NCBI GenBank assembly: GCA_002457315.1 | Contig: NTKI01000004.1 | Span: 1 to 64,000 of the forward strand | Length of the DNA: 64,000 bases | Reading direction: 5' to 3' | Source: Rhodothermaeota bacterium MED-G19 | GTDB taxonomy: Bacteria > Bacteroidota > Bacteroidia > Cytophagales > MED-G16 | Shown: positions 1 through 64,000 of the stretch, one piece after another | How the letters are laid out: each line of letters begins with the position of its first letter | Numbering within the stretch: the stretch's first letter is position 1 | Translations under genes and position numbers: made by a program | The notes under the pieces: generated by a model | Databases searched by the model: none | The model's input: the letters and a program-made list of their open reading frames with translations, nothing else | What the model was told of the DNA's origin: nothing

Positions 1-1206
1 ATTTATACTATTGCCATAAGCATCACTAACCCTAGTGTCCGTTTTTGTGTTAGTGCTAAAATCTATTGTGAATTTCCACAAATCAATCCCACCAACATAA
101 ATTATATTGTCATCATATGGATTGACTGTTATTATATTATCATACCATCCTTGTGCATCAAGCCACCTTGTATCATCTAGTATTGTACGCCAATTTGTTC
201 CACCATCAGTAGTTGCAATAATCTTTCCACTTTTATATCCACCAGTAACAACTGCAGCATACATCTTATTTGGGTCTGTAGAAGACGCTGCAATTTCCAT
301 TCTATTAGCTGTAGTTACAGGAAAATTAGCAGTAGATGACCATGTTAAACCTGCATCGATTGATTTTACAATTCCTTCATTTTTTACAGCCGCATACTGG
401 ATATTAAAATCACTTTTAGCAGAAATTACATGCATGACTGTCCAAGCACCATCATACACTTGACTCCAGGTAGTTCCACCATCAGATGTCCTATAAATTT
501 TATCTGACGCACTAACTACTAATACATTAGCATCGTTTGGATCAGCTATCGCCCTACTTACAGCTCTAAAATCAGGATTTAATTCACCCCCACTTAAAGG
601 TGTTATGTTTGACCATGTTGATCCTCCATCAGAAGATTTAAAAATACCACTTCCATCAATTGCATCGAGATTTCCTACCCATCCTTCTCCTGTTCCGGCA
701 TAAAGAATCTGAGGATTGTTTGCAGATTGAGCAAGTGTGGTAACAGCAATATTTTCCATATCAGGAGATAAATTAGTCCAAGTAGAACCTTGATCTGAAG
801 TCTTCCATACACCACCGCCAACATTTCCAGCTATCCAAGTATTTCCACTAGCATCAGCAACATCAATAAGAATTGTTCTTGTCCTACCAGCAACATTTCT
901 TGGTCCTCTTTCGGTGAATGTAGCTGTAGCTGCGGCTGAAGTGCCATAGGTAGGATTATCAGGATCTGGACTTACACTAGTTCTAATTCTATTTTTCATT
1001 ATTTCTAGTTCCCTTTCTCTGTACCCATATGTGTACCCTTCCCTTACTTCTGCAAATAACTTCATAAATTCATCTGGATCATCAAATTTTTCTTCGGCTT
1101 TAGTATCGTATTTACTAACCCTAGAGTTGTTCAATTGAGAATCTGATTTATTTTGAGAACAAGAAAACAAGAAGAGAAACAATAAAAGAAATAAGTACCT
1201 GAACAT
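1..1206 (-). CDS. Asp-box (BNR/VPS10-like) surface lipoprotein, N-terminal part, cut by window edge
   Basis: Read on the minus strand from an ATG at 1206, 402 codons run open to the left edge, so only the N-terminal part is present. The protein begins with a hydrophobic signal ending LFSC (lipobox, Cys16), so it is probably an outer-membrane or surface lipoprotein. Five Asp-box motifs follow: SDQGSTW 137, SDGGSTW 192, SDGGTTW 241, SIDAGLTW 282, TDGGTNW 333. These mark sortilin/VPS10-type beta-propellers. No catalytic residues can be assigned and the ligand is unknown. It lies 35 bases after the Smr gene on the same strand and resembles the N-terminal half of the larger propeller protein at 23604-27710. 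A C-terminal T9SS or other domain may lie outside the window. Confidence 0.9.
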   Translation of the reverse strand, partial: MFRYLFLLLFLFLFSCSQNKSDSQLNNSRVSKYDTKAEEKFDDPDEFMKLFAEVREGYTYGYRERELEIMKNRIRTSVSPDPDNPTYGTSAAATATFTERGPRNVAGRTRTILIDVADASGNTWIAGNVGGGVWKTSDQGSTWTNLSPDMENIAVTTLAQSANNPQILYAGTGEGWVGNLDAIDGSGIFKSSDGGSTWSNITPLSGGELNPDFRAVSRAIADPNDANVLVVSASDKIYRTSDGGTTWSQVYDGAWTVMHVISAKSDFNIQYAAVKNEGIVKSIDAGLTWSSTANFPVTTANRMEIAASSTDPNKMYAAVVTGGYKSGKIIATTDGGTNWRTILDDTRWLDAQGWYDNIITVNPYDDNIIYVGGIDLWKFTIDFSTNTKTDTRVSDAYGNSIN

Positions 1207-1241
1207 AATATTATCTATTTTTATTTCAATATAATTAATTT

Positions 1242-1457
1242 TTATAAAACTTGAATATATCCTTGATTATACATGTTGCCTGACATATACTTATGATTAT
1301 TATTGTCCAAGTATTTCAAAACTTTTTCTTTCATCTTTGATGAGTTCCCTGTTATAATTTTAAATGGCGGCTCATTATCATAAAAATGTTTTTCTAAAGA
1401 TAAATCCACATCATCATAATATCTCCCATGAAGATCAATACTATTTGATTTTTTCAT
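1242..1457 (-). CDS. Short stand-alone Smr-domain protein
   Basis: This 71-residue protein begins with MKKSNSIDLHG, and the DLHG motif near the N-terminus is the LDLHG box of Smr (small MutS-related) domains. The rest fits the Smr fold: an alpha helix, a central strand (FKIITGNSS) where HGxG normally sits, a helix and a final strand ending GYIQVL. The usual HG[KR]G nuclease/binding motif is replaced by TGNS, so nuclease activity is doubtful. Smr domains bind or nick DNA or RNA, in some cases at collided ribosomes. The ATG at 1457 overlaps the end of the DUF4296 gene by 17 bases, so the two are probably cotranscribed. The assignment rests on short motifs only. Confidence 0.6.
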   Translation of the reverse strand: MKKSNSIDLHGRYYDDVDLSLEKHFYDNEPPFKIITGNSSKMKEKVLKYLDNNNHKYMSGNMYNQGYIQVL

Positions 1458-1797
1458 TTTGAAATGTTTGTTGATATAAGAGTAAACTATCTATCAACTC
1501 CTCGTATATCTGTTCTAATTCTTGAGGATTAAAGAAATAGTAAGAATAACTTTCTCTGTATTCTTTCTCAGTAATAGAATGTTTTTCAAAAATTTCTTTT
1601 TCTTTTTCAGAGAACAATGCGTTTAGGGTGTCTTTTTTGAATTTCAACATATCAATAGACTCTTCTGAAAGATGCATTTCAAGAAGTATTTTTGCCATTT
1701 TACCTTTTTCAATTACATTAACCTCCTTTTCATCATCACATGAGATAATTATAAAAAATGTTAAAATAATGAAATACTTTATTTTAATTGAATTCAT
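1441..1797 (-). CDS. DUF4296 lipoprotein
   Basis: The 118-residue product has a signal peptide ending IISC (Cys20), so it is a predicted lipoprotein. The body after the lipobox (KMAKILLEMHLSEES, then a helix-rich region with YYFFNPQELEQIYEEL) matches the small Bacteroidota-specific DUF4296 family, which has no known biochemical role. The ATG at 1797 is the first in the frame. It diverges from the DUF58 gene; the roughly 40 bases between them carry the DUF58 promoter element. Downstream on the same strand are the Smr and Asp-box lipoprotein genes, suggesting a three-gene transcript. Confidence 0.75.
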   Translation of the reverse strand: MNSIKIKYFIILTFFIIISCDDEKEVNVIEKGKMAKILLEMHLSEESIDMLKFKKDTLNALFSEKEKEIFEKHSITEKEYRESYSYYFFNPQELEQIYEELIDSLLLYQQTFQNEKIK

Positions 1798-1813
1798 TTA
1801 TAAACGTATATTC

Positions 1814-1821
1814 TAGCTTTG
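1814..1821 (+). promoter_or_regulatory. Bacteroidota -7 promoter element (TAGCTTTG) for the DUF58 gene
   Basis: TAGCTTTG followed by CA is an exact match to the Bacteroidota primary sigma -7 consensus TAnnTTTG. It ends 17 bases before the GTG at 1839. No good TTG -33 element sits at the usual distance. Because this element lies inside the upstream extension of the DUF58 reading frame, it argues that translation starts at GTG 1839 and not at ATG 1788. Confidence 0.65.
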
Positions 1822-1838
1822 CAGTAAATATAATAATA

Positions 1839-2699
1839 GTGAAAGATATCTTAAAGAAAGTAAGGAAATACGAAATAGAGATAAGAAAATTTTTAAATAA
1901 TTCTAATCAAGGAGATTACAATTCTATTTTTAAGGGATCTGGAATTGATTTTGATGACCTAAGACCATATCAGTATGGGGACGATCACAGATCTATAAAT
2001 TGGAATATAACAGCCAAAGAAGATAAAATATATACTAATACATACAAAGAAGATAAAGAACAATCAGTATTCTTTTTATTAGATATTAGTCAATCTCAAT
2101 ATATTGGAAAGAATAATAAGATAAACATATCAAAAGAGATAGCATCAGTTTTAACCATATCAGCCCTTAACACAAATAGTCAGGTTGGACTTCTATGCTT
2201 TTCTGATAAAAAAGAGCTATTTATAGAATCAAAAAAGGGTATTCCTCACGGATACCTAATAATTAAAAAATTATTTGAATTAAAACAAAAATCAATCAAG
2301 ACAAGCATCTCGTCTATGATTCAATTTTTCATGAAATCAATAAAAAAAAAGAGTTTGGTAATAATTTTAAGTGATTTTATTGATGAGAATTATTTAAAAT
2401 CTTTAAAATCTTTAAATAAATACCACGACGTAATATGTCTTCATATCTACGATGACCAAGAAATAAATATTCCCAAATTAGGTATTATACCTGTAGAGGA
2501 AAAAGAGGATAATTTTAAGAAATGGATCAATACCTCATCAAAAGAATTCCAAAAAATGACTCATAAACTCTTTAAGAATGATGCTGAAAATTTAAAAAAA
2601 GAAATAAATTCGGTAGGCATTAACTATTTAAAAATAAATTCAAAGGAGAATTACATTAAGAAGTTGATTAAATTATTTAAATACAGAAAAAATAAATGA
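1839..2699 (+). CDS. DUF58 protein of a Bat-type cluster
   Basis: The product (286 residues from GTG 1839) has the DUF58 core: KKVRKYEIEIRK at the N-terminus, the signature FKGSGIDFDDLRPYQYGDD then RSINWN, and a C-terminal VWA-like Rossmann part with LLDISQS. DUF58 proteins sit in MoxR/Bat clusters that assemble or maintain envelope complexes and, in some bacteria, aid oxygen or stress tolerance; the biochemistry is poorly known. The open frame extends back to ATG 1788 but family alignments from memory begin at the KKVRK helix, and a promoter element lies inside the extension, so GTG is chosen. The stop overlaps the next gene by ATGA. No moxR gene is adjacent. Confidence 0.85.
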   Translation: MKDILKKVRKYEIEIRKFLNNSNQGDYNSIFKGSGIDFDDLRPYQYGDDHRSINWNITAKEDKIYTNTYKEDKEQSVFFLLDISQSQYIGKNNKINISKEIASVLTISALNTNSQVGLLCFSDKKELFIESKKGIPHGYLIIKKLFELKQKSIKTSISSMIQFFMKSIKKKSLVIILSDFIDENYLKSLKSLNKYHDVICLHIYDDQEINIPKLGIIPVEEKEDNFKKWINTSSKEFQKMTHKLFKNDAENLKKEINSVGINYLKINSKENYIKKLIKLFKYRKNK

Positions 2700-3577
2700 A
2701 AAGAACGTTTTTTATTTTTTTGTGTTTTTTACATCTCCATAAAATACATTCCCAAGAAATTGATTATAATATCTATTTTGTCCAAGATTCAATAAAAATT
2801 GGGGATCCAATAACATTAATTTCAACTTTAAATTACCCGTTAAATGTTGAAATTATCCAACCCGACTCATCATATTTCTTTAATTCTTTTGATTTTGTGA
2901 AAAAAAGAGTTTTTGAGTCAATAAGCTCCAATAATATAATATTTGATAGCACCGTTTATTACCTTCAAACATTTGAATTAGACTCAATCCAATCTCTCTA
3001 CCTAAATTCTTATATAATTAGTAATAATGACAGCTTAGAAATTTCATCTAATAATGATTCAATAAAAATTATCAGCCTAGTAAAAGAAGTAAATTCAAAA
3101 ACAAAAACTAACACTTTCCTCGAAAAATTAAATACAATATTTAATTCAAGAAAATTTCTAATAGTCTCAGGTATTGTTTTTTCCTTATTGTTATTTCTTT
3201 ATCTAATATTTAGAAAAAGGATTAATAAATATTTTAAAATCAAAAGAATAAACTCTGAAACAAATATTTTTAATAGTGAGTTTGATAAAATTTTAAGTAG
3301 TTACCTAAAAACAAATGATCCAAAATTTTTAGAAAATTTATTACTTCTTTGGAAAAGATTTATGGAAAAACTATCAAAAAAACCATATTCAAGTTCAACT
3401 ACTAATGAAATTTCTATATTTAATAAAAATGATAATAGCATTGGTATTTTAAAAGAAATAGATAAATGCATTTACTCTAAAACAGAAAATATTTTAGATA
3501 TAAATAATATAAATGTATTAAGAGAAGAAAGTTTTAAACTTTCAAAAGAATATATAAATCAATTAAAAAATGGATAA
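2696..3577 (+). CDS. Bat-cluster membrane protein of unknown function
   Basis: The 293-residue product has an N-terminal signal peptide (to about residue 19, ending HSQ), a predicted periplasmic beta-rich domain (20-150), one membrane segment at 154-172 and a cytoplasmic tail of about 120 residues. That layout, and its place between DUF58 and a VWA protein, matches the unnamed third-position protein of flavobacterial Bat operons (DUF4381/BatD-like). No catalytic motif is visible. It overlaps DUF58 by 4 bases and the VWA gene by 8 bases, so the three are probably translated in a coupled way. Confidence 0.65.
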   Translation: MKRTFFIFLCFLHLHKIHSQEIDYNIYFVQDSIKIGDPITLISTLNYPLNVEIIQPDSSYFFNSFDFVKKRVFESISSNNIIFDSTVYYLQTFELDSIQSLYLNSYIISNNDSLEISSNNDSIKIISLVKEVNSKTKTNTFLEKLNTIFNSRKFLIVSGIVFSLLLFLYLIFRKRINKYFKIKRINSETNIFNSEFDKILSSYLKTNDPKFLENLLLLWKRFMEKLSKKPYSSSTTNEISIFNKNDNSIGILKEIDKCIYSKTENILDINNINVLREESFKLSKEYINQLKNG

Positions 3578-4610
3578 CAGTTTACCTGAAAATTGGTTTT
3601 CTTTAAAATGGTTTTCTCTAAACCAACTGCTTTCTTATGAATGGGCATATTATAAAATTTTATACCTTCTATTATTAATTCCAATAGCTTACATAGTCAG
3701 CAGACTTCTAAATAAAAAAATAACATATCAGGTTTCTATACCTAAAAGTAAACTTAAAAATCTTAGTTATTCTTTCTTTAGAATTATCCCAAACTTATTA
3801 TTTATATGTTCACTAATAATGGTAATACTTTCGCTTGCAAGACCTCAAAAGTCTAATGAGAAAGTTGACAGATGGTCAGAAGGAATTGATATTATGCTAG
3901 TAGTTGATATTAGTGAGTCAATGCAGATTGAAGATTTTTCCCCTAATAGGTTAGAGTCTGCAAAAAGTGTAGCAAAAAAATTTATAGATGGAAGATTCCA
4001 AGACAGGATTGGTTTAGTAGTTTTCTCAGGTGAATCTTATTCAAGATGTCCACTCACATCGGACTACACCCTACTTAAAAAATACATAGATGAGATAAAT
4101 TTTGATCTGATAAGTACTAGAGGAACAGCTATAGGTAGTGCTATTGCTATAGCAACAAATAGAATGAGAGAGTCTAAATCAAAGACAAAAATTTTAATTT
4201 TACTTAGTGATGGAGATAATACAGCTGGAAATATCGATCCCAAAACTGCAGCAGAAATTGCAAAAGCTTATGGAATAAAAATTTATAGCATTGCAATAGG
4301 AAAAAATGGAAAGGTTCCTTTTGGAAAAGATTACTTTGGAAGACCTAGATACGTTGAAAACTCACTAGACGAGAAAAATTTAAGAGATATTGCTAAAACA
4401 ACGGAGGGTAAATTTTATAGAGCATCAAATAACACTTCACTTGAAAATATATTTTCTGAGATAGATGAGTTTGAAAAATCTGAAATAAAAGAAAACAGGT
4501 ACAAAAATACAGTTGACTTTTATCAATATTATTTATTATGGGGTATTATATTTATTTTACTATTCATTTTTATTAAATCAACTTATTTAAATAATATTCT
4601 CAAAGATTAA
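3570..4610 (+). CDS. BatA-like von Willebrand factor A membrane protein
   Basis: The 346-residue protein has two N-terminal membrane segments (about 29-46 and 73-90), a VWA domain and one C-terminal membrane segment (about 316-337), the classic BatA/BatB topology. The MIDAS metal site is visible as DISES (113-117) followed by the conserved Thr region (STRGTAIG) and LLSDGDNTAG. VWA proteins of this type are inner-membrane, periplasm-facing scaffolds. Usually two VWA genes plus BatC and BatD follow; here the next gene is the unrelated yggS homologue directly after the stop, so the cluster looks reduced to three genes. Confidence 0.85.
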   Translation: MDNSLPENWFSLKWFSLNQLLSYEWAYYKILYLLLLIPIAYIVSRLLNKKITYQVSIPKSKLKNLSYSFFRIIPNLLFICSLIMVILSLARPQKSNEKVDRWSEGIDIMLVVDISESMQIEDFSPNRLESAKSVAKKFIDGRFQDRIGLVVFSGESYSRCPLTSDYTLLKKYIDEINFDLISTRGTAIGSAIAIATNRMRESKSKTKILILLSDGDNTAGNIDPKTAAEIAKAYGIKIYSIAIGKNGKVPFGKDYFGRPRYVENSLDEKNLRDIAKTTEGKFYRASNNTSLENIFSEIDEFEKSEIKENRYKNTVDFYQYYLLWGIIFILLFIFIKSTYLNNILKD

Positions 4611-5243
4611 ATGAAAGAGCTTCTATTTAATAACAATTACACATGTGTAGCTGTTAGCAAGACAAAACCAACTACAGACATTAAAAAAATATATAATTTA
4701 GGACATAAAGACTTTGGGGAAAACAAAGTACAAGAGCTAGAGATTAAATATAAAAACCTTCCAAAAGATATCAATTGGCACATGATTGGACACCTTCAAA
4801 CAAATAAAGTAAAAAAAATAGTGCCATTTATTACTCTCATTCATAGTGTTGATAGTATTAAGCTTTTGAAAGTAATAAATAAAGAATCTAAAAAAATTAA
4901 TAAAATAACTAATTGCTTAATTCAAGTTAATATTTCAAATGAGGATTCGAAATATGGATTTAATTTTGAAGAATTAAATTCTTTAGATATAGAATTCTTA
5001 AAAAATTTTGAAAACATAAAAATAAAAGGACTTATGGGTATGGCTTCCTACTCATCTAATGAGAAAAATATTCAAAAAGAATTTAATTTATTAAACCGTC
5101 AATATATTAATTTAAAGAAGCTTATGGAGTCTTTTGATACGCTTTCAATGGGTATGAGTAACGACTATAAATTAGCTTTAAAAGAAGGAAGTAATATGAT
5201 AAGAGTAGGTTCTAAAATTTTTGGAGAAAGAAACTATCATTAG
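4611..5243 (+). CDS. YggS/PROSC-family PLP homeostasis protein
   Basis: The 210-residue product is a single-domain alanine-racemase-fold PLP-binding protein. Visible signatures are VSKTKP with the PLP lysine (Lys17), FGENKVQE, the W-H-x-IGHLQTNK block, MGMSNDY and the C-terminal RVGSKIFGER. The family binds pyridoxal phosphate without known enzymatic turnover and buffers PLP and amino-acid pools in the cytoplasm. ATG 4611 follows the BatA stop without a gap, so it is probably in the same transcript. A PLP-synthesis enzyme, pdxH, lies elsewhere in the window at 13816. Confidence 0.93.
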   Translation: MKELLFNNNYTCVAVSKTKPTTDIKKIYNLGHKDFGENKVQELEIKYKNLPKDINWHMIGHLQTNKVKKIVPFITLIHSVDSIKLLKVINKESKKINKITNCLIQVNISNEDSKYGFNFEELNSLDIEFLKNFENIKIKGLMGMASYSSNEKNIQKEFNLLNRQYINLKKLMESFDTLSMGMSNDYKLALKEGSNMIRVGSKIFGERNYH

Positions 5244-5296
5244 ATGTCTTTTAATTCTTATCACAATTATTTATAATAGCATACAAATTTTGAATT

Positions 5297-5881
5297 ATGA
5301 ATAAACTTAAACTATATACATACGGAACTTTAGTCGTTGCAATAGGACTTGGATTCTTTTTAGTGAACAGCATTAAACATAGTATTGATGAAGAAGCTAG
5401 AATAAATTCAGCTGAGGCAAAGGTTATAAACAAGTTAAAATTGATTAGAGAAGCTCAGATTGCTTTTCAGAGTGTTAATGGAGAATATGCAAGCCAATGG
5501 GATAGTTTATTAAATTTTATTGAAAGAGGTGAAATATTCATTATTCAAAGAAGAGAAGAAACAGTTCTTCTTGATTATGGTGCTGAGGAGACCACATTAT
5601 ATTTAGATACCTTAGGTAGTGTAACTGTTCTAGACTCGATATTTTCACCATATCCTAACTTTGACGCACAAAACTTAGTTTATGTTCCAGGTTATGAAAA
5701 TGTTAAATTTGAATTCTGGGCAAGTACAATAGAAAAAGGAGGAGTACAGGTCGATGTTGTAGAAGTAAGAAACCCAAAACCTTTTGATCCTGATAGGAAC
5801 GAATCTAATGAAGCAAATATAAACAAGCCACTTAGGTTTGGTTCTAGAACAAGTATCACAACAGCAGGAAATTGGGAATAA
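5297..5881 (+). CDS. Conserved single-pass membrane protein, unknown function
   Basis: The 194-residue protein has one N-terminal membrane segment (about 8-24) followed by a helix carrying VINKLKLIREAQIAFQSVNG and then a mixed extracytoplasmic domain. The helix plus 'AQxAFxxxNGxY' pattern superficially resembles type II pseudopilins, but there is no prepilin peptidase site and the family is, to my knowledge, undescribed. It is regularly found upstream of DUF3822 and coaD in flavobacteria (recollection). The ATG at 5297 follows a 53-base gap in which no clear TAnnTTTG element is seen. Confidence 0.6.
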   Translation: MNKLKLYTYGTLVVAIGLGFFLVNSIKHSIDEEARINSAEAKVINKLKLIREAQIAFQSVNGEYASQWDSLLNFIERGEIFIIQRREETVLLDYGAEETTLYLDTLGSVTVLDSIFSPYPNFDAQNLVYVPGYENVKFEFWASTIEKGGVQVDVVEVRNPKPFDPDRNESNEANINKPLRFGSRTSITTAGNWE

Positions 5882-5893
5882 TTTAATTGATAT

Positions 5894-6568
5894 TTGAGTA
5901 ATATTATTTCATCAAATTCTAATTTATACATTATAAATACTGCATCAGAAGAGAAGCACTATTTTTCTGATGAAACATCCTTAACTGCAGTTCATAAAAA
6001 TCACTTAAATAGTTTAAAGAATAATTTTAAAAAAATATACTCAGTAGATACTTCTAATAACTTTTTAATACAACCTAAAGAATTACCAAATGCATTTAAA
6101 AAAATAAACTTTAGAAAAACTATTAATATTGATAAAGATCTTACAGAAAAAAAAGATGATATATCTAAAAACACTCAAATAGTATTTTTTTATAATCAAA
6201 ATGATTTTATAAGTTCTAAAAAAAATACAAATCATATAGGTGAAATAATACTAAAAGAATCATTTAAATATGATGAAATTGAGCCAATAGTAAATGTTGT
6301 AATTTTTAAAAACAAAGTATTCATATCAATAACAAAAAAAAATAAAATTCTTTTTTACAACCAATTTGAATATTATGATAATAATTACATAAAATATATT
6401 TTACTTGTTTTTGAAGAATATAAATTAGACAGATTAAAACAATTTGTAAACATTATTGATGGAGACTCAAAATCATCAAATAAAAAAAAAGGATTAGATA
6501 ATTATTTTGTAAAAATAAATTTCAATAAAAAATCTATATTTGAAATAATATCAGAATTTTATGGATAA
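5894..6568 (+). CDS. DUF3822-family protein with TTG start
   Basis: This 224-residue protein shows the DUF3822 pattern, best seen in the C-terminal block LFYNQFEYYDNNYIKYILLVFEEY, and is predicted to be a cytoplasmic ASKHA-like fold protein of unknown role, typically next to coaD in Bacteroidota. There is a stop codon at 5888-5890 and no ATG anywhere in the frame, so TTG at 5894 is the only reasonable start. The end overlaps coaD by 8 bases. The middle (about residues 65-105) is lysine- and asparagine-rich and may be a flexible insert. Confidence 0.7.
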   Translation: MSNIISSNSNLYIINTASEEKHYFSDETSLTAVHKNHLNSLKNNFKKIYSVDTSNNFLIQPKELPNAFKKINFRKTINIDKDLTEKKDDISKNTQIVFFYNQNDFISSKKNTNHIGEIILKESFKYDEIEPIVNVVIFKNKVFISITKKNKILFYNQFEYYDNNYIKYILLVFEEYKLDRLKQFVNIIDGDSKSSNKKKGLDNYFVKINFNKKSIFEIISEFYG

Positions 6569-7019
6569 AAAAATAGCACTCTTTCCTGGTACTTTTGACC
6601 CATTTACCTTAGGACATCACGACATAGTAATAAGGGGATTAAAAATATTTGACCATATATGCGTAGCAATTGGCGATAATCCTAAAAAAAATAGATTTTT
6701 TGAGGTTGATTTTATGAAAGAAAAAATAAAAAAACTATACTCCGAAGATAAAAAAATATCTGTAATATCATATAATAAATTAACAGCTGAAGTTGCTAAG
6801 GAAAATAAGGCAAATTATATCTTAAGAGGTTTAAGAAATACTACTGATTTTGAATTTGAAAACTCAATTTCTCAAATTAATAGAGATTTAAATAAAAATT
6901 TAGAAACTGTTTTCTTAATTACCTCTCCTAATCTTGCACCTATAAGCTCAACAATAATAAGAGATGTAATAAATTACGGAGGTGATATAAATAAATACCT
7001 ACCATATAAAATAGATTAG
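6561..7019 (+). CDS. coaD: Phosphopantetheine adenylyltransferase
   Basis: The 152-residue product catalyses ATP + 4'-phosphopantetheine to dephospho-CoA + PPi, the penultimate step of CoA synthesis. Nucleotidyltransferase motifs are clear: FPGTFDPFTLGHHD with the (H/T)xGH-type element near the N-terminus, YILRGLRNTTDFEFE in the middle, and the ISSTIIRD motif near the C-terminus. The length fits bacterial CoaD (about 155-165). It overlaps the DUF3822 gene by 8 bases and is followed by the gamma-glutamyltranspeptidase gene 2 bases later, so it is probably translated in a coupled transcript. Confidence 0.96.
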   Translation: MDKKIALFPGTFDPFTLGHHDIVIRGLKIFDHICVAIGDNPKKNRFFEVDFMKEKIKKLYSEDKKISVISYNKLTAEVAKENKANYILRGLRNTTDFEFENSISQINRDLNKNLETVFLITSPNLAPISSTIIRDVINYGGDINKYLPYKID

Positions 7020-7021
7020 AG

Positions 7022-8881
7022 ATGTTAAAAAAAATAATATTAATTCATCTTACATTAATTATAAATTTAAGTGCATTATGTCAAACAAATAAACCTATTC
7101 TTCACGGTAGACACTGGATAGCTATTACTGGTAAACCTATTGGAGCTACTGCAGGATCTATAATCTTTGAAAGAGGAGGTAACGCAGTGGATGCTGCATG
7201 TGCAATGGTAGCAGCAACAGCTACCATGTGGGATGTGTTAGGATGGGGAGGAGAAACTCAAGCATTAATTTATAACCCAAATACTAAGAAAGTTATTGGA
7301 ATAAATGCGCTTGGCATTGCACCAAGTGGCGCAACACCTGATTTCTTTAAAGAAAAAGGTTATACAATTCCACCAAAATATGGACCACTTTCTGCCGTCA
7401 CGCCAGGAACACCTGGTGGAATTATGACTATGTTAGCTGAATACGGTACAATGAGCTTAGAAGATATTTTAGCACCCGCAATGGAAATGGCTAAAGGATA
7501 CCCCATAGAAGCTCAAACAGCAAATTCTATTGAAAGGAACAAGGATGAAATAAAAAAGTGGAAATATTCAAAAGATATTTTTTTAACTAATTATGGTAAT
7601 GAAAGAGAAGCTCCTAATTCAGGTGAGATATTCATTCAAACTGATTTATATAATACTCTAAATAAACTAATAATAACTGAAAAAGAAGCTTTAAAAAAAG
7701 GAAAAACAAGAAAAGAAGCAATTTATGAATCATATAAAAGGTTTTATGAAGGAGATATAGCTGAAGAAATAGCAAGATCAACACAGGAACAAGGAGGTTT
7801 AATCACCAAAAAAGATCTAAAAAATTATAAGGTTTATATAGAAGAACCATTAATGACATCATATAAAGATATTGATGTTTATAAACTTACTACTTGGGTA
7901 CAGAGCCCAGTCCTACTACAGTCACTAAATATGGTAGAAAAGTTAGATATTAAATCTATGGGGTTTAATTCAACTAATTATATTCACAACCTATATCAGA
8001 TAATGAACTTAGCCTTTTCTGATAGAGATTTTTATTATGGAGACCCTTATTTTGAACCTAAAGAACCAATAAAAGGTCTTTTATCTAAAGAATACGCAAA
8101 TGAGAGACTTAAATTAATGTCCGATAAAAACATAAAAGATATAAAACCTGGAAATCCCTACGAATTTCAAGAAGGAGAAAACCCATTTTTAAATTATCTT
8201 GAAAGTTGGGAAACTGATAATAATCTTGATAAGATAATGTCATCATTCGATTTAAATCATAATATGAGTTATAATTATAATTTTGATGAATCGTTTTTAG
8301 CTGGAACAACAACTGTTCAAGCTGCTGATTCCTCCGGGTGGATAGTTTCTATAACACCAAGTGGTGGATGGATACCTGCAGTAATTGCAGGAAATACAGG
8401 TATAGGACTAAGTCAAAGAATGCAAAGTTTTGTTCTTGACCCTAAAGATGGACCATATAATGTTCTTGAACCAGGCAAAAGACCTAGAGCAACACTTACA
8501 CCTACAATTGCATTAAAAAATGGCGAACCATATTTATCATTTGCTGTTCAAGGTGGAGATACTCAGGATCAAAATTTATTACAGTTTTTTCTCAATATGG
8601 TAGAATTTGATATGAATGTTCAAGAAGCATGTGAGGCTCCTAACATAAACAGCTTCCAAATGAGAAGTTCTTTTGGGTATCATGAAAATAAACCAGGAGA
8701 ATTATTGTTACATACTTCGACACCGCAATTCATTAGAAAAGAACTAAAGAAGAAAGGATATAAACTTCAATTTAGAAGTAAGACATCAGGACCAATTAAT
8801 GCAATATATTTTGATAATATAAATAAAACATTTCAAGGGGGTTCAAGTGATTTTGGAGAAGATTATGGAATTGCATGGTGA
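7022..8881 (+). CDS. Exported gamma-glutamyltranspeptidase-family Ntn hydrolase
   Basis: The 619-residue protein has a signal peptide (about residues 1-19, ending ALC), then a full gamma-glutamyltransferase fold. Signatures are the N-terminal GGNAVDAA block, the region AGTTTVQAADSSGW where the autocatalytic nucleophile Thr lies (Thr430 is the best candidate), and the small-subunit GGDTQDQNLLQ block. The enzyme would self-cleave into two subunits and act on glutathione-like gamma-glutamyl compounds outside the inner membrane. The Asn that often precedes the nucleophile is absent, so substrate range may differ. It closes the plus-strand run and converges on tRNA-Thr. Confidence 0.9.
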   Translation: MLKKIILIHLTLIINLSALCQTNKPILHGRHWIAITGKPIGATAGSIIFERGGNAVDAACAMVAATATMWDVLGWGGETQALIYNPNTKKVIGINALGIAPSGATPDFFKEKGYTIPPKYGPLSAVTPGTPGGIMTMLAEYGTMSLEDILAPAMEMAKGYPIEAQTANSIERNKDEIKKWKYSKDIFLTNYGNEREAPNSGEIFIQTDLYNTLNKLIITEKEALKKGKTRKEAIYESYKRFYEGDIAEEIARSTQEQGGLITKKDLKNYKVYIEEPLMTSYKDIDVYKLTTWVQSPVLLQSLNMVEKLDIKSMGFNSTNYIHNLYQIMNLAFSDRDFYYGDPYFEPKEPIKGLLSKEYANERLKLMSDKNIKDIKPGNPYEFQEGENPFLNYLESWETDNNLDKIMSSFDLNHNMSYNYNFDESFLAGTTTVQAADSSGWIVSITPSGGWIPAVIAGNTGIGLSQRMQSFVLDPKDGPYNVLEPGKRPRATLTPTIALKNGEPYLSFAVQGGDTQDQNLLQFFLNMVEFDMNVQEACEAPNINSFQMRSSFGYHENKPGELLLHTSTPQFIRKELKKKGYKLQFRSKTSGPINAIYFDNINKTFQGGSSDFGEDYGIAW

Positions 8882-8947
8882 TTAAAATCAATCTATATCT
8901 GTTCCTATAAAGAAATTTAGAAAACATTCTTGGTTTCCCTTATCAAG

Positions 8948-9020
8948 AGCCTCGTGCCGGGATCGAACCAGCGACCTAGTGATTACAAATCACTTGCTCT
9001 ACCATCTGAGCTAACGAGGC
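8948..9020 (-). tRNA. tRNA-Thr (anticodon TGT)
   Basis: The minus strand folds into a full cloverleaf: acceptor stem GCCTCGT/ACGAGGC, D-stem GCTC/GAGC, anticodon stem AGTGA/TCACT with loop TTTGTAA giving anticodon TGT (Thr, reads ACA), and a T-arm with GCTGG/CCGGC around TTCGATC. The discriminator base is T and no CCA is encoded, so the CCA-adding enzyme at 44518-45930 is needed for maturation. A TATATTTG promoter element lies 17 bases upstream. Confidence 0.97.
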
Positions 9021-9037
9021 TTTAATTAATTTTTTGG

Positions 9038-9045
9038 CAAATATA
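9038..9045 (-). promoter_or_regulatory. -7 promoter element (TATATTTG) for tRNA-Thr
   Basis: On the minus strand TATATTTG followed by CC is an exact match to TAnnTTTG, placed 17 bases upstream of the mature tRNA 5' end. No convincing -33 element is seen. Confidence 0.65.
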
Positions 9046-9102
9046 ATATCAATTTAAAAAGAAAAAAATCTTATACTCAAAGTAATATTTCTTTATATAA
9101 AA

Positions 9103-9618
9103 TTAATTAGATAATGCAAGTTCGTTATTGATTAAGGTTGGATCAAAGAAATGGTATGCTTCAACAATTTTACCATCTTCCCATCTAAATCCATGATGTA
9201 CTAAAATCCTTACTTCTTCTTTAGAAAACTTGCCTATTCCTGTCCATTCAAACCAGGCCATAGACCATATATTACCATTATTGTAATTAGCGGTTGTAAG
9301 AGTTATAGGTTGGTTTTTATTGTTTGATATATTATCAAAAAGATCGTGATGTGAAGATGCGCCTGAGAGCCACCCTTCTTTATCAACATTATCAGTATTA
9401 AAGTAGCAATCTACATTTTCAGAGATCATATATTCAATACTTCTGAAATTATTTTCAGCATAAGCCTGCATTAATTTTTTAGTCATTAATGACTCATCGC
9501 TTTTCTCATTGAGAGTACCCGATAAATCACCAAGAGATACATTATTATCTGTTTTTTCTTCATTAATACATGAGAATATTAACAAAAAAGATGTTATAAA
9601 TAAAATGAAGTTTTTCAT
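9103..9618 (-). CDS. SnoaL/NTF2-like lipoprotein
   Basis: The 171-residue product begins with a lipoprotein signal ending IFSC (Cys17). The remainder, with MQAYAENNF, an aromatic Trp-rich strand pair (IWSMAWFEWTG) and the C-terminal HHGFRWEDGKIVEAYHFFDP, is the pattern of a cone-shaped NTF2-like/SnoaL domain, which binds small molecules or acts as an isomerase or hydrolase in other proteins. No catalytic set can be named here. It is a monocistronic-looking gene: a TAAATTTG element lies 28 bases upstream of the ATG, and tRNA-Thr follows downstream. Confidence 0.7.
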   Translation of the reverse strand: MKNFILFITSFLLIFSCINEEKTDNNVSLGDLSGTLNEKSDESLMTKKLMQAYAENNFRSIEYMISENVDCYFNTDNVDKEGWLSGASSHHDLFDNISNNKNQPITLTTANYNNGNIWSMAWFEWTGIGKFSKEEVRILVHHGFRWEDGKIVEAYHFFDPTLINNELALSN

Positions 9619-9646
9619 ATTGTTTTAAATTAAAGTTTTGAAAAAA

Positions 9647-9654
9647 CAAATTTA
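9647..9654 (-). promoter_or_regulatory. -7 promoter element (TAAATTTG) for the SnoaL-like lipoprotein gene
   Basis: TAAATTTG on the minus strand exactly matches TAnnTTTG, 28 bases before ATG 9618. It overlaps the last codon and stop of the upstream DUF2279 gene, so the lipoprotein gene probably has its own promoter. Confidence 0.55.
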
Positions 9655-10551
9655 AAAATAAATGTAATGTCCCTTTAACTTTTTATTAGAAAACTCAAGA
9701 GCAGGTAGAGGAATTTTAATATAACTAAGAGAATTAAATATTGTTTTTAATATTTTAGAATTTGTTTTTATTTTTGAAAAATTTATATCAAGAGATAGAT
9801 AATATTGTCTATATCTTTTGTAAAATGGAAGAGTTTTACCTCTATAAGTTTTTCTGTTTTCAAACTCTCCAAGCATTCCATTAGATCCATATCCAAATGA
9901 TAAATTTATCCATTCTGGTATTTTATTGATTTTAAATATTCTATTAGGTGAAAAAGAAAACCAATAAGTGTAACCATTATAATCATAAACAAATTCAGAT
10001 AGTAAATTGTTTTTGCCTAATAAACCATTAGCATTTTGAGCATAAACTGATCTACTAAATGATAATTTAGGTCTTATGAGCTGTTCATTAAATAATTTTT
10101 GTTGTGCAATAAAAAATAGTGATCCGAATGAGTTTGCTAACATATCATACCAAGAAAATCCCCAACCCTCATAGTATGCATCAAATATTTCAATTGGAGT
10201 TTCAAGTAAAAGACCTTGCGAACCTCCAAACAATAAAGATTGTTTTTCAGAAAAATTAAACTTTTTTAGAAGAGAATAACCGACATTACTTTCAAGATAT
10301 GATATATAAAAATGACCTAATTTATCAATTTGATTCCACCCTTTAAAATCATTATATGAATGAAAAGGAACTCTACTCTTATCATCATACCACTGGTGTT
10401 TTAAGTATGTTATTGCGCCAGTTAATACTATTCCCTCAACAGCTAAAAACTTATAAAAATTTTTATCAATTTTATTATTAATACTATCTCTTGAAAATAA
10501 ATTATGATTTAATAATAATATTGAAAAAAAAATAAGAAAAAAATTTTTCAA
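9652..10551 (-). CDS. DUF2279-family exported protein with TTG start
   Basis: The mature frame starts best at TTG 10551, giving KNFFLIFFSILLL, a typical signal peptide; longer starts reach back to 10608 inside the dehydratase gene and would put a charged stretch before the signal. The body (GWNQIDKLGHFYISYL, ETPIEIFDAYYEGWGFSWYDMLANSFGS) matches the DUF2279/YfiM-like family, conserved in Bacteroidota and of unknown function, with several predicted amphipathic or membrane-lying helices and a C-terminal strand-rich half that could be part of a beta-barrel. The TTG overlaps the TGA stop of the dehydratase gene (TTGA), suggesting coupled translation. Confidence 0.7.
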   Translation of the reverse strand: MKNFFLIFFSILLLNHNLFSRDSINNKIDKNFYKFLAVEGIVLTGAITYLKHQWYDDKSRVPFHSYNDFKGWNQIDKLGHFYISYLESNVGYSLLKKFNFSEKQSLLFGGSQGLLLETPIEIFDAYYEGWGFSWYDMLANSFGSLFFIAQQKLFNEQLIRPKLSFSRSVYAQNANGLLGKNNLLSEFVYDYNGYTYWFSFSPNRIFKINKIPEWINLSFGYGSNGMLGEFENRKTYRGKTLPFYKRYRQYYLSLDINFSKIKTNSKILKTIFNSLSYIKIPLPALEFSNKKLKGHYIYF

Positions 10552-11501
10552 AATAATGACTTTATTTTTTTTATATCGATATTTCCACCACACACAACTA
10601 CTAAGCATTTAGACTTTGGATTTATTTTAATTTTATTAAATAATATTGGAACAAAACATGCAGATGCTGCTGGTTCTGGAACAATTTTTAATCTTTCAAG
10701 CATCATTCTTAAAGATTCAATCATTTCCTCTTCTGAAACATTAATAATATCATCTACATATTCCTTTACATACTCAAAAGTTAACTTTCCTGCAAATGGA
10801 GCAGCTAATGTGTCAGCAATTGTTTTATTATTAAATGTGTCAAATAATTCTGGCTTATTAGATTTAATACTGTTAGTCATTACATTAGAATTAATAGGTT
10901 CGACACCAATTACTTTTATTTTTGGATTAAATTGTTTTAAAACACTTGCCATTCCAGAGATCAAGCCTCCCCCTCCTATACTTATAAAAGCATAATCTAA
11001 ATCTTTAATTTTATCTATAACTTCTAATGCAGTAGTACCTTGCCCTAATATAATATCAATGTCATCAAAAGGGTGAACAAATGAGAGTCCTTCTTTCTTT
11101 ATTATACTTTCACATTTATCCATCATATTTCCTTTAGTTAAAATAACTTCACCTCCATATGATTTAGTAGCTTCAATTTTTAACTTTGATGCTGTATTAG
11201 GCATTACAATTTTTGATTTTATATCAAACTGTGAACAAGCCCATGATGTTGCTTGAGCATGATTTCCTGCAGAAATAGCTATTACACCATTTTCCCTTTC
11301 TTTCTCTGATAATTGAAGAACTTTATTTATGGCACCTCTAGCTTTAAAAGACCCGGTCTTTTGCATTAATTCAAGTTTAAAATAAATGTCAAGATTGAAC
11401 ATTTTATTAAAAGAATTAGATGATATAATAGGAGTATTATTAATATATGGATTTATTAGATTTAATGACTGATAAAATTTATCTAAAATTGGAAATTTCA
11501 A
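10548..11501 (-). CDS. PLP-dependent threonine/serine dehydratase, short form without ACT domain
   Basis: The 317-residue protein is a fold-type II PLP enzyme: GSFKARGA carries the PLP lysine (Lys53), SAGNHAQ binds the substrate carboxylate, and GGGGL binds the PLP phosphate. The length and the absence of a C-terminal ACT domain fit catabolic threonine dehydratase or serine racemase, so it converts L-threonine to 2-oxobutyrate (or serine to pyruvate) in the cytoplasm and is probably not isoleucine-feedback regulated. The start is TTG 11501, overlapping the TGA of the DUF349 gene by 4 bases; the next Met is 34 residues in, inside the fold. Confidence 0.88.
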   Translation of the reverse strand: MKFPILDKFYQSLNLINPYINNTPIISSNSFNKMFNLDIYFKLELMQKTGSFKARGAINKVLQLSEKERENGVIAISAGNHAQATSWACSQFDIKSKIVMPNTASKLKIEATKSYGGEVILTKGNMMDKCESIIKKEGLSFVHPFDDIDIILGQGTTALEVIDKIKDLDYAFISIGGGGLISGMASVLKQFNPKIKVIGVEPINSNVMTNSIKSNKPELFDTFNNKTIADTLAAPFAGKLTFEYVKEYVDDIINVSEEEMIESLRMMLERLKIVPEPAASACFVPILFNKIKINPKSKCLVVVCGGNIDIKKIKSLF

Positions 11502-13198
11502 ACTTTATTAATAAGATTAAGCTGTAGTTTTAGAGATTCTATTTCTTTATCTGAATCATTAATCTTAACCATATATTCTTTCTTTAGATTATCAGCCGCA
11601 ACTGATTCTTTTAGATAGTAAATATTATTTTTTAAGTTTTTAATTTCTGACTGAATAGCATTAATTTTTTTAATAATATCCGATTTCTTTTTAATAATCT
11701 TATTTTTTGAATAAGGATTTTTAGCTAATGAGTTTAATTCAATAATAAATTTAAATTTATCAAAATCATCTTTATTCATTAAAGAAGAAGACTTTTCAAC
11801 AACTTTATCTATGATATTTTTAAACATATCTTTCATTTCATCAATTTTTTCTTTTGGAACATGACCTGCCTCTAAGAACTTAACTTGTAGTTTAAAGAAT
11901 TCGTCTTGATTAAAATTATCACTTGATAATAATTGCTCTATATCATTACACGCCTTAATTTTAATATTTAAATTATCTTCATAAATCTTAATAGTATCTT
12001 TATCTTCTAACCTCATTCTCTCATAAAAGAAATCGCAAACTTCCTTAAATTCCTTGTATATTTTATCTTTATCTTTAATAGGAACCTTACCTATTTTTTT
12101 CCATTCTTTTTGTACTGATTGTATTTCCTTTGATGTTTCTTCCCACTGATCACTATCTTTTAAGGAGTTAACTCTTTCAATCAAATCTTTTTTGAGTTTT
12201 AGATTATTTTTATATGAATCATCTATCTTTTTAAAAAAACTTGATTTGTTATTAAAAAATTCTTTAAATGAATTCCAAAATTCTTTGCTTATATTTCTAT
12301 TTGAATTTTTTGGAACCCCTCCAATTGAATTCCATTTATCTTTAAGCCCTAAAACTTCTCTAGTTTTATTATTCCATTCCTTAAAGTGTTCAGTTTTAAA
12401 TGTTTTAATTTGATTAATCTCATCTAATAGTTTTGTCTTTTTTTCTAAATTCTCACCAAGAGAAACTTTAATATTAGAAATAAACTCTTTTTTCTTTTTA
12501 TATACTTCATCAGAAGCATTTTTTAATCTATCCCATATCTCATTCTGTTTCTCTTTTGAAACAGGTCCTATATGCTTAAATTCTGAATGCAATTCATTTA
12601 ATTTTGATACTGATCTCATTACGTTAGAATCTTTAATTAATGATTCAGCTTTGTCGCAAATGAGAGTTTTAATCTCTAAATTTTTCTTTCTATCTAATTC
12701 CTTTAATTCAAAATATATACTTCTATTATCATAGAATCTGTCTAATAGTGCATTATAAGTAGTCCACAATGACTTATCCTTTGCATCATTTATTTGACCG
12801 ATCTCTTTCCATTTATTTTGGAGATCCTTAACCTTATTAAACGTATTTTTATCTTCAACACCATTTACTAAAACTCTCAATTCTTTTATTATTTCCTTCT
12901 TTTTCATTAACAATTTAAAAGGACTTAATTCTTTAATAGAAAGATCTTTTTCAACTGATTCTTCTGCTACAGATTTTGATGACTTCTCCTCAGAAATTTT
13001 AGAAGAACTCTTAGAGTTTGAATCTATCTTTTCTTTATCATTTTTACTTTTATTAACTGCAGACGATTTTGATGGTTTTGGACTTAAAGTTTTAGAAGTT
13101 TTTTTAGAATCAGATTCTTTAGAAACTTTTTTTATAGGTGATTTAATAGACTTGTCATCATCTACTTTGGCGCCATCTTTCTTTTTTAAAACAGACAT
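11498..13198 (-). CDS. DUF349-repeat protein with Ser/Lys-rich N-terminus
   Basis: The 566-residue protein has a low-complexity Lys/Ser-rich N-terminus (residues 1-88) and then five DUF349 helical repeats, recognisable by cores such as LQNKWKEIGQI, LHSEFKHIGPV, LKDKWNSIGGV, VQKEWKKIGKV and LQVKFLEAGHV. A coiled coil (about 500-560) ends the protein. DUF349 proteins are cytoplasmic, all-helical and of uncertain role. ATG 13198 sits only 4 bases after a perfect TAGATTTG element, so the mRNA leader is very short or absent. It leads an operon with the dehydratase and DUF2279 genes. Confidence 0.88.
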   Translation of the reverse strand: MSVLKKKDGAKVDDDKSIKSPIKKVSKESDSKKTSKTLSPKPSKSSAVNKSKNDKEKIDSNSKSSSKISEEKSSKSVAEESVEKDLSIKELSPFKLLMKKKEIIKELRVLVNGVEDKNTFNKVKDLQNKWKEIGQINDAKDKSLWTTYNALLDRFYDNRSIYFELKELDRKKNLEIKTLICDKAESLIKDSNVMRSVSKLNELHSEFKHIGPVSKEKQNEIWDRLKNASDEVYKKKKEFISNIKVSLGENLEKKTKLLDEINQIKTFKTEHFKEWNNKTREVLGLKDKWNSIGGVPKNSNRNISKEFWNSFKEFFNNKSSFFKKIDDSYKNNLKLKKDLIERVNSLKDSDQWEETSKEIQSVQKEWKKIGKVPIKDKDKIYKEFKEVCDFFYERMRLEDKDTIKIYEDNLNIKIKACNDIEQLLSSDNFNQDEFFKLQVKFLEAGHVPKEKIDEMKDMFKNIIDKVVEKSSSLMNKDDFDKFKFIIELNSLAKNPYSKNKIIKKKSDIIKKINAIQSEIKNLKNNIYYLKESVAADNLKKEYMVKINDSDKEIESLKLQLNLINKV

Positions 13199-13202
13199 AA
13201 TG

Positions 13203-13210
13203 CAAATCTA
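13203..13210 (-). promoter_or_regulatory. -7 promoter element (TAGATTTG) for the DUF349 operon
   Basis: On the minus strand TAGATTTG followed by CA is an exact TAnnTTTG match ending 4 bases before ATG 13198. A transcript started 5-7 bases after the element would have almost no leader. Confidence 0.65.
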
Positions 13211-13219
13211 TATAATATT

Positions 13220-13795
13220 TTAATTCAAAGAAGGGTCTTTAGGATAATTAGAAAATATTTTATTTTTTCCACCAAAATTAGATAAGAAAAGAGACCAAAA
13301 TTTATCATCTATTTTATCAAATAGTATATTAACATCATATTCATTGATAACTATCCATGAGTTTTGATCTATTTCTTCTTCTAGTTGATTAGGTGACCAA
13401 CCTGAATAACCACAAAAAAATTTACACTTTATATCGTGCTGTATTTCAACATCATTGTTTAGTATAAAATCCATATCTCCACCTAAAAAAACATCATCTA
13501 ATATTACATCAGAATTTGGAATTTTATTATAATTATGAATAAAATTTAAATATGATTTGTCAACAGGTCCACCTAAATAAAGGTTATTAAGAATTTTTTT
13601 GTTTAAATCTAATTTTAAAACATTTGGATGAATTTTTTCATTTAAAACATATCCAAGACTTCCTTCGTTATTATGTTCACATATTAAAATCAATGATCTT
13701 TGAAAGTTTGGATCTTTCATTAGGGGTTGAGAAAAAATTATGCTACCTTTTTTAACTTTGTTATTAGATTTAAAATTAAAATAATCAAATTTCAT
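13220..13795 (-). CDS. YqgE/AlgH-family protein
   Basis: The 191-residue product from ATG 13795 matches the YqgE/AlgH (UPF0301) family: KGSIIFSQPLMKDPNFQRSLILICEH at the start, GSLGYVLNE, LYLGGPVD, and the FCGYSGWSPNQLEEEI block. The family is cytoplasmic with a conserved groove and no proven biochemical activity; AlgH is a transcriptional regulator candidate in Pseudomonas. An alternative TTG start at 13813 adds six residues but leaves 2 bases to the divergent pdxH start, so ATG is preferred. Confidence 0.92.
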   Translation of the reverse strand: MKFDYFNFKSNNKVKKGSIIFSQPLMKDPNFQRSLILICEHNNEGSLGYVLNEKIHPNVLKLDLNKKILNNLYLGGPVDKSYLNFIHNYNKIPNSDVILDDVFLGGDMDFILNNDVEIQHDIKCKFFCGYSGWSPNQLEEEIDQNSWIVINEYDVNILFDKIDDKFWSLFLSNFGGKNKIFSNYPKDPSLN

Positions 13796-13815
13796 ATTAT
13801 TAATAATATTCAATT

Positions 13816-14454
13816 ATGAAAGAAATTCAAAACTTAAGAGTTGATTATTCAGGAAAAATATTAGATATAAAAAAATTAGATAAAAATCCTATAAATCAGT
13901 TCGAAGTATGGTTTAATGAATTAAAAACAAAAGATGTTATTGAGCCAAATGCAATGATATTATCAACAATATCAAAAAAGAATACAATAAATTCAAGAAC
14001 CGTTTTATTAAAAAATATCTCAGATAAAGGGTTTGTTTTTTATACAAATTATGAAAGTAGAAAAGGTGAAGATATAAATTATTGTAAAAATATTACTGCG
14101 GTTTTCTTATGGAAAAAAATAGAAAGACAAGTAATAATAAAAGGTATTGCTAATAAAATTAGTTCTAAGGAATCTAAAAAATATTTTGATTCAAGACCAA
14201 GAAAAAGTAGAATTGCCGCTTGGGCATCAAAACAAAGTAGAAATCTTAAAAATTCAGACGAATTAATTGAAAGTTTTAATTTTTATAATAAAAAATTTAA
14301 GGGTAAAGAAATTCCTTTACCAGGATTTTGGGGAGGTTACCTAATAGAACCTTCATCTATTGAGTTTTGGCAAGGCAGATCATCAAGAATGCACGATAGA
14401 ATATTATATGAAAAAAAAGATAACAAATGGTATGTTTCTAAACTATATCCTTAG
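13816..14454 (+). CDS. pdxH: Pyridoxamine 5'-phosphate oxidase
   Basis: The 212-residue flavoprotein oxidises pyridoxine or pyridoxamine 5'-phosphate to PLP with FMN and O2, in the cytoplasm. Family blocks are all present: PNAMILSTISK, SRTVLLKNISDKGFVFYTNY, SRIAAWASKQS, GFWGGYLIEPSSIEFWQGR and the C-terminal RLxP-like SKLYP. Length is typical (about 210-220). The gene faces AlgH with almost no gap and its stop overlaps that of bshB1 by 4 bases in convergent orientation. Confidence 0.97.
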   Translation: MKEIQNLRVDYSGKILDIKKLDKNPINQFEVWFNELKTKDVIEPNAMILSTISKKNTINSRTVLLKNISDKGFVFYTNYESRKGEDINYCKNITAVFLWKKIERQVIIKGIANKISSKESKKYFDSRPRKSRIAAWASKQSRNLKNSDELIESFNFYNKKFKGKEIPLPGFWGGYLIEPSSIEFWQGRSSRMHDRILYEKKDNKWYVSKLYP

Positions 14455-15170
14455 ATTAAATTATCTATAGAGGTTATTTTTAATTTGTTTTCTGAAGTAA
14501 ATCCTTCACCATGTGACACGCCAATAGAATGACCCAATTCTATAGATCGTGATCTAATAAACCTCATAAAATCTTTTGTTGATATAAATGATTCCTCTTC
14601 TTTACTTTCAGGATCATAGAACTGACTCTTAAAGCAATTTATTGCTTTAATCTTAATATCAAAATATTTTGATACATCAACAATAAAGTCTGGTATAACA
14701 TAATTATTCTGAATAGAGTAAAGTAATAATTTTGGTCTCCAGGGTTCTTGAATATTATTATTTTTATTTGATTTAATTTTAACTAAACCTGATATAAAAC
14801 ATGCTTTTTTTACTAATCTAGCTGCTGATTCATGGTCAGGATGTCTATCAGTTTTGGAATTTGTAATAACAACTCTTGGTTTAAACTCTCTAATTTGTTC
14901 TACTACTTTTAAAACTGATTCTTCATTATCAGATATAAATCCATCTCTTAATTCTAGATTATTCCTAAACTTTACTCCTAATACTTTAGCAGCAGCAGTA
15001 GCTTCCTTAATTCTTATCTTACCTGATCCTCTGGTTCCTAGTTCACCTCTAGTTAAATCAATCATTCCAACTGACATACCTTTATCAATTGAAGATAAAA
15101 TTGTTCCTGAACAACACAATTCAGCATCATCAGGATGAGCCATTATAACAAGTAAGTCAATTTTGGACAT
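14451..15170 (-). CDS. bshB1: Bacillithiol biosynthesis deacetylase BshB1
   Basis: The product (239 residues from ATG 15170) removes acetate from N-acetylglucosaminyl-malate, the second step of bacillithiol synthesis. It is a LmbE-type zinc deacetylase: AHPDDAE (His12, Asp15 zinc ligands), TRGELGTRG and the RHPDHESAARL motif with the third ligand. Longer frames reach back to 15287 but those lie inside trxB and read through its end; the ATG at 15170 gives the canonical MSKIDLLVIMAHPDD start, 4 bases after the trxB stop. Cotranscription with thioredoxin reductase links two thiol-redox functions. Confidence 0.93.
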   Translation of the reverse strand: MSKIDLLVIMAHPDDAELCCSGTILSSIDKGMSVGMIDLTRGELGTRGSGKIRIKEATAAAKVLGVKFRNNLELRDGFISDNEESVLKVVEQIREFKPRVVITNSKTDRHPDHESAARLVKKACFISGLVKIKSNKNNNIQEPWRPKLLLYSIQNNYVIPDFIVDVSKYFDIKIKAINCFKSQFYDPESKEEESFISTKDFMRFIRSRSIELGHSIGVSHGEGFTSENKLKITSIDNLI

Positions 15171-15174
15171 AATT

Positions 15175-16104
15175 TTAATTATTTGAAATAAACCTCTCTG
15201 CATCAAGAGCTCCCATACAACCTGATCCTGCAGCAGTAACTGCCTGACGATATATTTTATCTTGTGCATCACCAGTTGCAAATACACCTGGAATATTTGT
15301 AAGAGTTGAACCTGGTTTAGTAATTACATAACCACTATCATCTAAATTAAGTTGATTCTTAAAAATATCAGTATTTGGTTGATGCCCAATAGCAATAAAG
15401 ACACCACTTAATTTAATATTTTTAGATTGATTAGAGACATTATTAATAATATTAATACCATTAACAGATTCATCTCCTTTTATTTCTTTAATCTCAGAAT
15501 TCCAATGAATTTCAATTTTTTCATTTTCTTTAATTCTGTTTTGCATGATAAAAGATGCTCTCATTTCATCTCTTCTTATAATTAAATAAACTTTATTAGT
15601 AAGTTTAGATAAATACAGAGCTTCTTCTGCTGCTGTATCGCCTCCTCCAACTACTGCAACATCTTGACCTCTAAAGAAAAACCCATCACAAACAGCACAG
15701 GCTGATACACCCTTACCATTTAACCTCTGCTCTGACTCTAAGTTTAACCATTTTGCTGAAGCTCCAGTAGAAATTATCACAGATTTAGCAATTATTTTTT
15801 CATTATTATCTGAGAATGCAATAAGTGTAGATGATGAAAAATCAACAGATGAAATCATTCCTGATGTTATATCTGCTCCAAACCTTCCAGCTTGTTTTTC
15901 AAAATCAATCATCATTTCTGGACCCATTATTCCAGAAGGATAACCAGGATAATTTTCTACATCAGATGTGATTGTTAATTGTCCACCTGGTTGATCTCCT
16001 TTGTATAGCAGAGTTTTAAGACCAGCCCTTGATGTATAAATTGCCGCAGTATAACCAGCTGGACCAGATCCAATTATTAAAACATCAACACTTATTTCTT
16101 TCAT
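15175..16104 (-). CDS. trxB: Thioredoxin reductase
   Basis: The 309-residue cytoplasmic FAD/NADPH enzyme reduces thioredoxin. Visible motifs are the FAD site GSGPAGYTAA (12-21), the redox-active CAVC (136-139) followed by DGFFF, the NADPH-binding GGGDTAAEE, and the C-terminal GVFATGDAQD FAD block. Length and order are those of low-molecular-weight bacterial TrxB. Its ATG shares one base with the pnp stop (TAATG-type overlap), so it is coupled to pnp and followed by bshB1. Confidence 0.95.
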   Translation of the reverse strand: MKEISVDVLIIGSGPAGYTAAIYTSRAGLKTLLYKGDQPGGQLTITSDVENYPGYPSGIMGPEMMIDFEKQAGRFGADITSGMISSVDFSSSTLIAFSDNNEKIIAKSVIISTGASAKWLNLESEQRLNGKGVSACAVCDGFFFRGQDVAVVGGGDTAAEEALYLSKLTNKVYLIIRRDEMRASFIMQNRIKENEKIEIHWNSEIKEIKGDESVNGINIINNVSNQSKNIKLSGVFIAIGHQPNTDIFKNQLNLDDSGYVITKPGSTLTNIPGVFATGDAQDKIYRQAVTAAGSGCMGALDAERFISNN

Positions 16105-18239
16105 TATTTTTTATCACCTTTATCTGGTCTTGGTAATAATGCTTTTCTAGATAGTCTAAACTTGCCAGATCTCCTATCTACTTCTATAAGTTTAACCTTA
16201 ATTTCCTCTCCCTCCTCTAATACTCCTTCCATGGTTTCAACTCTTTCCCATTTAATTTCAGAAATATGTAATAGGCCGTCTTTACCAGGCATAAACTCAA
16301 TAAAAGCACCAAAGTCTTTAATAGTCTTGACTTTACCTACATAAGTCTCTCCAACTTCAGGTACGGCTATAATAGCCTTCACTCTCTCGACTGCATTGTC
16401 CATATCTTCTTGATTTGAAGAAAAAATATTAACAACACCATGTTCTTCTACTTCCTCTACTAAAACAGTAGCACCAGACTCTTTTTGTATTTCCTGAATT
16501 ATTTTTCCACCAGGTCCAATAACAGCTCCAATCATATCTTTAGGAATGGACATTTTATAGGATCTAGGAGTATGAGCTTTTAAGTCAGATCTAGAACTTT
16601 TCATAGTTTTAGACATCTCCTTCAATATATGTAACCTTCCTTCCTTAGCTTGATTTAATGCTTCAGTAAGAATATCATATGATAAACCATCAATTTTAAT
16701 ATCCATCTGACAAGCTGTTATACCATCCTCAGTACCAGTTACTTTAAAATCCATATCACCTAAATGATCTTCGTCTCCTAAAATATCAGATAGTATTGCA
16801 TATTTTCCAGATTTAGAGTCAGAAATCATACCCATAGCTATTCCTGAAACAGGTTTTTTAATTTTAACACCAGCATCCATAAGGGCTAAACTTCCTGCAC
16901 AAACGGTAGCCATTGAAGATGAACCATTTGACTCAAGAATATCAGAAACAATTCTTATAGTGTAAGGATTATCTTCATCGGATGGCAACATATTTTTAAG
17001 TGCTCTAAGTGCTAGATTTCCATGACCAATTTCTCTTCTACCTGCTCCTCTATTTGGTCTAACTTCACCAGTTGAATAACCCGGAAAATTATAATGTAGT
17101 ATAAATTTATTGTATCCAGAATTCATTGCACCATCAATCATTTGTTCATCTAATTTTGTTCCTAGTGTAACAGATGTCAATGATTGGGTCTCTCCTCTAG
17201 TAAATACTGAAGAACCATGTGCATTTGGAAGATAGTCTACTTCAGACCATATTGGTCTAATTTCATCTAGTTTCCTTCCATCTAACCTTATTTTTTTATC
17301 TAAAACTGCATTCCTAATTGCATCTTTTTCAACTTCATGGAAGTATTTTTTAAATAAAAAATCATCAAAATCTTCACTTTCATCAATACTTGATAAATAT
17401 TTTTCTCTTACTTCACTAAAAGCTTCACCTCTTTTCTTTTTATCAGAAATTCCCTTTTCAGCAATTTTATAAAGATCTTTATATGTTTTGTCATGGATAT
17501 CTTTATTAAGATCTTCATCAGAGTTTTCATGAGAATACTCTCTGTTTCCATCACTTTTAATTTTTTTCAATAAATCATTTTGAAGTTCACATAAAGATTT
17601 TATTGCGTCATGAGCAACCTTAAGCGCTTCAACAATTTCATCCTCTGATACTTCTTTTGACTCACCCTCTACCATAGATATGTTCTCATATGATGCTCCT
17701 ACCATAAGATTAAGAGTAGAATTATCAATTTGTTCAGGTGTTGGGTTAACAATAAATTTACCATCTGTTTTAACAACCCTAACCTCTGATATTGGTCCAT
17801 TAAATGGTATATCCGAAACAGTTAAAGCAGCCGATGCAGCAAGTGCAGCAAGTGCATCTGGTAACACATCTTTATCAGCACTAATAAGGTTTAAAATGAC
17901 TTGGGTGTCAGCATGGTAGTCTGAAGGAAATAATGGTCTTAAAACCCTATCTACAAGCCTACAAATTAAAACTTCATGATCTGAAAGCCTCCCTTCTCTT
18001 TTCAAAAATCCACCGGGTATTTTTCCTGCAGAAGCAAACTTTTCTTGATAATCCACAGACAATGGAAGAAAATCCACATCATCCTTTGCATCTTTCTTCG
18101 AAACAGTTGAAGCTAATATCATGGTCTTTCCCATAGTGAGAACTACAGACCCATCTGCTTGTTTTGCTAACTTTCCAGTTTCAATTGAAACTTCTCTTCC
18201 ATCAGGAAGTTTTGTACTTACGTTTATAGGTTTAATCAT
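16104..18239 (-). CDS. pnp: Polyribonucleotide nucleotidyltransferase (PNPase)
   Basis: The 711-residue protein is a 3'-5' phosphorolytic exoribonuclease of RNA turnover. Domains in order: first RNase PH core, all-alpha linker, second RNase PH core with [14 protein letters not shown]-type and RREIGHG blocks, a KH domain ([12 protein letters not shown]) and a C-terminal S1 domain ([15 protein letters not shown]). Length matches the family (about 700-750). It lies 55 bases downstream of rpsO on the same strand, the widespread rpsO-pnp arrangement in which S15 and PNPase expression is linked. Confidence 0.97.
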
Positions 18240-18294
18240 ATGTATATAATTTATTGATATAAGTCGTGAAAAACGATGTGAAAATAATTAAGAA

Positions 18295-18570
18295 CTACTT
18301 TCTAATATTAAGCTTTGCAATAATATCTCTATACCTATCAATATGTTTAGAAGAAAGATAATTTAATAATTTTCTTCTTTTACCAACAAGTCTTAACAGT
18401 CCCATTCTAGATGAGTGATCATGCTTATTTGTTTGTAAATGATCTGTAAGATGTTTAATTCGATAAGTAAACAAAGCTATTTGAGATTCAGCTGAACCTG
18501 TATCATTGTTTTTCTTTAACCGACCATGATCTTTGAAAATCTTTAGTTTTTCTTCTTTATCTAAATACAT
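18295..18570 (-). CDS. rpsO: 30S ribosomal protein S15
   Basis: The 91-residue product has the full S15 signature, including [44 protein letters not shown] and a C-terminal [13 protein letters not shown]. It binds the central domain of 16S rRNA and starts platform assembly. A TATTTTTG promoter element lies 41 bases upstream of the ATG, leaving a leader long enough for the S15 autoregulation known in other bacteria, though no specific fold was identified here. pnp follows in the same orientation. Confidence 0.97.
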
Positions 18571-18611
18571 GCTTAGTCAAAGTTTAATTGTTTTATTCGT
18601 TAAAATTCAGG

Positions 18612-18619
18612 CAAAAATA
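18612..18619 (-). promoter_or_regulatory. -7 promoter element (TATTTTTG) for rpsO
   Basis: On the minus strand TATTTTTG followed by CC exactly matches TAnnTTTG. It lies 41 bases upstream of the rpsO ATG, in the 65-base gap after the LptF/G gene. Confidence 0.6.
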
Positions 18620-18635
18620 AGAAAATAATAACTGA

Positions 18636-20141
18636 TTAAAAACTCTTAATGATTTTTTTAATTTTAGAAATTTTTGATGAAAAGTAATCTTTAATATTAA
18701 ATTCAAAAATTCTAGAATCTTTTCTTGAGTGATATAAGAAAAATAAACCAATTGGAAATAAAATCAAATTTGATAACCAAGCAGCTAATTCAGCTGAAAT
18801 TATATCTTCTCTAGCCCACTTTATACCTAAAATATTTAATACATAGTAAACAATATAAAAAACAATAGATATTATTACGGGTACCCCAATCCCACCTCTT
18901 TTAATTAAAGAACCTAAAGGTGCACCAATTAAAAACATAGAAAAACACGCAAAAGCTTGAGCATATTTTTTAATAAGTTCAATTTCATTTTTATTTATTT
19001 CAAAATTTTGAGATTTAATTCTAGCAGAATTAATACTCAAATTTGTCTTAATATTTCTTGCAGTGTTTAAAGCTCTTGAATATGTGCTTCTATCATATTC
19101 TAATGTGCTATAAGTGAAATTTAAAAATGTATCTGATAAATTAATTAAAGATTTATCATTCGTGAAATAATCTTTGATTAAAGCTTCTTCATTAAATTCA
19201 GACCTAATAGTTTTTACCTCATCTGGTAAAATAAAATTATCCTTCATGTGATAATCATAGAAAGATGATGAGTTTTTTAACATGATATATTTTTGCTTTG
19301 ACTGATTAAATCTTAATGAATCAATAGAATTTGATAATTCATCTGTGTTTTTCATACGATAGTCACCTGCAAACAACTCCTCCTTAGTCCTTTTTAAATC
19401 AAAAGATGACATATCAAAAATTAATTTCATAAAAGAAAAATTATTTCTATAAAACTGATTAATATATTTGATTCGTGAACTTTGAGATGGAACCTCAGTG
19501 TAGGAACTCCCATCGTATAATTCAAATACTAGATATCTATTGTCAAGAATTGAGTACATAAAAGCAGAATCTGATAAAATTACTCTATTGTTACCTTGAT
19601 AAGTCACATGATCATATATCATAACATCTTTTAAAAGTTTATCATTTATTTTATGATTTGCCTTGATAGTATATCCAGGTATTCCACTATAGAACTGACC
19701 TTCTTTTAAATCCATTGAGGGTTTTTTTCTTTTTATATCATATAAAAGGCTCAAAGCTTTCAGGTTGGCTTTTGGAACAAAATTGTTATTAGAATAAAAT
19801 GCAAAAAATGATATCAAAATGGAAATAATAAATAATGGAAATAATGTTCGTATTAAAGAAATACCAGAGCTTTTAATTGCTGTTAATTCATTATTCTCTC
19901 CTAAATTACCAAAAGTCATTATTGATGATAATAGAACAGCTAATGGCAGAGCATCTGGAGTTATTCTAACAGAAAAATAAAATAAGAATTCAAATAAAAC
20001 TGAAAAACTTAAATCTTTACCTAAAATATCATCAAAATATTTTAGCATAAATTGAAGTAGAAGTATAAAAACTACAACAAAGAAAGTAACAAAGAAAGGT
20101 CCTATAAAGGACTTTAAAATTAAGGAATCTAATTTTCTCAC
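18636..20141 (-). CDS. LptF/LptG-family permease of LPS export
   Basis: The 501-residue inner-membrane protein has three N-terminal membrane segments (about 12-30, 55-75, 98-118), a long periplasmic beta-jellyroll-like middle and three C-terminal segments (about 395-475), the YjgP/YjgQ topology. LptF and LptG with LptB extract lipopolysaccharide from the inner membrane. The conserved first helix KLDSLILKSFIGPFFVTFF and the SSIMTFGNLGENNELTAIKSSGIS coupling-helix region are visible. The start is GTG 20141; no ATG is near. Which of LptF or LptG it is cannot be told by eye. It follows the START-like gene by 12 bases. Confidence 0.9.
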   Translation of the reverse strand: MRKLDSLILKSFIGPFFVTFFVVVFILLLQFMLKYFDDILGKDLSFSVLFEFLFYFSVRITPDALPLAVLLSSIMTFGNLGENNELTAIKSSGISLIRTLFPLFIISILISFFAFYSNNNFVPKANLKALSLLYDIKRKKPSMDLKEGQFYSGIPGYTIKANHKINDKLLKDVMIYDHVTYQGNNRVILSDSAFMYSILDNRYLVFELYDGSSYTEVPSQSSRIKYINQFYRNNFSFMKLIFDMSSFDLKRTKEELFAGDYRMKNTDELSNSIDSLRFNQSKQKYIMLKNSSSFYDYHMKDNFILPDEVKTIRSEFNEEALIKDYFTNDKSLINLSDTFLNFTYSTLEYDRSTYSRALNTARNIKTNLSINSARIKSQNFEINKNEIELIKKYAQAFACFSMFLIGAPLGSLIKRGGIGVPVIISIVFYIVYYVLNILGIKWAREDIISAELAAWLSNLILFPIGLFFLYHSRKDSRIFEFNIKDYFSSKISKIKKIIKSF

Positions 20142-20153
20142 AGGAGAAATGTT

Positions 20154-20549
20154 TTATGCTCCAATTATTTCTTTTAGTTGAGATAAAAGATTATCCCAAA
20201 TTTGATATGATTCTTCTAAATCATCTGTTTCTGTATATTCTTCCACTCTAACAAAAACAGACTGAGTCAATTCATTTATTTCAAGTCTAAATTCAAGAGT
20301 ATCATAATCCTTAGGTTTTTCATCCTCATTTATAAACTTAAACCTAACATATCTGTTCTTTTTGATTGAATCAATTCTAGCAATCCTCTCTTCTCCATCC
20401 AATAAAAAAATAAGAGTTTTATCTATATTATTAATATTAACATCATCAGCAAACCACTCACATAAACCTGTAGCTGTACTAAGATATGGAAAAAGCATTT
20501 TTCTAGATGCATTAATTGGATACTCTCCTGTAAATTTTTGTTTACCCAT
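20154..20549 (-). CDS. START-like (SRPBCC) domain protein
   Basis: The 131-residue cytoplasmic protein shows the START/AHSA1-like helix-grip pattern: YPINASRKMLFPYLSTATGLCEWFADDV at the N-terminus, alternating strands in the middle and a long C-terminal helix (EESYQIWDNLLSQLKEIIGA). Such proteins bind hydrophobic ligands. The family is commonly found directly upstream of LptF/G genes in Bacteroidota (recollection), as here, with 12 bases between stop and GTG. The ligand is unknown. Confidence 0.85.
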   Translation of the reverse strand: MGKQKFTGEYPINASRKMLFPYLSTATGLCEWFADDVNINNIDKTLIFLLDGEERIARIDSIKKNRYVRFKFINEDEKPKDYDTLEFRLEINELTQSVFVRVEEYTETDDLEESYQIWDNLLSQLKEIIGA

Positions 20550-20631
20550 TTACTTTTTTTTTATAACTCTTTTAATTTATATAGGATATTTTAAGAACAC
20601 AAAACATTTTCTTTATTTATAATAATATATC

Positions 20632-20639
20632 TAGATTTG
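20632..20639 (+). promoter_or_regulatory. -7 promoter element (TAGATTTG) for tRNA-Met
   Basis: TAGATTTG followed by CC matches TAnnTTTG exactly and ends 10 bases before the tRNA 5' end, leaving a very short precursor leader. Confidence 0.7.
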
Positions 20640-20649
20640 CCTACTTTTT

Positions 20650-20723
20650 AGCGAGGTAGCTCAGGTGGTTAGAGCGTCGGATTCATAACCCGGAGGTCGG
20701 GGGTTCAATTCCCCCTCTCGCTA
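20650..20723 (+). tRNA. tRNA-Met (anticodon CAT)
   Basis: The sequence folds as a cloverleaf: acceptor AGCGAGG/TCTCGCT (with one G-U), D-stem GCTC/GAGC, anticodon stem TCGGA/CCCGG with an A-C mismatch next to the loop, loop TTCATAA giving CAT, and T-arm GGGGG/CCCCC. The discriminator is A and no CCA is encoded. The A1-U72 pair and lack of three G-C pairs in the anticodon stem argue against initiator tRNA. A CAT tRNA read as Ile2 after lysidine modification cannot be fully excluded. Confidence 0.93.
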
Positions 20724-20725
20724 CA

Positions 20726-21487
20726 TTATCTAGTAAAAACATAATTTAAATCATTAGACAAATTACTATCAAAAAAGTAACCATCAACATTAAAATTTTT
20801 TAATTTTTTATAATTTTCTAGTTCATTATCAATAATGTACCTTGACATTAAACCTCTTGCTTTTTTAGCATATATAGCAATAGTTTTATAGGATCCATTT
20901 TTAAATTCTTTAAAAGTTGGAGTTATTACTTTACTTTCAATTGAATTAACTTTTATTGATTTAAAATATTCATTAGAAGCTAAGTTGATGACATGATCAT
21001 CTTTATTTAAAATATCTTCAGAAAGTAAACCTGTGATTTCCCCCCCCCAAAACTCATAAAGATTTTTGCCTTTAGAGTTTTTTAACTTAGTTCCCATTTC
21101 TAATCTATAAGGAAGAATTTTATCAAAAGGCCTCAATAAACCGTAAAAACCAGAAATTATTCTAAGATTATTCTGCATATATTCAAACTTATCTTCTTTT
21201 ATAGTATCAACGTCTAAACCAGAGTAAACATCACCCTTAAATGCATAAATTGCTTGTTTTGAAACAGATGATTCAGATGGGTTCTCCCAAGTTTTAAAAC
21301 GATTAAAATTTAACTCTGCAATTTTATCACTAACGTTCATTAAATTCTTTATTTCATTTATTGAATACTTCGTAAGAATTTTATGAAGCTCACTCGTATG
21401 ACTTAGGAGTCTACAATCAGTCGGTTTACCATATGTGTTATAATCATCAAAATTTAAAGTTTTGGATGGTGATATAAGTATTTTCAT
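20726..21487 (-). CDS. yaaA: Peroxide-stress protein YaaA (DUF328/UPF0246)
   Basis: The 253-residue product matches YaaA from its first residues (MKILISPSKTLNF) through LMNVSDKIAELNFNRF, AIYAFKGDVYSGL, SGFYGLLRPFDKILPYRLEMGTKL, the NLASNEYFK block and KKARGLMSRYII. YaaA lowers free iron and protects against hydrogen-peroxide damage in E. coli and has a DNA-binding fold. The coding sequence contains an uninterrupted run of nine G (minus strand; 21050-21058) in codons for Trp-Gly-Gly-Glu, striking in such AT-rich DNA. The gene converges on tRNA-Met with a 2-base gap. Confidence 0.95.
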   Translation of the reverse strand: MKILISPSKTLNFDDYNTYGKPTDCRLLSHTSELHKILTKYSINEIKNLMNVSDKIAELNFNRFKTWENPSESSVSKQAIYAFKGDVYSGLDVDTIKEDKFEYMQNNLRIISGFYGLLRPFDKILPYRLEMGTKLKNSKGKNLYEFWGGEITGLLSEDILNKDDHVINLASNEYFKSIKVNSIESKVITPTFKEFKNGSYKTIAIYAKKARGLMSRYIIDNELENYKKLKNFNVDGYFFDSNLSNDLNYVFTR

Positions 21488-21532
21488 ATTTAATTTTTTT
21501 ATATAATATACTATAATTTATTTGTTAAGGTT

Positions 21533-22363
21533 TTATTTAATTCTTTCTCCAATAATAAATTTATACTCAGGATTAACTGTCATTGGAACACCTTTCTGAA
21601 CCATAAAATCAAGTGCTTTTTTTTGATGAACATTTAATATATCTGATTGACCTGAAAAGTTAATTTGCCAAATTTGATGGATATATTCATTTACTGCAGT
21701 AACATTATCATAATTTCCATTTTCAAGATTATTTTGTTCTGAAATATCATATGTCCCATCAGATATATCATCATCCATTAGTTTTCTAAGATAACCTCCC
21801 TCAGAAAATTTAAAATCTTTATCAATTCTATTATAAGCTTCTGTTATTGTGTGAAAAGTTTCTTCCCAAGAAGCATCGAAATGTTCTGGTCTCCACATAG
21901 AGGAATTAAGTTCATTTACTAGAAAATCTGTACCATCATATGTTGGAACATATGGCCAACTATCACTAAAGAAACCCATACCATATACCCCATATTTTCT
22001 TTCTGTTTTGTGAGTGATTTCATCTACAAAATCTCTATGACCTATAACAAATGCTAAATTTCCAGAAAGTCCAGTAGATAACTGTAAGTACTGTTGATCG
22101 ATATTACCATCATTATCTTGATCAAGAAAACTACCAAACAATTTAATTACCTTATTGAAAACATCAATAGAAGTGTGATTAAACCCATATTCTTTAGTTG
22201 GAATCTCATCACTTGATACAATATAGAAACCATTTATTTCATGAACATATGATGAATTTTCGATTAAATAATTACACATTTCTGATTGACATACTTCATA
22301 ATTGGGTAAGTCATTACATGACTGAGATATTAACATAAATAATATTAAAATATTTTTTTTCAT
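21533..22363 (-). CDS. Unrecognised lipoprotein with an EF-hand-like calcium loop
   Basis: The 276-residue product from ATG 22363 has a lipoprotein-like signal ending SQSC (Cys16). An EF-hand/dockerin-type loop, DQDNDGNID (81-89), should bind Ca2+. A cluster of charged and aromatic residues, MWRPEHFDASWEETFHTITEAY (157-178 region), looks like a metal or active site (His161, Glu167, Glu168, His171), but it is not a standard HExxH peptidase motif. I do not recognise the family. The start is placed one base after the stop of the serine hydrolase gene (TGATATG), so it is the last gene of a five-gene operon. Confidence 0.75.
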   Translation of the reverse strand: MKKNILILFMLISQSCNDLPNYEVCQSEMCNYLIENSSYVHEINGFYIVSSDEIPTKEYGFNHTSIDVFNKVIKLFGSFLDQDNDGNIDQQYLQLSTGLSGNLAFVIGHRDFVDEITHKTERKYGVYGMGFFSDSWPYVPTYDGTDFLVNELNSSMWRPEHFDASWEETFHTITEAYNRIDKDFKFSEGGYLRKLMDDDISDGTYDISEQNNLENGNYDNVTAVNEYIHQIWQINFSGQSDILNVHQKKALDFMVQKGVPMTVNPEYKFIIGERIK

Positions 22364-22364
22364 A

Positions 22365-23597
22365 TCAATCAATTTCAATCAAATTCTCATAGATTATATC
22401 GTGAATATTTGTTCTAACATTTAAATCATAAATTTTTCTATTCTCTCTACTATCATATACTCTGTTAGAAAGAAAAACGTAAATTAAATTATATTTTGGA
22501 TCAACCCAAAAAAAAGTTCCCGTGTAACCAGAATGACCAAAACTAAGATCTGAAGAATATTTTGAATACGTACATTTATCTATATCGTAAATTGGCTTTG
22601 GTTTATCAAACCCTAAACCTCTATAAAATTTTTCATTTTCATTATTATATTGAGTAAATAAATTAATTACATTTTTATCCAAATACTTTTTACTATTAAC
22701 GTATCCATTTTCTAAAAACATTTGATAAACTTTTGAAAGGTTTGATGCGTTTGAGAATAGACCCGCATTTGCTGAAATACCGTCCATCATTGCAGCTCCC
22801 TCATCATGTACAAATCCATGAATTTGAAAATTTCTAAAAAAATTATCGCTTTCAGTTGGAACAATTGTTTCCAAATCAAACTTTTTTGTTGGGTTAAAAA
22901 GAATTGAATCAAGATTCATGGAAGAAAATAAATTTTCAACATATTCATCAAAACTTTGATTGGTCTGTATCTCAACTATCTCAGGTATCAAATAGAAAAA
23001 TAATCCGGAATATAGAACAGTATCTGAATCTATAAAATATGTCTCTTTAATTTGGTTATATATTTCTTTTTTATAATTCTTAAACAGATATAAACTGTCT
23101 GTAAGCTTTATGTTATACCTTTTTTTAGGTTTATATGATAATGTTTTTCTTTTATATTTTCCATTTTCCTTTTTTGTAGTGCTATGAAATGGTATCCATG
23201 ATCTTATTCCAGATATATGTTGTAAATAATTTTTGATTAAAACATCTCCCACACGAGTATTATTAAAAAAATTAATATAGTGACTTAAAGGTTTATTCAG
23301 ATCTAGTAAATTATTCTCATATAGTTTCATGAGAGCTATTGCACCAGCAGTAGGTTTAGTGATAGATGCTAAATCATAAATTGAATTTTGATTTACTTTA
23401 ATGACACTATCGTAGGTATGATAACCATAATTTTTATTTACAACTTCTTCCCCATCCTTCAAAACTATAATTTGTGCACCAGGAAAAGCTTTTTCTTTAA
23501 TTGAATATTCAATAATTGAATCAATTTTATTAATTAATTTGTTTTTTTTAGAATCAAAAGAATTTATTGATAACAAGAATATTAAAATCTTAAACAT
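22365..23597 (-). CDS. Exported serine hydrolase of the class C beta-lactamase fold
   Basis: The 410-residue protein has a short signal peptide and a penicillin-binding-protein/beta-lactamase fold: nucleophile motif SITK (Ser78-Lys81), the second-motif region around VLYSGLFFYLI, and HSGYTG as third motif. The blocks IVPTESDNFFR, VHDEGAAMMDG, SANAGLFSNASNLSKVYQMFL and FLSNRVYD match the serine-hydrolase half of Bacteroidota GH3-beta-lactamase fusion proteins that act on peptidoglycan fragments (recollection). Here the GH3 half is absent. It could be a D-alanyl or amide hydrolase acting in the periplasm; substrate unproven. It lies 6 bases after the giant propeller gene. Confidence 0.85.
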   Translation of the reverse strand: MFKILIFLLSINSFDSKKNKLINKIDSIIEYSIKEKAFPGAQIIVLKDGEEVVNKNYGYHTYDSVIKVNQNSIYDLASITKPTAGAIALMKLYENNLLDLNKPLSHYINFFNNTRVGDVLIKNYLQHISGIRSWIPFHSTTKKENGKYKRKTLSYKPKKRYNIKLTDSLYLFKNYKKEIYNQIKETYFIDSDTVLYSGLFFYLIPEIVEIQTNQSFDEYVENLFSSMNLDSILFNPTKKFDLETIVPTESDNFFRNFQIHGFVHDEGAAMMDGISANAGLFSNASNLSKVYQMFLENGYVNSKKYLDKNVINLFTQYNNENEKFYRGLGFDKPKPIYDIDKCTYSKYSSDLSFGHSGYTGTFFWVDPKYNLIYVFLSNRVYDSRENRKIYDLNVRTNIHDIIYENLIEID

Positions 23598-23603
23598 ATA
23601 AAT

Positions 23604-26600
23604 TTATTTAATTACCAACTTCCCAGTAACAATTTGATCTTTACTTTCAAGTATATAAATATAAATTCCAGGAGATAAGTTTGAAAGGTTTACTGATGAT
23701 TTGAGAAGTTTTTCATTTAAAACATGTTTTCCCGAAGCATCATAAAGATTTATTCTAGACTCTCCATTCAACCCTTTTATGTATAACCTTTTATCTACCA
23801 TTGGATTTGGATAAAGAATAATAGGTACTCCCGATTCTAAACCTTCAATACCTACTATAGCACCATTTGTTCCAATATAAATCTGATAATCAAAAGTATT
23901 TATTCCTGTAGAATTAAATGTGACAGATTTTTCTGAAGGATTTGTAGAGTTTGCTTTTGTTTGAGATATCCAATTATCAGATTTACCAGAATTACGATCT
24001 CTCACAAACATTTCAATTCCAGAGGCGGATAAATTTTCAACTCCATTCAAATTTGAAAATTCTATACTCTCAACATTTGAAAAATTAACATTATTCCCAT
24101 AATTATTAATAAACCAGTACTTTGAATTAATTGAGTCTGTATTAGGTATTTTACTTGGGTTTATATCAATTTTACTAACTACAACATCTCCATCAGGATA
24201 AGATCCGTTATCAGTAAATTTAATAGATAAATCTGTTTCAGAAAAGTCTTTAACCCCACCCCCATCTACAGAAATTAAAGATGATTCTCCTGGACCTACT
24301 GGAGCATCAGAGATTACTAATTCTCCACCATTAACATTCAAATAATTTACATTCTTTTTATCATAAATAATACCACCGTCATTATGATTAAATTGATAAT
24401 AAGCTATTAAATTATCATCATATAAATTGCTTTTTGTTAAGTGTCTTGAAAGACGAATTTCTTCATTGGAAAGAGCTCTTTTCCAAAAAGTTGCCTCTTC
24501 TATCAATCCTTTATAATTTCTACTTGACCATGTATAATAACTTCCAAGAATAATTCTATTTAAATCAAATGGAACACTATTAAAGTCAAAACTAAAACTT
24601 GACTCATTTACATATAGGTTAACTTTTGATGATGTTACAGTAATAGCTACAAAAGACCATTCATTAGCAGGAACAATTAGGTTACTATCCCAATTCCATG
24701 CTGTTCCATTCCAATGAAAACCTAGTGTGTTATTCGATTCTCTAAAATTTAGAACATTCTTTTCATTACCATCACCTGATGATAAACTAAAAATAGCAGA
24801 ATAATTAGGTTGTATACCGTTAGGTTTTACCCAAGCAGTAAAACTAAAATCAGATACTGATGTCTCATCGACTGTTTCATTTACAAGATAATCATTATCT
24901 TCATTAGCCTCAAAAGCCATTTGAGGGTTTGGTTCTGGATCGCATAAATTATTATCCTCAACAACTATCATGTTAGATATTGTCTTAGTATCCGTTCCAT
25001 TATCATTTGTTACAGTAAGCGTCACATCATAACTACCAGTAGAAGAATAAGTGACTTCTGGATTTCTTACAATTGATGATGAAACTGAAGTTGCACCAGG
25101 AAAATCCCATTCCCATGTAGCATTATGATGATTTAAAATAGAAAAATCTTCAAATTGTACTATTCCAATTCCTGTGCATTCACCTAACTTTCTCCTAGAA
25201 ACAAAAGGTTGGGCTTTCGGTTTTGATTCTTCATATAAATCCCTTTCCCATATGCCTCTTCCTCCTGCAATTCTAATTTTTCCATCCCTATAAAATGGTT
25301 GAAATCTCATTATTCCCTCAGATCCTACAGGCAGCCCATGTGAAAAATCTTGCCATTCTGAATGAGTGTTGTTTTTATACCACATATATTTAAATGATGC
25401 GATATAAACTCCTCCATCAGTCCCTTCTTGAACATGAAGATGTTTTATTTTATGACCATTTAATTTAGAAGTAGTTAGGTTTTCCCAAGAATTACCTAAA
25501 TCTGAAGATTTAAATATTTTTTCCATGCTATTTCCTGATCGTGGATTTGCTAGATATAATTCGTTATCAGAATTTAATGAAATAAATAAAGTATTATCTT
25601 GACTAAAAGGTAAATAAATTTCTGTCCAATTATCACCCCCATCTTCTGTTTTCCATAATTTCCCGTTCCTTTGAGTTATAAAAATTAAATCAGGATTAGT
25701 TCGAGATATTTCTATTGCCTGAACAATATGATCTGTATCATTTCCAAATTCTTTCAATAAATAAAAACTAGAACCACCATTTTCACTTTTCCATAATTTA
25801 TGATCTTTTCCAAGATACAATGTGTTCCAAGATCTTGGGTCAGTAACAACCTCACTATAAGCATAAAATGCATATGATTCATTGGGAAATATTGCATAAT
25901 TTGAAATAGATTTATATAAGCTAGGCCATGGTGAAATATTAGATTGATAATTATCTCCAATGATTTCATTAGCTCCTGAATCACTAAAGTACACTTTTCT
26001 ATTTTCACCTTTATTAACATACCCAGTAGCAGATTCAACACCTCCTACATCAATAGCATTTCCTTTACCAAAATCTTCTGTCAAAACTGAATTACTATTA
26101 TGATACTTTCCTCCAACCATTATATCATAATTCCAGCCTTGATCAAATCCCCAAAAATGTGATCCATCTATGCCATAATTTCTTGACTCAATTAAGTCAA
26201 GCGTAACAGCTTCATAATAATCAACTCCTCCATCTGAAGCAACCCAAGCATCATTTCCATTGATTTCAATTTCCTGAATATCTACATGTCTATATCCTTT
26301 TCCATTATTTTGGGCCATCATATCAGTATATGTAACGCCGCCATCAAATGATCTAGCAAGTCTTATTCCACCTAGTAAAAAATGATCAGGATCAGTATCT
26401 GAAACTTCAATATCTGAATCATAAAATCCTTGATTATACCACCCAGTATTAAAACTACCACAAGCTAAACATTGATGAGAGGAACTATAGGGTCCTCCAG
26501 GATTATTGTCTGGTAATCCATCATTATTACCATCATATGGAGTATACCATGTTTCACCTGCATCATCACTTCTATAAACTCCTATATAACCATAATCAAT

Positions 26601-27710
26601 ATCATAACTAACCTCATTTCCTAGTAATAAAACATATACTCTATTTGGATCAGCATTAGTTAGACCAATCCTTGCTCCTCCATCCTTTACAGCAGAACCA
26701 CCAATAGGGTTAAACCAACCTGAGTCTTTTAATTGAAAAGATATTCCTCCATCTATTGATTTATATATTTCTGTAATATTTTTAATTGGATTATTTTTAG
26801 AAACAAAAATTGTGTTAGGATCATTGATTCTTTGTTTTATATCCCAACATTTTTCATTCAAAATAGTAGACCATGTATTTCCACCATCTGTAGTCCTATA
26901 TAATCCTTTACTTCCAGCAATTAACAATAAATTATCATCATTTTCAGAAATAATAATACCTTCTATATAATTATCATGTAAAAAATATATTTCACTCCAT
27001 GTATTTCCACCATCCTGTGTTTTTAATACCTGACCTAGATTATTAGAAAAATATACTATATTTTCATTAGTAGGATGTATTGTTATAGTTGCAATACTGC
27101 TGCTTAAATGAGAATCATCTCCGACCGATGTCCAAGTAAGAGCTTTATCTACTGATTTGTATAGGCCACCTGTTTCTCCACCTGCATAAATGAGATTTGG
27201 ATTAGATTTCGATTGATCAATGGTATAAATGTTTACTTGCCGTGAAGCAATATAGTCACCATAATAATCAGGATCACCACTTTTTAATACTTGAAATGGA
27301 CCTATTGGCATCCATTTATCATTATTTCCACCATGACTTGAAAATCTTGATGTTTTATTAGCAGATAAAACTGAAAAAAAATTAGATTTTTTAATTGGAA
27401 TATTAATTGAGCCATCATCCATTAAGTAATCTCTGGTATTAACCAACATGCTAAAATGTTTAAAATTTTGAGTATGTATATTTTTCTCATAAACTCTATC
27501 TCTATAATATTTTTTGTGTTCTTTCTGAATTTCAAAATAATTTGGGGATTCAGAATAAAGAAGTTTAACCCATAAAGGATCATTACTATTTATAGTTGGA
27601 ACTGTTTTAAAGAGGGATTTATATTTCGGTTTTGGTGAAAATACATTATTATTGACTTGAGCTTCAAGAAAGTGAAAAGAAAATAAAATAAATATAAAAG
27701 CTCTAATCAT
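23604..27710 (-). CDS. Giant T9SS-exported Asp-box propeller/PKD/LamG protein
   Basis: From ATG 27710 the product has 1368 residues: a signal peptide (ending LEAQ), a VPS10/sortilin-like double propeller with many Asp boxes (for example SVDKALTW, TQDGGNTW, TTDGGNTW, TEDGGDNW) across roughly residues 130-830, a PKD domain (WEWDFPGATSV to TYSSTGSYDVTLTV), a LamG/concanavalin-like domain (FSFTAWVKPNG) and a type A T9SS sorting domain at the C-terminus (ILYPNPMVDKRLYIKG to LVIK). The sorting domain means export by type IX secretion and anchoring at or release from the surface. A longer frame to 27746 is rejected because ATG 27710 sits 1 base after the epimerase stop and gives a clean signal peptide. 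Confidence 0.93.
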   Translation of the reverse strand: MIRAFIFILFSFHFLEAQVNNNVFSPKPKYKSLFKTVPTINSNDPLWVKLLYSESPNYFEIQKEHKKYYRDRVYEKNIHTQNFKHFSMLVNTRDYLMDDGSINIPIKKSNFFSVLSANKTSRFSSHGGNNDKWMPIGPFQVLKSGDPDYYGDYIASRQVNIYTIDQSKSNPNLIYAGGETGGLYKSVDKALTWTSVGDDSHLSSSIATITIHPTNENIVYFSNNLGQVLKTQDGGNTWSEIYFLHDNYIEGIIISENDDNLLLIAGSKGLYRTTDGGNTWSTILNEKCWDIKQRINDPNTIFVSKNNPIKNITEIYKSIDGGISFQLKDSGWFNPIGGSAVKDGGARIGLTNADPNRVYVLLLGNEVSYDIDYGYIGVYRSDDAGETWYTPYDGNNDGLPDNNPGGPYSSSHQCLACGSFNTGWYNQGFYDSDIEVSDTDPDHFLLGGIRLARSFDGGVTYTDMMAQNNGKGYRHVDIQEIEINGNDAWVASDGGVDYYEAVTLDLIESRNYGIDGSHFWGFDQGWNYDIMVGGKYHNSNSVLTEDFGKGNAIDVGGVESATGYVNKGENRKVYFSDSGANEIIGDNYQSNISPWPSLYKSISNYAIFPNESYAFYAYSEVVTDPRSWNTLYLGKDHKLWKSENGGSSFYLLKEFGNDTDHIVQAIEISRTNPDLIFITQRNGKLWKTEDGGDNWTEIYLPFSQDNTLFISLNSDNELYLANPRSGNSMEKIFKSSDLGNSWENLTTSKLNGHKIKHLHVQEGTDGGVYIASFKYMWYKNNTHSEWQDFSHGLPVGSEGIMRFQPFYRDGKIRIAGGRGIWERDLYEESKPKAQPFVSRRKLGECTGIGIVQFEDFSILNHHNATWEWDFPGATSVSSSIVRNPEVTYSSTGSYDVTLTVTNDNGTDTKTISNMIVVEDNNLCDPEPNPQMAFEANEDNDYLVNETVDETSVSDFSFTAWVKPNGIQPNYSAIFSLSSGDGNEKNVLNFRESNNTLGFHWNGTAWNWDSNLIVPANEWSFVAITVTSSKVNLYVNESSFSFDFNSVPFDLNRIILGSYYTWSSRNYKGLIEEATFWKRALSNEEIRLSRHLTKSNLYDDNLIAYYQFNHNDGGIIYDKKNVNYLNVNGGELVISDAPVGPGESSLISVDGGGVKDFSETDLSIKFTDNGSYPDGDVVVSKIDINPSKIPNTDSINSKYWFINNYGNNVNFSNVESIEFSNLNGVENLSASGIEMFVRDRNSGKSDNWISQTKANSTNPSEKSVTFNSTGINTFDYQIYIGTNGAIVGIEGLESGVPIILYPNPMVDKRLYIKGLNGESRINLYDASGKHVLNEKLLKSSVNLSNLSPGIYIYILESKDQIVTGKLVIK

Positions 27711-27711
27711 A

Positions 27712-28767
27712 TTAAACCAAATCAACACCAAGACCTGGTTTATCAAGTGGTTTCATTATACCATTTTTTAAATAAAAACCGCCAGAAACTAAGTCTTTAG
27801 CTAAATCTAAACTACCATCCAAATCTAAATATTTTGTGTTAGAAAATGAAAGAGCAGTATTTAATGCAGCAGAAATGCTTATTATGCTTTCATCGTTGCA
27901 ACCCCACATAAGATCAATATCATTTAATAAAGCAACATTAGCTATTTTTCTACCAGAAGTGATTCCTCCACACTTCATAAGTTTAATATTAAAAATTTTC
28001 CCGTAATTATTCTGAGAGTATTTTATAGCATCCTCATATGATACAAGACTCTCATCAAGAGCAATAATTTCTTTTACATTATCAGGTAATTTTAAAAGTT
28101 GCTTAGTATTATCAACACTGATGGGTTGTTCAATTAGCTCAACATCTGCTGTTTCATTACAAAACTTTATAGTATCATCAATCGACCACCCCTGATTAGC
28201 ATCAATTCTAATTTTAATTTGACTACCAAACTTCTCATTAATCTTAGTAATTCTTTCAATATCATAATCAATCTTGTCCCCTAACTTGATTTTTATATAC
28301 CTAAAACCAGAGGAATAATACTCATTAATTTCTTCTATCGTTTCAGCAATTTCTTTTATTCCTACAGTAATGGAAGTGGGTAATTCTGGTATTATTCTTC
28401 CAAGAAATGACCCTAATGAAATATTTATTGATTTACAAAAAGCATCATAAATAGCAATATTATATGCTGCTTTTGAACCAGGGTCATTAATAAATTGATT
28501 TTCTACTTTGTCGATGTTACTTACCAAATGAGAGATATCTCTACCTATTAATTCATTTTTAAAGTCAAGAGCATTTTTATAAGACTCAGTAGTATCTAAT
28601 CCCACAACATATTTGGAAACATTAGATGATCCAAAACCAACAGTTCCATCATTCAATATTATTTTTATAAATATATTTTTTATGGATGATGTAGTCTTAT
28701 ATGCTATAGTATATGGCCTTGTAAGTTTGATGTCTGCTAATTCTATTTCAATGTTATCAATTATCAT
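27712..28767 (-). CDS. Dipeptide epimerase / N-acyl-glutamate racemase of the enolase superfamily
   Basis: The 351-residue product is a muconate-lactonizing-subgroup enolase. Catalytic lysines are in KIKLG (Lys159/Lys161) and Lys262 (IKLMK); metal ligands are Asp189 (RIDANQGW), Glu213 (LIEQP) and Asp238 (ALDES). A C-terminal DLD motif (315-317) is the feature used by L-Ala-D/L-Glu epimerases to hold the dipeptide amino group, which favours a peptidoglycan-fragment substrate. The partner gene is DUF1611, the pairing known for DgcN-DgcA in D-glutamate catabolism, so N-acetyl-D-glutamate is the other candidate substrate. It overlaps DUF1611 by 11 bases. Confidence 0.9.
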   Translation of the reverse strand: MIIDNIEIELADIKLTRPYTIAYKTTSSIKNIFIKIILNDGTVGFGSSNVSKYVVGLDTTESYKNALDFKNELIGRDISHLVSNIDKVENQFINDPGSKAAYNIAIYDAFCKSINISLGSFLGRIIPELPTSITVGIKEIAETIEEINEYYSSGFRYIKIKLGDKIDYDIERITKINEKFGSQIKIRIDANQGWSIDDTIKFCNETADVELIEQPISVDNTKQLLKLPDNVKEIIALDESLVSYEDAIKYSQNNYGKIFNIKLMKCGGITSGRKIANVALLNDIDLMWGCNDESIISISAALNTALSFSNTKYLDLDGSLDLAKDLVSGGFYLKNGIMKPLDKPGLGVDLV

Positions 28768-29836
28768 ATTTGTTTTTTAGTATTTCAACTATTCCATCCA
28801 TTCCCTCATCAATAGGTAAGAAAACGGGAATACCAAAGTCAGTATTTATTAAATTTTTGTGATAAATTTTCTCCTGATCAGTCATTCCCTGCGTGTTTAA
28901 TGTAATAGCTATAACATCTTTTCCATATGATTTAATCAAATCTATTTCAGACTCAAGAGAAGGCATAATTGCATCAACGTGTTCCCAGCCATCAAAATGC
29001 TTTCTTTTTGGTGAATGCTGCAAAATAACACCATCAACATTTGCAGAAATCAAAAATTCGCTCCCGCATGGACCAGATGGATTCCTAAGAGCTGCTTGTC
29101 CTTCAATTAAAATAAAATCCGGATTTTTGTCTTTATAACACTGATAAATAGATCTTTCTAATTCACCAGAAACAAAATCATTTAAAGTGGAATCAAATAT
29201 GAATCCATAATCCCAACCTTGCATCCAACCAGTCTGACCAGTATATATCATGTCTGAACTAATATCATTTTTTTCAAGTTCCTCAACTACCAATTTTGCA
29301 GTAGTCCTCTTACCCAAACCACAGTCAGTACCCAAAACTACAATTTTTGGTGATTTAACATTATAAATTTTTCCTGACCAGAAACTTAGACTATCTCTGG
29401 ACTTTGACATTCTAACATCATGGATTTTAACATTATTATTATCTGCAATCTTTTTAAGTTGAGAGTCTTGATTTAAGATGGAATGTAATCCGTTAACAAT
29501 TGAAATATTATTGTTTAAAGCTAAAATAACATCTTCTCTCATTTCCTCTGGTAAAATGCCCCCTGCAGACGCAACACCAATAACACAATAATCAACCTTA
29601 ATTGAATGTTTTAGAAATGATTTTAAATCTTTAAAAATCTTGATGTTAGTTTTTTCATTTGTAAACTTAATTTTACCATGCTTATCTATATCTACATGTT
29701 TTCCTGAGAATTTTTTATCAACTATACTAACCACATTAAACCTTTCTGAACCTCTTAATAAACCATGTGCTGTTTTTGCAGATTTTGAGTCAAGTTTTCC
29801 TCCAGTTAAAACAATTACATTTCCCTTGATTTTCAT
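28757..29836 (-). CDS. DUF1611 protein (DgcN-like candidate D-glutamate N-acetyltransferase)
   Basis: The product (359 residues from ATG 29836) has an N-terminal Rossmann-like part (GNVIVLTGGKL, CVIGVASAGGILPEEMR) and a C-terminal P-loop domain with GTDCGLGKRTT (169-179), the DUF1611 layout. Proteins of this family paired with an epimerase have been named DgcN and act as D-glutamate N-acetyltransferases in marine proteobacteria (recollection of the family name). The frame can be extended to 29905 but that extension is a hydrophobic low-complexity run and ATG 29836 gives the standard start. It is the first gene of the operon and diverges from msrB. Confidence 0.88.
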   Translation of the reverse strand: MKIKGNVIVLTGGKLDSKSAKTAHGLLRGSERFNVVSIVDKKFSGKHVDIDKHGKIKFTNEKTNIKIFKDLKSFLKHSIKVDYCVIGVASAGGILPEEMREDVILALNNNISIVNGLHSILNQDSQLKKIADNNNVKIHDVRMSKSRDSLSFWSGKIYNVKSPKIVVLGTDCGLGKRTTAKLVVEELEKNDISSDMIYTGQTGWMQGWDYGFIFDSTLNDFVSGELERSIYQCYKDKNPDFILIEGQAALRNPSGPCGSEFLISANVDGVILQHSPKRKHFDGWEHVDAIMPSLESEIDLIKSYGKDVIAITLNTQGMTDQEKIYHKNLINTDFGIPVFLPIDEGMDGIVEILKNKYDN

Positions 29837-29887
29837 TTCAATACCACAAATAACTTTAGTTTTTTCAATAATAATAATTTTGAGATT

Positions 29888-29895
29888 TATATTTG
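29888..29895 (+). promoter_or_regulatory. -7 promoter element (TATATTTG) for msrB
   Basis: TATATTTG followed by CC matches TAnnTTTG exactly and ends 8 bases before ATG 29904, which decides the msrB start and implies a very short leader. Confidence 0.65.
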
Positions 29896-29903
29896 CCTTT
29901 ATC

Positions 29904-30266
29904 ATGAAAAATTCGCTGAATAAATCTCAAAAAGATATACTTTTCAATAAAGGAACAGAGCCAGCTTTCTCTGGAGACCTATTATATAATGATAAAACTG
30001 GTGATTATATATGTTTTGGATGTGATAATGTACTATTCTCATCAGATCATAAGTATGATTCAGGTTCTGGATGGCCAAGTTTTTATGATATTAAATCAGC
30101 AAAATCTATCTTAATTAAAGATGATTTTTCTTTTGGAATGGTTAGAAAAGAAGTTATTTGTAAAAAATGTAATGGCCATTTAGGTCATCTTTTTGATGAT
30201 GGGCCTAGTCAAACTGGAAAAAGATATTGCATCAATTCTTCAATTTTAAAATTTATAAAAAAATGA
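29904..30266 (+). CDS. msrB: Peptide-methionine (R)-S-oxide reductase
   Basis: The 120-residue enzyme reduces methionine-R-sulfoxide in proteins. It shows the MsrB pattern: TEPAFSGDLLYNDKTGDYIC with two zinc CxxC pairs (CFGC and CKKC), SGSGWPSFYD, GHLGHLFDDGP, and the catalytic cysteine in RYCINS. The open frame reaches back to 29640 but that region is antisense to DUF1611; the ATG at 29904 follows a promoter element and begins the family at once. Its TGA overlaps the ROK kinase ATG (ATGA). No signal peptide, so it acts in the cytoplasm. Confidence 0.95.
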   Translation: MKNSLNKSQKDILFNKGTEPAFSGDLLYNDKTGDYICFGCDNVLFSSDHKYDSGSGWPSFYDIKSAKSILIKDDFSFGMVRKEVICKKCNGHLGHLFDDGPSQTGKRYCINSSILKFIKK

Positions 30267-31201
30267 AATACGCAATCGGTATAGATATAGGTGGAACTAT
30301 AACAAAAATTGGATTAGTAAGTGAAGATGGAAAATGTATTAATAAAACATCTTTTAGAACAAAAGAATTAAATAAATTTTCAGATTATGTTATTAAATTA
30401 AATAAATCAATTGATAAAATTTCTTTAAAAAATATTGATATATCTGGCATCGGAATTGGTGCACCAAATGCTTCAAAAAATGGGACTATTGAGACTCCCG
30501 CCAACCTTAATTGGAAAGGAAAATTAAATCTTGTTGAAAAATTAAAAGAATATATTAATTCACCAATTTTTTTATCTAATGACGCAAATTGTGCTGCTGT
30601 AGGAGAAATGATGTATGGTAATGCTAAATCTCTAAATGACTTTATAGTAATTACTCTAGGTACAGGCTTAGGTAGTGGAATTGTATCTAATGGAATGTTA
30701 GTTGAAGGACATGATGGTTTTGCAGCAGAACTTGGTCACTACTCATTAAAAAATATGGGAAGATATACTGGATTAGATGTTCAAGGTGGATTAGAAGCTT
30801 ATGTATCGGCTACAGGAATAAAAAGGACAATTATGTATATGTTATCAAAATATATGAATGATAGCATTTTTAGAGACATATCATTTAATAATTTACACGG
30901 AGAAGATATAACAAAAGCTGCTGAAAAAAATGATTTCATAGCTATTAAAGCATACGAGTATACAGGAAAGATTTTAGGTGAGGCCTTATCAAACTTTGTA
31001 AGTTTTTCACAGCCAGAAGCAATTATTTTAACTGGAGGATTAGTTCATTCTGGAAAATGGATACTTGAACCAACAAAAAAATCATTTGAGAACAATTTAC
31101 TACCTTTCTATAGAGGTAAGGTAAAAATATTAACATCAGGTTTAGAAGATAAAGATTCTGCTATTTTAGGATCAGCTGCATTAGTATGGAAAAATATTTA
31201 G
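30263..31201 (+). CDS. ROK-family sugar kinase
   Basis: The 312-residue product is an ASKHA-fold sugar kinase: the phosphate-1 motif IGIDIGGTITKIGLV at the start, IGIGAPNA, LSNDANCAAVGE carrying the catalytic Asp, and GTGLGSGIV as phosphate-2. The usual ROK zinc motif CxCGxxGC is absent: after GHYSLKN comes MGRYTGLDVQGGLEAYVSATGI in place of the cysteines, so it is a zinc-free ROK, as in many Bacteroidota glucokinase-like ROK proteins. Probable cytoplasmic glucose or N-acetylsugar kinase. ATG 30263 overlaps the msrB stop by 4 bases. Confidence 0.9.
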   Translation: MKYAIGIDIGGTITKIGLVSEDGKCINKTSFRTKELNKFSDYVIKLNKSIDKISLKNIDISGIGIGAPNASKNGTIETPANLNWKGKLNLVEKLKEYINSPIFLSNDANCAAVGEMMYGNAKSLNDFIVITLGTGLGSGIVSNGMLVEGHDGFAAELGHYSLKNMGRYTGLDVQGGLEAYVSATGIKRTIMYMLSKYMNDSIFRDISFNNLHGEDITKAAEKNDFIAIKAYEYTGKILGEALSNFVSFSQPEAIILTGGLVHSGKWILEPTKKSFENNLLPFYRGKVKILTSGLEDKDSAILGSAALVWKNI

Positions 31202-33567
31202 TTTTTTTATTAATATTATTAGCAAACCCAATTCTATCTCAAAATATAAAAGTTGTAGATGAATTCGATGACCCAATTTATAATGTAGGCTTTTATAATA
31301 AAGCCCAAACAATTTTAAAATTTTCAAATTTTCAAGGCACGATAGATTTATCAGAATTTGGTTATAATGATTCTATTATAATTCAGCACCCTTCATTTGA
31401 AAATATTAAAATATTAAAGTCTTTAATTAATGGAAATAAAATAAAACTAAAAAGTAAAATTATTAACATAGATGAAGTAATCTTTTCTGTAAATAAATGG
31501 GAAGAAAGCATTAATGAGGTTACCAATAAAGCTATAATATTTTCAGAGCAAAAAATAAAAGAGATTGCTCCTCAAACATCAGCTGATTTACTTGAAAAAT
31601 CAGGAGAAGTATTTGTTCAAAAAAGTCAATTAGGTGGAGGAAGTCCAATGATAAGAGGTTTTGGTGCAAACAGAATTCTTCTTACATTAGATGGGGTCAG
31701 ACTCAATAATATAATTTACAGGAGCGGTAATTTACATAATATTATAGGAATTGATCCCAACATATTAGAAGGAGTAGAAGTTTTATTTGGACCTGCATCT
31801 GTAATTTATGGTAGTGATGCTCTAGGTGGTGCTATTAACTTTAAAATTAAAGACCCAATATTCAATTCTAATAAAACAGTTTTTTTTAATTCTCAAAAAA
31901 TTCAATATAATTCTTCTAGTAATTCTAAACACTACTCATTAAACTTTGGTTTTAACAGCAAAAAAATAGGAACTATTACTAGCTTTTCATTTAACTCATT
32001 TCAGGACCTAAGATCTGGAGCTAAAAGAAATAAAAATTATAAAAACTTTGGCTTTAGAGATGAGTTTGTTATTAGAGATCATACTAATGATACAGATGAA
32101 ATTATTATTAATAATGATAGAAATATTCAGAAATTCAGTGGATACTCACAACTTGATTTCATTAATAAAATTAATTTTAAGATTAATAATAATATGAACT
32201 TAATCCATGGAATTTATTTATCTAAATCTTCAAATATTCCAAGATATGACAGACTGATTCTCTATGATAATATTATAACCCCTAAATATAGTGAATGGTT
32301 TTATGGACCAAATTATTTTTTAATGAATAAAATTCAATTAAATAATTTCAAAAAAACTAAATACTATGATGCATTTAAATTTAATATTTCTAACCAAATA
32401 ATTAAAGAAAGTAGACACTCTAGGAGGTTTAATAGTAATTATATAAATAACAGAAATGAAAAAGTAGATGTTATATCATTCAATTTAGACTTTGACAAAA
32501 AATATAGTAATGATGAAATATTTTATGGTTATGAATTTATTTTTAATAATGTAAATTCAGAGGGAAATAGAAATAATATTCTTAATGATGAATCTTTAAA
32601 AATTTCGTCTAGGTACCCCGCTGGAGGAACAGTTTACTATTCCAATTCATTATATATTTCATATAAAAAGAAAATTGGAAAAATCTTTTCAAATATTGGC
32701 CTGAGAGGAAACTCTTCAAATTTAGAATCAAAACTTACTAATGAATTTTTTAATTTTCCATTTTCTGAAATTAATCTCAACACATCATCTTTTAGTGGAA
32801 ATGTAGGCCTTAGGTATAATAATAAAAACTCATCATTTAAAATTCAATATTCAAATGGTTTCAGATCACCTAATTTAGATGATTTAGGTAAAGTTTTTGA
32901 TTCAGAACCCGGAAATATTATAATACCTAATGCAAACCTAGAACCTGAACACGTAAATAATTACGAGTTTAATTACGAATTTCAGACAAATAAATTTAAG
33001 GTTATAAACACACTTTTTTATGTAAAACTTAATAATGCAATTATAAGAACTGAAGGAGAATTTAATGGTAAAGATTCAATAGTATATGATGGTATTTTAA
33101 GTAAAATCCAACAATTAAATAATGGAGGAAAAGCATATGTTTATGGATTTTCTAACTTTTTTAAAATTAAATTAAATACAGTTTTTAATCTAGAACATAC
33201 AATTTCATTTAACACATCTAAAGATAAAATTAATAATAGGCCATTAAGACATTCCACCCCATTATTTGGAATGTTATCTTTAACATATTCAAAAAGAAAA
33301 GTTAAAATTGGTTATAAAATAAATTATAATGGGAAAAAGAAATTAGAAGACTTTTCTTTAAGTGAATTAAATAAATTATATCTATATACTCAACATGGTT
33401 CACCTTCATGGGTTACACATAATCTATTTTTCAATTTAAATTATAATTATTTTATAAATTTTGATTTTGGAATAGACAATATTTTTGATAAACATTACAG
33501 AACATATTCCTCCGGAATTAGTGCACCAGGAAGAAATATTAGAGTTGGACTAAATTTAAAGTTTTGA
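31186..33567 (+). CDS. TonB-dependent receptor, heme/hemoglobin-receptor-like
   Basis: The 793-residue outer-membrane protein has a signal peptide (about residues 1-18), a short carboxypeptidase-regulatory-like domain (to about 95), a plug domain (IIFSEQKIKEIAPQTSADLL to GGAINFKI) with LGGGSPMIRGFGANRILLTLDGVR, and a beta-barrel ending in Phe (GLNLKF). The plug sequence is closest, from memory, to the HmuR/hemoglobin-transferrin receptor group, so heme or iron uptake is plausible but not proven. The ATG overlaps the ROK gene by 16 bases and the stop overlaps the next gene by TTGA. Confidence 0.9.
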   Translation: MEKYLVFLLILLANPILSQNIKVVDEFDDPIYNVGFYNKAQTILKFSNFQGTIDLSEFGYNDSIIIQHPSFENIKILKSLINGNKIKLKSKIINIDEVIFSVNKWEESINEVTNKAIIFSEQKIKEIAPQTSADLLEKSGEVFVQKSQLGGGSPMIRGFGANRILLTLDGVRLNNIIYRSGNLHNIIGIDPNILEGVEVLFGPASVIYGSDALGGAINFKIKDPIFNSNKTVFFNSQKIQYNSSSNSKHYSLNFGFNSKKIGTITSFSFNSFQDLRSGAKRNKNYKNFGFRDEFVIRDHTNDTDEIIINNDRNIQKFSGYSQLDFINKINFKINNNMNLIHGIYLSKSSNIPRYDRLILYDNIITPKYSEWFYGPNYFLMNKIQLNNFKKTKYYDAFKFNISNQIIKESRHSRRFNSNYINNRNEKVDVISFNLDFDKKYSNDEIFYGYEFIFNNVNSEGNRNNILNDESLKISSRYPAGGTVYYSNSLYISYKKKIGKIFSNIGLRGNSSNLESKLTNEFFNFPFSEINLNTSSFSGNVGLRYNNKNSSFKIQYSNGFRSPNLDDLGKVFDSEPGNIIIPNANLEPEHVNNYEFNYEFQTNKFKVINTLFYVKLNNAIIRTEGEFNGKDSIVYDGILSKIQQLNNGGKAYVYGFSNFFKIKLNTVFNLEHTISFNTSKDKINNRPLRHSTPLFGMLSLTYSKRKVKIGYKINYNGKKKLEDFSLSELNKLYLYTQHGSPSWVTHNLFFNLNYNYFINFDFGIDNIFDKHYRTYSSGISAPGRNIRVGLNLKF

Positions 33568-34193
33568 AAAAAATTAAACATGTGGTTATTTCTGGAAATA
33601 TTGGCGTTGGTAAGACTACACTAGCAAAAAAAATAGCAAAAAAATATAATTGGGAATTACAGTTAGAAGAGGTTAAGGATAATCCGTATCTAGATGACTT
33701 TTATAAATCAATGAAAGATTGGTCATTTCACCTTCAAATATTCTTTTTAAATAGTAGGTTTAATCAAATTCAAAAAATATCTGAAACTAATAACATAGTT
33801 ATTCAGGATAGATCTATATATGAAGATTATGAGGTTTTCACTAAAACATTACATGATTCAGGTGTGTTGAAAGAAAGAGAATTTAATAATTATAAAAGAC
33901 TATATAATACCATATTAAAATATACTAAGGAACCAGATCTATTAATATATCTTAAAAATAATAAGATTGATAATATTATATCTAATATTAAAAAAAGAAG
34001 TAGAGATTTTGAAAAAGAAATTGACAGAAACTATCTTATTAAACTAAATCAATATTATAAAAAATGGATAGAAAAACATCCTAAAAAAAGAATATTAAAA
34101 ATAGATTTAACTGATTATGATTTTATAAAAGATCCAGAATATTTAAAAAAAATATATTCAATGATTGAAAATAAAATTAATCAGTTAAATTGA
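33564..34193 (+). CDS. Deoxynucleoside kinase with TTG start
   Basis: The 209-residue product phosphorylates deoxynucleosides for salvage. P-loop GNIGVGKTT is at the N-terminus, the substrate-binding DRSIYEDYEVF (DRS motif) is in the middle, and the lid KKRSRDFEKEIDRNYL is followed by a C-terminal helix. It starts at TTG 33564, whose bases overlap the TGA stop of the TonB receptor (TTGA); the first ATG-like codons lie well inside the fold. Its 3' end overlaps a small antisense gene by 17 bases in convergent orientation. Confidence 0.93.
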   Translation: MKKIKHVVISGNIGVGKTTLAKKIAKKYNWELQLEEVKDNPYLDDFYKSMKDWSFHLQIFFLNSRFNQIQKISETNNIVIQDRSIYEDYEVFTKTLHDSGVLKEREFNNYKRLYNTILKYTKEPDLLIYLKNNKIDNIISNIKKRSRDFEKEIDRNYLIKLNQYYKKWIEKHPKKRILKIDLTDYDFIKDPEYLKKIYSMIENKINQLN

Positions 34194-34326
34194 TTGATAT
34201 TTCATTATTTGGATTAGGTTTTATCCATGGGGATTTAGATTTTTTAGAGAAATCATACATTAGAAACATGATGATGACAAGCCAAATAATTACAAATAAA
34301 AAAAATAACTTTTTAGATCTACTCAT
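34177..34326 (-). CDS. Small single-pass membrane protein (49 residues), unknown function
   Basis: On the minus strand an ATG at 34326 opens a 49-codon frame ending TAA at 34177-34179. The product starts MSRSKKLFFLFVIIW, with basic residues before one hydrophobic helix (about 7-24), then MYDFSKKSKSPWIKPNP and a short polar tail, so it is predicted inner-membrane, N-in. Similar tiny proteins with a 'MYDFxxKTxxPW' stretch occur beside these genes in flavobacteria (recollection only). It fills an otherwise empty 133-base gap, its start codon is adjacent to the divergent DUF3127 start, and it overlaps the kinase end by 17 bases. Confidence 0.65.
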   Translation of the reverse strand: MSRSKKLFFLFVIIWLVIIMFLMYDFSKKSKSPWIKPNPNNEISINLTD

Positions 34327-34674
34327 ATGAATATCAAAGGAAAATTAGTTGAAAAATTTGAAACTGTCCAGATAACTGAAACTTTTAAAAAAAGAGAATT
34401 TATAATTCAAGAAAATAAGAATCCTGAATATCCTGAATATATTAAAGTTGAATTAATCCAAGACAAGGTTAGTTTATTAGATTCATTAAATATAGGCGAT
34501 GAAATTAATGTACTTATAAATATAAAAGGAAGGAAATGGGAAGATAAAGATGGTAATATGAAATATTTTAATAGTATACAAGGGTGGAAAATTGAATCAG
34601 AAAATCAAAATACAACACAAGAAATTCCATCAGAAAATATCAATCAAGAAAACGAAGAAGACCTTCCATTTTAA
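34327..34674 (+). CDS. DUF3127 OB-fold-like protein with SSB-type acidic tail
   Basis: The 115-residue protein matches DUF3127 (MNIKGKLVEKFETVQITETFKKREFIIQ, then KVELIQDKVSLLDSLNIGDEINVLINIKGRKW), a Bacteroidota OB-fold-like family. After residue 92 comes a flexible Gln/Asn/Glu tail ending EEDLPF. The tail closely resembles the DDDIPF tip by which single-stranded DNA-binding proteins recruit partner enzymes, so a role in DNA metabolism is plausible. ATG 34327 is the next base after the start codon of the divergent small gene, leaving no private promoter space. It converges on trpA. Confidence 0.85.
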   Translation: MNIKGKLVEKFETVQITETFKKREFIIQENKNPEYPEYIKVELIQDKVSLLDSLNIGDEINVLINIKGRKWEDKDGNMKYFNSIQGWKIESENQNTTQEIPSENINQENEEDLPF

Positions 34675-34688
34675 ATAGCCAGCATATA

Positions 34689-35453
34689 TTATTTAATATT
34701 TGAAACAAATTGTATAATTGATTCATTGAGTTTAACACTTGATATCGAATTGATAAAACTTGATCCAATTATAGCTCCATTAGAATATTTGCACGCACTA
34801 TTAAAAGTTTTTTTATCTGATATACCAAATCCTATTATTGTTGGATTAGACAAATTAAGTTTATTTATTTTTTTGAAATATTCAATTTGATTTTTTGAAA
34901 ATTCGCTTTTTTTCCCGGTAATAGATGAAGATGATACTACATATATAAATCCTTTAGAAATAGAATCTATTTCTTTTATCCTTTCCTCAGAAGTATTGGG
35001 GCTAACTAAAGAAATATAAGATAGATTATATTTATTAAAAGATGACTTGAAATGTTTTTTGTAATCAGATAATGGGAGATCTGGTATGATAACACCATCA
35101 ATTCCACATGTTATTAGTTTATTTATAAAATTATCGTAACCATATTGATATATAGGGTTTAGATATCCCATTAGAGTAATAGGAATTTGAGTAAAAGTTC
35201 TAATTTGAGATAATTGATTAAATAATAATGATATACTTATTCCATTTTCAATAGCAATATTATTTGAATTTTGAATAACAGGTCCATCTGCGATAGGATC
35301 TGAAAATGGCATACCAACTTCTATCATATCTACTCCACATTCATCAAGTGTTTTAATTATATAGTTTGTGTCATTTAAAGATGGGTAACCTGCAGTAAAA
35401 TAAATACTTAAAATATTATCTTTCTTATCAAATAACTTATTAATTCTATTCAT
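34689..35453 (-). CDS. trpA: Tryptophan synthase alpha subunit
   Basis: The 254-residue TIM-barrel enzyme cleaves indole-3-glycerol phosphate to indole and glyceraldehyde-3-phosphate and passes indole to TrpB. The signature VGMPFSDPIADGPVIQ contains the catalytic Glu/Asp region (D-C-G-V-D-M-I-E-V-G just before it) and the second acid is in VIIPDLP; the phosphate-binding GFGIS block follows. It is the last gene of the trp operon; its ATG follows the trpB stop by 1 base (TAATATG arrangement). Confidence 0.96.
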   Translation of the reverse strand: MNRINKLFDKKDNILSIYFTAGYPSLNDTNYIIKTLDECGVDMIEVGMPFSDPIADGPVIQNSNNIAIENGISISLLFNQLSQIRTFTQIPITLMGYLNPIYQYGYDNFINKLITCGIDGVIIPDLPLSDYKKHFKSSFNKYNLSYISLVSPNTSEERIKEIDSISKGFIYVVSSSSITGKKSEFSKNQIEYFKKINKLNLSNPTIIGFGISDKKTFNSACKYSNGAIIGSSFINSISSVKLNESIIQFVSNIK

Positions 35454-35454
35454 A

Positions 35455-36633
35455 TTAATATTTTCCCCATTTTATATATGTTTCAAGATCTTTATCCCCT
35501 CTCCCAGACAAATTAACAACTACTACTCTATTCTTGATTTCTAGCCTATCAAAAACAGCGAAAGCATGAGCAGTTTCAATAGCTGGTATAATACCTTCTA
35601 ACCTACTTAATTCTAAACCTGCATTCATAGCATCATTATCATCGACACTAATATATTTTCCTCTTTTTGAATCAAAAAGATGCGCATGCAAAGGTCCAAT
35701 TCCTGGATAATCTAAACCTGCAGATATAGAATACGGTTCAGTAACTTGACCATTCTTATCTTGCATTAGTAATGTCTTACTTCCATGTAATATGCCTTTA
35801 TTTCCTAATGTGGTTGTAGCTGCAGATTTTTTTGTTTCAATTCCCATACCTCCTGCCTCAATTCCTATTAATTTAACCTTTTTATTATCTAGGTAATGGT
35901 AGAAAATACCAGCAGCATTGCTCCCACCTCCTACACATGCTAAAATATAATCAGGATAGTTTCTATCCTCAACTTCATCTAATTGATAAAGCACTTCCTC
36001 TGATATAACGGATTGAAACCTTGCTACCATGTCTGGATATGGATGTGGACCAACAACTGATCCAATAATATAATGGGTATCATCAGGATTATTAATCCAA
36101 TGTCTCATTGCCTCATTAGTAGCATCTTTTAAAGTTTTACTTCCAGATATAGCTGGCCTTATCTCTGCCCCAAGTATTTTCATTCTTTCAACATTTGGCC
36201 TTTGTCTCTCAATATCAACTTCACCCATATAAATGACACATTTCATTCCCATTAAAGCACATACAGTTGCAGTAGCAACACCATGTTGTCCTGCCCCAGT
36301 TTCAGCAATTATTTTCTTTTTATTTAGTTCTTTTGCTAATAAAATTTGGCCTATAGTATTATTAATTTTATGAGCTCCTGTATGACATAGATCTTCTCTT
36401 TTAAGATAAATTTTTGAATTATATTTTTCTGATAACCTCTTTGCATAATATAAAGGAGTCGGTCTCCCTACATATTTTTTTAAATAATAATTAAACTTTT
36501 TAGAGAAAGAATCTTCCTCAATAATTGATAAATAATTCTTATTTAATTCATCAATATTTGAGTATAACATTTCAGGGATATAAGCACCACCAAAATCACC
36601 ATAAAAACCTTTATCATTTACATTATATTTCAT
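35455..36633 (-). CDS. trpB: Tryptophan synthase beta subunit
   Basis: The 392-residue PLP enzyme condenses indole with serine. Motifs are the [10 protein letters not shown] start, the PLP-lysine segment [23 protein letters not shown], the phosphate loop [10 protein letters not shown], and GLDYPGIGP near the C-terminal third. Length is typical of TrpB1. It overlaps trpF by 4 bases (ATGA) and pairs with TrpA in the cytoplasmic complex. Confidence 0.97.
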
Positions 36634-37247
36634 AACATTATATTAAATAATTTATCTATTAGATTTACATCTTTATATCCAGGATATTTTTCAAATTTAC
36701 TATTCAGATCTAAAGCGTATAAGTATTTATTACAATTTATTTTTTTGATGTTTTTAAAATTTTCTAAAGAAATTCCACCACTTAAAAAATATTTCTTTTT
36801 TATAGAAATTCTATTTAATAAATCCCAATCAAAAAAATTTCCAGAACCACCAAAAAGCTTACTTTTATAATCAAATAAATTAAAATCTGTGTTGTTTAAA
36901 TTAATCTTATTAAAATCATTTAGATCTTTAATTGAATGAGACTTTATAATTTTTAAACCAGCACCTTTTAATCTTTTACAATAACTATCACTTTCATTTC
37001 CATGAAGCTGAACAATTGAAAAATTATATTCTTTAGATATTCTTAAGACTTCTTTAAAATCTTCATTAACAAATACAGCTACTTTGTTAGGTATATCCTT
37101 AATAAAAGAAATTCTATTATTTTTAAAAATATATCTAGGTGACTTTTTATAAAAAATAAAACCGAAATAGCTTATAGGATACTTTTTCAAATCACAGTAA
37201 TTTTTTTCATCAGTAATACCACACACTTTAACCTTAATATTTTTCAT
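36630..37247 (-). CDS. trpF: Phosphoribosylanthranilate isomerase
   Basis: The 205-residue TIM-barrel enzyme catalyses the Amadori rearrangement of PRA to CdRP. The catalytic cysteine is in KVCGITDE at the N-terminus, the general acid Asp is in the [14 protein letters not shown] region, and the phosphate site is the SGGISLENF block. It overlaps trpC and trpB by 4 bases each, so translation of the whole block is coupled. It is quite divergent and Lys/Asn-rich, as expected at this GC content. Confidence 0.93.
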
Positions 37248-38020
37248 TTAATTAAATTGATAAAATTTTTACAAGCTCTTGAAGGATTATCTGATTTCAT
37301 GAAATTTTCTCCTATCAAAAAACCTTTGTAACCACATTTTTTGAGTTTTATGATATGATTTAATGAAGAAATACCACTTTCTGATATTTTAAAAAACCTC
37401 TTAGGTATATGCTTTGATAAATTTATAGAGTTATTTATATCAGTTTTAAAAAGCGTTAAGTTTCTATTGTTAACACCTACAATATCTATATTTTCATTTA
37501 AATATTTTAGTTCTTCTTTTGAATGAACTTCAAGAATTGTTTCTAAACCTAAAGATTTAGCTAATGAAGAAAGTTTTTCTACATCATTTACAGACAAACA
37601 AGAAGCTATCAATAGTATTGCATCAGCTCCCAATGATTTGGACTCAAAAACCTGATATTCATCAATAATAAAATCCTTTCTAAGAATTGGTATGGTTATT
37701 TTCTCTCTAAGTGATGTTATATCTTCTCTTGTGCCACCAAAAAATAAATTGTCAGTAAGTATAGATATTGCACTAGAATTTGCTTCCTCATATCCCAATA
37801 CTACTTTGTTAATGTCAGCATTTAGATTAATTGAAGGTTTAGATGGTGATTTCCTCTTAAACTCCGATATTACACCTGATCTTTCAACTAAAAATTTCTT
37901 TAGTGAAATAACTTCTTTATTAAAAAAAAAGGATTTTTTAATCAAATTAATTGATTTTATACTCTTAGAAATCTTAATTTCTTTTTTCTTATTAAGAATT
38001 ATCTTATCTAAAACACTCAT
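37244..38020 (-). CDS. trpC: Indole-3-glycerol-phosphate synthase
   Basis: The 258-residue TIM-barrel enzyme makes indole-3-glycerol phosphate from CdRP. Signatures are ISEFKRKSPSK (catalytic Lys), ILTDNLFFGG, ILRKDFIIDEYQVFESKSLGADAILLI with the second catalytic Lys (RKDF), GVNNRNLTLF and SESGI. It overlaps trpD and trpF by 4 bases (ATGA on each side). TrpC and TrpF are separate proteins here, not fused. Confidence 0.96.
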   Translation of the reverse strand: MSVLDKIILNKKKEIKISKSIKSINLIKKSFFFNKEVISLKKFLVERSGVISEFKRKSPSKPSINLNADINKVVLGYEEANSSAISILTDNLFFGGTREDITSLREKITIPILRKDFIIDEYQVFESKSLGADAILLIASCLSVNDVEKLSSLAKSLGLETILEVHSKEELKYLNENIDIVGVNNRNLTLFKTDINNSINLSKHIPKRFFKISESGISSLNHIIKLKKCGYKGFLIGENFMKSDNPSRACKNFINLIK

Positions 38021-39009
38021 TTATTTTCAATAAAAGATTTAAGACAATTGTATGCTCTACCTGATTCCAATGACTCTTTAGCAACTTCTATACCCTCTTT
38101 TATTGATGTAAGTTTATTTGCACAATAAATTGCTAATCCAGCATTTGCTAGTACAATACTTTTATGGTCATGACTTGACTCATTTTTAAGTATATCAACA
38201 AATATTTTTGAAGATTCGTTAATATTTTTTCCTCCTTTTATATTTTGAGATTTGATATTGGAAAATCCTAAGTCTTTTGGATCAAGCATAATATCGTTTT
38301 TATTAGAAAATAATTTAAAAGGTCCAGTTAATGATATCTCATCATACCCATCAATACTATGAACAATACAATAGTTTTTTTTTGTTTTACTATAAATATG
38401 TGAATAGAGTCTAAATATATTAGAATTAAAAACACCTACTAACTGACTTTTTGGTTGAATTGGATTTACCATTGGCCCAAGCATATTAAAAAATGTTTTA
38501 ACACCTAAATCACTTCTAATTGGAGAAATATTTTTTAAAGAAGGATGAAATAGAGGAGCATGTAAGAAACAAATGTTTGATTTTTCTAATGAAGATTTTA
38601 GTAAATCTAAATTATTTGAAAATTCATGACCTAAATGAGAAATAATATTTGAAGAGCCACACGAAGATGAAACTCCATAATTTCCATGTTTCGAAACTTT
38701 TATTCCAGCTCCAGCTACAATAAAAGATGATACAGTAGATATATTAAAAGTATCTTTTCCATCTCCTCCAGTTCCACATAAATCAATTAGATTATCACCG
38801 TCTATATCCACATCTAAAGAAAGTTCAATCATAGCCTCTCTAAAACCATCAAGTTCTTCTGCAGAAATATCTCTCATAAGATAAACTGTCAAAAATGATG
38901 ATATCTGTGAACTATTAGCTGAACCATCAGTCAAAGAAATTAGGGCTTCTTTCGCCTCTTGTTTATTTAAAATTTTATGATTAAAAAGGTCTTTAAGAAG
39001 TTTTTTCAT
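38017..39009 (-). CDS. trpD: Anthranilate phosphoribosyltransferase
   Basis: The 330-residue enzyme transfers phosphoribose from PRPP to anthranilate. The PRPP-binding LCGTGGDGKDTFNIST, KHGNYGVSS, and the GVKTFFNMLGPMVNP block with the GxxTxFNxLGPL signature are clear, with the metal-binding DE pair in SIDGYDEISLTGP. The N-terminal helical dimer domain is also present. It overlaps trpC by 4 bases and follows trpG with a 1-base gap. Confidence 0.96.
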   Translation of the reverse strand: MKKLLKDLFNHKILNKQEAKEALISLTDGSANSSQISSFLTVYLMRDISAEELDGFREAMIELSLDVDIDGDNLIDLCGTGGDGKDTFNISTVSSFIVAGAGIKVSKHGNYGVSSSCGSSNIISHLGHEFSNNLDLLKSSLEKSNICFLHAPLFHPSLKNISPIRSDLGVKTFFNMLGPMVNPIQPKSQLVGVFNSNIFRLYSHIYSKTKKNYCIVHSIDGYDEISLTGPFKLFSNKNDIMLDPKDLGFSNIKSQNIKGGKNINESSKIFVDILKNESSHDHKSIVLANAGLAIYCANKLTSIKEGIEVAKESLESGRAYNCLKSFIENK

Positions 39010-39010
39010 A

Positions 39011-39574
39011 TTATTTAATTATAAAGTTTTTAATTATTCTACTACCATCAGGAGTCTGAATTGATTCAGGGTGGAATTGAATTCCTCTGAGAGGATATTT
39101 TTTATGTGCTATTGCCATTATTATATTTTTTTTATCCCTTGCTATTACTTTTAACTCTTTCGGAAAATTATTGTTAGAAACAGACCAAGAATGATACCTA
39201 CAAGCCTTTATATTTTTATCAATTCCATCAAAAATATAATCTTTATCTAATAAAACATCTGTTTGAATTCCGTGAATAGGTTCTTTCATATTATATAATT
39301 TTCCTCCAAAATTTTGTGCTAATGCCTGGTGACCTAAACAAATTCCTAAGATTGGCTTTTGATTATAAAATTTAGAAATTAATAAGTTCATTAGTCCTGC
39401 ATCTTTAGGTAAAGAAGGACCGGGAGATAATATTATTTTATCAAAGTTTGATATATCATTCAAATCAATATCATCATTTCTAATTACCGAAACATCTATA
39501 CCTCCTATATCATTTATAGAATGAACTATATTGTAAGTAAAACTATCATAATTATCTAAAACTAATACTCTCAT
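39011..39574 (-). CDS. trpG: Anthranilate synthase glutamine amidotransferase subunit
   Basis: The 187-residue class I glutaminase supplies ammonia to TrpE. The DNYDSFTYN start, the oxyanion strand ILSPGPSLP, the nucleophile Cys in GICLGHQALAQ, and the catalytic His-Glu in FHPESI are all present. It could also serve as PabA for folate synthesis if no second copy exists in the genome. It overlaps trpE by 4 bases (ATGA). Confidence 0.95.
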   Translation of the reverse strand: MRVLVLDNYDSFTYNIVHSINDIGGIDVSVIRNDDIDLNDISNFDKIILSPGPSLPKDAGLMNLLISKFYNQKPILGICLGHQALAQNFGGKLYNMKEPIHGIQTDVLLDKDYIFDGIDKNIKACRYHSWSVSNNNFPKELKVIARDKKNIIMAIAHKKYPLRGIQFHPESIQTPDGSRIIKNFIIK

Positions 39575-40959
39575 AATTTCTCAGCAATTTCTAAAGCTTC
39601 CTGTAAAGCTCTTACTTTATTATATACTTCTTGGTTCTCATTTTCTCTATCTGACTTAGCAACAATACCTGCACCAGCTTGATAGTATAGGGTTTTATTT
39701 TTACTGAGAAATGATCTAATTATAATTGCATGGTTAAAATCTCCATTAAAACCCATATATCCTATAGCTCCACCATAGAACTCTCTGCTATATTTTTCAT
39801 ACAAATCAATTAATTCTAATGCTTTATATTTTGGTGCTCCAGATAAAGTACCAGCTGGAAATGTTCCACTTACTAAATCAATCTTCTTGTCAGCAGAGAT
39901 TTGTCCAGTAACTTTAGAAACCAAATGTATGACGTGTGAATAATATTGAACGTCTTTAAATCTATCGACTTTTACATTTTTTGATACTTTACTAAGATCA
40001 TTTCTAGCTAAATCAACAAGCATGACATGCTCTGAATTTTCTTTTTCGTCGTCTATTAATTTTTCAGCCAAATCTTTATCTAACTTGTCATCACCAGATC
40101 TTTTAAAAGTTCCGGCAATTGGATAAATGGTAGCTTTTTCTTCTTTTATAACAATTTGAGCCTCTGGTGAACTCCCAAGTATTTTAAAGTTTCCATAATC
40201 AAAGTAGAAAAGGTAAGGAGAAGGGTTAATTGACCTTAATGCCCTGTAAACCTGGAAGTCATCACCATTAAAGTTTTGATAAAACCTTTTTGATAAAACA
40301 ATTTGGAATACATCTCCTATTTTACAGTGATAAACTCCTTTATCAACCAAATCTTTAAATTGATCATCATCTGGTGATTTTTCTTCCTTACCACACAATT
40401 TAAATTTAAATGGATTAACTGGTTTCCCTTTTATTAATTCAGAGATTGAATTAATTTCAGATTTTTTATCGTCCCCATAAAGATGTTCAAATATAAAAAG
40501 CTCGTTGTTATAATGATTTATAACAATAACATATTTAAAAATATGATATAGAATATCAGGAATATCTATTTCTTTAGGGTTTATAATATCAATATTTTCA
40601 AAGTATTTTGATGAATTAAATGACATATATCCAAATAAACCATTAATAGGAAAATTAAAAGCATTGTTTTCACAATCAAATCTTTTTGAAAAATTATTTA
40701 AATAGTAACAAGCATCATTTTTATCATTCAATTGATATGATTCGTCATTATTATCGTATTTTATTTTAACTGAATTATCATTAATTGATATTTGTGAAAC
40801 AGAATGAAAACAGATATATGATAAACTATTATCACTACCCTTATAATCTGAGCTTTCTAATAAAAATACCTTATTATAAACATCTCTTATCTTAAGAAAG
40901 ATACTTACAGGTGTCAATGTATCGGAAATAAATTTTAAATAATTTGTTTTTGTCTTCAT
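39571..40959 (-). CDS. trpE: Anthranilate synthase component I
   Basis: The 462-residue chorismate-binding enzyme converts chorismate and ammonia to anthranilate. The tryptophan feedback site LLESSD (33-38) is conserved, so allosteric inhibition is expected; the catalytic C-terminal half has QIVLSKRF, FKILGSSPEAQI, PIAGTFKRSGDDKLD, DLARNDLSKV, FPAGTLSGAPK and YQAGAGIVAKS. ATG 40959 is chosen; a TTG at 40974 would lie inside the 3' arm of the attenuator terminator hairpin. Only 4 bases separate the terminator U-run from the start codon. Confidence 0.96.
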   Translation of the reverse strand: MKTKTNYLKFISDTLTPVSIFLKIRDVYNKVFLLESSDYKGSDNSLSYICFHSVSQISINDNSVKIKYDNNDESYQLNDKNDACYYLNNFSKRFDCENNAFNFPINGLFGYMSFNSSKYFENIDIINPKEIDIPDILYHIFKYVIVINHYNNELFIFEHLYGDDKKSEINSISELIKGKPVNPFKFKLCGKEEKSPDDDQFKDLVDKGVYHCKIGDVFQIVLSKRFYQNFNGDDFQVYRALRSINPSPYLFYFDYGNFKILGSSPEAQIVIKEEKATIYPIAGTFKRSGDDKLDKDLAEKLIDDEKENSEHVMLVDLARNDLSKVSKNVKVDRFKDVQYYSHVIHLVSKVTGQISADKKIDLVSGTFPAGTLSGAPKYKALELIDLYEKYSREFYGGAIGYMGFNGDFNHAIIIRSFLSKNKTLYYQAGAGIVAKSDRENENQEVYNKVRALQEALEIAEKL

Positions 40960-40962
40960 AAT

Positions 40963-40991
40963 AAAAAAACCCAAGCAGATTGCTTGGGTTT
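40963..40991 (-). terminator. trp attenuator: intrinsic terminator in front of trpE
   Basis: On the minus strand an 11-bp hairpin (arms AAACCCAAGCA and TGCTTGGGTTT, loop ATC) is followed by a T-run of seven that overlaps the end of the 3' arm, then ATT and the trpE ATG. This is a strong intrinsic terminator in the trp leader, downstream of a leader peptide with two adjacent Trp codons. A complementary-strand A-run also makes it weakly bidirectional, but no plus-strand gene ends here. Confidence 0.9.
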
Positions 40992-41020
40992 TATTTTAAT
41001 AAAAACAGATAGCTAACTAC

Positions 41021-41065
41021 TTAGTAGAGGTAATATTTTTGCCACCAATTTTTAATATTTAACAT
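41021..41065 (-). CDS. trpL: trp leader peptide with tandem Trp codons
   Basis: On the minus strand ATG 41065 opens a 14-codon frame, M-L-N-I-K-N-W-W-Q-K-Y-Y-L-Y, closing with TAA at 41021-41023. Two adjacent TGG codons (41042-41047) are the hallmark of ribosome-mediated trp attenuation. An AGGA sequence lies just upstream of the ATG. The terminator hairpin starts 29 bases after the stop. A 7/8 match to the -7 promoter element lies about 19 bases upstream. No long antiterminator helix was evident by eye: only short pairings such as UUGG (Trp codons) with CCAA of the terminator arm. Confidence 0.85.
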   Translation of the reverse strand: MLNIKNWWQKYYLY

Positions 41066-41084
41066 TTTCCTAAGATAGAGACTA

Positions 41085-41092
41085 GAAATTTA
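41085..41092 (-). promoter_or_regulatory. Candidate -7 promoter element (TAAATTTC) for the trp operon
   Basis: On the minus strand TAAATTTC matches TAnnTTTG at seven of eight positions and would start the transcript near 41080, about 15 bases before the leader peptide. It lies in the 36-base gap after alkB. Read-through from alkB is an alternative source of trp mRNA. Confidence 0.4.
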
Positions 41093-41101
41093 ATTTAAAA
41101 G

Positions 41102-42142
41102 TCATTGAATACTTTTTATTTTATTATTCATCACATAAAACCATAGTGGAGGAAATAGAGCAAGTATCATCATCCCAGGATATCCAGTAGGCATTTCTGG
41201 GGAATTATCATGATTTTTTAAAATTTGGTATTTCCGAGAAGCATTAAAGTGATGATCTGAATGTCTAGATAATTCAAATAACATTATTCTTCCAATTGGA
41301 TGATTTGAATTCCATGAATGAAATGGTTTTACTCTTTCGTATTTTCCATTTTTATTTTTTGTTCTTTCAAGACCATAATGCTCAATATAGTTTACAGTTT
41401 CTAATGTAAGAAAACCAATAACTGAACAAATAAGAAAATAACCTGTAATGAAAGGACCAAAAAAATAATAAATTATATAAATGAAAATAAATTGAACTAT
41501 TTGGAAAATAATCATCTCATTATATAAACTGAAAAAACTTTTGCCGTTTCTCTCAAGTTTTACTTTTTCTAACTTCCATGCTGAAAGGTATCCTGTAGTC
41601 ACAGCTCTAAACCAGAAAGAGAAAATGTTTTCACCAAATCTTGCTGAGGAAGGGTCTTCTTTAGTAGAAACTTTTTTATGATGACCTCTATTATGTTCTA
41701 TAAAAAAGTGCATATATAGTGAAGGGATTAATAATACCTTTGATAAGAATTGTTCAACTTTATTAGTTCTATGACCTAACTCATGAGCAATATTTATTCC
41801 AAATCCACCACAAATTAAACCCATTGATAATATTCGACCTATTTTATCAGATGCAGATAGACTCTCTCTCATTGAAATCAAAAATTCCCAAATAAGAAAA
41901 AATATTATAGGAACAAATAGATATAAAATTATGTCATAAAACTTATCATTTTTTGACATTTCTTCCTCAGCAATAGAAAGATTATCACTGTCTGGCTTCA
42001 TAAATAACTCAAGTATAGGTATAAAGAGAAAAGCTTCAATAATAGGAGCATAAGTTATTATACCATAACCATTAAATGATAAATAAGCTAGAAATGGAAT
42101 AGATAAAGTAAGAAAATATTTTAAAAATTTATAATTATTCAC
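41102..42142 (-). CDS. alkB: Alkane 1-monooxygenase (AlkB-type integral-membrane di-iron hydroxylase)
   Basis: The 346-residue membrane enzyme would hydroxylate the terminal carbon of medium-chain n-alkanes. All AlkB histidine signatures are present: HELGH (120-124), EHNRGHH (149-155), NYIEHYGL (251-258) and SRHSDHH (292-298), within about six membrane helices. Rubredoxin and rubredoxin reductase, the usual electron donors, are not adjacent. It starts at GTG 42142 and overlaps the upstream barrel gene by 8 bases, so the pair is probably coexpressed. Fatty-acid or other hydrocarbon substrates within the family cannot be excluded. Confidence 0.9.
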   Translation of the reverse strand: MNNYKFLKYFLTLSIPFLAYLSFNGYGIITYAPIIEAFLFIPILELFMKPDSDNLSIAEEEMSKNDKFYDIILYLFVPIIFFLIWEFLISMRESLSASDKIGRILSMGLICGGFGINIAHELGHRTNKVEQFLSKVLLIPSLYMHFFIEHNRGHHKKVSTKEDPSSARFGENIFSFWFRAVTTGYLSAWKLEKVKLERNGKSFFSLYNEMIIFQIVQFIFIYIIYYFFGPFITGYFLICSVIGFLTLETVNYIEHYGLERTKNKNGKYERVKPFHSWNSNHPIGRIMLFELSRHSDHHFNASRKYQILKNHDNSPEMPTGYPGMMILALFPPLWFYVMNNKIKSIQ

Positions 42143-42797
42143 TTCTTAAAAAGTTAAACAAATATACAAAAGATATAGAAATAGTATTAAAATTAGATAT
42201 ATCAGGAATAGCAGAATTTTTTGATTCAACATCAATTAAATTATCAAAATTATAATTATAAGAAACCAATAATTGAAAAGAATTTTTATCAAAATCAAAA
42301 GACAGACCAGTACTCACCATAATACCATAACCAAAATTATTATCTCTTTCTTCATTAAAACCAAAATCTAAACCTGAAAAATTATTATTATTTATCAAAT
42401 TATTTTCTAATAAGAAATCTGCATATGGTCCAATAGAAAAGTTTATTTTCGAATTACTATTACCAAAATATGTAGTCATCATTATTGGGATATTCAAATA
42501 AGTAAATTCATTATTAACAAAAATATTTGTATTATCACTTTGGGTCCACCCTTTTGTTTTTTTTGAAATCTCAATTCTTATACCTGTTTTTTTTAAATTT
42601 TTAATCTCAGCCACAAAAGAATAATCAAATGTATTTAAGGAGTTAGTCTTGATATTTTGAGGAAAAAAATTATTATAAAAATTTATATTAGATGAACTAT
42701 AAGAAGATTTAAAGCCAAAGGAAAATTTATTCTGAGAAAATAAATTATTGATTAGTGTCAAATTAATAATAAAAAGGACAAAAATTACTTTTTTCAT
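42135..42797 (-). CDS. Small outer-membrane beta-barrel protein (PorT/OmpW-like)
   Basis: The 220-residue protein has a signal peptide (about 1-21, ending LFSQ) followed by alternating strands with aromatic ends (for example FGFKSSYSSSNINFY, GIRIEISKKTKGWTQ, FGYGIMVSTGLSFDF, FQLLVSYNYNF, TISISFVYLFNF), consistent with an eight-stranded outer-membrane barrel of the PorT type. Overlap with the alkB start by 8 bases suggests it could be the outer-membrane entry channel for hydrophobic substrate, though this is inference. No ligand site can be named. Confidence 0.75.
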   Translation of the reverse strand: MKKVIFVLFIINLTLINNLFSQNKFSFGFKSSYSSSNINFYNNFFPQNIKTNSLNTFDYSFVAEIKNLKKTGIRIEISKKTKGWTQSDNTNIFVNNEFTYLNIPIMMTTYFGNSNSKINFSIGPYADFLLENNLINNNNFSGLDFGFNEERDNNFGYGIMVSTGLSFDFDKNSFQLLVSYNYNFDNLIDVESKNSAIPDISNFNTISISFVYLFNFLRSE

Positions 42798-42870
42798 TAT
42801 AATAAAAATTTAATCGAATATAACATTATTAAAAAAAAGAAATCAAATAGTATTTTATTAATTTTACACT

Positions 42871-42960
42871 GGCAAGCTAGTACGACCAGCTCCTGCTGAA
42901 TCCCCCAGGTCTGGAAAGAAGCAAGGGTAAGTGGTTGTAGCGGTGCGAATCTAGTTTGCC
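42871..42960 (+). ncRNA. ffs: Signal recognition particle RNA (small bacterial 4.5S type)
   Basis: The 90-base RNA closes on itself with GGCAAGCTAG at its 5' end and CTAGTTTGCC at its 3' end (one G-U). The apical part holds the Ffh-binding core CCCCCAGGTCTGGAAAGAAGC with the conserved GGAA tetraloop and asymmetric loop. Six T follow directly (42961-42966) as terminator tail. A near-consensus -7 element TAATTTTA ends 5 bases before the RNA. It scaffolds Ffh and FtsY for cotranslational membrane targeting. Confidence 0.95.
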
Positions 42961-42969
42961 TTTTTTATT

Positions 42970-43176
42970 ATGTACATAATTAAGATAAAAGGTAAAGCTA
43001 AAATTCCAGATTACATTCAACTTAGAAATAAAGACATGATACTTGTTGATTATTTCAGAGCTGATCGACCTATTGATAAATTAAGAAATTACGGAATAAA
43101 GTCTCAAGAAGATGAAATAATTAGTTATGTAAAAAACTTAGAATTTGGAAAATTACAAAAATTAGTCCTTTCATGA
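42970..43176 (+). CDS. Small conserved-looking protein before the FtsE-like gene, unknown function
   Basis: The 68-residue product (begins MYIIKIKGKAKIPDYIQLRNK) has a strand-rich N-terminus and a C-terminal helix (EDEIISYVKNLEFGKLQKL); no signal or membrane segment is visible and I do not recognise a named family. It starts 3 bases after the SRP RNA T-run and its TGA overlaps the ATG of the ABC gene by 4 bases, so it is translated with FtsE. That tight coupling makes it a candidate partner of the ATPase. Confidence 0.65.
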   Translation: MYIIKIKGKAKIPDYIQLRNKDMILVDYFRADRPIDKLRNYGIKSQEDEIISYVKNLEFGKLQKLVLS

Positions 43177-43850
43177 ACCAAAATAATATCCTAAAAATAG
43201 AAAATGCTACAATATTTCATCATTATAAGACAATTCTTAATGATGTAAATCTAAACCTTAAAGAAGGTGAATTCATATATGTAATAGGAAAAACAGGTAG
43301 TGGAAAAAGCTCTTTATTAAGAACTATATATCGTGACATTCCTTTAAAAATGGGGAATATCTATTTTAATAATGAAAATATATCATCAGTTAGTAAAAAA
43401 AATCTTCCTTACTTAAGAAGGAATATTGGTATTGTCTTTCAAGATTTCCAATTATTTCAGGATAGAAATGCATATGAAAATATAAAATTTGTAATGACAT
43501 CAACAGGTTGGGAAAACAATGAAAAAATTGATGAAAAAATTAAATTACTACTTAATACAGTAGGTTTAGAGAATAAATCAGAAAATTATCCATATGAATT
43601 ATCTGGAGGTGAACAACAAAGACTTGTAATTGCTAGAGCAATAGTCAATAATCCAAAGTTAATAATTGCAGATGAACCTACTGGTAATCTTGACCCAGAA
43701 GTAGCTGAAAATATACTAAAACTATTAATTGATATTAATAAGGGAGGAACTAGTGTAATTATGACTACTCACAATTATGAGCTTATGAAAAAATATCCAT
43801 TCAGAACATATGAATGTGAAAATGGAAAATTTTTTAAAAAAAGTCTATAA
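43173..43850 (+). CDS. ftsE: FtsE-like ABC transporter ATPase
   Basis: The 225-residue ABC ATPase has Walker A GKTGSGKSS, Q-loop FQDFQLFQD, signature LSGGEQQR, and Walker B LIIADEPTGNLD followed by the H-loop MTTHNYE. The sequence type (ADEPTGNLDPE and FQDF) is that of FtsE/LolD proteins; with FtsX, FtsE controls peptidoglycan hydrolases at division. No ftsX gene is adjacent, as is common in Bacteroidota. The 3' end overlaps the convergent TPR gene by 6 bases. Confidence 0.88.
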   Translation: MNQNNILKIENATIFHHYKTILNDVNLNLKEGEFIYVIGKTGSGKSSLLRTIYRDIPLKMGNIYFNNENISSVSKKNLPYLRRNIGIVFQDFQLFQDRNAYENIKFVMTSTGWENNEKIDEKIKLLLNTVGLENKSENYPYELSGGEQQRLVIARAIVNNPKLIIADEPTGNLDPEVAENILKLLIDINKGGTSVIMTTHNYELMKKYPFRTYECENGKFFKKSL

Positions 43851-44513
43851 AGTATTTAATTTATTAATAGCATTTTGAAAATCAGGAGCTATTTCTAGTG
43901 CTTTATTTATAGCATCTTTTGCTAATAAACCATTGTCTTTTTCTATATAAATTAAACCCTTTAAATAATATAATTGAGCACGTATAGCAATTTCTTGTCT
44001 TGAATTTTGATCTTTACTTACACTAACAGTCATTTCTTCTGTTTGAGTATTTGAAATAAGTATATCTAAATTGGTTATACTTTCATTAAAATTTCCGAGC
44101 TCAAATTGAAGAAAAGAAATTGTATATAATACGTCTACTCTATCTGTTTTCAGATAAAGAGATTCATACTCATTTAATGCTTCTTGTTTTAAACCTAAAT
44201 TCTGAAGAGCAACACAAGACACTTCAAGAGCAAAATTATTGTTAGGTTGCGCTCCTAAAATTTCTCTTGATATCATATAAGAAGGTGCCCATTGTGATAT
44301 AGCTAAGTATTCTCTCATTAAAGAATCTTTCAACAAAATATTTTCAGGTTGAATAGCAATCATGTTATATAGTGCTGATATAGCTACATTTGGATCATTA
44401 TATGATTTTGCTTTGTCATATATTGACTTTTGAACTTCAAAATTATTATTTTGAGAATGTGTGTTAAAAGAAAATATAAATGCGATAATAAATAATATAA
44501 ATTTTGTTTTCAT
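43845..44513 (-). CDS. Exported TPR-repeat protein
   Basis: The 222-residue product has a signal peptide (ending THSQ, about residue 21) and helical TPR-type repeats: SALYNMIAIQPEN, EVSCVALQNLGLKQEALNEYESLY, VLYTISFLQFELGNFNESITNLDILI and YYLKGLIYIEKDNGLLAKDAINKALEIAPDF. It is probably a periplasmic or outer-membrane-associated scaffold. Partner unknown. It follows the CCA-adding enzyme by 4 bases, so they share a transcript. Confidence 0.85.
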   Translation of the reverse strand: MKTKFILFIIAFIFSFNTHSQNNNFEVQKSIYDKAKSYNDPNVAISALYNMIAIQPENILLKDSLMREYLAISQWAPSYMISREILGAQPNNNFALEVSCVALQNLGLKQEALNEYESLYLKTDRVDVLYTISFLQFELGNFNESITNLDILISNTQTEEMTVSVSKDQNSRQEIAIRAQLYYLKGLIYIEKDNGLLAKDAINKALEIAPDFQNAINKLNTL

Positions 44514-44517
44514 AGCT

Positions 44518-45930
44518 TTATTTAATTCGTTCTAGACCTTTTGAAGCTCCGAGTTTATATAAAAGTTTTAGAGCCTCTTTCTTATCATTTTTAATTTTAC
44601 CATCTAAAATTTGATTTTTAATTTCATTCTTCAATGTCCCTATTATTTTAGAAGGTTTAATTGCAAAAATATTAATAATTTCTTCTCCTGATATAGGAGG
44701 TTGGAAATTTTTTATTTTATCATTTTTTTCAACTATTACTATTTTCTTTTCAACAATGTCAAAGTTATTTAAATATTTTTTAGCTTTATCTGGGTTTTTT
44801 GTTGTAATATCTGCCCTACATAACTTCATTAAGTCATCTATATCTTCACCTGCATCAAATACCAATCTTCTAATAGCCGAATCTGTAATATGATCTTTAA
44901 CTAAAGCAATAGGTCTCAAATGAAGTTTTACCAAATTCTGGACATATTTCATTTTCTCGTTAAGAGGTAACTTTAATCTCTTAAAAATTTTAGGGACTAA
45001 CCTTGATCCTAGATCTTCATGACCATGAAAAGTCCAACCTACATTTTCTTTATACCTCTTAGTATGAGGCTTAGCTATATCATGTAGAATAGCTGACCAT
45101 CTTAACCATAAATTATCTGAAATTTTTGCAGTATTATCTAAAACTTCTAGTGTATGGTAAAAATTATCTTTATGAGAATGATTATTAATTTTTTCTACAC
45201 CATATAAATTATGCATTTCAATAAAAAATTGTTTTAACAATCCAGAAGTAAATAATAGTTTGAATCCATAAGATGGATTGTTAGATAATATAATTTTATT
45301 TAATTCATCAGTTATTCTCTCTTGGCTTATAATTTTAAGTCTTTCTGAATTATCAATTATAGATTTGAATGTATCTTGTTCAATATCAAAATTTAATTGA
45401 GATGCAAACCTGATAGCTCTCATCATTCTTAATGGATCATCTTCAAAAGTTTTATGTGGGTCATCACAGGTTTTTATTACTTTATTTTTTAAATCTCCTA
45501 CCCCATTAAACATATCAATAAACTCTCCATGTTTTTTATTTATTGAAACAGCAAAAGCATTTATAGTAAAATCTCTCCTCCTCATGTCATCTTCGAATAA
45601 TCCGGGGGATACATCTGGGTTTCTTGAGTTCTTATTATATGATTCTTTTCTTGCACCTACAAACTCATAATTAAACTCTTTATATGATATTGAAGCTGTA
45701 CCAAATGTCTTGAATATTTTAACTTTTGAGAAACCTTTTTCTTTAGAAACTGAATTTATTAAATCATAAGGTTTTCCAATTGTCATAATATCAATGTCTT
45801 TACATGACCTATTTAAAAGCAAATCTCTTACATAACCACCTACTAAAAATGATTCTACATTTAATTTAGAGGCATGATTCTTGATTAATTTTAAATTATT
45901 ATCCCTGTCTATATGTTTTTTAAAATTCAT
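44518..45930 (-). CDS. cca: CCA tRNA nucleotidyltransferase with HD domain
   Basis: The 470-residue class II nucleotidyltransferase has FLVGGYVRDLLL, the metal site in CKDIDIMT, the RRRDFTINAFAV block that fixes base selection, and a C-terminal HD domain (HSHKDNFYHTLEVL, then WSAILHDIAKP). Neither tRNA in this window encodes CCA, so this enzyme is essential for their maturation. Poly(A) polymerase of the same family is the alternative. The ATG follows a TAAATTTG element by 8 bases, and the promoter diverges from that of pyrG. Confidence 0.92.
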   Translation of the reverse strand: MNFKKHIDRDNNLKLIKNHASKLNVESFLVGGYVRDLLLNRSCKDIDIMTIGKPYDLINSVSKEKGFSKVKIFKTFGTASISYKEFNYEFVGARKESYNKNSRNPDVSPGLFEDDMRRRDFTINAFAVSINKKHGEFIDMFNGVGDLKNKVIKTCDDPHKTFEDDPLRMMRAIRFASQLNFDIEQDTFKSIIDNSERLKIISQERITDELNKIILSNNPSYGFKLLFTSGLLKQFFIEMHNLYGVEKINNHSHKDNFYHTLEVLDNTAKISDNLWLRWSAILHDIAKPHTKRYKENVGWTFHGHEDLGSRLVPKIFKRLKLPLNEKMKYVQNLVKLHLRPIALVKDHITDSAIRRLVFDAGEDIDDLMKLCRADITTKNPDKAKKYLNNFDIVEKKIVIVEKNDKIKNFQPPISGEEIINIFAIKPSKIIGTLKNEIKNQILDGKIKNDKKEALKLLYKLGASKGLERIK

Positions 45931-45938
45931 AATTATTA

Positions 45939-45946
45939 CAAATTTA
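45939..45946 (-). promoter_or_regulatory. -7 promoter element (TAAATTTG) for cca
   Basis: On the minus strand TAAATTTG, exact TAnnTTTG match, 8 bases before the cca ATG. It lies in the 112-base divergent gap shared with pyrG. Confidence 0.6.
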
Positions 45947-46008
45947 AAATATAAGTTGTTTGAATTGAATAAAATTGGATTTTATAAAAGATTATAGTTC
46001 ATTTAACT

Positions 46009-46016
46009 TAAATTTG
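46009..46016 (+). promoter_or_regulatory. -7 promoter element (TAAATTTG) for pyrG
   Basis: TAAATTTG, exact TAnnTTTG match, 26 bases before ATG 46043. The start of the transcript would fall at about 46021-46024, near CCCGTTACAG; a pyrimidine-rich start (as used for pyrG control by reiterative transcription in Firmicutes) is not obvious. Confidence 0.6.
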
Positions 46017-46042
46017 ATTCCCGTTACAGTTAATAGATAAAT

Positions 46043-47653
46043 ATGAATAAAAAATACATTTTCGTAACGGGTGGTGTCACATCTTCACTTGGTAAAGGCA
46101 TAATTTCAGCATCTCTTGGGTTATTATTGAAGGCAGTAGGTTATAAAGTTACTATTCAAAAATTTGATCCTTATCTAAATATAGATCCTGGTACAATGAG
46201 TCCGTATGAACATGGTGAATGTTATGTTACTGAAGATGGCGCAGAAACTGATCTTGATCTAGGACATTATGAAAGATTTTTAGGTATTTCAACATCTCAG
46301 GACAACAATGTTACTACTGGTAGAATTTATAATAATGTTATATCAAAAGAAAGAAAAGGAGAATTTTTGGGAAAAACAGTTCAAGTAATACCTCATATCA
46401 CAGATGAAATTAAAAATAGTTTTTATAAAATAGGAAAAAATAATTCTTTTGAGATAATAATAACAGAAATTGGTGGATGTATAGGTGATATTGAATCTTT
46501 ACCATTTTTTGAAGCTGTAAGACAAGCAAAACTAGATCTAGATAGAGGTGATTTTTTAAATATTCACTTAACACTTATACCTTATTTGTCTACATCTGGA
46601 GAATTAAAAACTAAACCCACACAACATTCTGTAAAAAAATTATTAGAGGCCGGTATTCAACCAGATGTATTAGTTTGTAGGAGTGAACACAAACTTGGAA
46701 AAGAAATAAAAAACAAATTGGCTTTATTTTGTAATGTATCTAAAAACTCAGTTATAGAGTCAATTGATGCAAAATCAATATATGATGTTCCTGTATTGAT
46801 GAGAGATGAGAGATTGCATGAGATAGTCCTTAATTATTTAAAATTATCAAAGAAAAAACCTCTTAGACTTAGTAGATGGAATAACTTCTTAAAGAATTTA
46901 CATTCCTCAACAAATACATTAAATATTGCTATTGTAGGAAAGTATGTTAGTCTTCATGATGCCTATAAATCAATATCAGAATCATTAATACATGCAGGTG
47001 CTAACCTAAATTCTAAAGTTGAAATAAAATGGATTAAATCAGAAAACATTAATAATAAAAATGCAGAAAATCATTTAAAAAATATAGATGGAGTCATAGT
47101 AGCCCCTGGTTTTGGAGAAAGAGGAATAGAAGGTAAAATATCATCTATAAAATATGTTAGAGAAAATAAAATTCCATTTTTAGGAATATGTTTAGGAATG
47201 CAGTGTGCATGTATAGAATTTTCAAGAAATGTGTTAGGAAACAAAAATGCTAATTCAACTGAATTTGATAATAACACATCATTTCCAATTATTGATTTAA
47301 TGGAAAAACAGAAGTCAATAAAAAATAAAGGAGGCACCATGAGATTAGGATCTTACACTTGTGATCTGGAAAAAGGGTCTCTTGTTCAAAAATCATATGG
47401 TAAATTAAAAATTAATGAAAGACATAGACATAGATATGAATTTAATAACATATATAAAGAAAGTTTTAATGAGAATGGGATGTTGACATCTGGAGTTAAC
47501 AAAAAATTAAACTTGGTAGAGGTTATTGAATTAAAAAATCATCCTTGGTTTATTGGAACACAATATCACCCCGAATATAGCAGTAGAGTTTTAAAACCTC
47601 ACCCACTATTTGTTAGTTTTGTTAAAAAAATAAAATCAATCAAAAATGGATAA
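46043..47653 (+). CDS. pyrG: CTP synthase
   Basis: The 536-residue protein makes CTP from UTP, ATP and glutamine. The N-terminal amidoligase has [39 protein letters not shown] and the CGGDIE-type block; the C-terminal glutamine amidotransferase has the nucleophile in [14 protein letters not shown] and the HPEYSSR pair. Length and order are normal. The last 8 bases overlap the yidC start (ATGGATAA), so YidC translation is coupled to PyrG. Confidence 0.97.
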
Positions 47654-49397
47654 TAATAGATTTATAGGTTTTACACTTATAATGCTTCTTATATTAACTT
47701 ATTATACATTTTTCCCGCCTGGACAAATTCAGGATTCTGAAAATATTTCTGAAGTAAACAATCAAGAACAAAAAGAAGAAATCACTGAAAATATAAAATT
47801 TGATGATAAAAGAAATACAATAAATGAAGAATTTCTAGGAAAGGGAATAGAGGAAGTTGTATCTCTTGAAAATGATTTATTAAAAGTGGACTTTAATACT
47901 AAAGGAGCAAAAATTACTAACGTAACTTTATCTGATTATTATGATTATGAAAATAATAATGTTAAACTTCATAATAGCTCAAGTAATATTAATTTAAAAA
48001 TATTAAGTGCTAATAATTTAAATTTAGATGATATTATTTTTGATAAAATTCAATCAAGATCAACCGAAAAAAATAAAGTTACTTTTTCGGCTTCATCAAA
48101 AGATGGTAGAAAAATAACTATCCAATATGAGTTAGAAGAGGATAGTTATATTATTGAATCTAAAATCTTATTAAATGATTATTTTCTTGATAATGAAAAT
48201 ATTTTGTTCACTTGGGTAAATAATGTAATACACCAGGAAAGTAATACAACAAACGAAAAAAACCAGACAAGAATAAATTTTTTTAATAATGATGGAGATT
48301 TTGATTATACATCTGCAACTTCTACTGGTACAGAAGAAATAAAAGTAGAGGATAAACTAAAATGGATATCTAATAAACAACAATTCTTTAGTTCAGCAAT
48401 ATTATCACTAAATAGTTTTAATAATTCAAATCTTAAGTCAGAATACATTGAAGATGAGGTAACTAATAAAAGGTTTACAATTCAAACTGAAATACCTATA
48501 GAAAATAATTCAGTGTCATATAAATATTATTTTGGACCTAATAAATATTCTATATTAAAAGATATTGAAAATGAATTTCACAATAATTTATATCTTGGCT
48601 GGATAGGTGTCGGAGGTTTTAATAGATATATAATTGTTCCAATTTTTAATTTTCTTGAAAATATAACCTCAAACTATGGCTTGATTATCTTATTCATGGT
48701 TTTTCTAATAAGAATTGTAGTAACTCCTCTTACTTATAAATCACACCTTTCAATGGCAAAAATGAAAACTTTAAACCCTGAAATACAATCTATAAGAAAT
48801 AAGCATGAAGGAGATATGCAAAAATCACAAGCCGAAATTATGGAACTATACACAAAAACTGGAGTTAGCCCACTTGGTGGTTGTTTGCCAATTTTATTTC
48901 AACTTCCAATTTTAGTATCTGTATTTTACTTTCTTCCAAATGCCATAGAGTTAAGAGGAAAGTCATTCCTCTGGGCATCTGATCTATCTAATTATGATTC
49001 TATTTTAAGTTTACCATTTAATATACCATTTTATGGAGATCATGTTAGTTTATTCACAATCCTAATGACAGTGTCAACTATATTAATAAATAAAGCAAAT
49101 TCTCAGATGCAGACTATGGAAGGCCCAATGAAGACTTTTCAATATATATTACCAATAATGTTCTTATTTATATTTAATAATTTTTCATCCGGATTAACCT
49201 ATTATTATTTTCTGTCAAATGTAGCTTCATATGCTCAAATTTTTGTTTTTAAAAAGTTTGTTGATGAAGAGAAAATTAAAAAAGAAATAGAGTTTAATAG
49301 AAAGCAAAATGTTAACTCCAAAAAATCAAGCTTTCAATTAAGAATTGAAGAAGCCATGAAAGCAAGACAAAATACAAATAAGAAAAAAAATAAATAA
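47646..49397 (+). CDS. yidC: Membrane protein insertase YidC
   Basis: The 583-residue inner-membrane protein has an N-terminal anchor (about 6-22), a large periplasmic beta-sandwich (about 50-310) and five C-terminal membrane segments of the OxaI fold, with [24 protein letters not shown] and [26 protein letters not shown]. The C-terminus is basic (QNTNKKKNK), as needed for ribosome binding. It inserts or folds membrane proteins alone and with SecYEG. It overlaps pyrG by 8 bases. Confidence 0.96.
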
Positions 49398-49413
49398 ATT
49401 GGCATACCAATTT
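49396..49413. repeat. Short inverted repeat between yidC and parA
   Basis: AAATTGG and CCAATTT form a perfect 7-bp stem with a CATA loop at 49396-49413, starting 1 base before the last base of yidC and ending 11 bases before the parA ATG. It has no T-run, so it is a poor terminator; it could be an operator or RNA hairpin. By eye this is weak evidence. Confidence 0.35.
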
Positions 49414-49424
49414 AATAGACTCAT

Positions 49425-50207
49425 ATGGGTAAAATTATATCAATAGCAAATCAAAAAGGCGGAGTAGGAAAAACTACTACTTCTATTAATCTTGCTGCAA
49501 GCCTTGCTGCGCTTGAATATAAAACACTGTTAATTGATGCTGATCCTCAAGCTAATTCTACATCTGGTTTAGGTGTTGATCAAAATAAAATTAAAAAAAC
49601 TGTTTATGAATGTATGATAAATGGAAATATTGATAAAAGCAGTATAATTAAATCAGAAGTGAATTTTCTTGAAATACTACCCTCAGATATTGATTTAGTT
49701 GGTGCAGAAGTAGAGATGGTAGATATTAAAAATAGAGATCTTAGAATGAAAAATTGTATTGATAAAATTAAAGATAAATATGATTTTATAATAATTGACT
49801 GTTCTCCATCTTTAGGCATTGTAACTATAAATTCTCTGGTAGCATCAGATTCTGTAATCATCCCTGTTCAATGTGAATATTTTGCTTTAGAAGGACTAGG
49901 AAAATTACTAGAAACAATTAAATTAATTCAAAATGATCTTAATAAAAACCTTAGTATTGAGGGTATATTAATGAGCATGTATGATGTAAGACTTAGACTT
50001 AGTAATCAAGTAGTAGAAGAAGTTCAAATGCATTTTAAATCTCTAGTTTTTAATACAATTATTCCAAGAAATGTTAAATTAAGTGAAGCACCATCTTTTG
50101 GAATTCCTGTAATTTCATACGATGCAAATTGCAAAGGATCTTTAAGCTACTTAAATTTAGCTAAAGAATTAGTGGATAAAAATAACTCTGTTAAAGTTTC
50201 ATGGTAA
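49425..50207 (+). CDS. parA: Chromosome-partitioning ATPase ParA (Soj)
   Basis: The 260-residue ATPase has the deviant Walker A KGGVGKTT, switch I DADPQAN, Walker B FIIIDCSPSLG and the ParA box near NTIIPRNVKLSEAPSFG. As a Soj-type short ParA without an N-terminal DNA-binding extension, it binds nucleoid DNA non-specifically and moves ParB-parS complexes. The stop overlaps the parB start by 7 bases. No parS site with a GTTTCACGTGAAAC-like core was seen nearby. Confidence 0.96.
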   Translation: MGKIISIANQKGGVGKTTTSINLAASLAALEYKTLLIDADPQANSTSGLGVDQNKIKKTVYECMINGNIDKSSIIKSEVNFLEILPSDIDLVGAEVEMVDIKNRDLRMKNCIDKIKDKYDFIIIDCSPSLGIVTINSLVASDSVIIPVQCEYFALEGLGKLLETIKLIQNDLNKNLSIEGILMSMYDVRLRLSNQVVEEVQMHFKSLVFNTIIPRNVKLSEAPSFGIPVISYDANCKGSLSYLNLAKELVDKNNSVKVSW

Positions 50208-51058
50208 ATAAAAGGAATACTCTTGGGAGAGGCTTAGGTTCATTGCTGAAGACAAAAGATAATGCAATAGACAAAAAAATTTTTGATGAAATCAATTTAA
50301 AATTTATTGATATTAACTCAGACCAACCTAGAAAATCTTTTGATGAGAAAAAACTTAATGAACTTTCAGCTTCTATAAAACAACACGGTATAATTCAGCC
50401 AATAACTGTCAGAAAAATCAGTGAAAATAAATACCAATTAATTTCTGGAGAAAGAAGGTATAAAGCATCAAAATTATTAGGTAAAGAGACGATACCAGCA
50501 TTTATTAAAGTAACTGATGACGATAATATATTAGAGTTAGCTTTAATTGAAAATATACAAAGGGAAGATCTTAACTCAATAGAAATAGCAATTTCCTATA
50601 AAAAGTTAATAGATGAATTAAAAATTAATCAAGAAAATTTAGGCTCTCGAGTAGGGAAAGACAGATCAACAATTAATAATTACCTTAGATTATTAAAATT
50701 ACCCCCGACTATACAAAAGGGTTTAATAGATAATAAAATTCAGATGGGTCATGCAAGATCATTAATTACATTAGAAAAGAGTGAAATTCAATTAAAAATT
50801 TATCAACTGATTCTTAGTAATAAATTATCTGTTAGGAAAACTGAAGACTTGGTTAGAAATTTTAATAAAGAAAAATTATCTCTAAGAAAAATAGAATCTA
50901 AGAAAAACAATGAGATAATTAAAATAGAATCTAAACTATCATCATACTTTGGAACTAAAGTAAAGACACAAGGTGATGAAAAGAAAGGTAAAATTTTGAT
51001 CCCTTATAAGACAACTAATGAGTTAAATAGGATTTTAGAACTATTGGACATTATCTAA
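50201..51058 (+). CDS. parB: Chromosome-partitioning protein ParB (Spo0J)
   Basis: The 285-residue protein begins LGRGLGSLL, then has the ParB/Srx CTPase domain (SDQPRKSFDEKKLNELSASIKQHGIIQPITVR, GERRYKA, ALIENIQREDLNSIE), the helix-turn-helix (RVGKDRSTINNYLRLLKLP) and a C-terminal dimerisation part. The GERRYKA and NIQRE boxes indicate a CTP-dependent sliding clamp. It overlaps parA and its TAA shares a base with the ATG of the next gene. Confidence 0.96.
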   Translation: MVNKRNTLGRGLGSLLKTKDNAIDKKIFDEINLKFIDINSDQPRKSFDEKKLNELSASIKQHGIIQPITVRKISENKYQLISGERRYKASKLLGKETIPAFIKVTDDDNILELALIENIQREDLNSIEIAISYKKLIDELKINQENLGSRVGKDRSTINNYLRLLKLPPTIQKGLIDNKIQMGHARSLITLEKSEIQLKIYQLILSNKLSVRKTEDLVRNFNKEKLSLRKIESKKNNEIIKIESKLSSYFGTKVKTQGDEKKGKILIPYKTTNELNRILELLDII

Positions 51059-51570
51059 TGAGAAAAATATTACTTTTAATACTCTTTATCAGTTTTTCAA
51101 GTTTCTGTCAAGAAAAAAAAATTAAAATTTTTAATCCCAAAAAGGCCTCAAGGCTATCTGCAATTCTTCCTGGTTTAGGTCAAGTATATAATAAACAATA
51201 CTGGAAAGTTCCTGTGATTTATGGTGGATATGCAGTAATTGGTCATTATATTAAATTTAATAATCAAATGTATCATGATTTCAAAAATGCATTGACCCTA
51301 GAGGTTGATAATGATGAACTTACATTAAATCCATTCCCAAATTTTAGCAGAAATTCATTAGAAAGAAATATGGACTTTTGGAGAAGAAATAGAGATATGT
51401 TGATAATTTTCACAGGAGTATATTACCTCTTAAATATTGTTGATGCTCACATATTCGCTCATCTAAATGGATTTAATACAGATAATGATCTGAGTTTAAA
51501 TATTAAACCCTCACTAGATAAAATTAATAATAGTAATTTGATAGGTATATCACTTTACTTTAATTTCTAA
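51058..51570 (+). CDS. DUF5683 membrane protein
   Basis: The 170-residue product has a signal peptide ending FCQ, then ILPGLGQVYNKQYWKVPVIYGGYAVIGHYI and further membrane segments (DMLIIFTGVYYLLNIVDAHIFAHL), the DUF5683 pattern typical of genes downstream of parB in flavobacteria. Function unknown; the location, before lepB and close to parAB, is conserved (recollection), although dapB, often in between, is missing here. The ATG overlaps the parB stop by one base. Confidence 0.82.
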   Translation: MRKILLLILFISFSSFCQEKKIKIFNPKKASRLSAILPGLGQVYNKQYWKVPVIYGGYAVIGHYIKFNNQMYHDFKNALTLEVDNDELTLNPFPNFSRNSLERNMDFWRRNRDMLIIFTGVYYLLNIVDAHIFAHLNGFNTDNDLSLNIKPSLDKINNSNLIGISLYFNF

Positions 51571-51610
51571 TTACAATAAATTATGATAAGTTTACGTTAC
51601 ATTTTAAAAA

Positions 51611-51618
51611 TAAATTTG
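51611..51618 (+). promoter_or_regulatory. -7 promoter element (TAAATTTG) for lepB
   Basis: TAAATTTG exactly matches TAnnTTTG and ends 5 bases before the lepB ATG at 51624, so lepB has its own promoter and an almost leaderless mRNA. Confidence 0.55.
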
Positions 51619-51623
51619 AACTA

Positions 51624-52676
51624 ATGAAAAAAGGACCTATAAGAGAGTGGTTTGATGCATTACTTTTTGCTGTAATAGCTGCTACGTTGATACGTTGGGC
51701 TACCTTTGAAGCCTTTACAATTCCAACTCCTTCAATGGAAGGAACTTTACTTGTTGGAGACTTCTTATTTGTTAATAAATTAAATTATGGTCCTAGAACC
51801 CCAATGACACCTCTTCAAGTACCTCTAACTCATCAAAAAATATGGGGAACAGATATCCAATCATATCTAGAATGGATTAAGTTACCTACATTCAGACTAC
51901 CTGGTTTAGGAGAGATTCAAAGAAATGACGTTGTTGTTTTTAACTATCCTAATGAATTAGATAAGCCAATAGACCTAAAAACTTATTACGTAAAAAGGTG
52001 TGTTGGTTTACCAGGTGATACAATATTAATAGATAATGGAGAAGTTATAATAAATAATAAAAACTTAACTGTCCCTGCAGGTCTACAGAAGAGATATTTT
52101 TTAGAGACAGACAAAACTATTAATGAAAGAATTTTTAGAAAGTATGATATATGGGAATATACTAAAGTTACAGGAGGTTACTATGTAAATACAAAAGAAG
52201 AGAATGCAAATGCAATTGGTAATGAAGCATTTGTTGGGAATATAACTCTTTACAAAATGGATAAATCTTTGACAAGTGGAAGAGTATTCCCTGACGGAGA
52301 GAATTACCCATGGAATACTGACTTCTATGGACCACTTCTAATTCCTTATAGAGGTTTAGAAATAGAAATCAATAAAGAAACAATTTCAAAATTTGGTTCT
52401 ACAATTATAAATTACGAAAACATAGATAATGTAAGAGTTGAAGAAGATAATCTACTAATAGATAATGAAATTGTAACTAAATATAAATTCAAACAAGATT
52501 ATTTTTTCATGATGGGAGACAATAGACATAACTCTGAAGATTCAAGATTTTGGGGATTTGTACCTTATGATCATGTCTTAGGCGAAGCTTCTTTTATCTG
52601 GTTTTCATATAACTACCAAGAAGATAATTTATTTAAGGCTATAAGGTGGGATAGATTTTTAAATATTATAAAATAA
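51624..52676 (+). CDS. lepB: Signal peptidase I
   Basis: The 350-residue inner-membrane serine protease cleaves Sec signal peptides. One N-terminal membrane segment (about 9-27) is followed by the catalytic Ser in PTPSMEGTLLVGD (Ser37) and the catalytic Lys in YYVKRCVGLPGD; box E is GDNRHNSEDSRFWG. A long insert separates boxes C/D and E (residues about 160-280), which is common in Bacteroidota LepB. It should process the many exported proteins in this window. Confidence 0.95.
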   Translation: MKKGPIREWFDALLFAVIAATLIRWATFEAFTIPTPSMEGTLLVGDFLFVNKLNYGPRTPMTPLQVPLTHQKIWGTDIQSYLEWIKLPTFRLPGLGEIQRNDVVVFNYPNELDKPIDLKTYYVKRCVGLPGDTILIDNGEVIINNKNLTVPAGLQKRYFLETDKTINERIFRKYDIWEYTKVTGGYYVNTKEENANAIGNEAFVGNITLYKMDKSLTSGRVFPDGENYPWNTDFYGPLLIPYRGLEIEINKETISKFGSTIINYENIDNVRVEEDNLLIDNEIVTKYKFKQDYFFMMGDNRHNSEDSRFWGFVPYDHVLGEASFIWFSYNYQEDNLFKAIRWDRFLNIIK

Positions 52677-53342
52677 TTACCAAACAATTTTACTAATTCC
52701 ATTTTTTTCTAAATAATCATTTGTTTTCTTGAAATGATTTTGACCAAAGAAGCCTTTATAAGCTGAAAATGGAGACGGATGAGCAGAGGTTAAAACAAGG
52801 TGAATTTTTTTTCTATCAATTATTTCTTTTTTTGATATTGCAAAAGAACCCCATAGAATAAAAACAATATTTTTTTTTTTTTTTGAAATAAGGTTGATAA
52901 CAGAGTCTGTAAATTTTTCCCATCCAAATCTACTATGAGAACCAGGAGTATTTTTTCTAACAGTAAGTATAGAGTTTAGAAGTAAAACACCTTGTTCAGC
53001 CCAATGAGTTAAATCACCATCCTTATATTTAAAATTGGGATAATTATATTTTAACTCTTTAAATATATTTTTTAGAGAAGGGGGTATTGATGTTTTACTA
53101 CTAACAGAAAAAGATAAACCATTAGCCTGATTAAAACCATGATAAGGATCTTGACCAAGAATTACAACCTTAACCTTATTAAATGGGCATAAATCAAATG
53201 AGTTAAAAATATTTTTTCCTTTTGGATATATAACATGTGTTTTATACTCCTCCTTTATCTTATCAGTTAATTTGATAAAAAAATCATTTTTAAAAACTTC
53301 ATCTAATTCCTTATTCCAGGACTTTTCGATTTTTACCTTCAA
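52677..53342 (-). CDS. ung: Uracil-DNA glycosylase (family 1), TTG start
   Basis: The 221-residue enzyme removes uracil from DNA. The water-activating loop GQDPYHG, NGLSFSV, LLNSILTVRKNTPGSH and the Leu/His loop HPSPFSAYKGFFGQNHF are intact. It starts at TTG 53342 (MKVKIEKSW is the normal Ung start); no ATG precedes it in the frame. The coding strand has a run of 15 A (52870-52884) in SKKKKNI, a possible slippage site. The stop abuts that of lepB. Confidence 0.95.
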   Translation of the reverse strand: MKVKIEKSWNKELDEVFKNDFFIKLTDKIKEEYKTHVIYPKGKNIFNSFDLCPFNKVKVVILGQDPYHGFNQANGLSFSVSSKTSIPPSLKNIFKELKYNYPNFKYKDGDLTHWAEQGVLLLNSILTVRKNTPGSHSRFGWEKFTDSVINLISKKKKNIVFILWGSFAISKKEIIDRKKIHLVLTSAHPSPFSAYKGFFGQNHFKKTNDYLEKNGISKIVW

Positions 53343-53353
53343 CTGTAATTATT

Positions 53354-53361
53354 TAGTTTTG
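53354..53361 (+). promoter_or_regulatory. -7 promoter element (TAGTTTTG) for the coiled-coil membrane protein gene
   Basis: TAGTTTTG followed by CA exactly matches TAnnTTTG and ends 19 bases before ATG 53381. Confidence 0.6.
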
Positions 53362-53380
53362 CATACAATTTATAATTCAA

Positions 53381-54259
53381 ATGAAAGAAAAAAAAATTAT
53401 TCGAATACTTACAGCTTTTATAATTTTAATAGTAGCAGGCCTTTTATTTTTTATTTATAAAAATAATGAATCTGAAAAAATAAGAGTTCAGCAAGAAATA
53501 GAACTTGATAATGTGTATTTAGAGTTGGATTCTGTTTCAGGAGCATTAGGAGAAAAAATACTTACAATATCTCAACTAGGAGGAAATATTGACTCACTTA
53601 TAATATTAAAAGAAAGCATAGAAGAAGAAAAAAAAGTTTTCAGAACAAGAGCATATGCACAAATTAACCGATTGCAAGGAAAGGTAGATGGTTACAAAGA
53701 ATTACTTCTTGCTCAGGATGAGGAAATAGAACGTCTTAAAAAGGTTAATGAACAACTTTACGTGGAAAATAAAGAACAAAAAGTTGAAATAAATAATTTA
53801 AACTCTACAATATCAAATATTAATCAATCAAATAAGAAATTGGAGGAGAAGATAAAAGAAGCATCACAACTAGAGTTGAAAGATATTGAGGTAGTTGGAA
53901 TTTTTAGAAATGGATCAAAAAAAACAAAGACTTTTAAAAACAGATCCTTAAGTAAATTAAATATTAATTTCACATTAAAAGAAAATGATTTGTCTCTAAT
54001 AGAGGTAATAGATATATATATATCTATTGAAAAACCAAATAATGAGGTATTATATGATATATCCAAAGGATCAGGTTCATTTACTTTTAATAAAAGAGAG
54101 TTGTTTTACACTATAAAAGAAGAGGTCTTAATTGATAGAAATGAGAAAAAAATAAACGTAGAATACAACAAAAATGAAGAGTTTAAAAGAGGAACTTATA
54201 ATGTACATTTATACACTAATAATTATAAAATAGGGAGTGGTGAATTTTTAGTAAAATAA
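53381..54259 (+). CDS. Membrane-anchored coiled-coil protein, unknown function
   Basis: The 292-residue protein has one N-terminal membrane helix (about 8-24), a long coiled coil (about 28-165, repeated Leu/Ile heptads such as DEEIERLKKVNEQLYVENKE) and a C-terminal strand-rich domain (LKDIEVVGIFRNGSK to YKIGSGEFLVK). The layout suits a periplasmic-facing scaffold or spacer. Similar proteins are sometimes labelled as chromosome-partitioning by coiled-coil similarity alone, which is not informative. Its own promoter element precedes it and rpsF follows with a separate one. Confidence 0.7.
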   Translation: MKEKKIIRILTAFIILIVAGLLFFIYKNNESEKIRVQQEIELDNVYLELDSVSGALGEKILTISQLGGNIDSLIILKESIEEEKKVFRTRAYAQINRLQGKVDGYKELLLAQDEEIERLKKVNEQLYVENKEQKVEINNLNSTISNINQSNKKLEEKIKEASQLELKDIEVVGIFRNGSKKTKTFKNRSLSKLNINFTLKENDLSLIEVIDIYISIEKPNNEVLYDISKGSGSFTFNKRELFYTIKEEVLIDRNEKKINVEYNKNEEFKRGTYNVHLYTNNYKIGSGEFLVK

Positions 54260-54282
54260 TTATTATTTTAGATTCAAAAGAT

Positions 54283-54290
54283 TAGCTTTG
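54283..54290 (+). promoter_or_regulatory. -7 promoter element (TAGCTTTG) for the rpsF operon
   Basis: TAGCTTTG followed by CA exactly matches TAnnTTTG, 21 bases before the rpsF ATG. A possible SD-like AAGGA lies between. The same octamer stands before the DUF58 gene. Confidence 0.7.
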
Positions 54291-54311
54291 CACATCATTT
54301 AAGGAAATTAT

Positions 54312-54662
54312 ATGAATAAAAATTACGAAACAGTATTCATTATAAATCCCGTTCTATCTGATAAGCAGGTAGAGGATACTGTTAAAAAATATAAGAAAGT
54401 CCTTGACAAAAACAAAGTCAAGGTGGTTTGTGACGAGAGTCTCGGGTTCAAAGAGCTCACATACTCAATCAATAATAAAAATTCAGGTTTTTTTCATCTC
54501 TTTCAGTACGAGACAGAAAAGTTAGATTTTGTGAAAAATCTTGAAACTGAATTAAAAAGAGATAGGTCTGTACTAAGATATTTGACAGTTTCTCTTTGTA
54601 AAGATGCATTGGAATACAATGCAAGAAGAGCTAAAGGAGAATTTAAAAAGAAAAAGAAATGA
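54312..54662 (+). CDS. rpsF: 30S ribosomal protein S6
   Basis: The 116-residue product matches S6 ([62 protein letters not shown]) with a basic C-terminal tail ([12 protein letters not shown]). S6 binds S18 on the 30S platform. The ATG is 21 bases after a promoter element and the stop overlaps rpsR by 4 bases (ATGA), the usual rpsF-rpsR-rplI order with ssb missing between. Confidence 0.96.
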
Positions 54663-54925
54663 GAAGTCAATTCAATTCAGCATTACAAAATGAGTCAATA
54701 GACAGATCTAGTAAACAGAAAAAATTTTGTAGGTTTAAGAAGAGTGGAATAAAATATATAGACTATAAAGACCCATCTTTTCTAAAACAATTTATTAATG
54801 ATCAGGGTAAAATATTACCAAGAAGAATCACAGGAACAAGCTCTAAATATCAAAAAAAAGTAGCGCAGGCCATTAAAAGGGCAAGACACTTAGCTCTTCT
54901 CCCTTACACAACTGATAATAATTAA
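54659..54925 (+). CDS. rpsR: 30S ribosomal protein S18
   Basis: The 88-residue product carries the S18 core: [62 protein letters not shown]. One cysteine is at the FCRF position typical of a C-plus/C-minus zinc variant with most zinc ligands lost. The start overlaps the rpsF stop by 4 bases and rplI begins 3 bases after its stop. Confidence 0.96.
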
Positions 54926-54928
54926 GAT

Positions 54929-55603
54929 ATGGAAATTATTTTATTAAAAGATGTACCTGGTTTAGGATTTAAAGATGAAATCTTAAATGTTAAAAACGGT
55001 TATGGTAGAAATTTTATAATTCCTCAAGGTTATGGTGTCCTTGCAAATAACTCTAACAAAAAAGTTTTAGAAGAAAACTTAAAACAAACTATTAAAAAAC
55101 AAGAAGAAATTCTTAAAGAAGCAGAAAAACTTGCAAAAAAAATAGGTGATTTAGTTTTAGAAATTAAAATAAAGACAGGATCAGAAGATAAAATTTTTGG
55201 ATCAGTAACTACAGCTCAAATAGCTAAAATGTTAAAAGAGAAAGGTTTAGAAATCCATAAGAAAAATATATCGATACTAACAAAAGTAAACGCTATAGGA
55301 GAGTATGATGTAAATCTTAAAATTCATAAAGACTTAACACATACAATTAAAATTAATGTAACTGGTAAAGTACCTGTAAAGAAAAAATCACCTAATAAAG
55401 AAGATGAAAACAAGGAATCTATAAAAGATAATAAGGGTGCTGAATCTAAAGAAGATTCTAAGTCTGTAAAATCTAAAAAAGATGATAAGGATGTTGAATC
55501 TAAAGAAGATCCTAAGTCTGTAAAATCTAAAAAAGATGATAAGGATGTTGAATCTAAAGAAGATTCTAAGTCTGTAAAATCTAAAAAAGATTCTAAAAAA
55601 TAG
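54929..55603 (+). CDS. rplI: 50S ribosomal protein L9 with a repetitive charged C-terminal extension
   Basis: The first about 149 residues are normal L9 (MEIILLKDVPGLGFKDEILNVKNGYGRNFIIPQGYGVLAN, connecting helix, C-domain with KTGSEDKIFGSVTTAQIA). A further 75 residues rich in Lys, Ser, Asp and Glu follow, including almost three copies of an 18-residue repeat (SKEDxKSVKSKKDDKDVE). L9 usually ends near residue 149, so the extension is unusual; it is likely disordered. It is the third gene of the rpsF operon. Confidence 0.95.
   Translation: MEIILLKDVPGLGFKDEILNVKNGYGRNFIIPQGYGVLANNSNKKVLEENLKQTIKKQEEILKEAEKLAKKIGDLVLEIKIKTGSEDKIFGSVTTAQIAKMLKEKGLEIHKKNISILTKVNAIGEYDVNLKIHKDLTHTIKINVTGKVPVKKKSPNKEDENKESIKDNKGAESKEDSKSVKSKKDDKDVESKEDPKSVKSKKDDKDVESKEDSKSVKSKKDSKK
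55442..55591 (+). repeat. 54-bp tandem repeat in the rplI tail
   Basis: The 54-bp unit (start GAATCTAAAGAAGAT) occurs at 55442, 55496 and 55550, the third copy being cut at 42 bp. The copies differ by few bases (for example GATTCT versus GATCCT), so expansion was recent. Length is a multiple of three and keeps the frame. Confidence 0.95.
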
Positions 55604-55654
55604 TTTTCTATTACTTTATAATTTCTTTTATTAAATTGAATCTTTCAAAAACTT

Positions 55655-57379
55655 ATGAAAGATTATGCCTTTGTCGATGTAATTATAAATCTTCCTCTAG
55701 ATTCCTTATATACATATAAAACAAATTATAAAATAAAATTAGGATCTATTGTAAAAGTTCCATTTGGAAATAATAACGAGATAGTAGAAGGAGTTGTTAT
55801 ATCTAACTCTTATATCACGAAGAGACATTATTATATTAAAAAAATAATATCAGTCAAAAACTTTAATGGGCCATTTTCAGAAAATCAAATTAAATTTCTC
55901 AAATGGGCTAGTGAATATTACCTAGTAAGCTTACCTAAAATATTAAACTCCATATTTTCTAAAAAAATATTTGATATTAACAATATAGATAAACCTAAAA
56001 AAATGGGTTTAGCAAAGGAATTAAGTATGAGTAATGATATAAAACTCATAATTAAATACTCAAAAGATATTAAAAAACATATCATAGACAATGTTGAAAC
56101 TAATAAAAAAAACCTTTCACAGTATCTAATCCTTACTCCAAACATTTATCAGTGCCAAGCAGTACACAATAAATTACCGAAAAAAATTAAAGAGAAATGT
56201 TTCATTTATGATTCAAAAACAACATTAAATGATAAATTAAACATATGGAAGAGAGTTGTTGAAAATAAAAGTATAATAATAATTGGAATTAAGTCTGCAA
56301 TATTTTTACCCTTTACAAACTTAAGGAAGATTATTGTAGCAAATGAACAAGATTACTTATATAAAGAGACTGATAGAGTTATAAGATATAACGCAAGAGA
56401 CTGCGCAATAATGTTATCAAAAATTAATAAATGTGACATTGACCTAATAACAGACTCACCTTCTATAGATTCCATATATAACTATCAAAAAGGAAAATTT
56501 AGTTTTCACGATAAAATGAAAAAACTCAATTTAGAAACAGATTTAAATAAGATTTCAATAGTAAACAAGACCAATAAAAAATTATTTTGTTTATTAACAG
56601 AAGAGATAATTAATCAAATTAAAGAATCCATAAATAATAAAGAAAAAATTATAATATACACTCCCTATTCAAAAGATATTAAACCAATACATTCATTTAT
56701 AAAATCTAATATCAAAAAGATAAAATCTATATCGACAGCTAAATCTTCATCAATTACTAGAAATCAACTTATTCAATTTTATGAGGACATAAATGACAAT
56801 AATATAATAATTGGAAATCACTCTATTATTGATAGTTTAGAGAAATTTAAATATAACCTTCTTATACTAATAAATCCAGATAAAATATTTTCTAATATTA
56901 ACTATAAGTCAAATGAAATTTATTTTCAGATTTTATTTAAACTCATAAAAAAGGTCAAAAATGATAAGAATAAAAAATTGTTAATTCAATTATTTCATTC
57001 TGAATATGATAATCTAAATGATATAATAAGACTTAACTATCATGATATTGTAAAAAAAGAAATGATTGAAAGAAAAATTTTTGATTACCCCCCATATAAG
57101 AGACTTATATGTATTGAATTAATTGGAAATAACCTTAATCAGTTAGAGACAAAAGGAGAAAAACTAAGTAAAGAAATAGAAAAGAAGTTTACGTTTTGCA
57201 AAGTATCAGACATAGGGACTGTTAAAAATAAGAAAAGATTAATTTATAAGGTTTTCTTAAAACTAGATAGAGTTAAAAATTTAAAAAGAAATAAAAAAAT
57301 AATATATGAGGAGCTAAAAAAAATAAAATCTAGAAAATCATTTAACAAATATTTGTTAACAATAGATATTGATCCTTAA
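55655..57379 (+). CDS. PriA-like replication-restart protein without ATPase, helicase or zinc motifs
   Basis: The 574-residue protein aligns with PriA at both ends: N-terminal 3'-DNA-binding domain (DVIINLPLDSLYTY, VKVPFGN, FLKWASEYYLVSLPKIL) and C-terminus (YPPYKRL 479-485, ending LLTIDIDP). In the middle the P-loop position reads IIKYSKDIKKH instead of LLHGVTGSGKT (132-142), the DEEH box reads ANEQ (229-232) within IIVANEQD, no zinc-site cysteines exist, and the terminal arginine-finger GRAGR block is absent (IKKVK). It is about 240 residues shorter than flavobacterial PriA. The frame is open throughout, so it looks selected, not decayed. It might load the replicative helicase without unwinding. 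Confidence 0.85.
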   Translation: MKDYAFVDVIINLPLDSLYTYKTNYKIKLGSIVKVPFGNNNEIVEGVVISNSYITKRHYYIKKIISVKNFNGPFSENQIKFLKWASEYYLVSLPKILNSIFSKKIFDINNIDKPKKMGLAKELSMSNDIKLIIKYSKDIKKHIIDNVETNKKNLSQYLILTPNIYQCQAVHNKLPKKIKEKCFIYDSKTTLNDKLNIWKRVVENKSIIIIGIKSAIFLPFTNLRKIIVANEQDYLYKETDRVIRYNARDCAIMLSKINKCDIDLITDSPSIDSIYNYQKGKFSFHDKMKKLNLETDLNKISIVNKTNKKLFCLLTEEIINQIKESINNKEKIIIYTPYSKDIKPIHSFIKSNIKKIKSISTAKSSSITRNQLIQFYEDINDNNIIIGNHSIIDSLEKFKYNLLILINPDKIFSNINYKSNEIYFQILFKLIKKVKNDKNKKLLIQLFHSEYDNLNDIIRLNYHDIVKKEMIERKIFDYPPYKRLICIELIGNNLNQLETKGEKLSKEIEKKFTFCKVSDIGTVKNKKRLIYKVFLKLDRVKNLKRNKKIIYEELKKIKSRKSFNKYLLTIDIDP

Positions 57380-58146
57380 AATTTCCATTTTTCATTAAGA
57401 AATAATAAGCCTCTTTTAGAACTTAAATCAAATTTACATGGCACTATGGAAACATAATTGTTTTTAATAGCCCACTCGTCATTATCTTTACCTTTATCAT
57501 GATTAACAAAGTTACCTACCATCCAATAGTACTCTCTCCCGTACGGATCATGTCTCTTGTCAAAAGTTTCTTCCCATATAGCATTTGCCTGTCTACATAT
57601 CTTAATACCTTTTATATCTTCTGACGAAACAGCAGGAATATTTACATTTAATGCAATTGAATCAGGAATACCATTATTTAAAGCATTATTTACTATTTTT
57701 TTTATGTGCTCTTTTGTATGTTTTAGATAAGCATTTGGATCAAAATCACATAATGAAAATCCGATAGATGGAGTATTTTCAATTGCCCCTTCAATAGCAG
57801 CAGACATAGTTCCTGAATAAAGAACACTTATAGATGAATTACTTCCATGATTAATACCACTAGTTATCAAATCAATATTCCTATTCTTTAGAATATGATG
57901 CTTTGCTATTTTAACACAGTCTGCTGGTGTTCCACTACACTTATATGACTCTATATCTCCAAAAAGATCCGACTTTACTAATCTAAGTTTATCTCCAACA
58001 GTTATTGCATGCCCCATACCAGATTGAGGACTATCTGGAGCAACAACAACAACCTCACCAAATTCAGACATTATGCTTACTAAAAACCTGATTCCTTTAG
58101 AGTCTATTCCATCATCATTAGTAACTAATATTAATGGTTTTTTCAT
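57376..58146 (-). CDS. surE: 5'-nucleotidase/polyphosphatase SurE
   Basis: The 256-residue metal-dependent phosphatase hydrolyses nucleoside 5'-monophosphates. Signatures are ILVTNDDGIDSKGI with the Asp pair, VVAPDSPQSGMGHAITV, CSGTPADCVK, LITSGINHGSN (Asn ligand) and YSGTMSAAIEG. It is the last gene of the dnaG-ribBA run (2 bases after the preceding stop) and its stop codon overlaps the convergent priA-like stop (2 bases). Confidence 0.95.
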   Translation of the reverse strand: MKKPLILVTNDDGIDSKGIRFLVSIMSEFGEVVVVAPDSPQSGMGHAITVGDKLRLVKSDLFGDIESYKCSGTPADCVKIAKHHILKNRNIDLITSGINHGSNSSISVLYSGTMSAAIEGAIENTPSIGFSLCDFDPNAYLKHTKEHIKKIVNNALNNGIPDSIALNVNIPAVSSEDIKGIKICRQANAIWEETFDKRHDPYGREYYWMVGNFVNHDKGKDNDEWAIKNNYVSIVPCKFDLSSKRGLLFLNEKWKF

Positions 58147-58147
58147 T

Positions 58148-58774
58148 TTATATTATGTTATAATAATTAACTACTCGTGCAATATCACTCATTTTTTTTA
58201 AGCTTATTTTATTTTTAGAAATATATTCTTTCATAACTGAATATTTATCTTGCATAAGAGACAATATCTCTTTCTTTTTTCCTTTAAACTTATGAATTTT
58301 ACCATCATCTGTTAAAAAGAAATAATCGTATTTAACTTTATTTACATAACCATAATTATTACTAAAAGATGGCATAATTCCATAAGAATAATATGAAGGA
58401 AAGTAAGATTGATTTGTCTCAGCAATTATTCTTTCTCTAAGTAATAAACTTATCTTACCTTCAATCATCATTTCAAATAAAACAGGGACATTATAATCAT
58501 ATCCAACCTCATACATTAAAGAATAAAATTGTCTATAGTCTCTGATTGTTTTATCATAAATTTCAAAGAAAAATAAATTATTTACATTAAATGCCTTTAT
58601 TGTCTCACCATCATCAAGTTGAATTGACTGCGACTCAAAATCATATTTAAGATCACCTTCTATTGTATCTCCAAGATTTGTAACTAGTAGCCCCTTATGC
58701 CAAATATCACTAGGAAATTCCTGAGCAAAGTTATAATTAGATATAAAAAATACTAATAATAAAAGCTTTCTCAT
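58148..58774 (-). CDS. Conserved exported protein, unknown function
   Basis: The 208-residue product has a signal peptide (about 1-17, ending NFAQ) and then a strand-rich domain with GLLVTNLGDTIEGDLKYDFESQSIQL and a polar C-terminus with LTDDGKIHKFKGKKKEI. I do not recognise a named family; Bacteroidota genomes hold similar exported proteins in the surE-ribBA neighbourhood. It lies 4 bases after ribBA and 1 base before surE, so expression is coupled to both. Confidence 0.65.
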   Translation of the reverse strand: MRKLLLLVFFISNYNFAQEFPSDIWHKGLLVTNLGDTIEGDLKYDFESQSIQLDDGETIKAFNVNNLFFFEIYDKTIRDYRQFYSLMYEVGYDYNVPVLFEMMIEGKISLLLRERIIAETNQSYFPSYYSYGIMPSFSNNYGYVNKVKYDYFFLTDDGKIHKFKGKKKEILSLMQDKYSVMKEYISKNKISLKKMSDIARVVNYYNII

Positions 58775-58778
58775 CTAC

Positions 58779-59990
58779 TTATTTTTTTAATATATCGTGA
58801 CCCATTTTATCTCTTTTTGTTTCTAGGTACTTCTTATTAAACGTATTTGGTTCTATTTCTATTTTAGTATTTCTTGAAATTTCTAGTCCATAACCTAGAA
58901 GCCCAGCTCTTTTTATAGGGTTGTTAGATAATAAATTGATTTTTTTAATATTTAGATCATTAAGAATTTGAGCTCCTACTCCATAATCTCTATCATCCAT
59001 TTTAAATCCAAGTTTTTCATTTGCCTCTACAGTATCATAACCTTCTTCTTGTAACTTATAAGCTTTAAGCTTATTTAATAACCCAATTCCTCTTCCTTCT
59101 TGATTCATATATAATAATAGACCTTTGCCTTTATCATTAATCATTTTAAGAGCATTTTTTAATTGTGAGCCACAATCACACCTTAAAGAACCTAAAATAT
59201 CTCCAGTTACACATGAAGAATGAACTCTAACTAAAACCTCATCATTTTCATTCCAATTTCCTTTTTTTAGTGCAATATGAATATCTTTAGTATCCTTCTG
59301 TTCGTAAGAAATTAATTTAAAATCTCCAAATTCTGTTGGTAAATGTATTTCTTCTTTTCTCTCAATTAATGACTCTAAATTCATTCGGTATTGAATTAAA
59401 TCTTTTATTGAAATAATGATGAGGTTATGTTTTTCTGCAACTTTGTACAAATTTTTTAGTCTAGCCATAGACCCATCTTCATTTAGAATTTCACAAATTA
59501 CACCTGAAGGATATAGACCTCCTATTCTAGGTAAGTCAACAGAAGCCTCAGTATGACCAGCTCTCCTTAATACTCCCCCATCAATAGATTTTAAAGGAAA
59601 AATATGACCAGGTTTAGAAAAATCATCAGGCTTAATTTTCTTGTTAACTAACGCTTTTACAGTTTTTGACCTGTCTGATGCAGAAATTCCAGTAGAGACT
59701 CCGTCTCCAATAAGATCAACTGAGACAGTAAAAGATGTACCATATAAGTCGGTATTTTTACCTACCATCAGATCGAGGTTTAATTCTTCACACCTGCTTG
59801 ACTCTAATGAACAACAAATAAGACCTCTACCCTCTTTAGACATAAAATTAATTACTTCTGGAGTAACTTTAGAAGATGCACAAACAAAATCACCCTCGTT
59901 TTCTCTAGACTCGTCATCGACTACAATTATTATCTCACCATTTTTAATAGCCTCAATAGCCTCAGGTATAGTATTTAATTTATCTTTCAT
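58779..59990 (-). CDS. ribBA: Bifunctional DHBP synthase / GTP cyclohydrolase II
   Basis: The 403-residue enzyme feeds both branches of riboflavin synthesis. The N-terminal RibB domain (residues about 1-200) has IIVVDDESRENEGDFVC and the AGHTEASVDL block; the C-terminal RibA domain has RVHSSCVTGDILGSLRCDCGSQ, with the three zinc cysteines, and QEGRGIGL. No FMN riboswitch fold was seen ahead of it. The ATG overlaps the dnaG stop by 4 bases. Confidence 0.96.
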   Translation of the reverse strand: MKDKLNTIPEAIEAIKNGEIIIVVDDESRENEGDFVCASSKVTPEVINFMSKEGRGLICCSLESSRCEELNLDLMVGKNTDLYGTSFTVSVDLIGDGVSTGISASDRSKTVKALVNKKIKPDDFSKPGHIFPLKSIDGGVLRRAGHTEASVDLPRIGGLYPSGVICEILNEDGSMARLKNLYKVAEKHNLIIISIKDLIQYRMNLESLIERKEEIHLPTEFGDFKLISYEQKDTKDIHIALKKGNWNENDEVLVRVHSSCVTGDILGSLRCDCGSQLKNALKMINDKGKGLLLYMNQEGRGIGLLNKLKAYKLQEEGYDTVEANEKLGFKMDDRDYGVGAQILNDLNIKKINLLSNNPIKRAGLLGYGLEISRNTKIEIEPNTFNKKYLETKRDKMGHDILKK

Positions 59991-61882
59991 ACGGTAGTAA
60001 CATTTCCTAGTTGTTTTGCAATCTCCATCTCAGCAGACTTTAATTTATTATGTAATTCTAAAGTTTCCTTATCGATATTTATCATATCAGATTTACTCAA
60101 ATTTTTTAAATTATCTTTTATCATTTTTCTTATAAGTCTAAACTTTAATCTTAGTATGTTGGTATACGTGGTTTTCTTCAATGAGTCTATCTCATCTGAA
60201 ACATGAATATTAAATTTATCTTTCCATTGTTTACTAATCTCATACTTATTAGCAGATAAATCAATAACATCTTCTTTAATATCGTTATACTTATCATCTA
60301 AAAAATAATTTATATCAATTACTCTATTACTTTTAAATTCATTTTTGAATACTTCTATAATTTTCAAATAATTTTTATTTTCAAATTCTATATCCTCAAT
60401 CTCATTAAGAAAATACTCTATAAATGACTTTCTATCTAATCCAAGAACCTCAAAATCTGAAGTCCCATAATTTACAAGCATCCTAACACATTCCCTTTCA
60501 TAAAAATTAATAGCGGAATTAATTTCCTTTTTTTTAGCAGTTTCCTCTTTTTCAATATTTATATAATTTTTTGATTGAGTAAACTTATTTTCAGAGTTCA
60601 TTAATAACTTATTCATCTCTGTAATCAGAGCCTGTTCACTGATATCAAGAGAGTTACTTGCCTCTTTAATAAAAACTGATCTTTTAATAGAATTAGGTAT
60701 TTTAGAAATAGATTTAACAATATCAAAAATCATTTCAGACTTTTTAACAGGATCGTCTTTGTATGTAGAATTAAGTAAATCAACTTTAAATGTTATTAAA
60801 TTAGTTTCTTTGGACTTAACATAATCTAAGAATTTATCTTTTCCAACTGCTTTCGAGTAACTATCTGGGTCTTCACCCTCTGGGAAAGAAACAATTTTGA
60901 CATTCAAATCATTTTCAAGGATAAGATCCATACCCCTCAGTGAAGCATTAATTCCTGCCTTATCACCATCAAATAAAATGGTAATATTTTTGGTATACCT
61001 TGAAATAAGTTTAATCTGATTAATTGTTAATGATGTTCCTGATGAGGAAACTACATTCTCGATACCTATTTGAAATAGAGAGATAACATCAGTATAACCT
61101 TCAACTAAAATGCAATTATCGGATTTCCTAATAATATTTTTAGCTTGATACAAACCATACAACACATTACTCTTCACATAAAGAGGTGTTTCTGGAGAAT
61201 TTACATACTTGGGTTGATTTTTTTTCTCACTTATAATCCTAGCTCCAAAGGCAATTACTTTTCCACTAATATTATGGATAGGAAATATTAATCTATTTCT
61301 GAAGCGATCATATTTTTTATCATTTTTTTCAAGAATAAGACCAGCCTTTTGAATCTGATCCTCATTAAATTGATTCTTAGAAAGATAATCTAGAAGTGAA
61401 TTCCACTGGTCTAAACTATAACCTATTTCAAATTTTTCTATCATATCTCTAGAAACATTTCTGTGTTCTAGATAAGATAATGCAATACTCTTTCCTTCAT
61501 CTGAATTAAGATTATCTTTATAAAAATCTTTTGACTTATTTAAAATAATCATCAAACTCTCTTTTTCATTGTTGGTATTATAATCTTGCTCTGAGTCATT
61601 TATTTCAACTCCGTATTTTTCTCCTAAAAATTTAATAGCTTCTATATATGTCATGCTATCTACTTCTCTTAAAAATTCAATAGCATCTCCCCCCTTGCCT
61701 GTACTAAAACATTTAAAAATTTGTTTTGAGGGAGAAACGAAGAAAGAAGGAGTCTTCTCATCAGTAAACGGACTTAAGGCTTTATAATTTGATCCGGATT
61801 TTTTTAATGAAACAAAATCACCTACTACCTCAACAATGTCTGATCTATCTTTTATTTCTTGGATTACACTTTCTTCTATCAT
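59987..61882 (-). CDS. dnaG: DNA primase with degenerate zinc finger
   Basis: The product (631 residues from ATG 61882) is a bacterial primase. The TOPRIM catalytic domain is intact (VEGYTDVISLFQIGIENVVSSSGTSLT, FDGDKAG, FPEGEDPDSY), followed by the helicase-binding C-terminus. The N-terminal CHC2 zinc finger is not: only one of four ligands remains (Ser37, Thr40, Cys58, Thr61 at the Cys-His-Cys-Cys positions), a pattern I recall in other Bacteroidota. A TTG at 61891 lies in the promoter and is rejected. It heads the operon ribBA-unknown-surE. Confidence 0.94.
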   Translation of the reverse strand: MIEESVIQEIKDRSDIVEVVGDFVSLKKSGSNYKALSPFTDEKTPSFFVSPSKQIFKCFSTGKGGDAIEFLREVDSMTYIEAIKFLGEKYGVEINDSEQDYNTNNEKESLMIILNKSKDFYKDNLNSDEGKSIALSYLEHRNVSRDMIEKFEIGYSLDQWNSLLDYLSKNQFNEDQIQKAGLILEKNDKKYDRFRNRLIFPIHNISGKVIAFGARIISEKKNQPKYVNSPETPLYVKSNVLYGLYQAKNIIRKSDNCILVEGYTDVISLFQIGIENVVSSSGTSLTINQIKLISRYTKNITILFDGDKAGINASLRGMDLILENDLNVKIVSFPEGEDPDSYSKAVGKDKFLDYVKSKETNLITFKVDLLNSTYKDDPVKKSEMIFDIVKSISKIPNSIKRSVFIKEASNSLDISEQALITEMNKLLMNSENKFTQSKNYINIEKEETAKKKEINSAINFYERECVRMLVNYGTSDFEVLGLDRKSFIEYFLNEIEDIEFENKNYLKIIEVFKNEFKSNRVIDINYFLDDKYNDIKEDVIDLSANKYEISKQWKDKFNIHVSDEIDSLKKTTYTNILRLKFRLIRKMIKDNLKNLSKSDMINIDKETLELHNKLKSAEMEIAKQLGNVTTV

Positions 61883-61888
61883 AGATTG

Positions 61889-61896
61889 CAAATATG
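61889..61896 (-). promoter_or_regulatory. Candidate -7 promoter element (CATATTTG) for dnaG
   Basis: On the minus strand CATATTTG followed by CA matches TAnnTTTG at seven of eight positions (first T is C) and ends 6 bases before ATG 61882. Confidence 0.45.
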
Positions 61897-61953
61897 ATGA
61901 ATTTATTATTTTTTTAATTTTTTAATTAAATATAAATTGCTAAAAATTTTAAT

Positions 61954-63000
61954 ATGGTAAATAAAGAAGATGTACTAAATAAGTTATCAAATGTCTTAGA
62001 CCCAGACATAAAGAAAGATTTAGTGACTCTAAATATGATTAAAAACTTAGTTATAGATGATAATAAAATTTCTTTTGAAATAGAACTTACTACACCAGCG
62101 TGCCCTCTGAAAGAAAAAATTAGAAAAGATTGCTTAGACCAAATTAATAAACTTAATAGTGATATAAAATGTGAAATTAATTTCACCTCAAATGTTTTAC
62201 CATTTGATAAAAAGTCAATGATTAAGAACATCAAAAATATAATTGCAATTACTTCAGGTAAAGGTGGTGTAGGAAAGTCTACAATATCATCTAATATAGC
62301 AGTAGGTCTCTCAAAAATGGGAGCAAAAGTGGGATTAATTGATGCTGATATCTTTGGACCATCAATTCCAACAATGTTCAATTGTGAAAATGAGCAACCT
62401 ATGTTTAAGAAAGATGGTGATAAAAATATGATAGTTCCTATAGAGCAATACGGTATAAAACTGGTATCTATGGGTCTTTTAGTTCCTAAAGATAAGGCTA
62501 TAATATGGAGAGGTCCTATGGCTAGCTCTGCAATGAGACAGTTGATACTTGATGTAGAATGGGGAGAACTTGACTACTTAATAGTTGATTTACCACCAGG
62601 GACTAGTGATATACACATTACTCTTTCACAAAATTTTCCTGTTACAGGAAGTGTAATTGTAACTACCCCTCAAAAAGTATCAACAATAGACGCAGAAAAA
62701 GCTATTTCCATGTTCAACCAAGAGAAAACAAAAGTTGATGTATTAGGTATAATTCAAAATATGTCTCACTTTGTTTCAGAAGAAGGCAAGAAACATTTTA
62801 TTTTTGGAGAAGATGGAGGAATAGAACTTTCTAAGAAACTGAATGTTGAATTAATTGGAGATATTCCAATTGAAAAATCTGTATCAGAGAGTTCTGATAG
62901 TGGGTATCCAATAGTACTTAAAGAAGAAAAAGTTTCAGAAATCTTTGAAAGTATATGTCATAATATTGCTAGAAAAATTGCAGTAAATAACTTTAAATAA
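61954..63000 (+). CDS. Mrp/ApbC iron-sulfur carrier ATPase
   Basis: The 348-residue protein has an N-terminal MIP18/DUF59 domain (KLSNVLDPDIKKDLVTLNMIKN, ending CPLKEKIRKDC) and a ParA-type P-loop ATPase domain with SGKGGVGKST and DLPPGTSDIHITLSQ. It is expected to bind and transfer a [4Fe-4S] cluster; the usual CxxC of the C-terminal part is not obvious (it is missing or shifted here). It is followed 15 bases later by the NifU-type scaffold, a functional partner. Confidence 0.92.
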   Translation: MVNKEDVLNKLSNVLDPDIKKDLVTLNMIKNLVIDDNKISFEIELTTPACPLKEKIRKDCLDQINKLNSDIKCEINFTSNVLPFDKKSMIKNIKNIIAITSGKGGVGKSTISSNIAVGLSKMGAKVGLIDADIFGPSIPTMFNCENEQPMFKKDGDKNMIVPIEQYGIKLVSMGLLVPKDKAIIWRGPMASSAMRQLILDVEWGELDYLIVDLPPGTSDIHITLSQNFPVTGSVIVTTPQKVSTIDAEKAISMFNQEKTKVDVLGIIQNMSHFVSEEGKKHFIFGEDGGIELSKKLNVELIGDIPIEKSVSESSDSGYPIVLKEEKVSEIFESICHNIARKIAVNNFK

Positions 63001-63015
63001 TATTATTTTTACATT

Positions 63016-63264
63016 ATGTCAGAAAAAAGTTTAATTGAAAGAGTTGAGGGTGCAATCGATGAGCTAAGACCATACTTGATAGCTGATGGAGGGGATATAA
63101 AGGTTGTTTCAATTGATAATAAGAATATTGTTAATTTAGAACTTCTTGGATCGTGTGAGACATGCCCAATGTCTCCAATGACCTTAAAGGGAGGAGTAGA
63201 AGAAGCAATTATGAGGCAAGTTCCTGAGATTACTGGAATAAATGCTATCAATGGCTCTAACTAA
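63016..63264 (+). CDS. NifU C-terminal-type iron-sulfur scaffold
   Basis: The 82-residue protein is the NifU C-terminal (Nfu) domain: LRPYLIADGGDIKVVSID, then LLGSCETCPMSPMTLKGGVEEAIMRQVPEI with the cluster-binding CETC. It delivers Fe-S clusters to client proteins. It lies between mrp and ddl, 11 bases before the ddl ATG, and all three are probably cotranscribed. Confidence 0.95.
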   Translation: MSEKSLIERVEGAIDELRPYLIADGGDIKVVSIDNKNIVNLELLGSCETCPMSPMTLKGGVEEAIMRQVPEITGINAINGSN

Positions 63265-63274
63265 TTTCACATAG

Positions 63275-64000
63275 ATGAAAAAGAATGTTGTTATCTTAAT
63301 GGGAGGATATTCCTCTGAATATGATATATCTGTAAAAAGTGGTGAAGTTGTATTTAATACTCTTTCAAAAGAAGAAGATCTTAATTTATTTCAAGTTATT
63401 ATTTCAAAAAAAAACTGGAAATGTATAGATAGTGAAAACTCAAAATTAAAAATAGATAAAGAAACATTTCACATTATTAGAGATGGTAAAGTAATTAATG
63501 TTGATCTAGTATTAAATACAATTCATGGAGTTCCTGGAGAAAATGGTGAAATACAACTTTATCTCGAAAATTTAAATATTAAACAGACATCTACTGGATC
63601 TAAAGAATCAAGATTAACCTTTAATAAAGATAATTGTAAAAATAAAGTTCAAAAGGAAGGTTATCTAGTTCCAGAATCAATATTAGTTAAGAAAAATGAT
63701 AAAATTAATATCGATAATATCCTGTCCAAAGTAACCCTACCTTTATTTGTTAAACCTAATTCAGGTGGATCAAGTTTTGGAATTTCTAGAATTACAGAAG
63801 AAAAAGATATAATAAAAGCTTTAGAAATATGTTTTAAAGAAGATGAACAAGCTTTAATTGAGGAAGAAATTAAAGGAAGAGAAATTTCTGTTGGAGTAAT
63901 AAAATACAATGATACGATAATCTCTCTACCTCCAACTGAGATTATTTCTCACAATGATTTTTTTGATTATGACGCAAAATATAATGGAGAATCTGATGAA
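63275..64000 (+). CDS. ddl: D-alanine--D-alanine ligase, N-terminal part, cut by window edge
   Basis: From ATG 63275 there are 242 codons to the right edge; the C-terminal part is outside. The ATP-grasp enzyme joins two D-alanines for peptidoglycan. Visible motifs are ILMGGYSSEYDISVKSG, NTIHGVPGENGEIQ and the LFVKPNSGGSSFGI block of the ATP-grasp domain. The gene runs plus strand, 10 bases after the nifU-like stop. Which Ddl subclass is present cannot be told without the C-terminus. Confidence 0.95.
   Translation, partial: MKKNVVILMGGYSSEYDISVKSGEVVFNTLSKEEDLNLFQVIISKKNWKCIDSENSKLKIDKETFHIIRDGKVINVDLVLNTIHGVPGENGEIQLYLENLNIKQTSTGSKESRLTFNKDNCKNKVQKEGYLVPESILVKKNDKINIDNILSKVTLPLFVKPNSGGSSFGISRITEEKDIIKALEICFKEDEQALIEEEIKGREISVGVIKYNDTIISLPPTEIISHNDFFDYDAKYNGESDE

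Follow-up and report, generated by a model that had tools for sequence, protein, structure and literature searches.

Nearly all bacteria conserve the motor of PriA, though E. coli survives without it. The PriA proteins of actinobacteria, represented by the PRK14873 models, are annotated as being without recognisable helicase motifs. A natural pseudohelicase has been described in Deinococcus radiodurans, whose PriA matches motifs I and II poorly, carries an arginine in place of the GKT lysine, and has no ATPase or unwinding activity; it binds single-stranded DNA (ssDNA) and forks, and there is evidence that it contacts DnaB (PMC4504706, 2015). Because that protein is published, a PriA that naturally has no motor is not a new idea. 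The engineered E. coli mutants K230A and K230R likewise are non-motor proteins that still assemble the primosome (PMC10175261, PMC4504706), and the ATPase-dead K230A protein loads DnaB in vitro in a reconstituted assay (PMC10175261).

Here we describe a reading frame of 574 codons at positions 55655-57379 on the forward strand of a 64-kb window (the whole stretch of DNA that was analysed). The frame is intact, and it is the native priA of a marine Cytophagales metagenome-assembled genome (MAG), lying in the neighbourhood rplI-priA-surE. The genes on either side were named from their sequences: rplI (ribosomal protein L9; 54929-55603, forward strand) adjoins priA upstream, an arrangement conserved in family f1, to which the window belongs, and a surE-like gene (57376-58146, reverse strand) is convergent to it. 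The end of the surE-like frame falls inside the stop codon of priA, so that the two genes overlap tail to tail by four bases (57376-57379). The source genome comprises 1.32 Mb in 25 contigs and is 87% complete. The GC content of the priA gene is 22%, and the genomes of this lineage are small and AT-rich.

Like D. radiodurans PriA, this protein is of PriA descent and has non-consensus Walker A and Walker B motifs. However, motif I is gone, motifs II, III, V and VI are replaced, the cysteine-rich zinc region (CRR) and the winged helix are deleted, and the organism belongs to another phylum. The K230A and K230R proteins, in contrast, are engineered point mutants with a full CRR and winged helix, and E. 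coli uses PriB, DnaT and DnaC. The E. coli PriA of structure 6dcr also lacks the winged helix, but it is an engineered protein that keeps its motor and CRR. Against the PRK14873 models of the actinobacterial proteins, the 574-aa protein scores at most 32 bits, far under its scores with PRK05580 models. What is new is the extent of the loss, which involves domains and not only motif residues and above all the zinc domain; new too are the phylum and the presence of another PriA without a motor elsewhere in the order. A literature search for loss of PriA among marine Bacteroidota found no paper.

A preliminary description of this DNA had identified the protein as a PriA homologue that is recognisable at both ends, and profile searches, alignment and structure prediction bear this out. 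The Pfam model PF17764 (PriA_3primeBD) matches aa 8-100 above its cut-off (E = 1.9e-17). PF18074 (PriA_C) matches aa 480-574 over its full model length (E = 2.3e-4) with 22.4 bits against a cut-off of 26.9 bits, and assignment of a C-terminal PriA domain agrees with the alignment and the predicted fold. Among NCBIfam models, NF004066 (PRK05580; E = 1.2e-51) and TIGR00595 (E = 7.5e-44) both match under their equivalog cut-offs, and a profile of the family f1 sequences matches E. coli PriA structures with E of about 1e-37 across the N-terminal domain, HD1 and HD2. An AlphaFold2 model derived from 10 sequences is of medium confidence (pLDDT 70, pTM 0.71). When it was searched with Foldseek, the nine best matches were PriA chains only, headed by fork-bound E. 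coli PriA (8fak; E = 8.3e-27, probability 1.00) and followed by the winged-helix-deleted 6dcr. In a phylogenetic tree, the family f1 sequences form one clade (100/100) among PriAs. We assign the protein to PriA by its sequence, predicted fold and conserved neighbourhood. With motifs I, II, III, V and VI absent, it ranks as a homologue of PriA and is not classed as a PriA helicase.

To describe these losses, alignments were made of the 574-aa protein and its family f1 relatives together with E. coli PriA and 10 Cytophagales PriAs. By alignment and pattern search, 10/10 family f1 sequences have lost superfamily 2 (SF2) helicase motifs I, II, III, V and VI; the patterns for Walker A, CxxC, GRxGR, GTQ[MI] and SATP have no match in any of the ten. 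The canonical rows all have Walker A, four CxxC and GTQ[MI], and the remaining patterns occur in all but a few of them. In the 574-aa protein (all features of which are on the forward strand), a short linker at aa 106-150 (55970-56104) stands in place of the winged helix, the Q motif and motif I. Loss of the P-loop had been reported before, with the site read as YSKDIKKH, and it holds; in the alignment, the position of GITGSGKT is occupied by IKYSKD (aa 133-138), after which three positions are deleted. The replacement of DEEH by ANEQ, the disappearance of the zinc cysteines and the absence of GRAGR, all previously claimed, were confirmed by alignment and pattern search. ANEQ lies at aa 229-232 (56339-56350), the former Walker B/DEEH site, which in the family f1 relatives reads xNEH, xYEN, xYEH or xDEN.

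The losses extend further than had been described. By alignment and pattern search, motif III (GSATP) has also gone, its site reading ITDSPS (56447-56464). The winged helix and its linker lack 76 of 100 E. coli positions, and the CRR lacks 46 of 48 in 8/8 full-length family f1 sequences. The junction left by the CRR deletion in the 574-aa PriA is at about aa 336-341 (56660-56677), and all eight Cys positions are deleted. Motif V (GTQM..K) is replaced by GNHSIID at aa 387-393 (56813-56833), and motif VI with its arginine finger (QVSGRAGR) by FQILFKLIKKVKN (56924-56962); no family f1 row has an arginine in the R587 column. The protein is predicted to be without ATPase activity.

Retention was counted over positions whose conservation among canonical rows is 90% or higher. 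Of these, the degenerate rows retain most in the junction loop (66%), the C-terminal domain (55%), the 3'-end DNA-binding domain (3'BD; 54%) and HD1 Ia-Ib (53%), and fewer in motif II (34%), motif III (31%), HD2 (23%) and motif VI (13%). The 3'BD occupies aa 1-105 (55655-55969), where the alignment shows the pocket residues G38 and K62 (E. coli G37 and K61) to be retained. The C-terminal domain, with YPPYKRL and DIDP, occupies aa 479-574 (57089-57376). The region of the fork-junction (aromatic-rich) loop is aa 231-250, EQDYLYKETDRVIRYNARDC (56345-56404), and we take the stretch YKETDRVIRYNARD to be the published aromatic-rich loop. This stretch follows motif II and, when compared with E. coli PriA, falls in the HD1 region of the fork-junction loop (PMC10175261). 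In the E. coli cryo-EM structure, a loop of this region wedges into the fork junction (PMC10175261).

A pocket for the SSB tail, with five contact residues, has been defined in Klebsiella pneumoniae PriA (PMC5531588), the numbering of which equals that of E. coli minus one. Three of the five are matched by alignment. W84 and Y88 (55904-55918) correspond to K. pneumoniae W82 and Y86 (E. coli 83 and 87) and are both kept in 8/8 family f1 sequences that cover the region. K281 (56495-56497) corresponds to K. pneumoniae K370 (E. coli K371), and this position is K in 9/10 family f1 sequences and R in 1/10. The other two, R697 and Q701 in the C-terminal domain, cannot be aligned reliably.

The intact frame had previously been taken as a sign that the protein is maintained, and measures of selection support this view. 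In close pairs, dN/dS of priA is 0.125 (G000-G010), 0.142, 0.169 and 0.233, and no family f1 copy has an internal stop; priA in this family is under purifying selection. Nine relatives have open frames with the same missing motifs, of which seven are full length (38-54% identity) and two partial (77% and 38%). These relatives, with dN/dS of 0.12-0.23, rule out chance or pseudogene debris. Where measured in the same pairs, dN/dS lies between 0 and 0.051 in surE and between 0 and 0.047 in rplI. Values for priA are thus several times those of either gene, so constraint on it is weaker than on its neighbours. By region, dN/dS is 0.161 in the 3'BD, 0.143 in HD2, 0.160 in the C-terminal domain, 0.393 in the linker and 0.060 in the segment with motif II and the loop (aa 229-250). 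The segment corresponding to the fork-junction wedge of E. coli PriA is the most constrained part of the gene.

These data bear on whether priA might be decaying in streamlined genomes and heading for loss. Such decay would suit small AT-rich genomes and a gene with 22% GC, a dN/dS raised relative to surE, and the observation that two reduced-genome members of the order, G387 and G472, have no real PriA match (E of about 1e-13). However, ten species-level genomes with 38-77% identity carry the gene without an internal stop, dN/dS is well below 1 and is only 0.06 in the loop, and identical losses are common to two genera. We regard decay as largely refuted and very improbable.

The motor-less form was found in 10 of 15 family f1 genomes, in two genera, and each of the ten genomes with an assembled locus has it in the order rplI-priA-surE. 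A scan of the genome contigs with the single 574-aa protein gave no match, and an alignment-based scan gave nine loci. Relatives in public records come from MAGs labelled Flammeovirgaceae, Marinoscillum or Cytophagales and from two isolates, AG-895-E03 and AG-426-P19, whose names resemble those of single-cell genomes. No priA match was found in the five other family f1 genomes (G002, G003, G006, G012 and G014). Because surE is missing from these assemblies and rplI is either absent or truncated by the end of a contig, the locus is considered unassembled, and true loss of priA in the five was rejected. Two of them, G012 and G014 (genus g2), have no match to priA, rplI, surE or a full DnaB, and their DciA matches are below cut-off; this pattern may reflect shared assembly gaps or real divergence.

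A canonical priA elsewhere in the genome would change the meaning of the motor-less gene. With an 873-aa canonical PriA as query, however, no canonical PriA was found in any of the 15 family f1 genomes. The query finds only the motor-less priA and frames of about 1110, 695 and 671 aa, which are the sizes of Mfd, RecG and UvrB. The frames of about 1110 and 695 aa agree in size with matches to the RecG model (RecG over cut-off, and a partial, Mfd-like match). One might still suppose that a canonical PriA hides in unassembled parts, or that the gene is misassembled, given that the window's genome is 87% complete and in 25 contigs. Against this, canonical PriA is missing from 15/15 genomes, and the odds of missing it in all ten gene-holding genomes, calculated from their completeness, are about 1e-8 if misses are independent. 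The gene also recurs under separate public records, including AG-895-E03 and AG-426-P19. An artefact of this kind is scarcely credible.

Of the partner proteins that had been named for a search, DnaB and RecG occur in the family, as does DciA. DnaB was found in the window's genome (E = 3e-109, in a 493-aa frame) and in 8 other family f1 genomes. DciA is also present in the window's genome (E = 6e-12) and was found in 15/15 family f1 genomes, in 13 of them above cut-off. The RecG model matches above cut-off in 10/15 family f1 genomes, but it finds no RecG in the window's own 87%-complete assembly. DnaG is encoded in the window, with matches for its zinc ribbon, catalytic core, Toprim and DnaB-binding domains.

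We consider it likely that the pseudohelicase, the only PriA found in this lineage, still recognises forks and serves, independently of ATP, as a platform for guiding DnaB, probably with DciA. The 3'BD pocket would hold the nascent leading-strand 3' end of an abandoned fork, the HD1 loop would wedge at the fork junction, and the contact residues would bind the SSB tail. The platform could then guide DnaB, probably together with DciA, onto lagging-strand ssDNA without ATP. This motor-less PriA would be unable to open a double-stranded lagging arm, so another helicase or an existing gap would have to supply the ssDNA. The earlier proposal of a loader-only PriA stands in that the protein is non-motor, maintained and lineage-wide, with no canonical backup found; loading itself is a putative role. 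The accompanying analogy with ATPase-dead E. coli PriA applies to the loss of ATPase but does not extend to loss of the CRR (PMC10175261). E. coli PriA requires its CRR to dock PriB and to load DnaB by the PriB-dependent route, and the CRR frames the ssDNA pore together with HD2 and the C-terminal domain (PMC10175261). With the CRR, a domain that E. coli needs is gone, so the mechanism must differ: DnaB has to be recruited through some other surface, and a pore for ssDNA cannot be built in the E. coli manner.

Since the CRR connects E. coli PriA with PriB and with the loading of DnaB (PMC10175261), its loss could also indicate that the protein has been repurposed. Such a protein would not reload DnaB but would bind ssDNA/SSB or forks independently of ATP, for example to protect gaps or hold forks, and the faster evolution of priA than of adjoining genes is in keeping with this. 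However, the strongest constraint falls on the stretch that corresponds to the E. coli fork-junction wedge. Also, no other PriA was found in family f1 and DnaB and DciA are kept, and therefore a restart adaptor is still needed. Repurposing thus seems unlikely to us, and a DnaB-guiding platform is the preferred role.

Other Cytophagales have an ordinary PriA of 800-870 aa. When TIGR00595 was searched over 241 Cytophagales genomes, the family f1 members that hold the gene gave E values of about 1e-25 to 1e-40 and most others 1e-160 to 1e-190. This order-wide search, made also to find other weak PriAs, gave locations for the strongest matches, and a minority of the weak ones was inspected. A second motor-less PriA was observed in G026, of family f13 of the same order (L084:3460-5271, forward strand; GC 42%). 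As in family f1, five motifs are absent (Walker A, DEEH, which reads AQEE, SATP, GTQM and GRAGR) and the winged helix is mostly missing, but in G026 the CRR still has its four CxxC pairs, and the GC content is higher. The start of its 3'BD is in another frame from the remainder; the frame breaks in an A-rich stretch that separates the two, and the break may be an assembly error. The G026 branch exceeds 4 changes per column, and because of such long branches the tree does not separate one shared motor loss from independent losses in G026 and family f1.

Several other genomes have weak or divergent PriA matches. In G332 and G344 (family f9, genus g164), the PriA model gives E of about 1e-84 to 1e-87, compared with the usual 1e-170 in the order; their PriA may be split or diverged. 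G352, G387 and G472 (family f21; 0.7-1.1 Mb, 90-99% complete) have no real PriA match (E of about 1e-13), and other members of that family keep a full PriA; complete loss of priA in these three is possible. In family f36 (genera g71 and g76), the Pfam 3'BD model gives E values of 1e-6 to 1e-13, compared with about 1e-20 to 1e-34 in most Bacteroidota sampled, which suggests that the PriA N-terminus has diverged there.

A broader proposal, which we advance tentatively and with more doubt than confidence, is that a minimal module of 3'BD, junction loop and C-terminal domain suffices for replication restart throughout the lineage. DnaB would then be recruited by a route, most likely via DciA, that dispenses with the PriA motor, the zinc domain and PriB/DnaT, and the motor would have been lost more than once in Cytophagales, before the zinc domain.

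This marine small-genome lineage probably restarts replication with a fork adaptor and not with a helicase. The natural loss of motor, zinc domain and winged helix together, with the fork-contacting parts retained under selection, shows which parts of PriA are dispensable in nature and which are indispensable, and it bears on why the PriA motor is conserved in nearly all bacteria. The protein is also a small, naturally trimmed PriA with which to test how DnaB is reloaded by PriA, perhaps with DciA, in the many bacteria without PriB, DnaT and DnaC.
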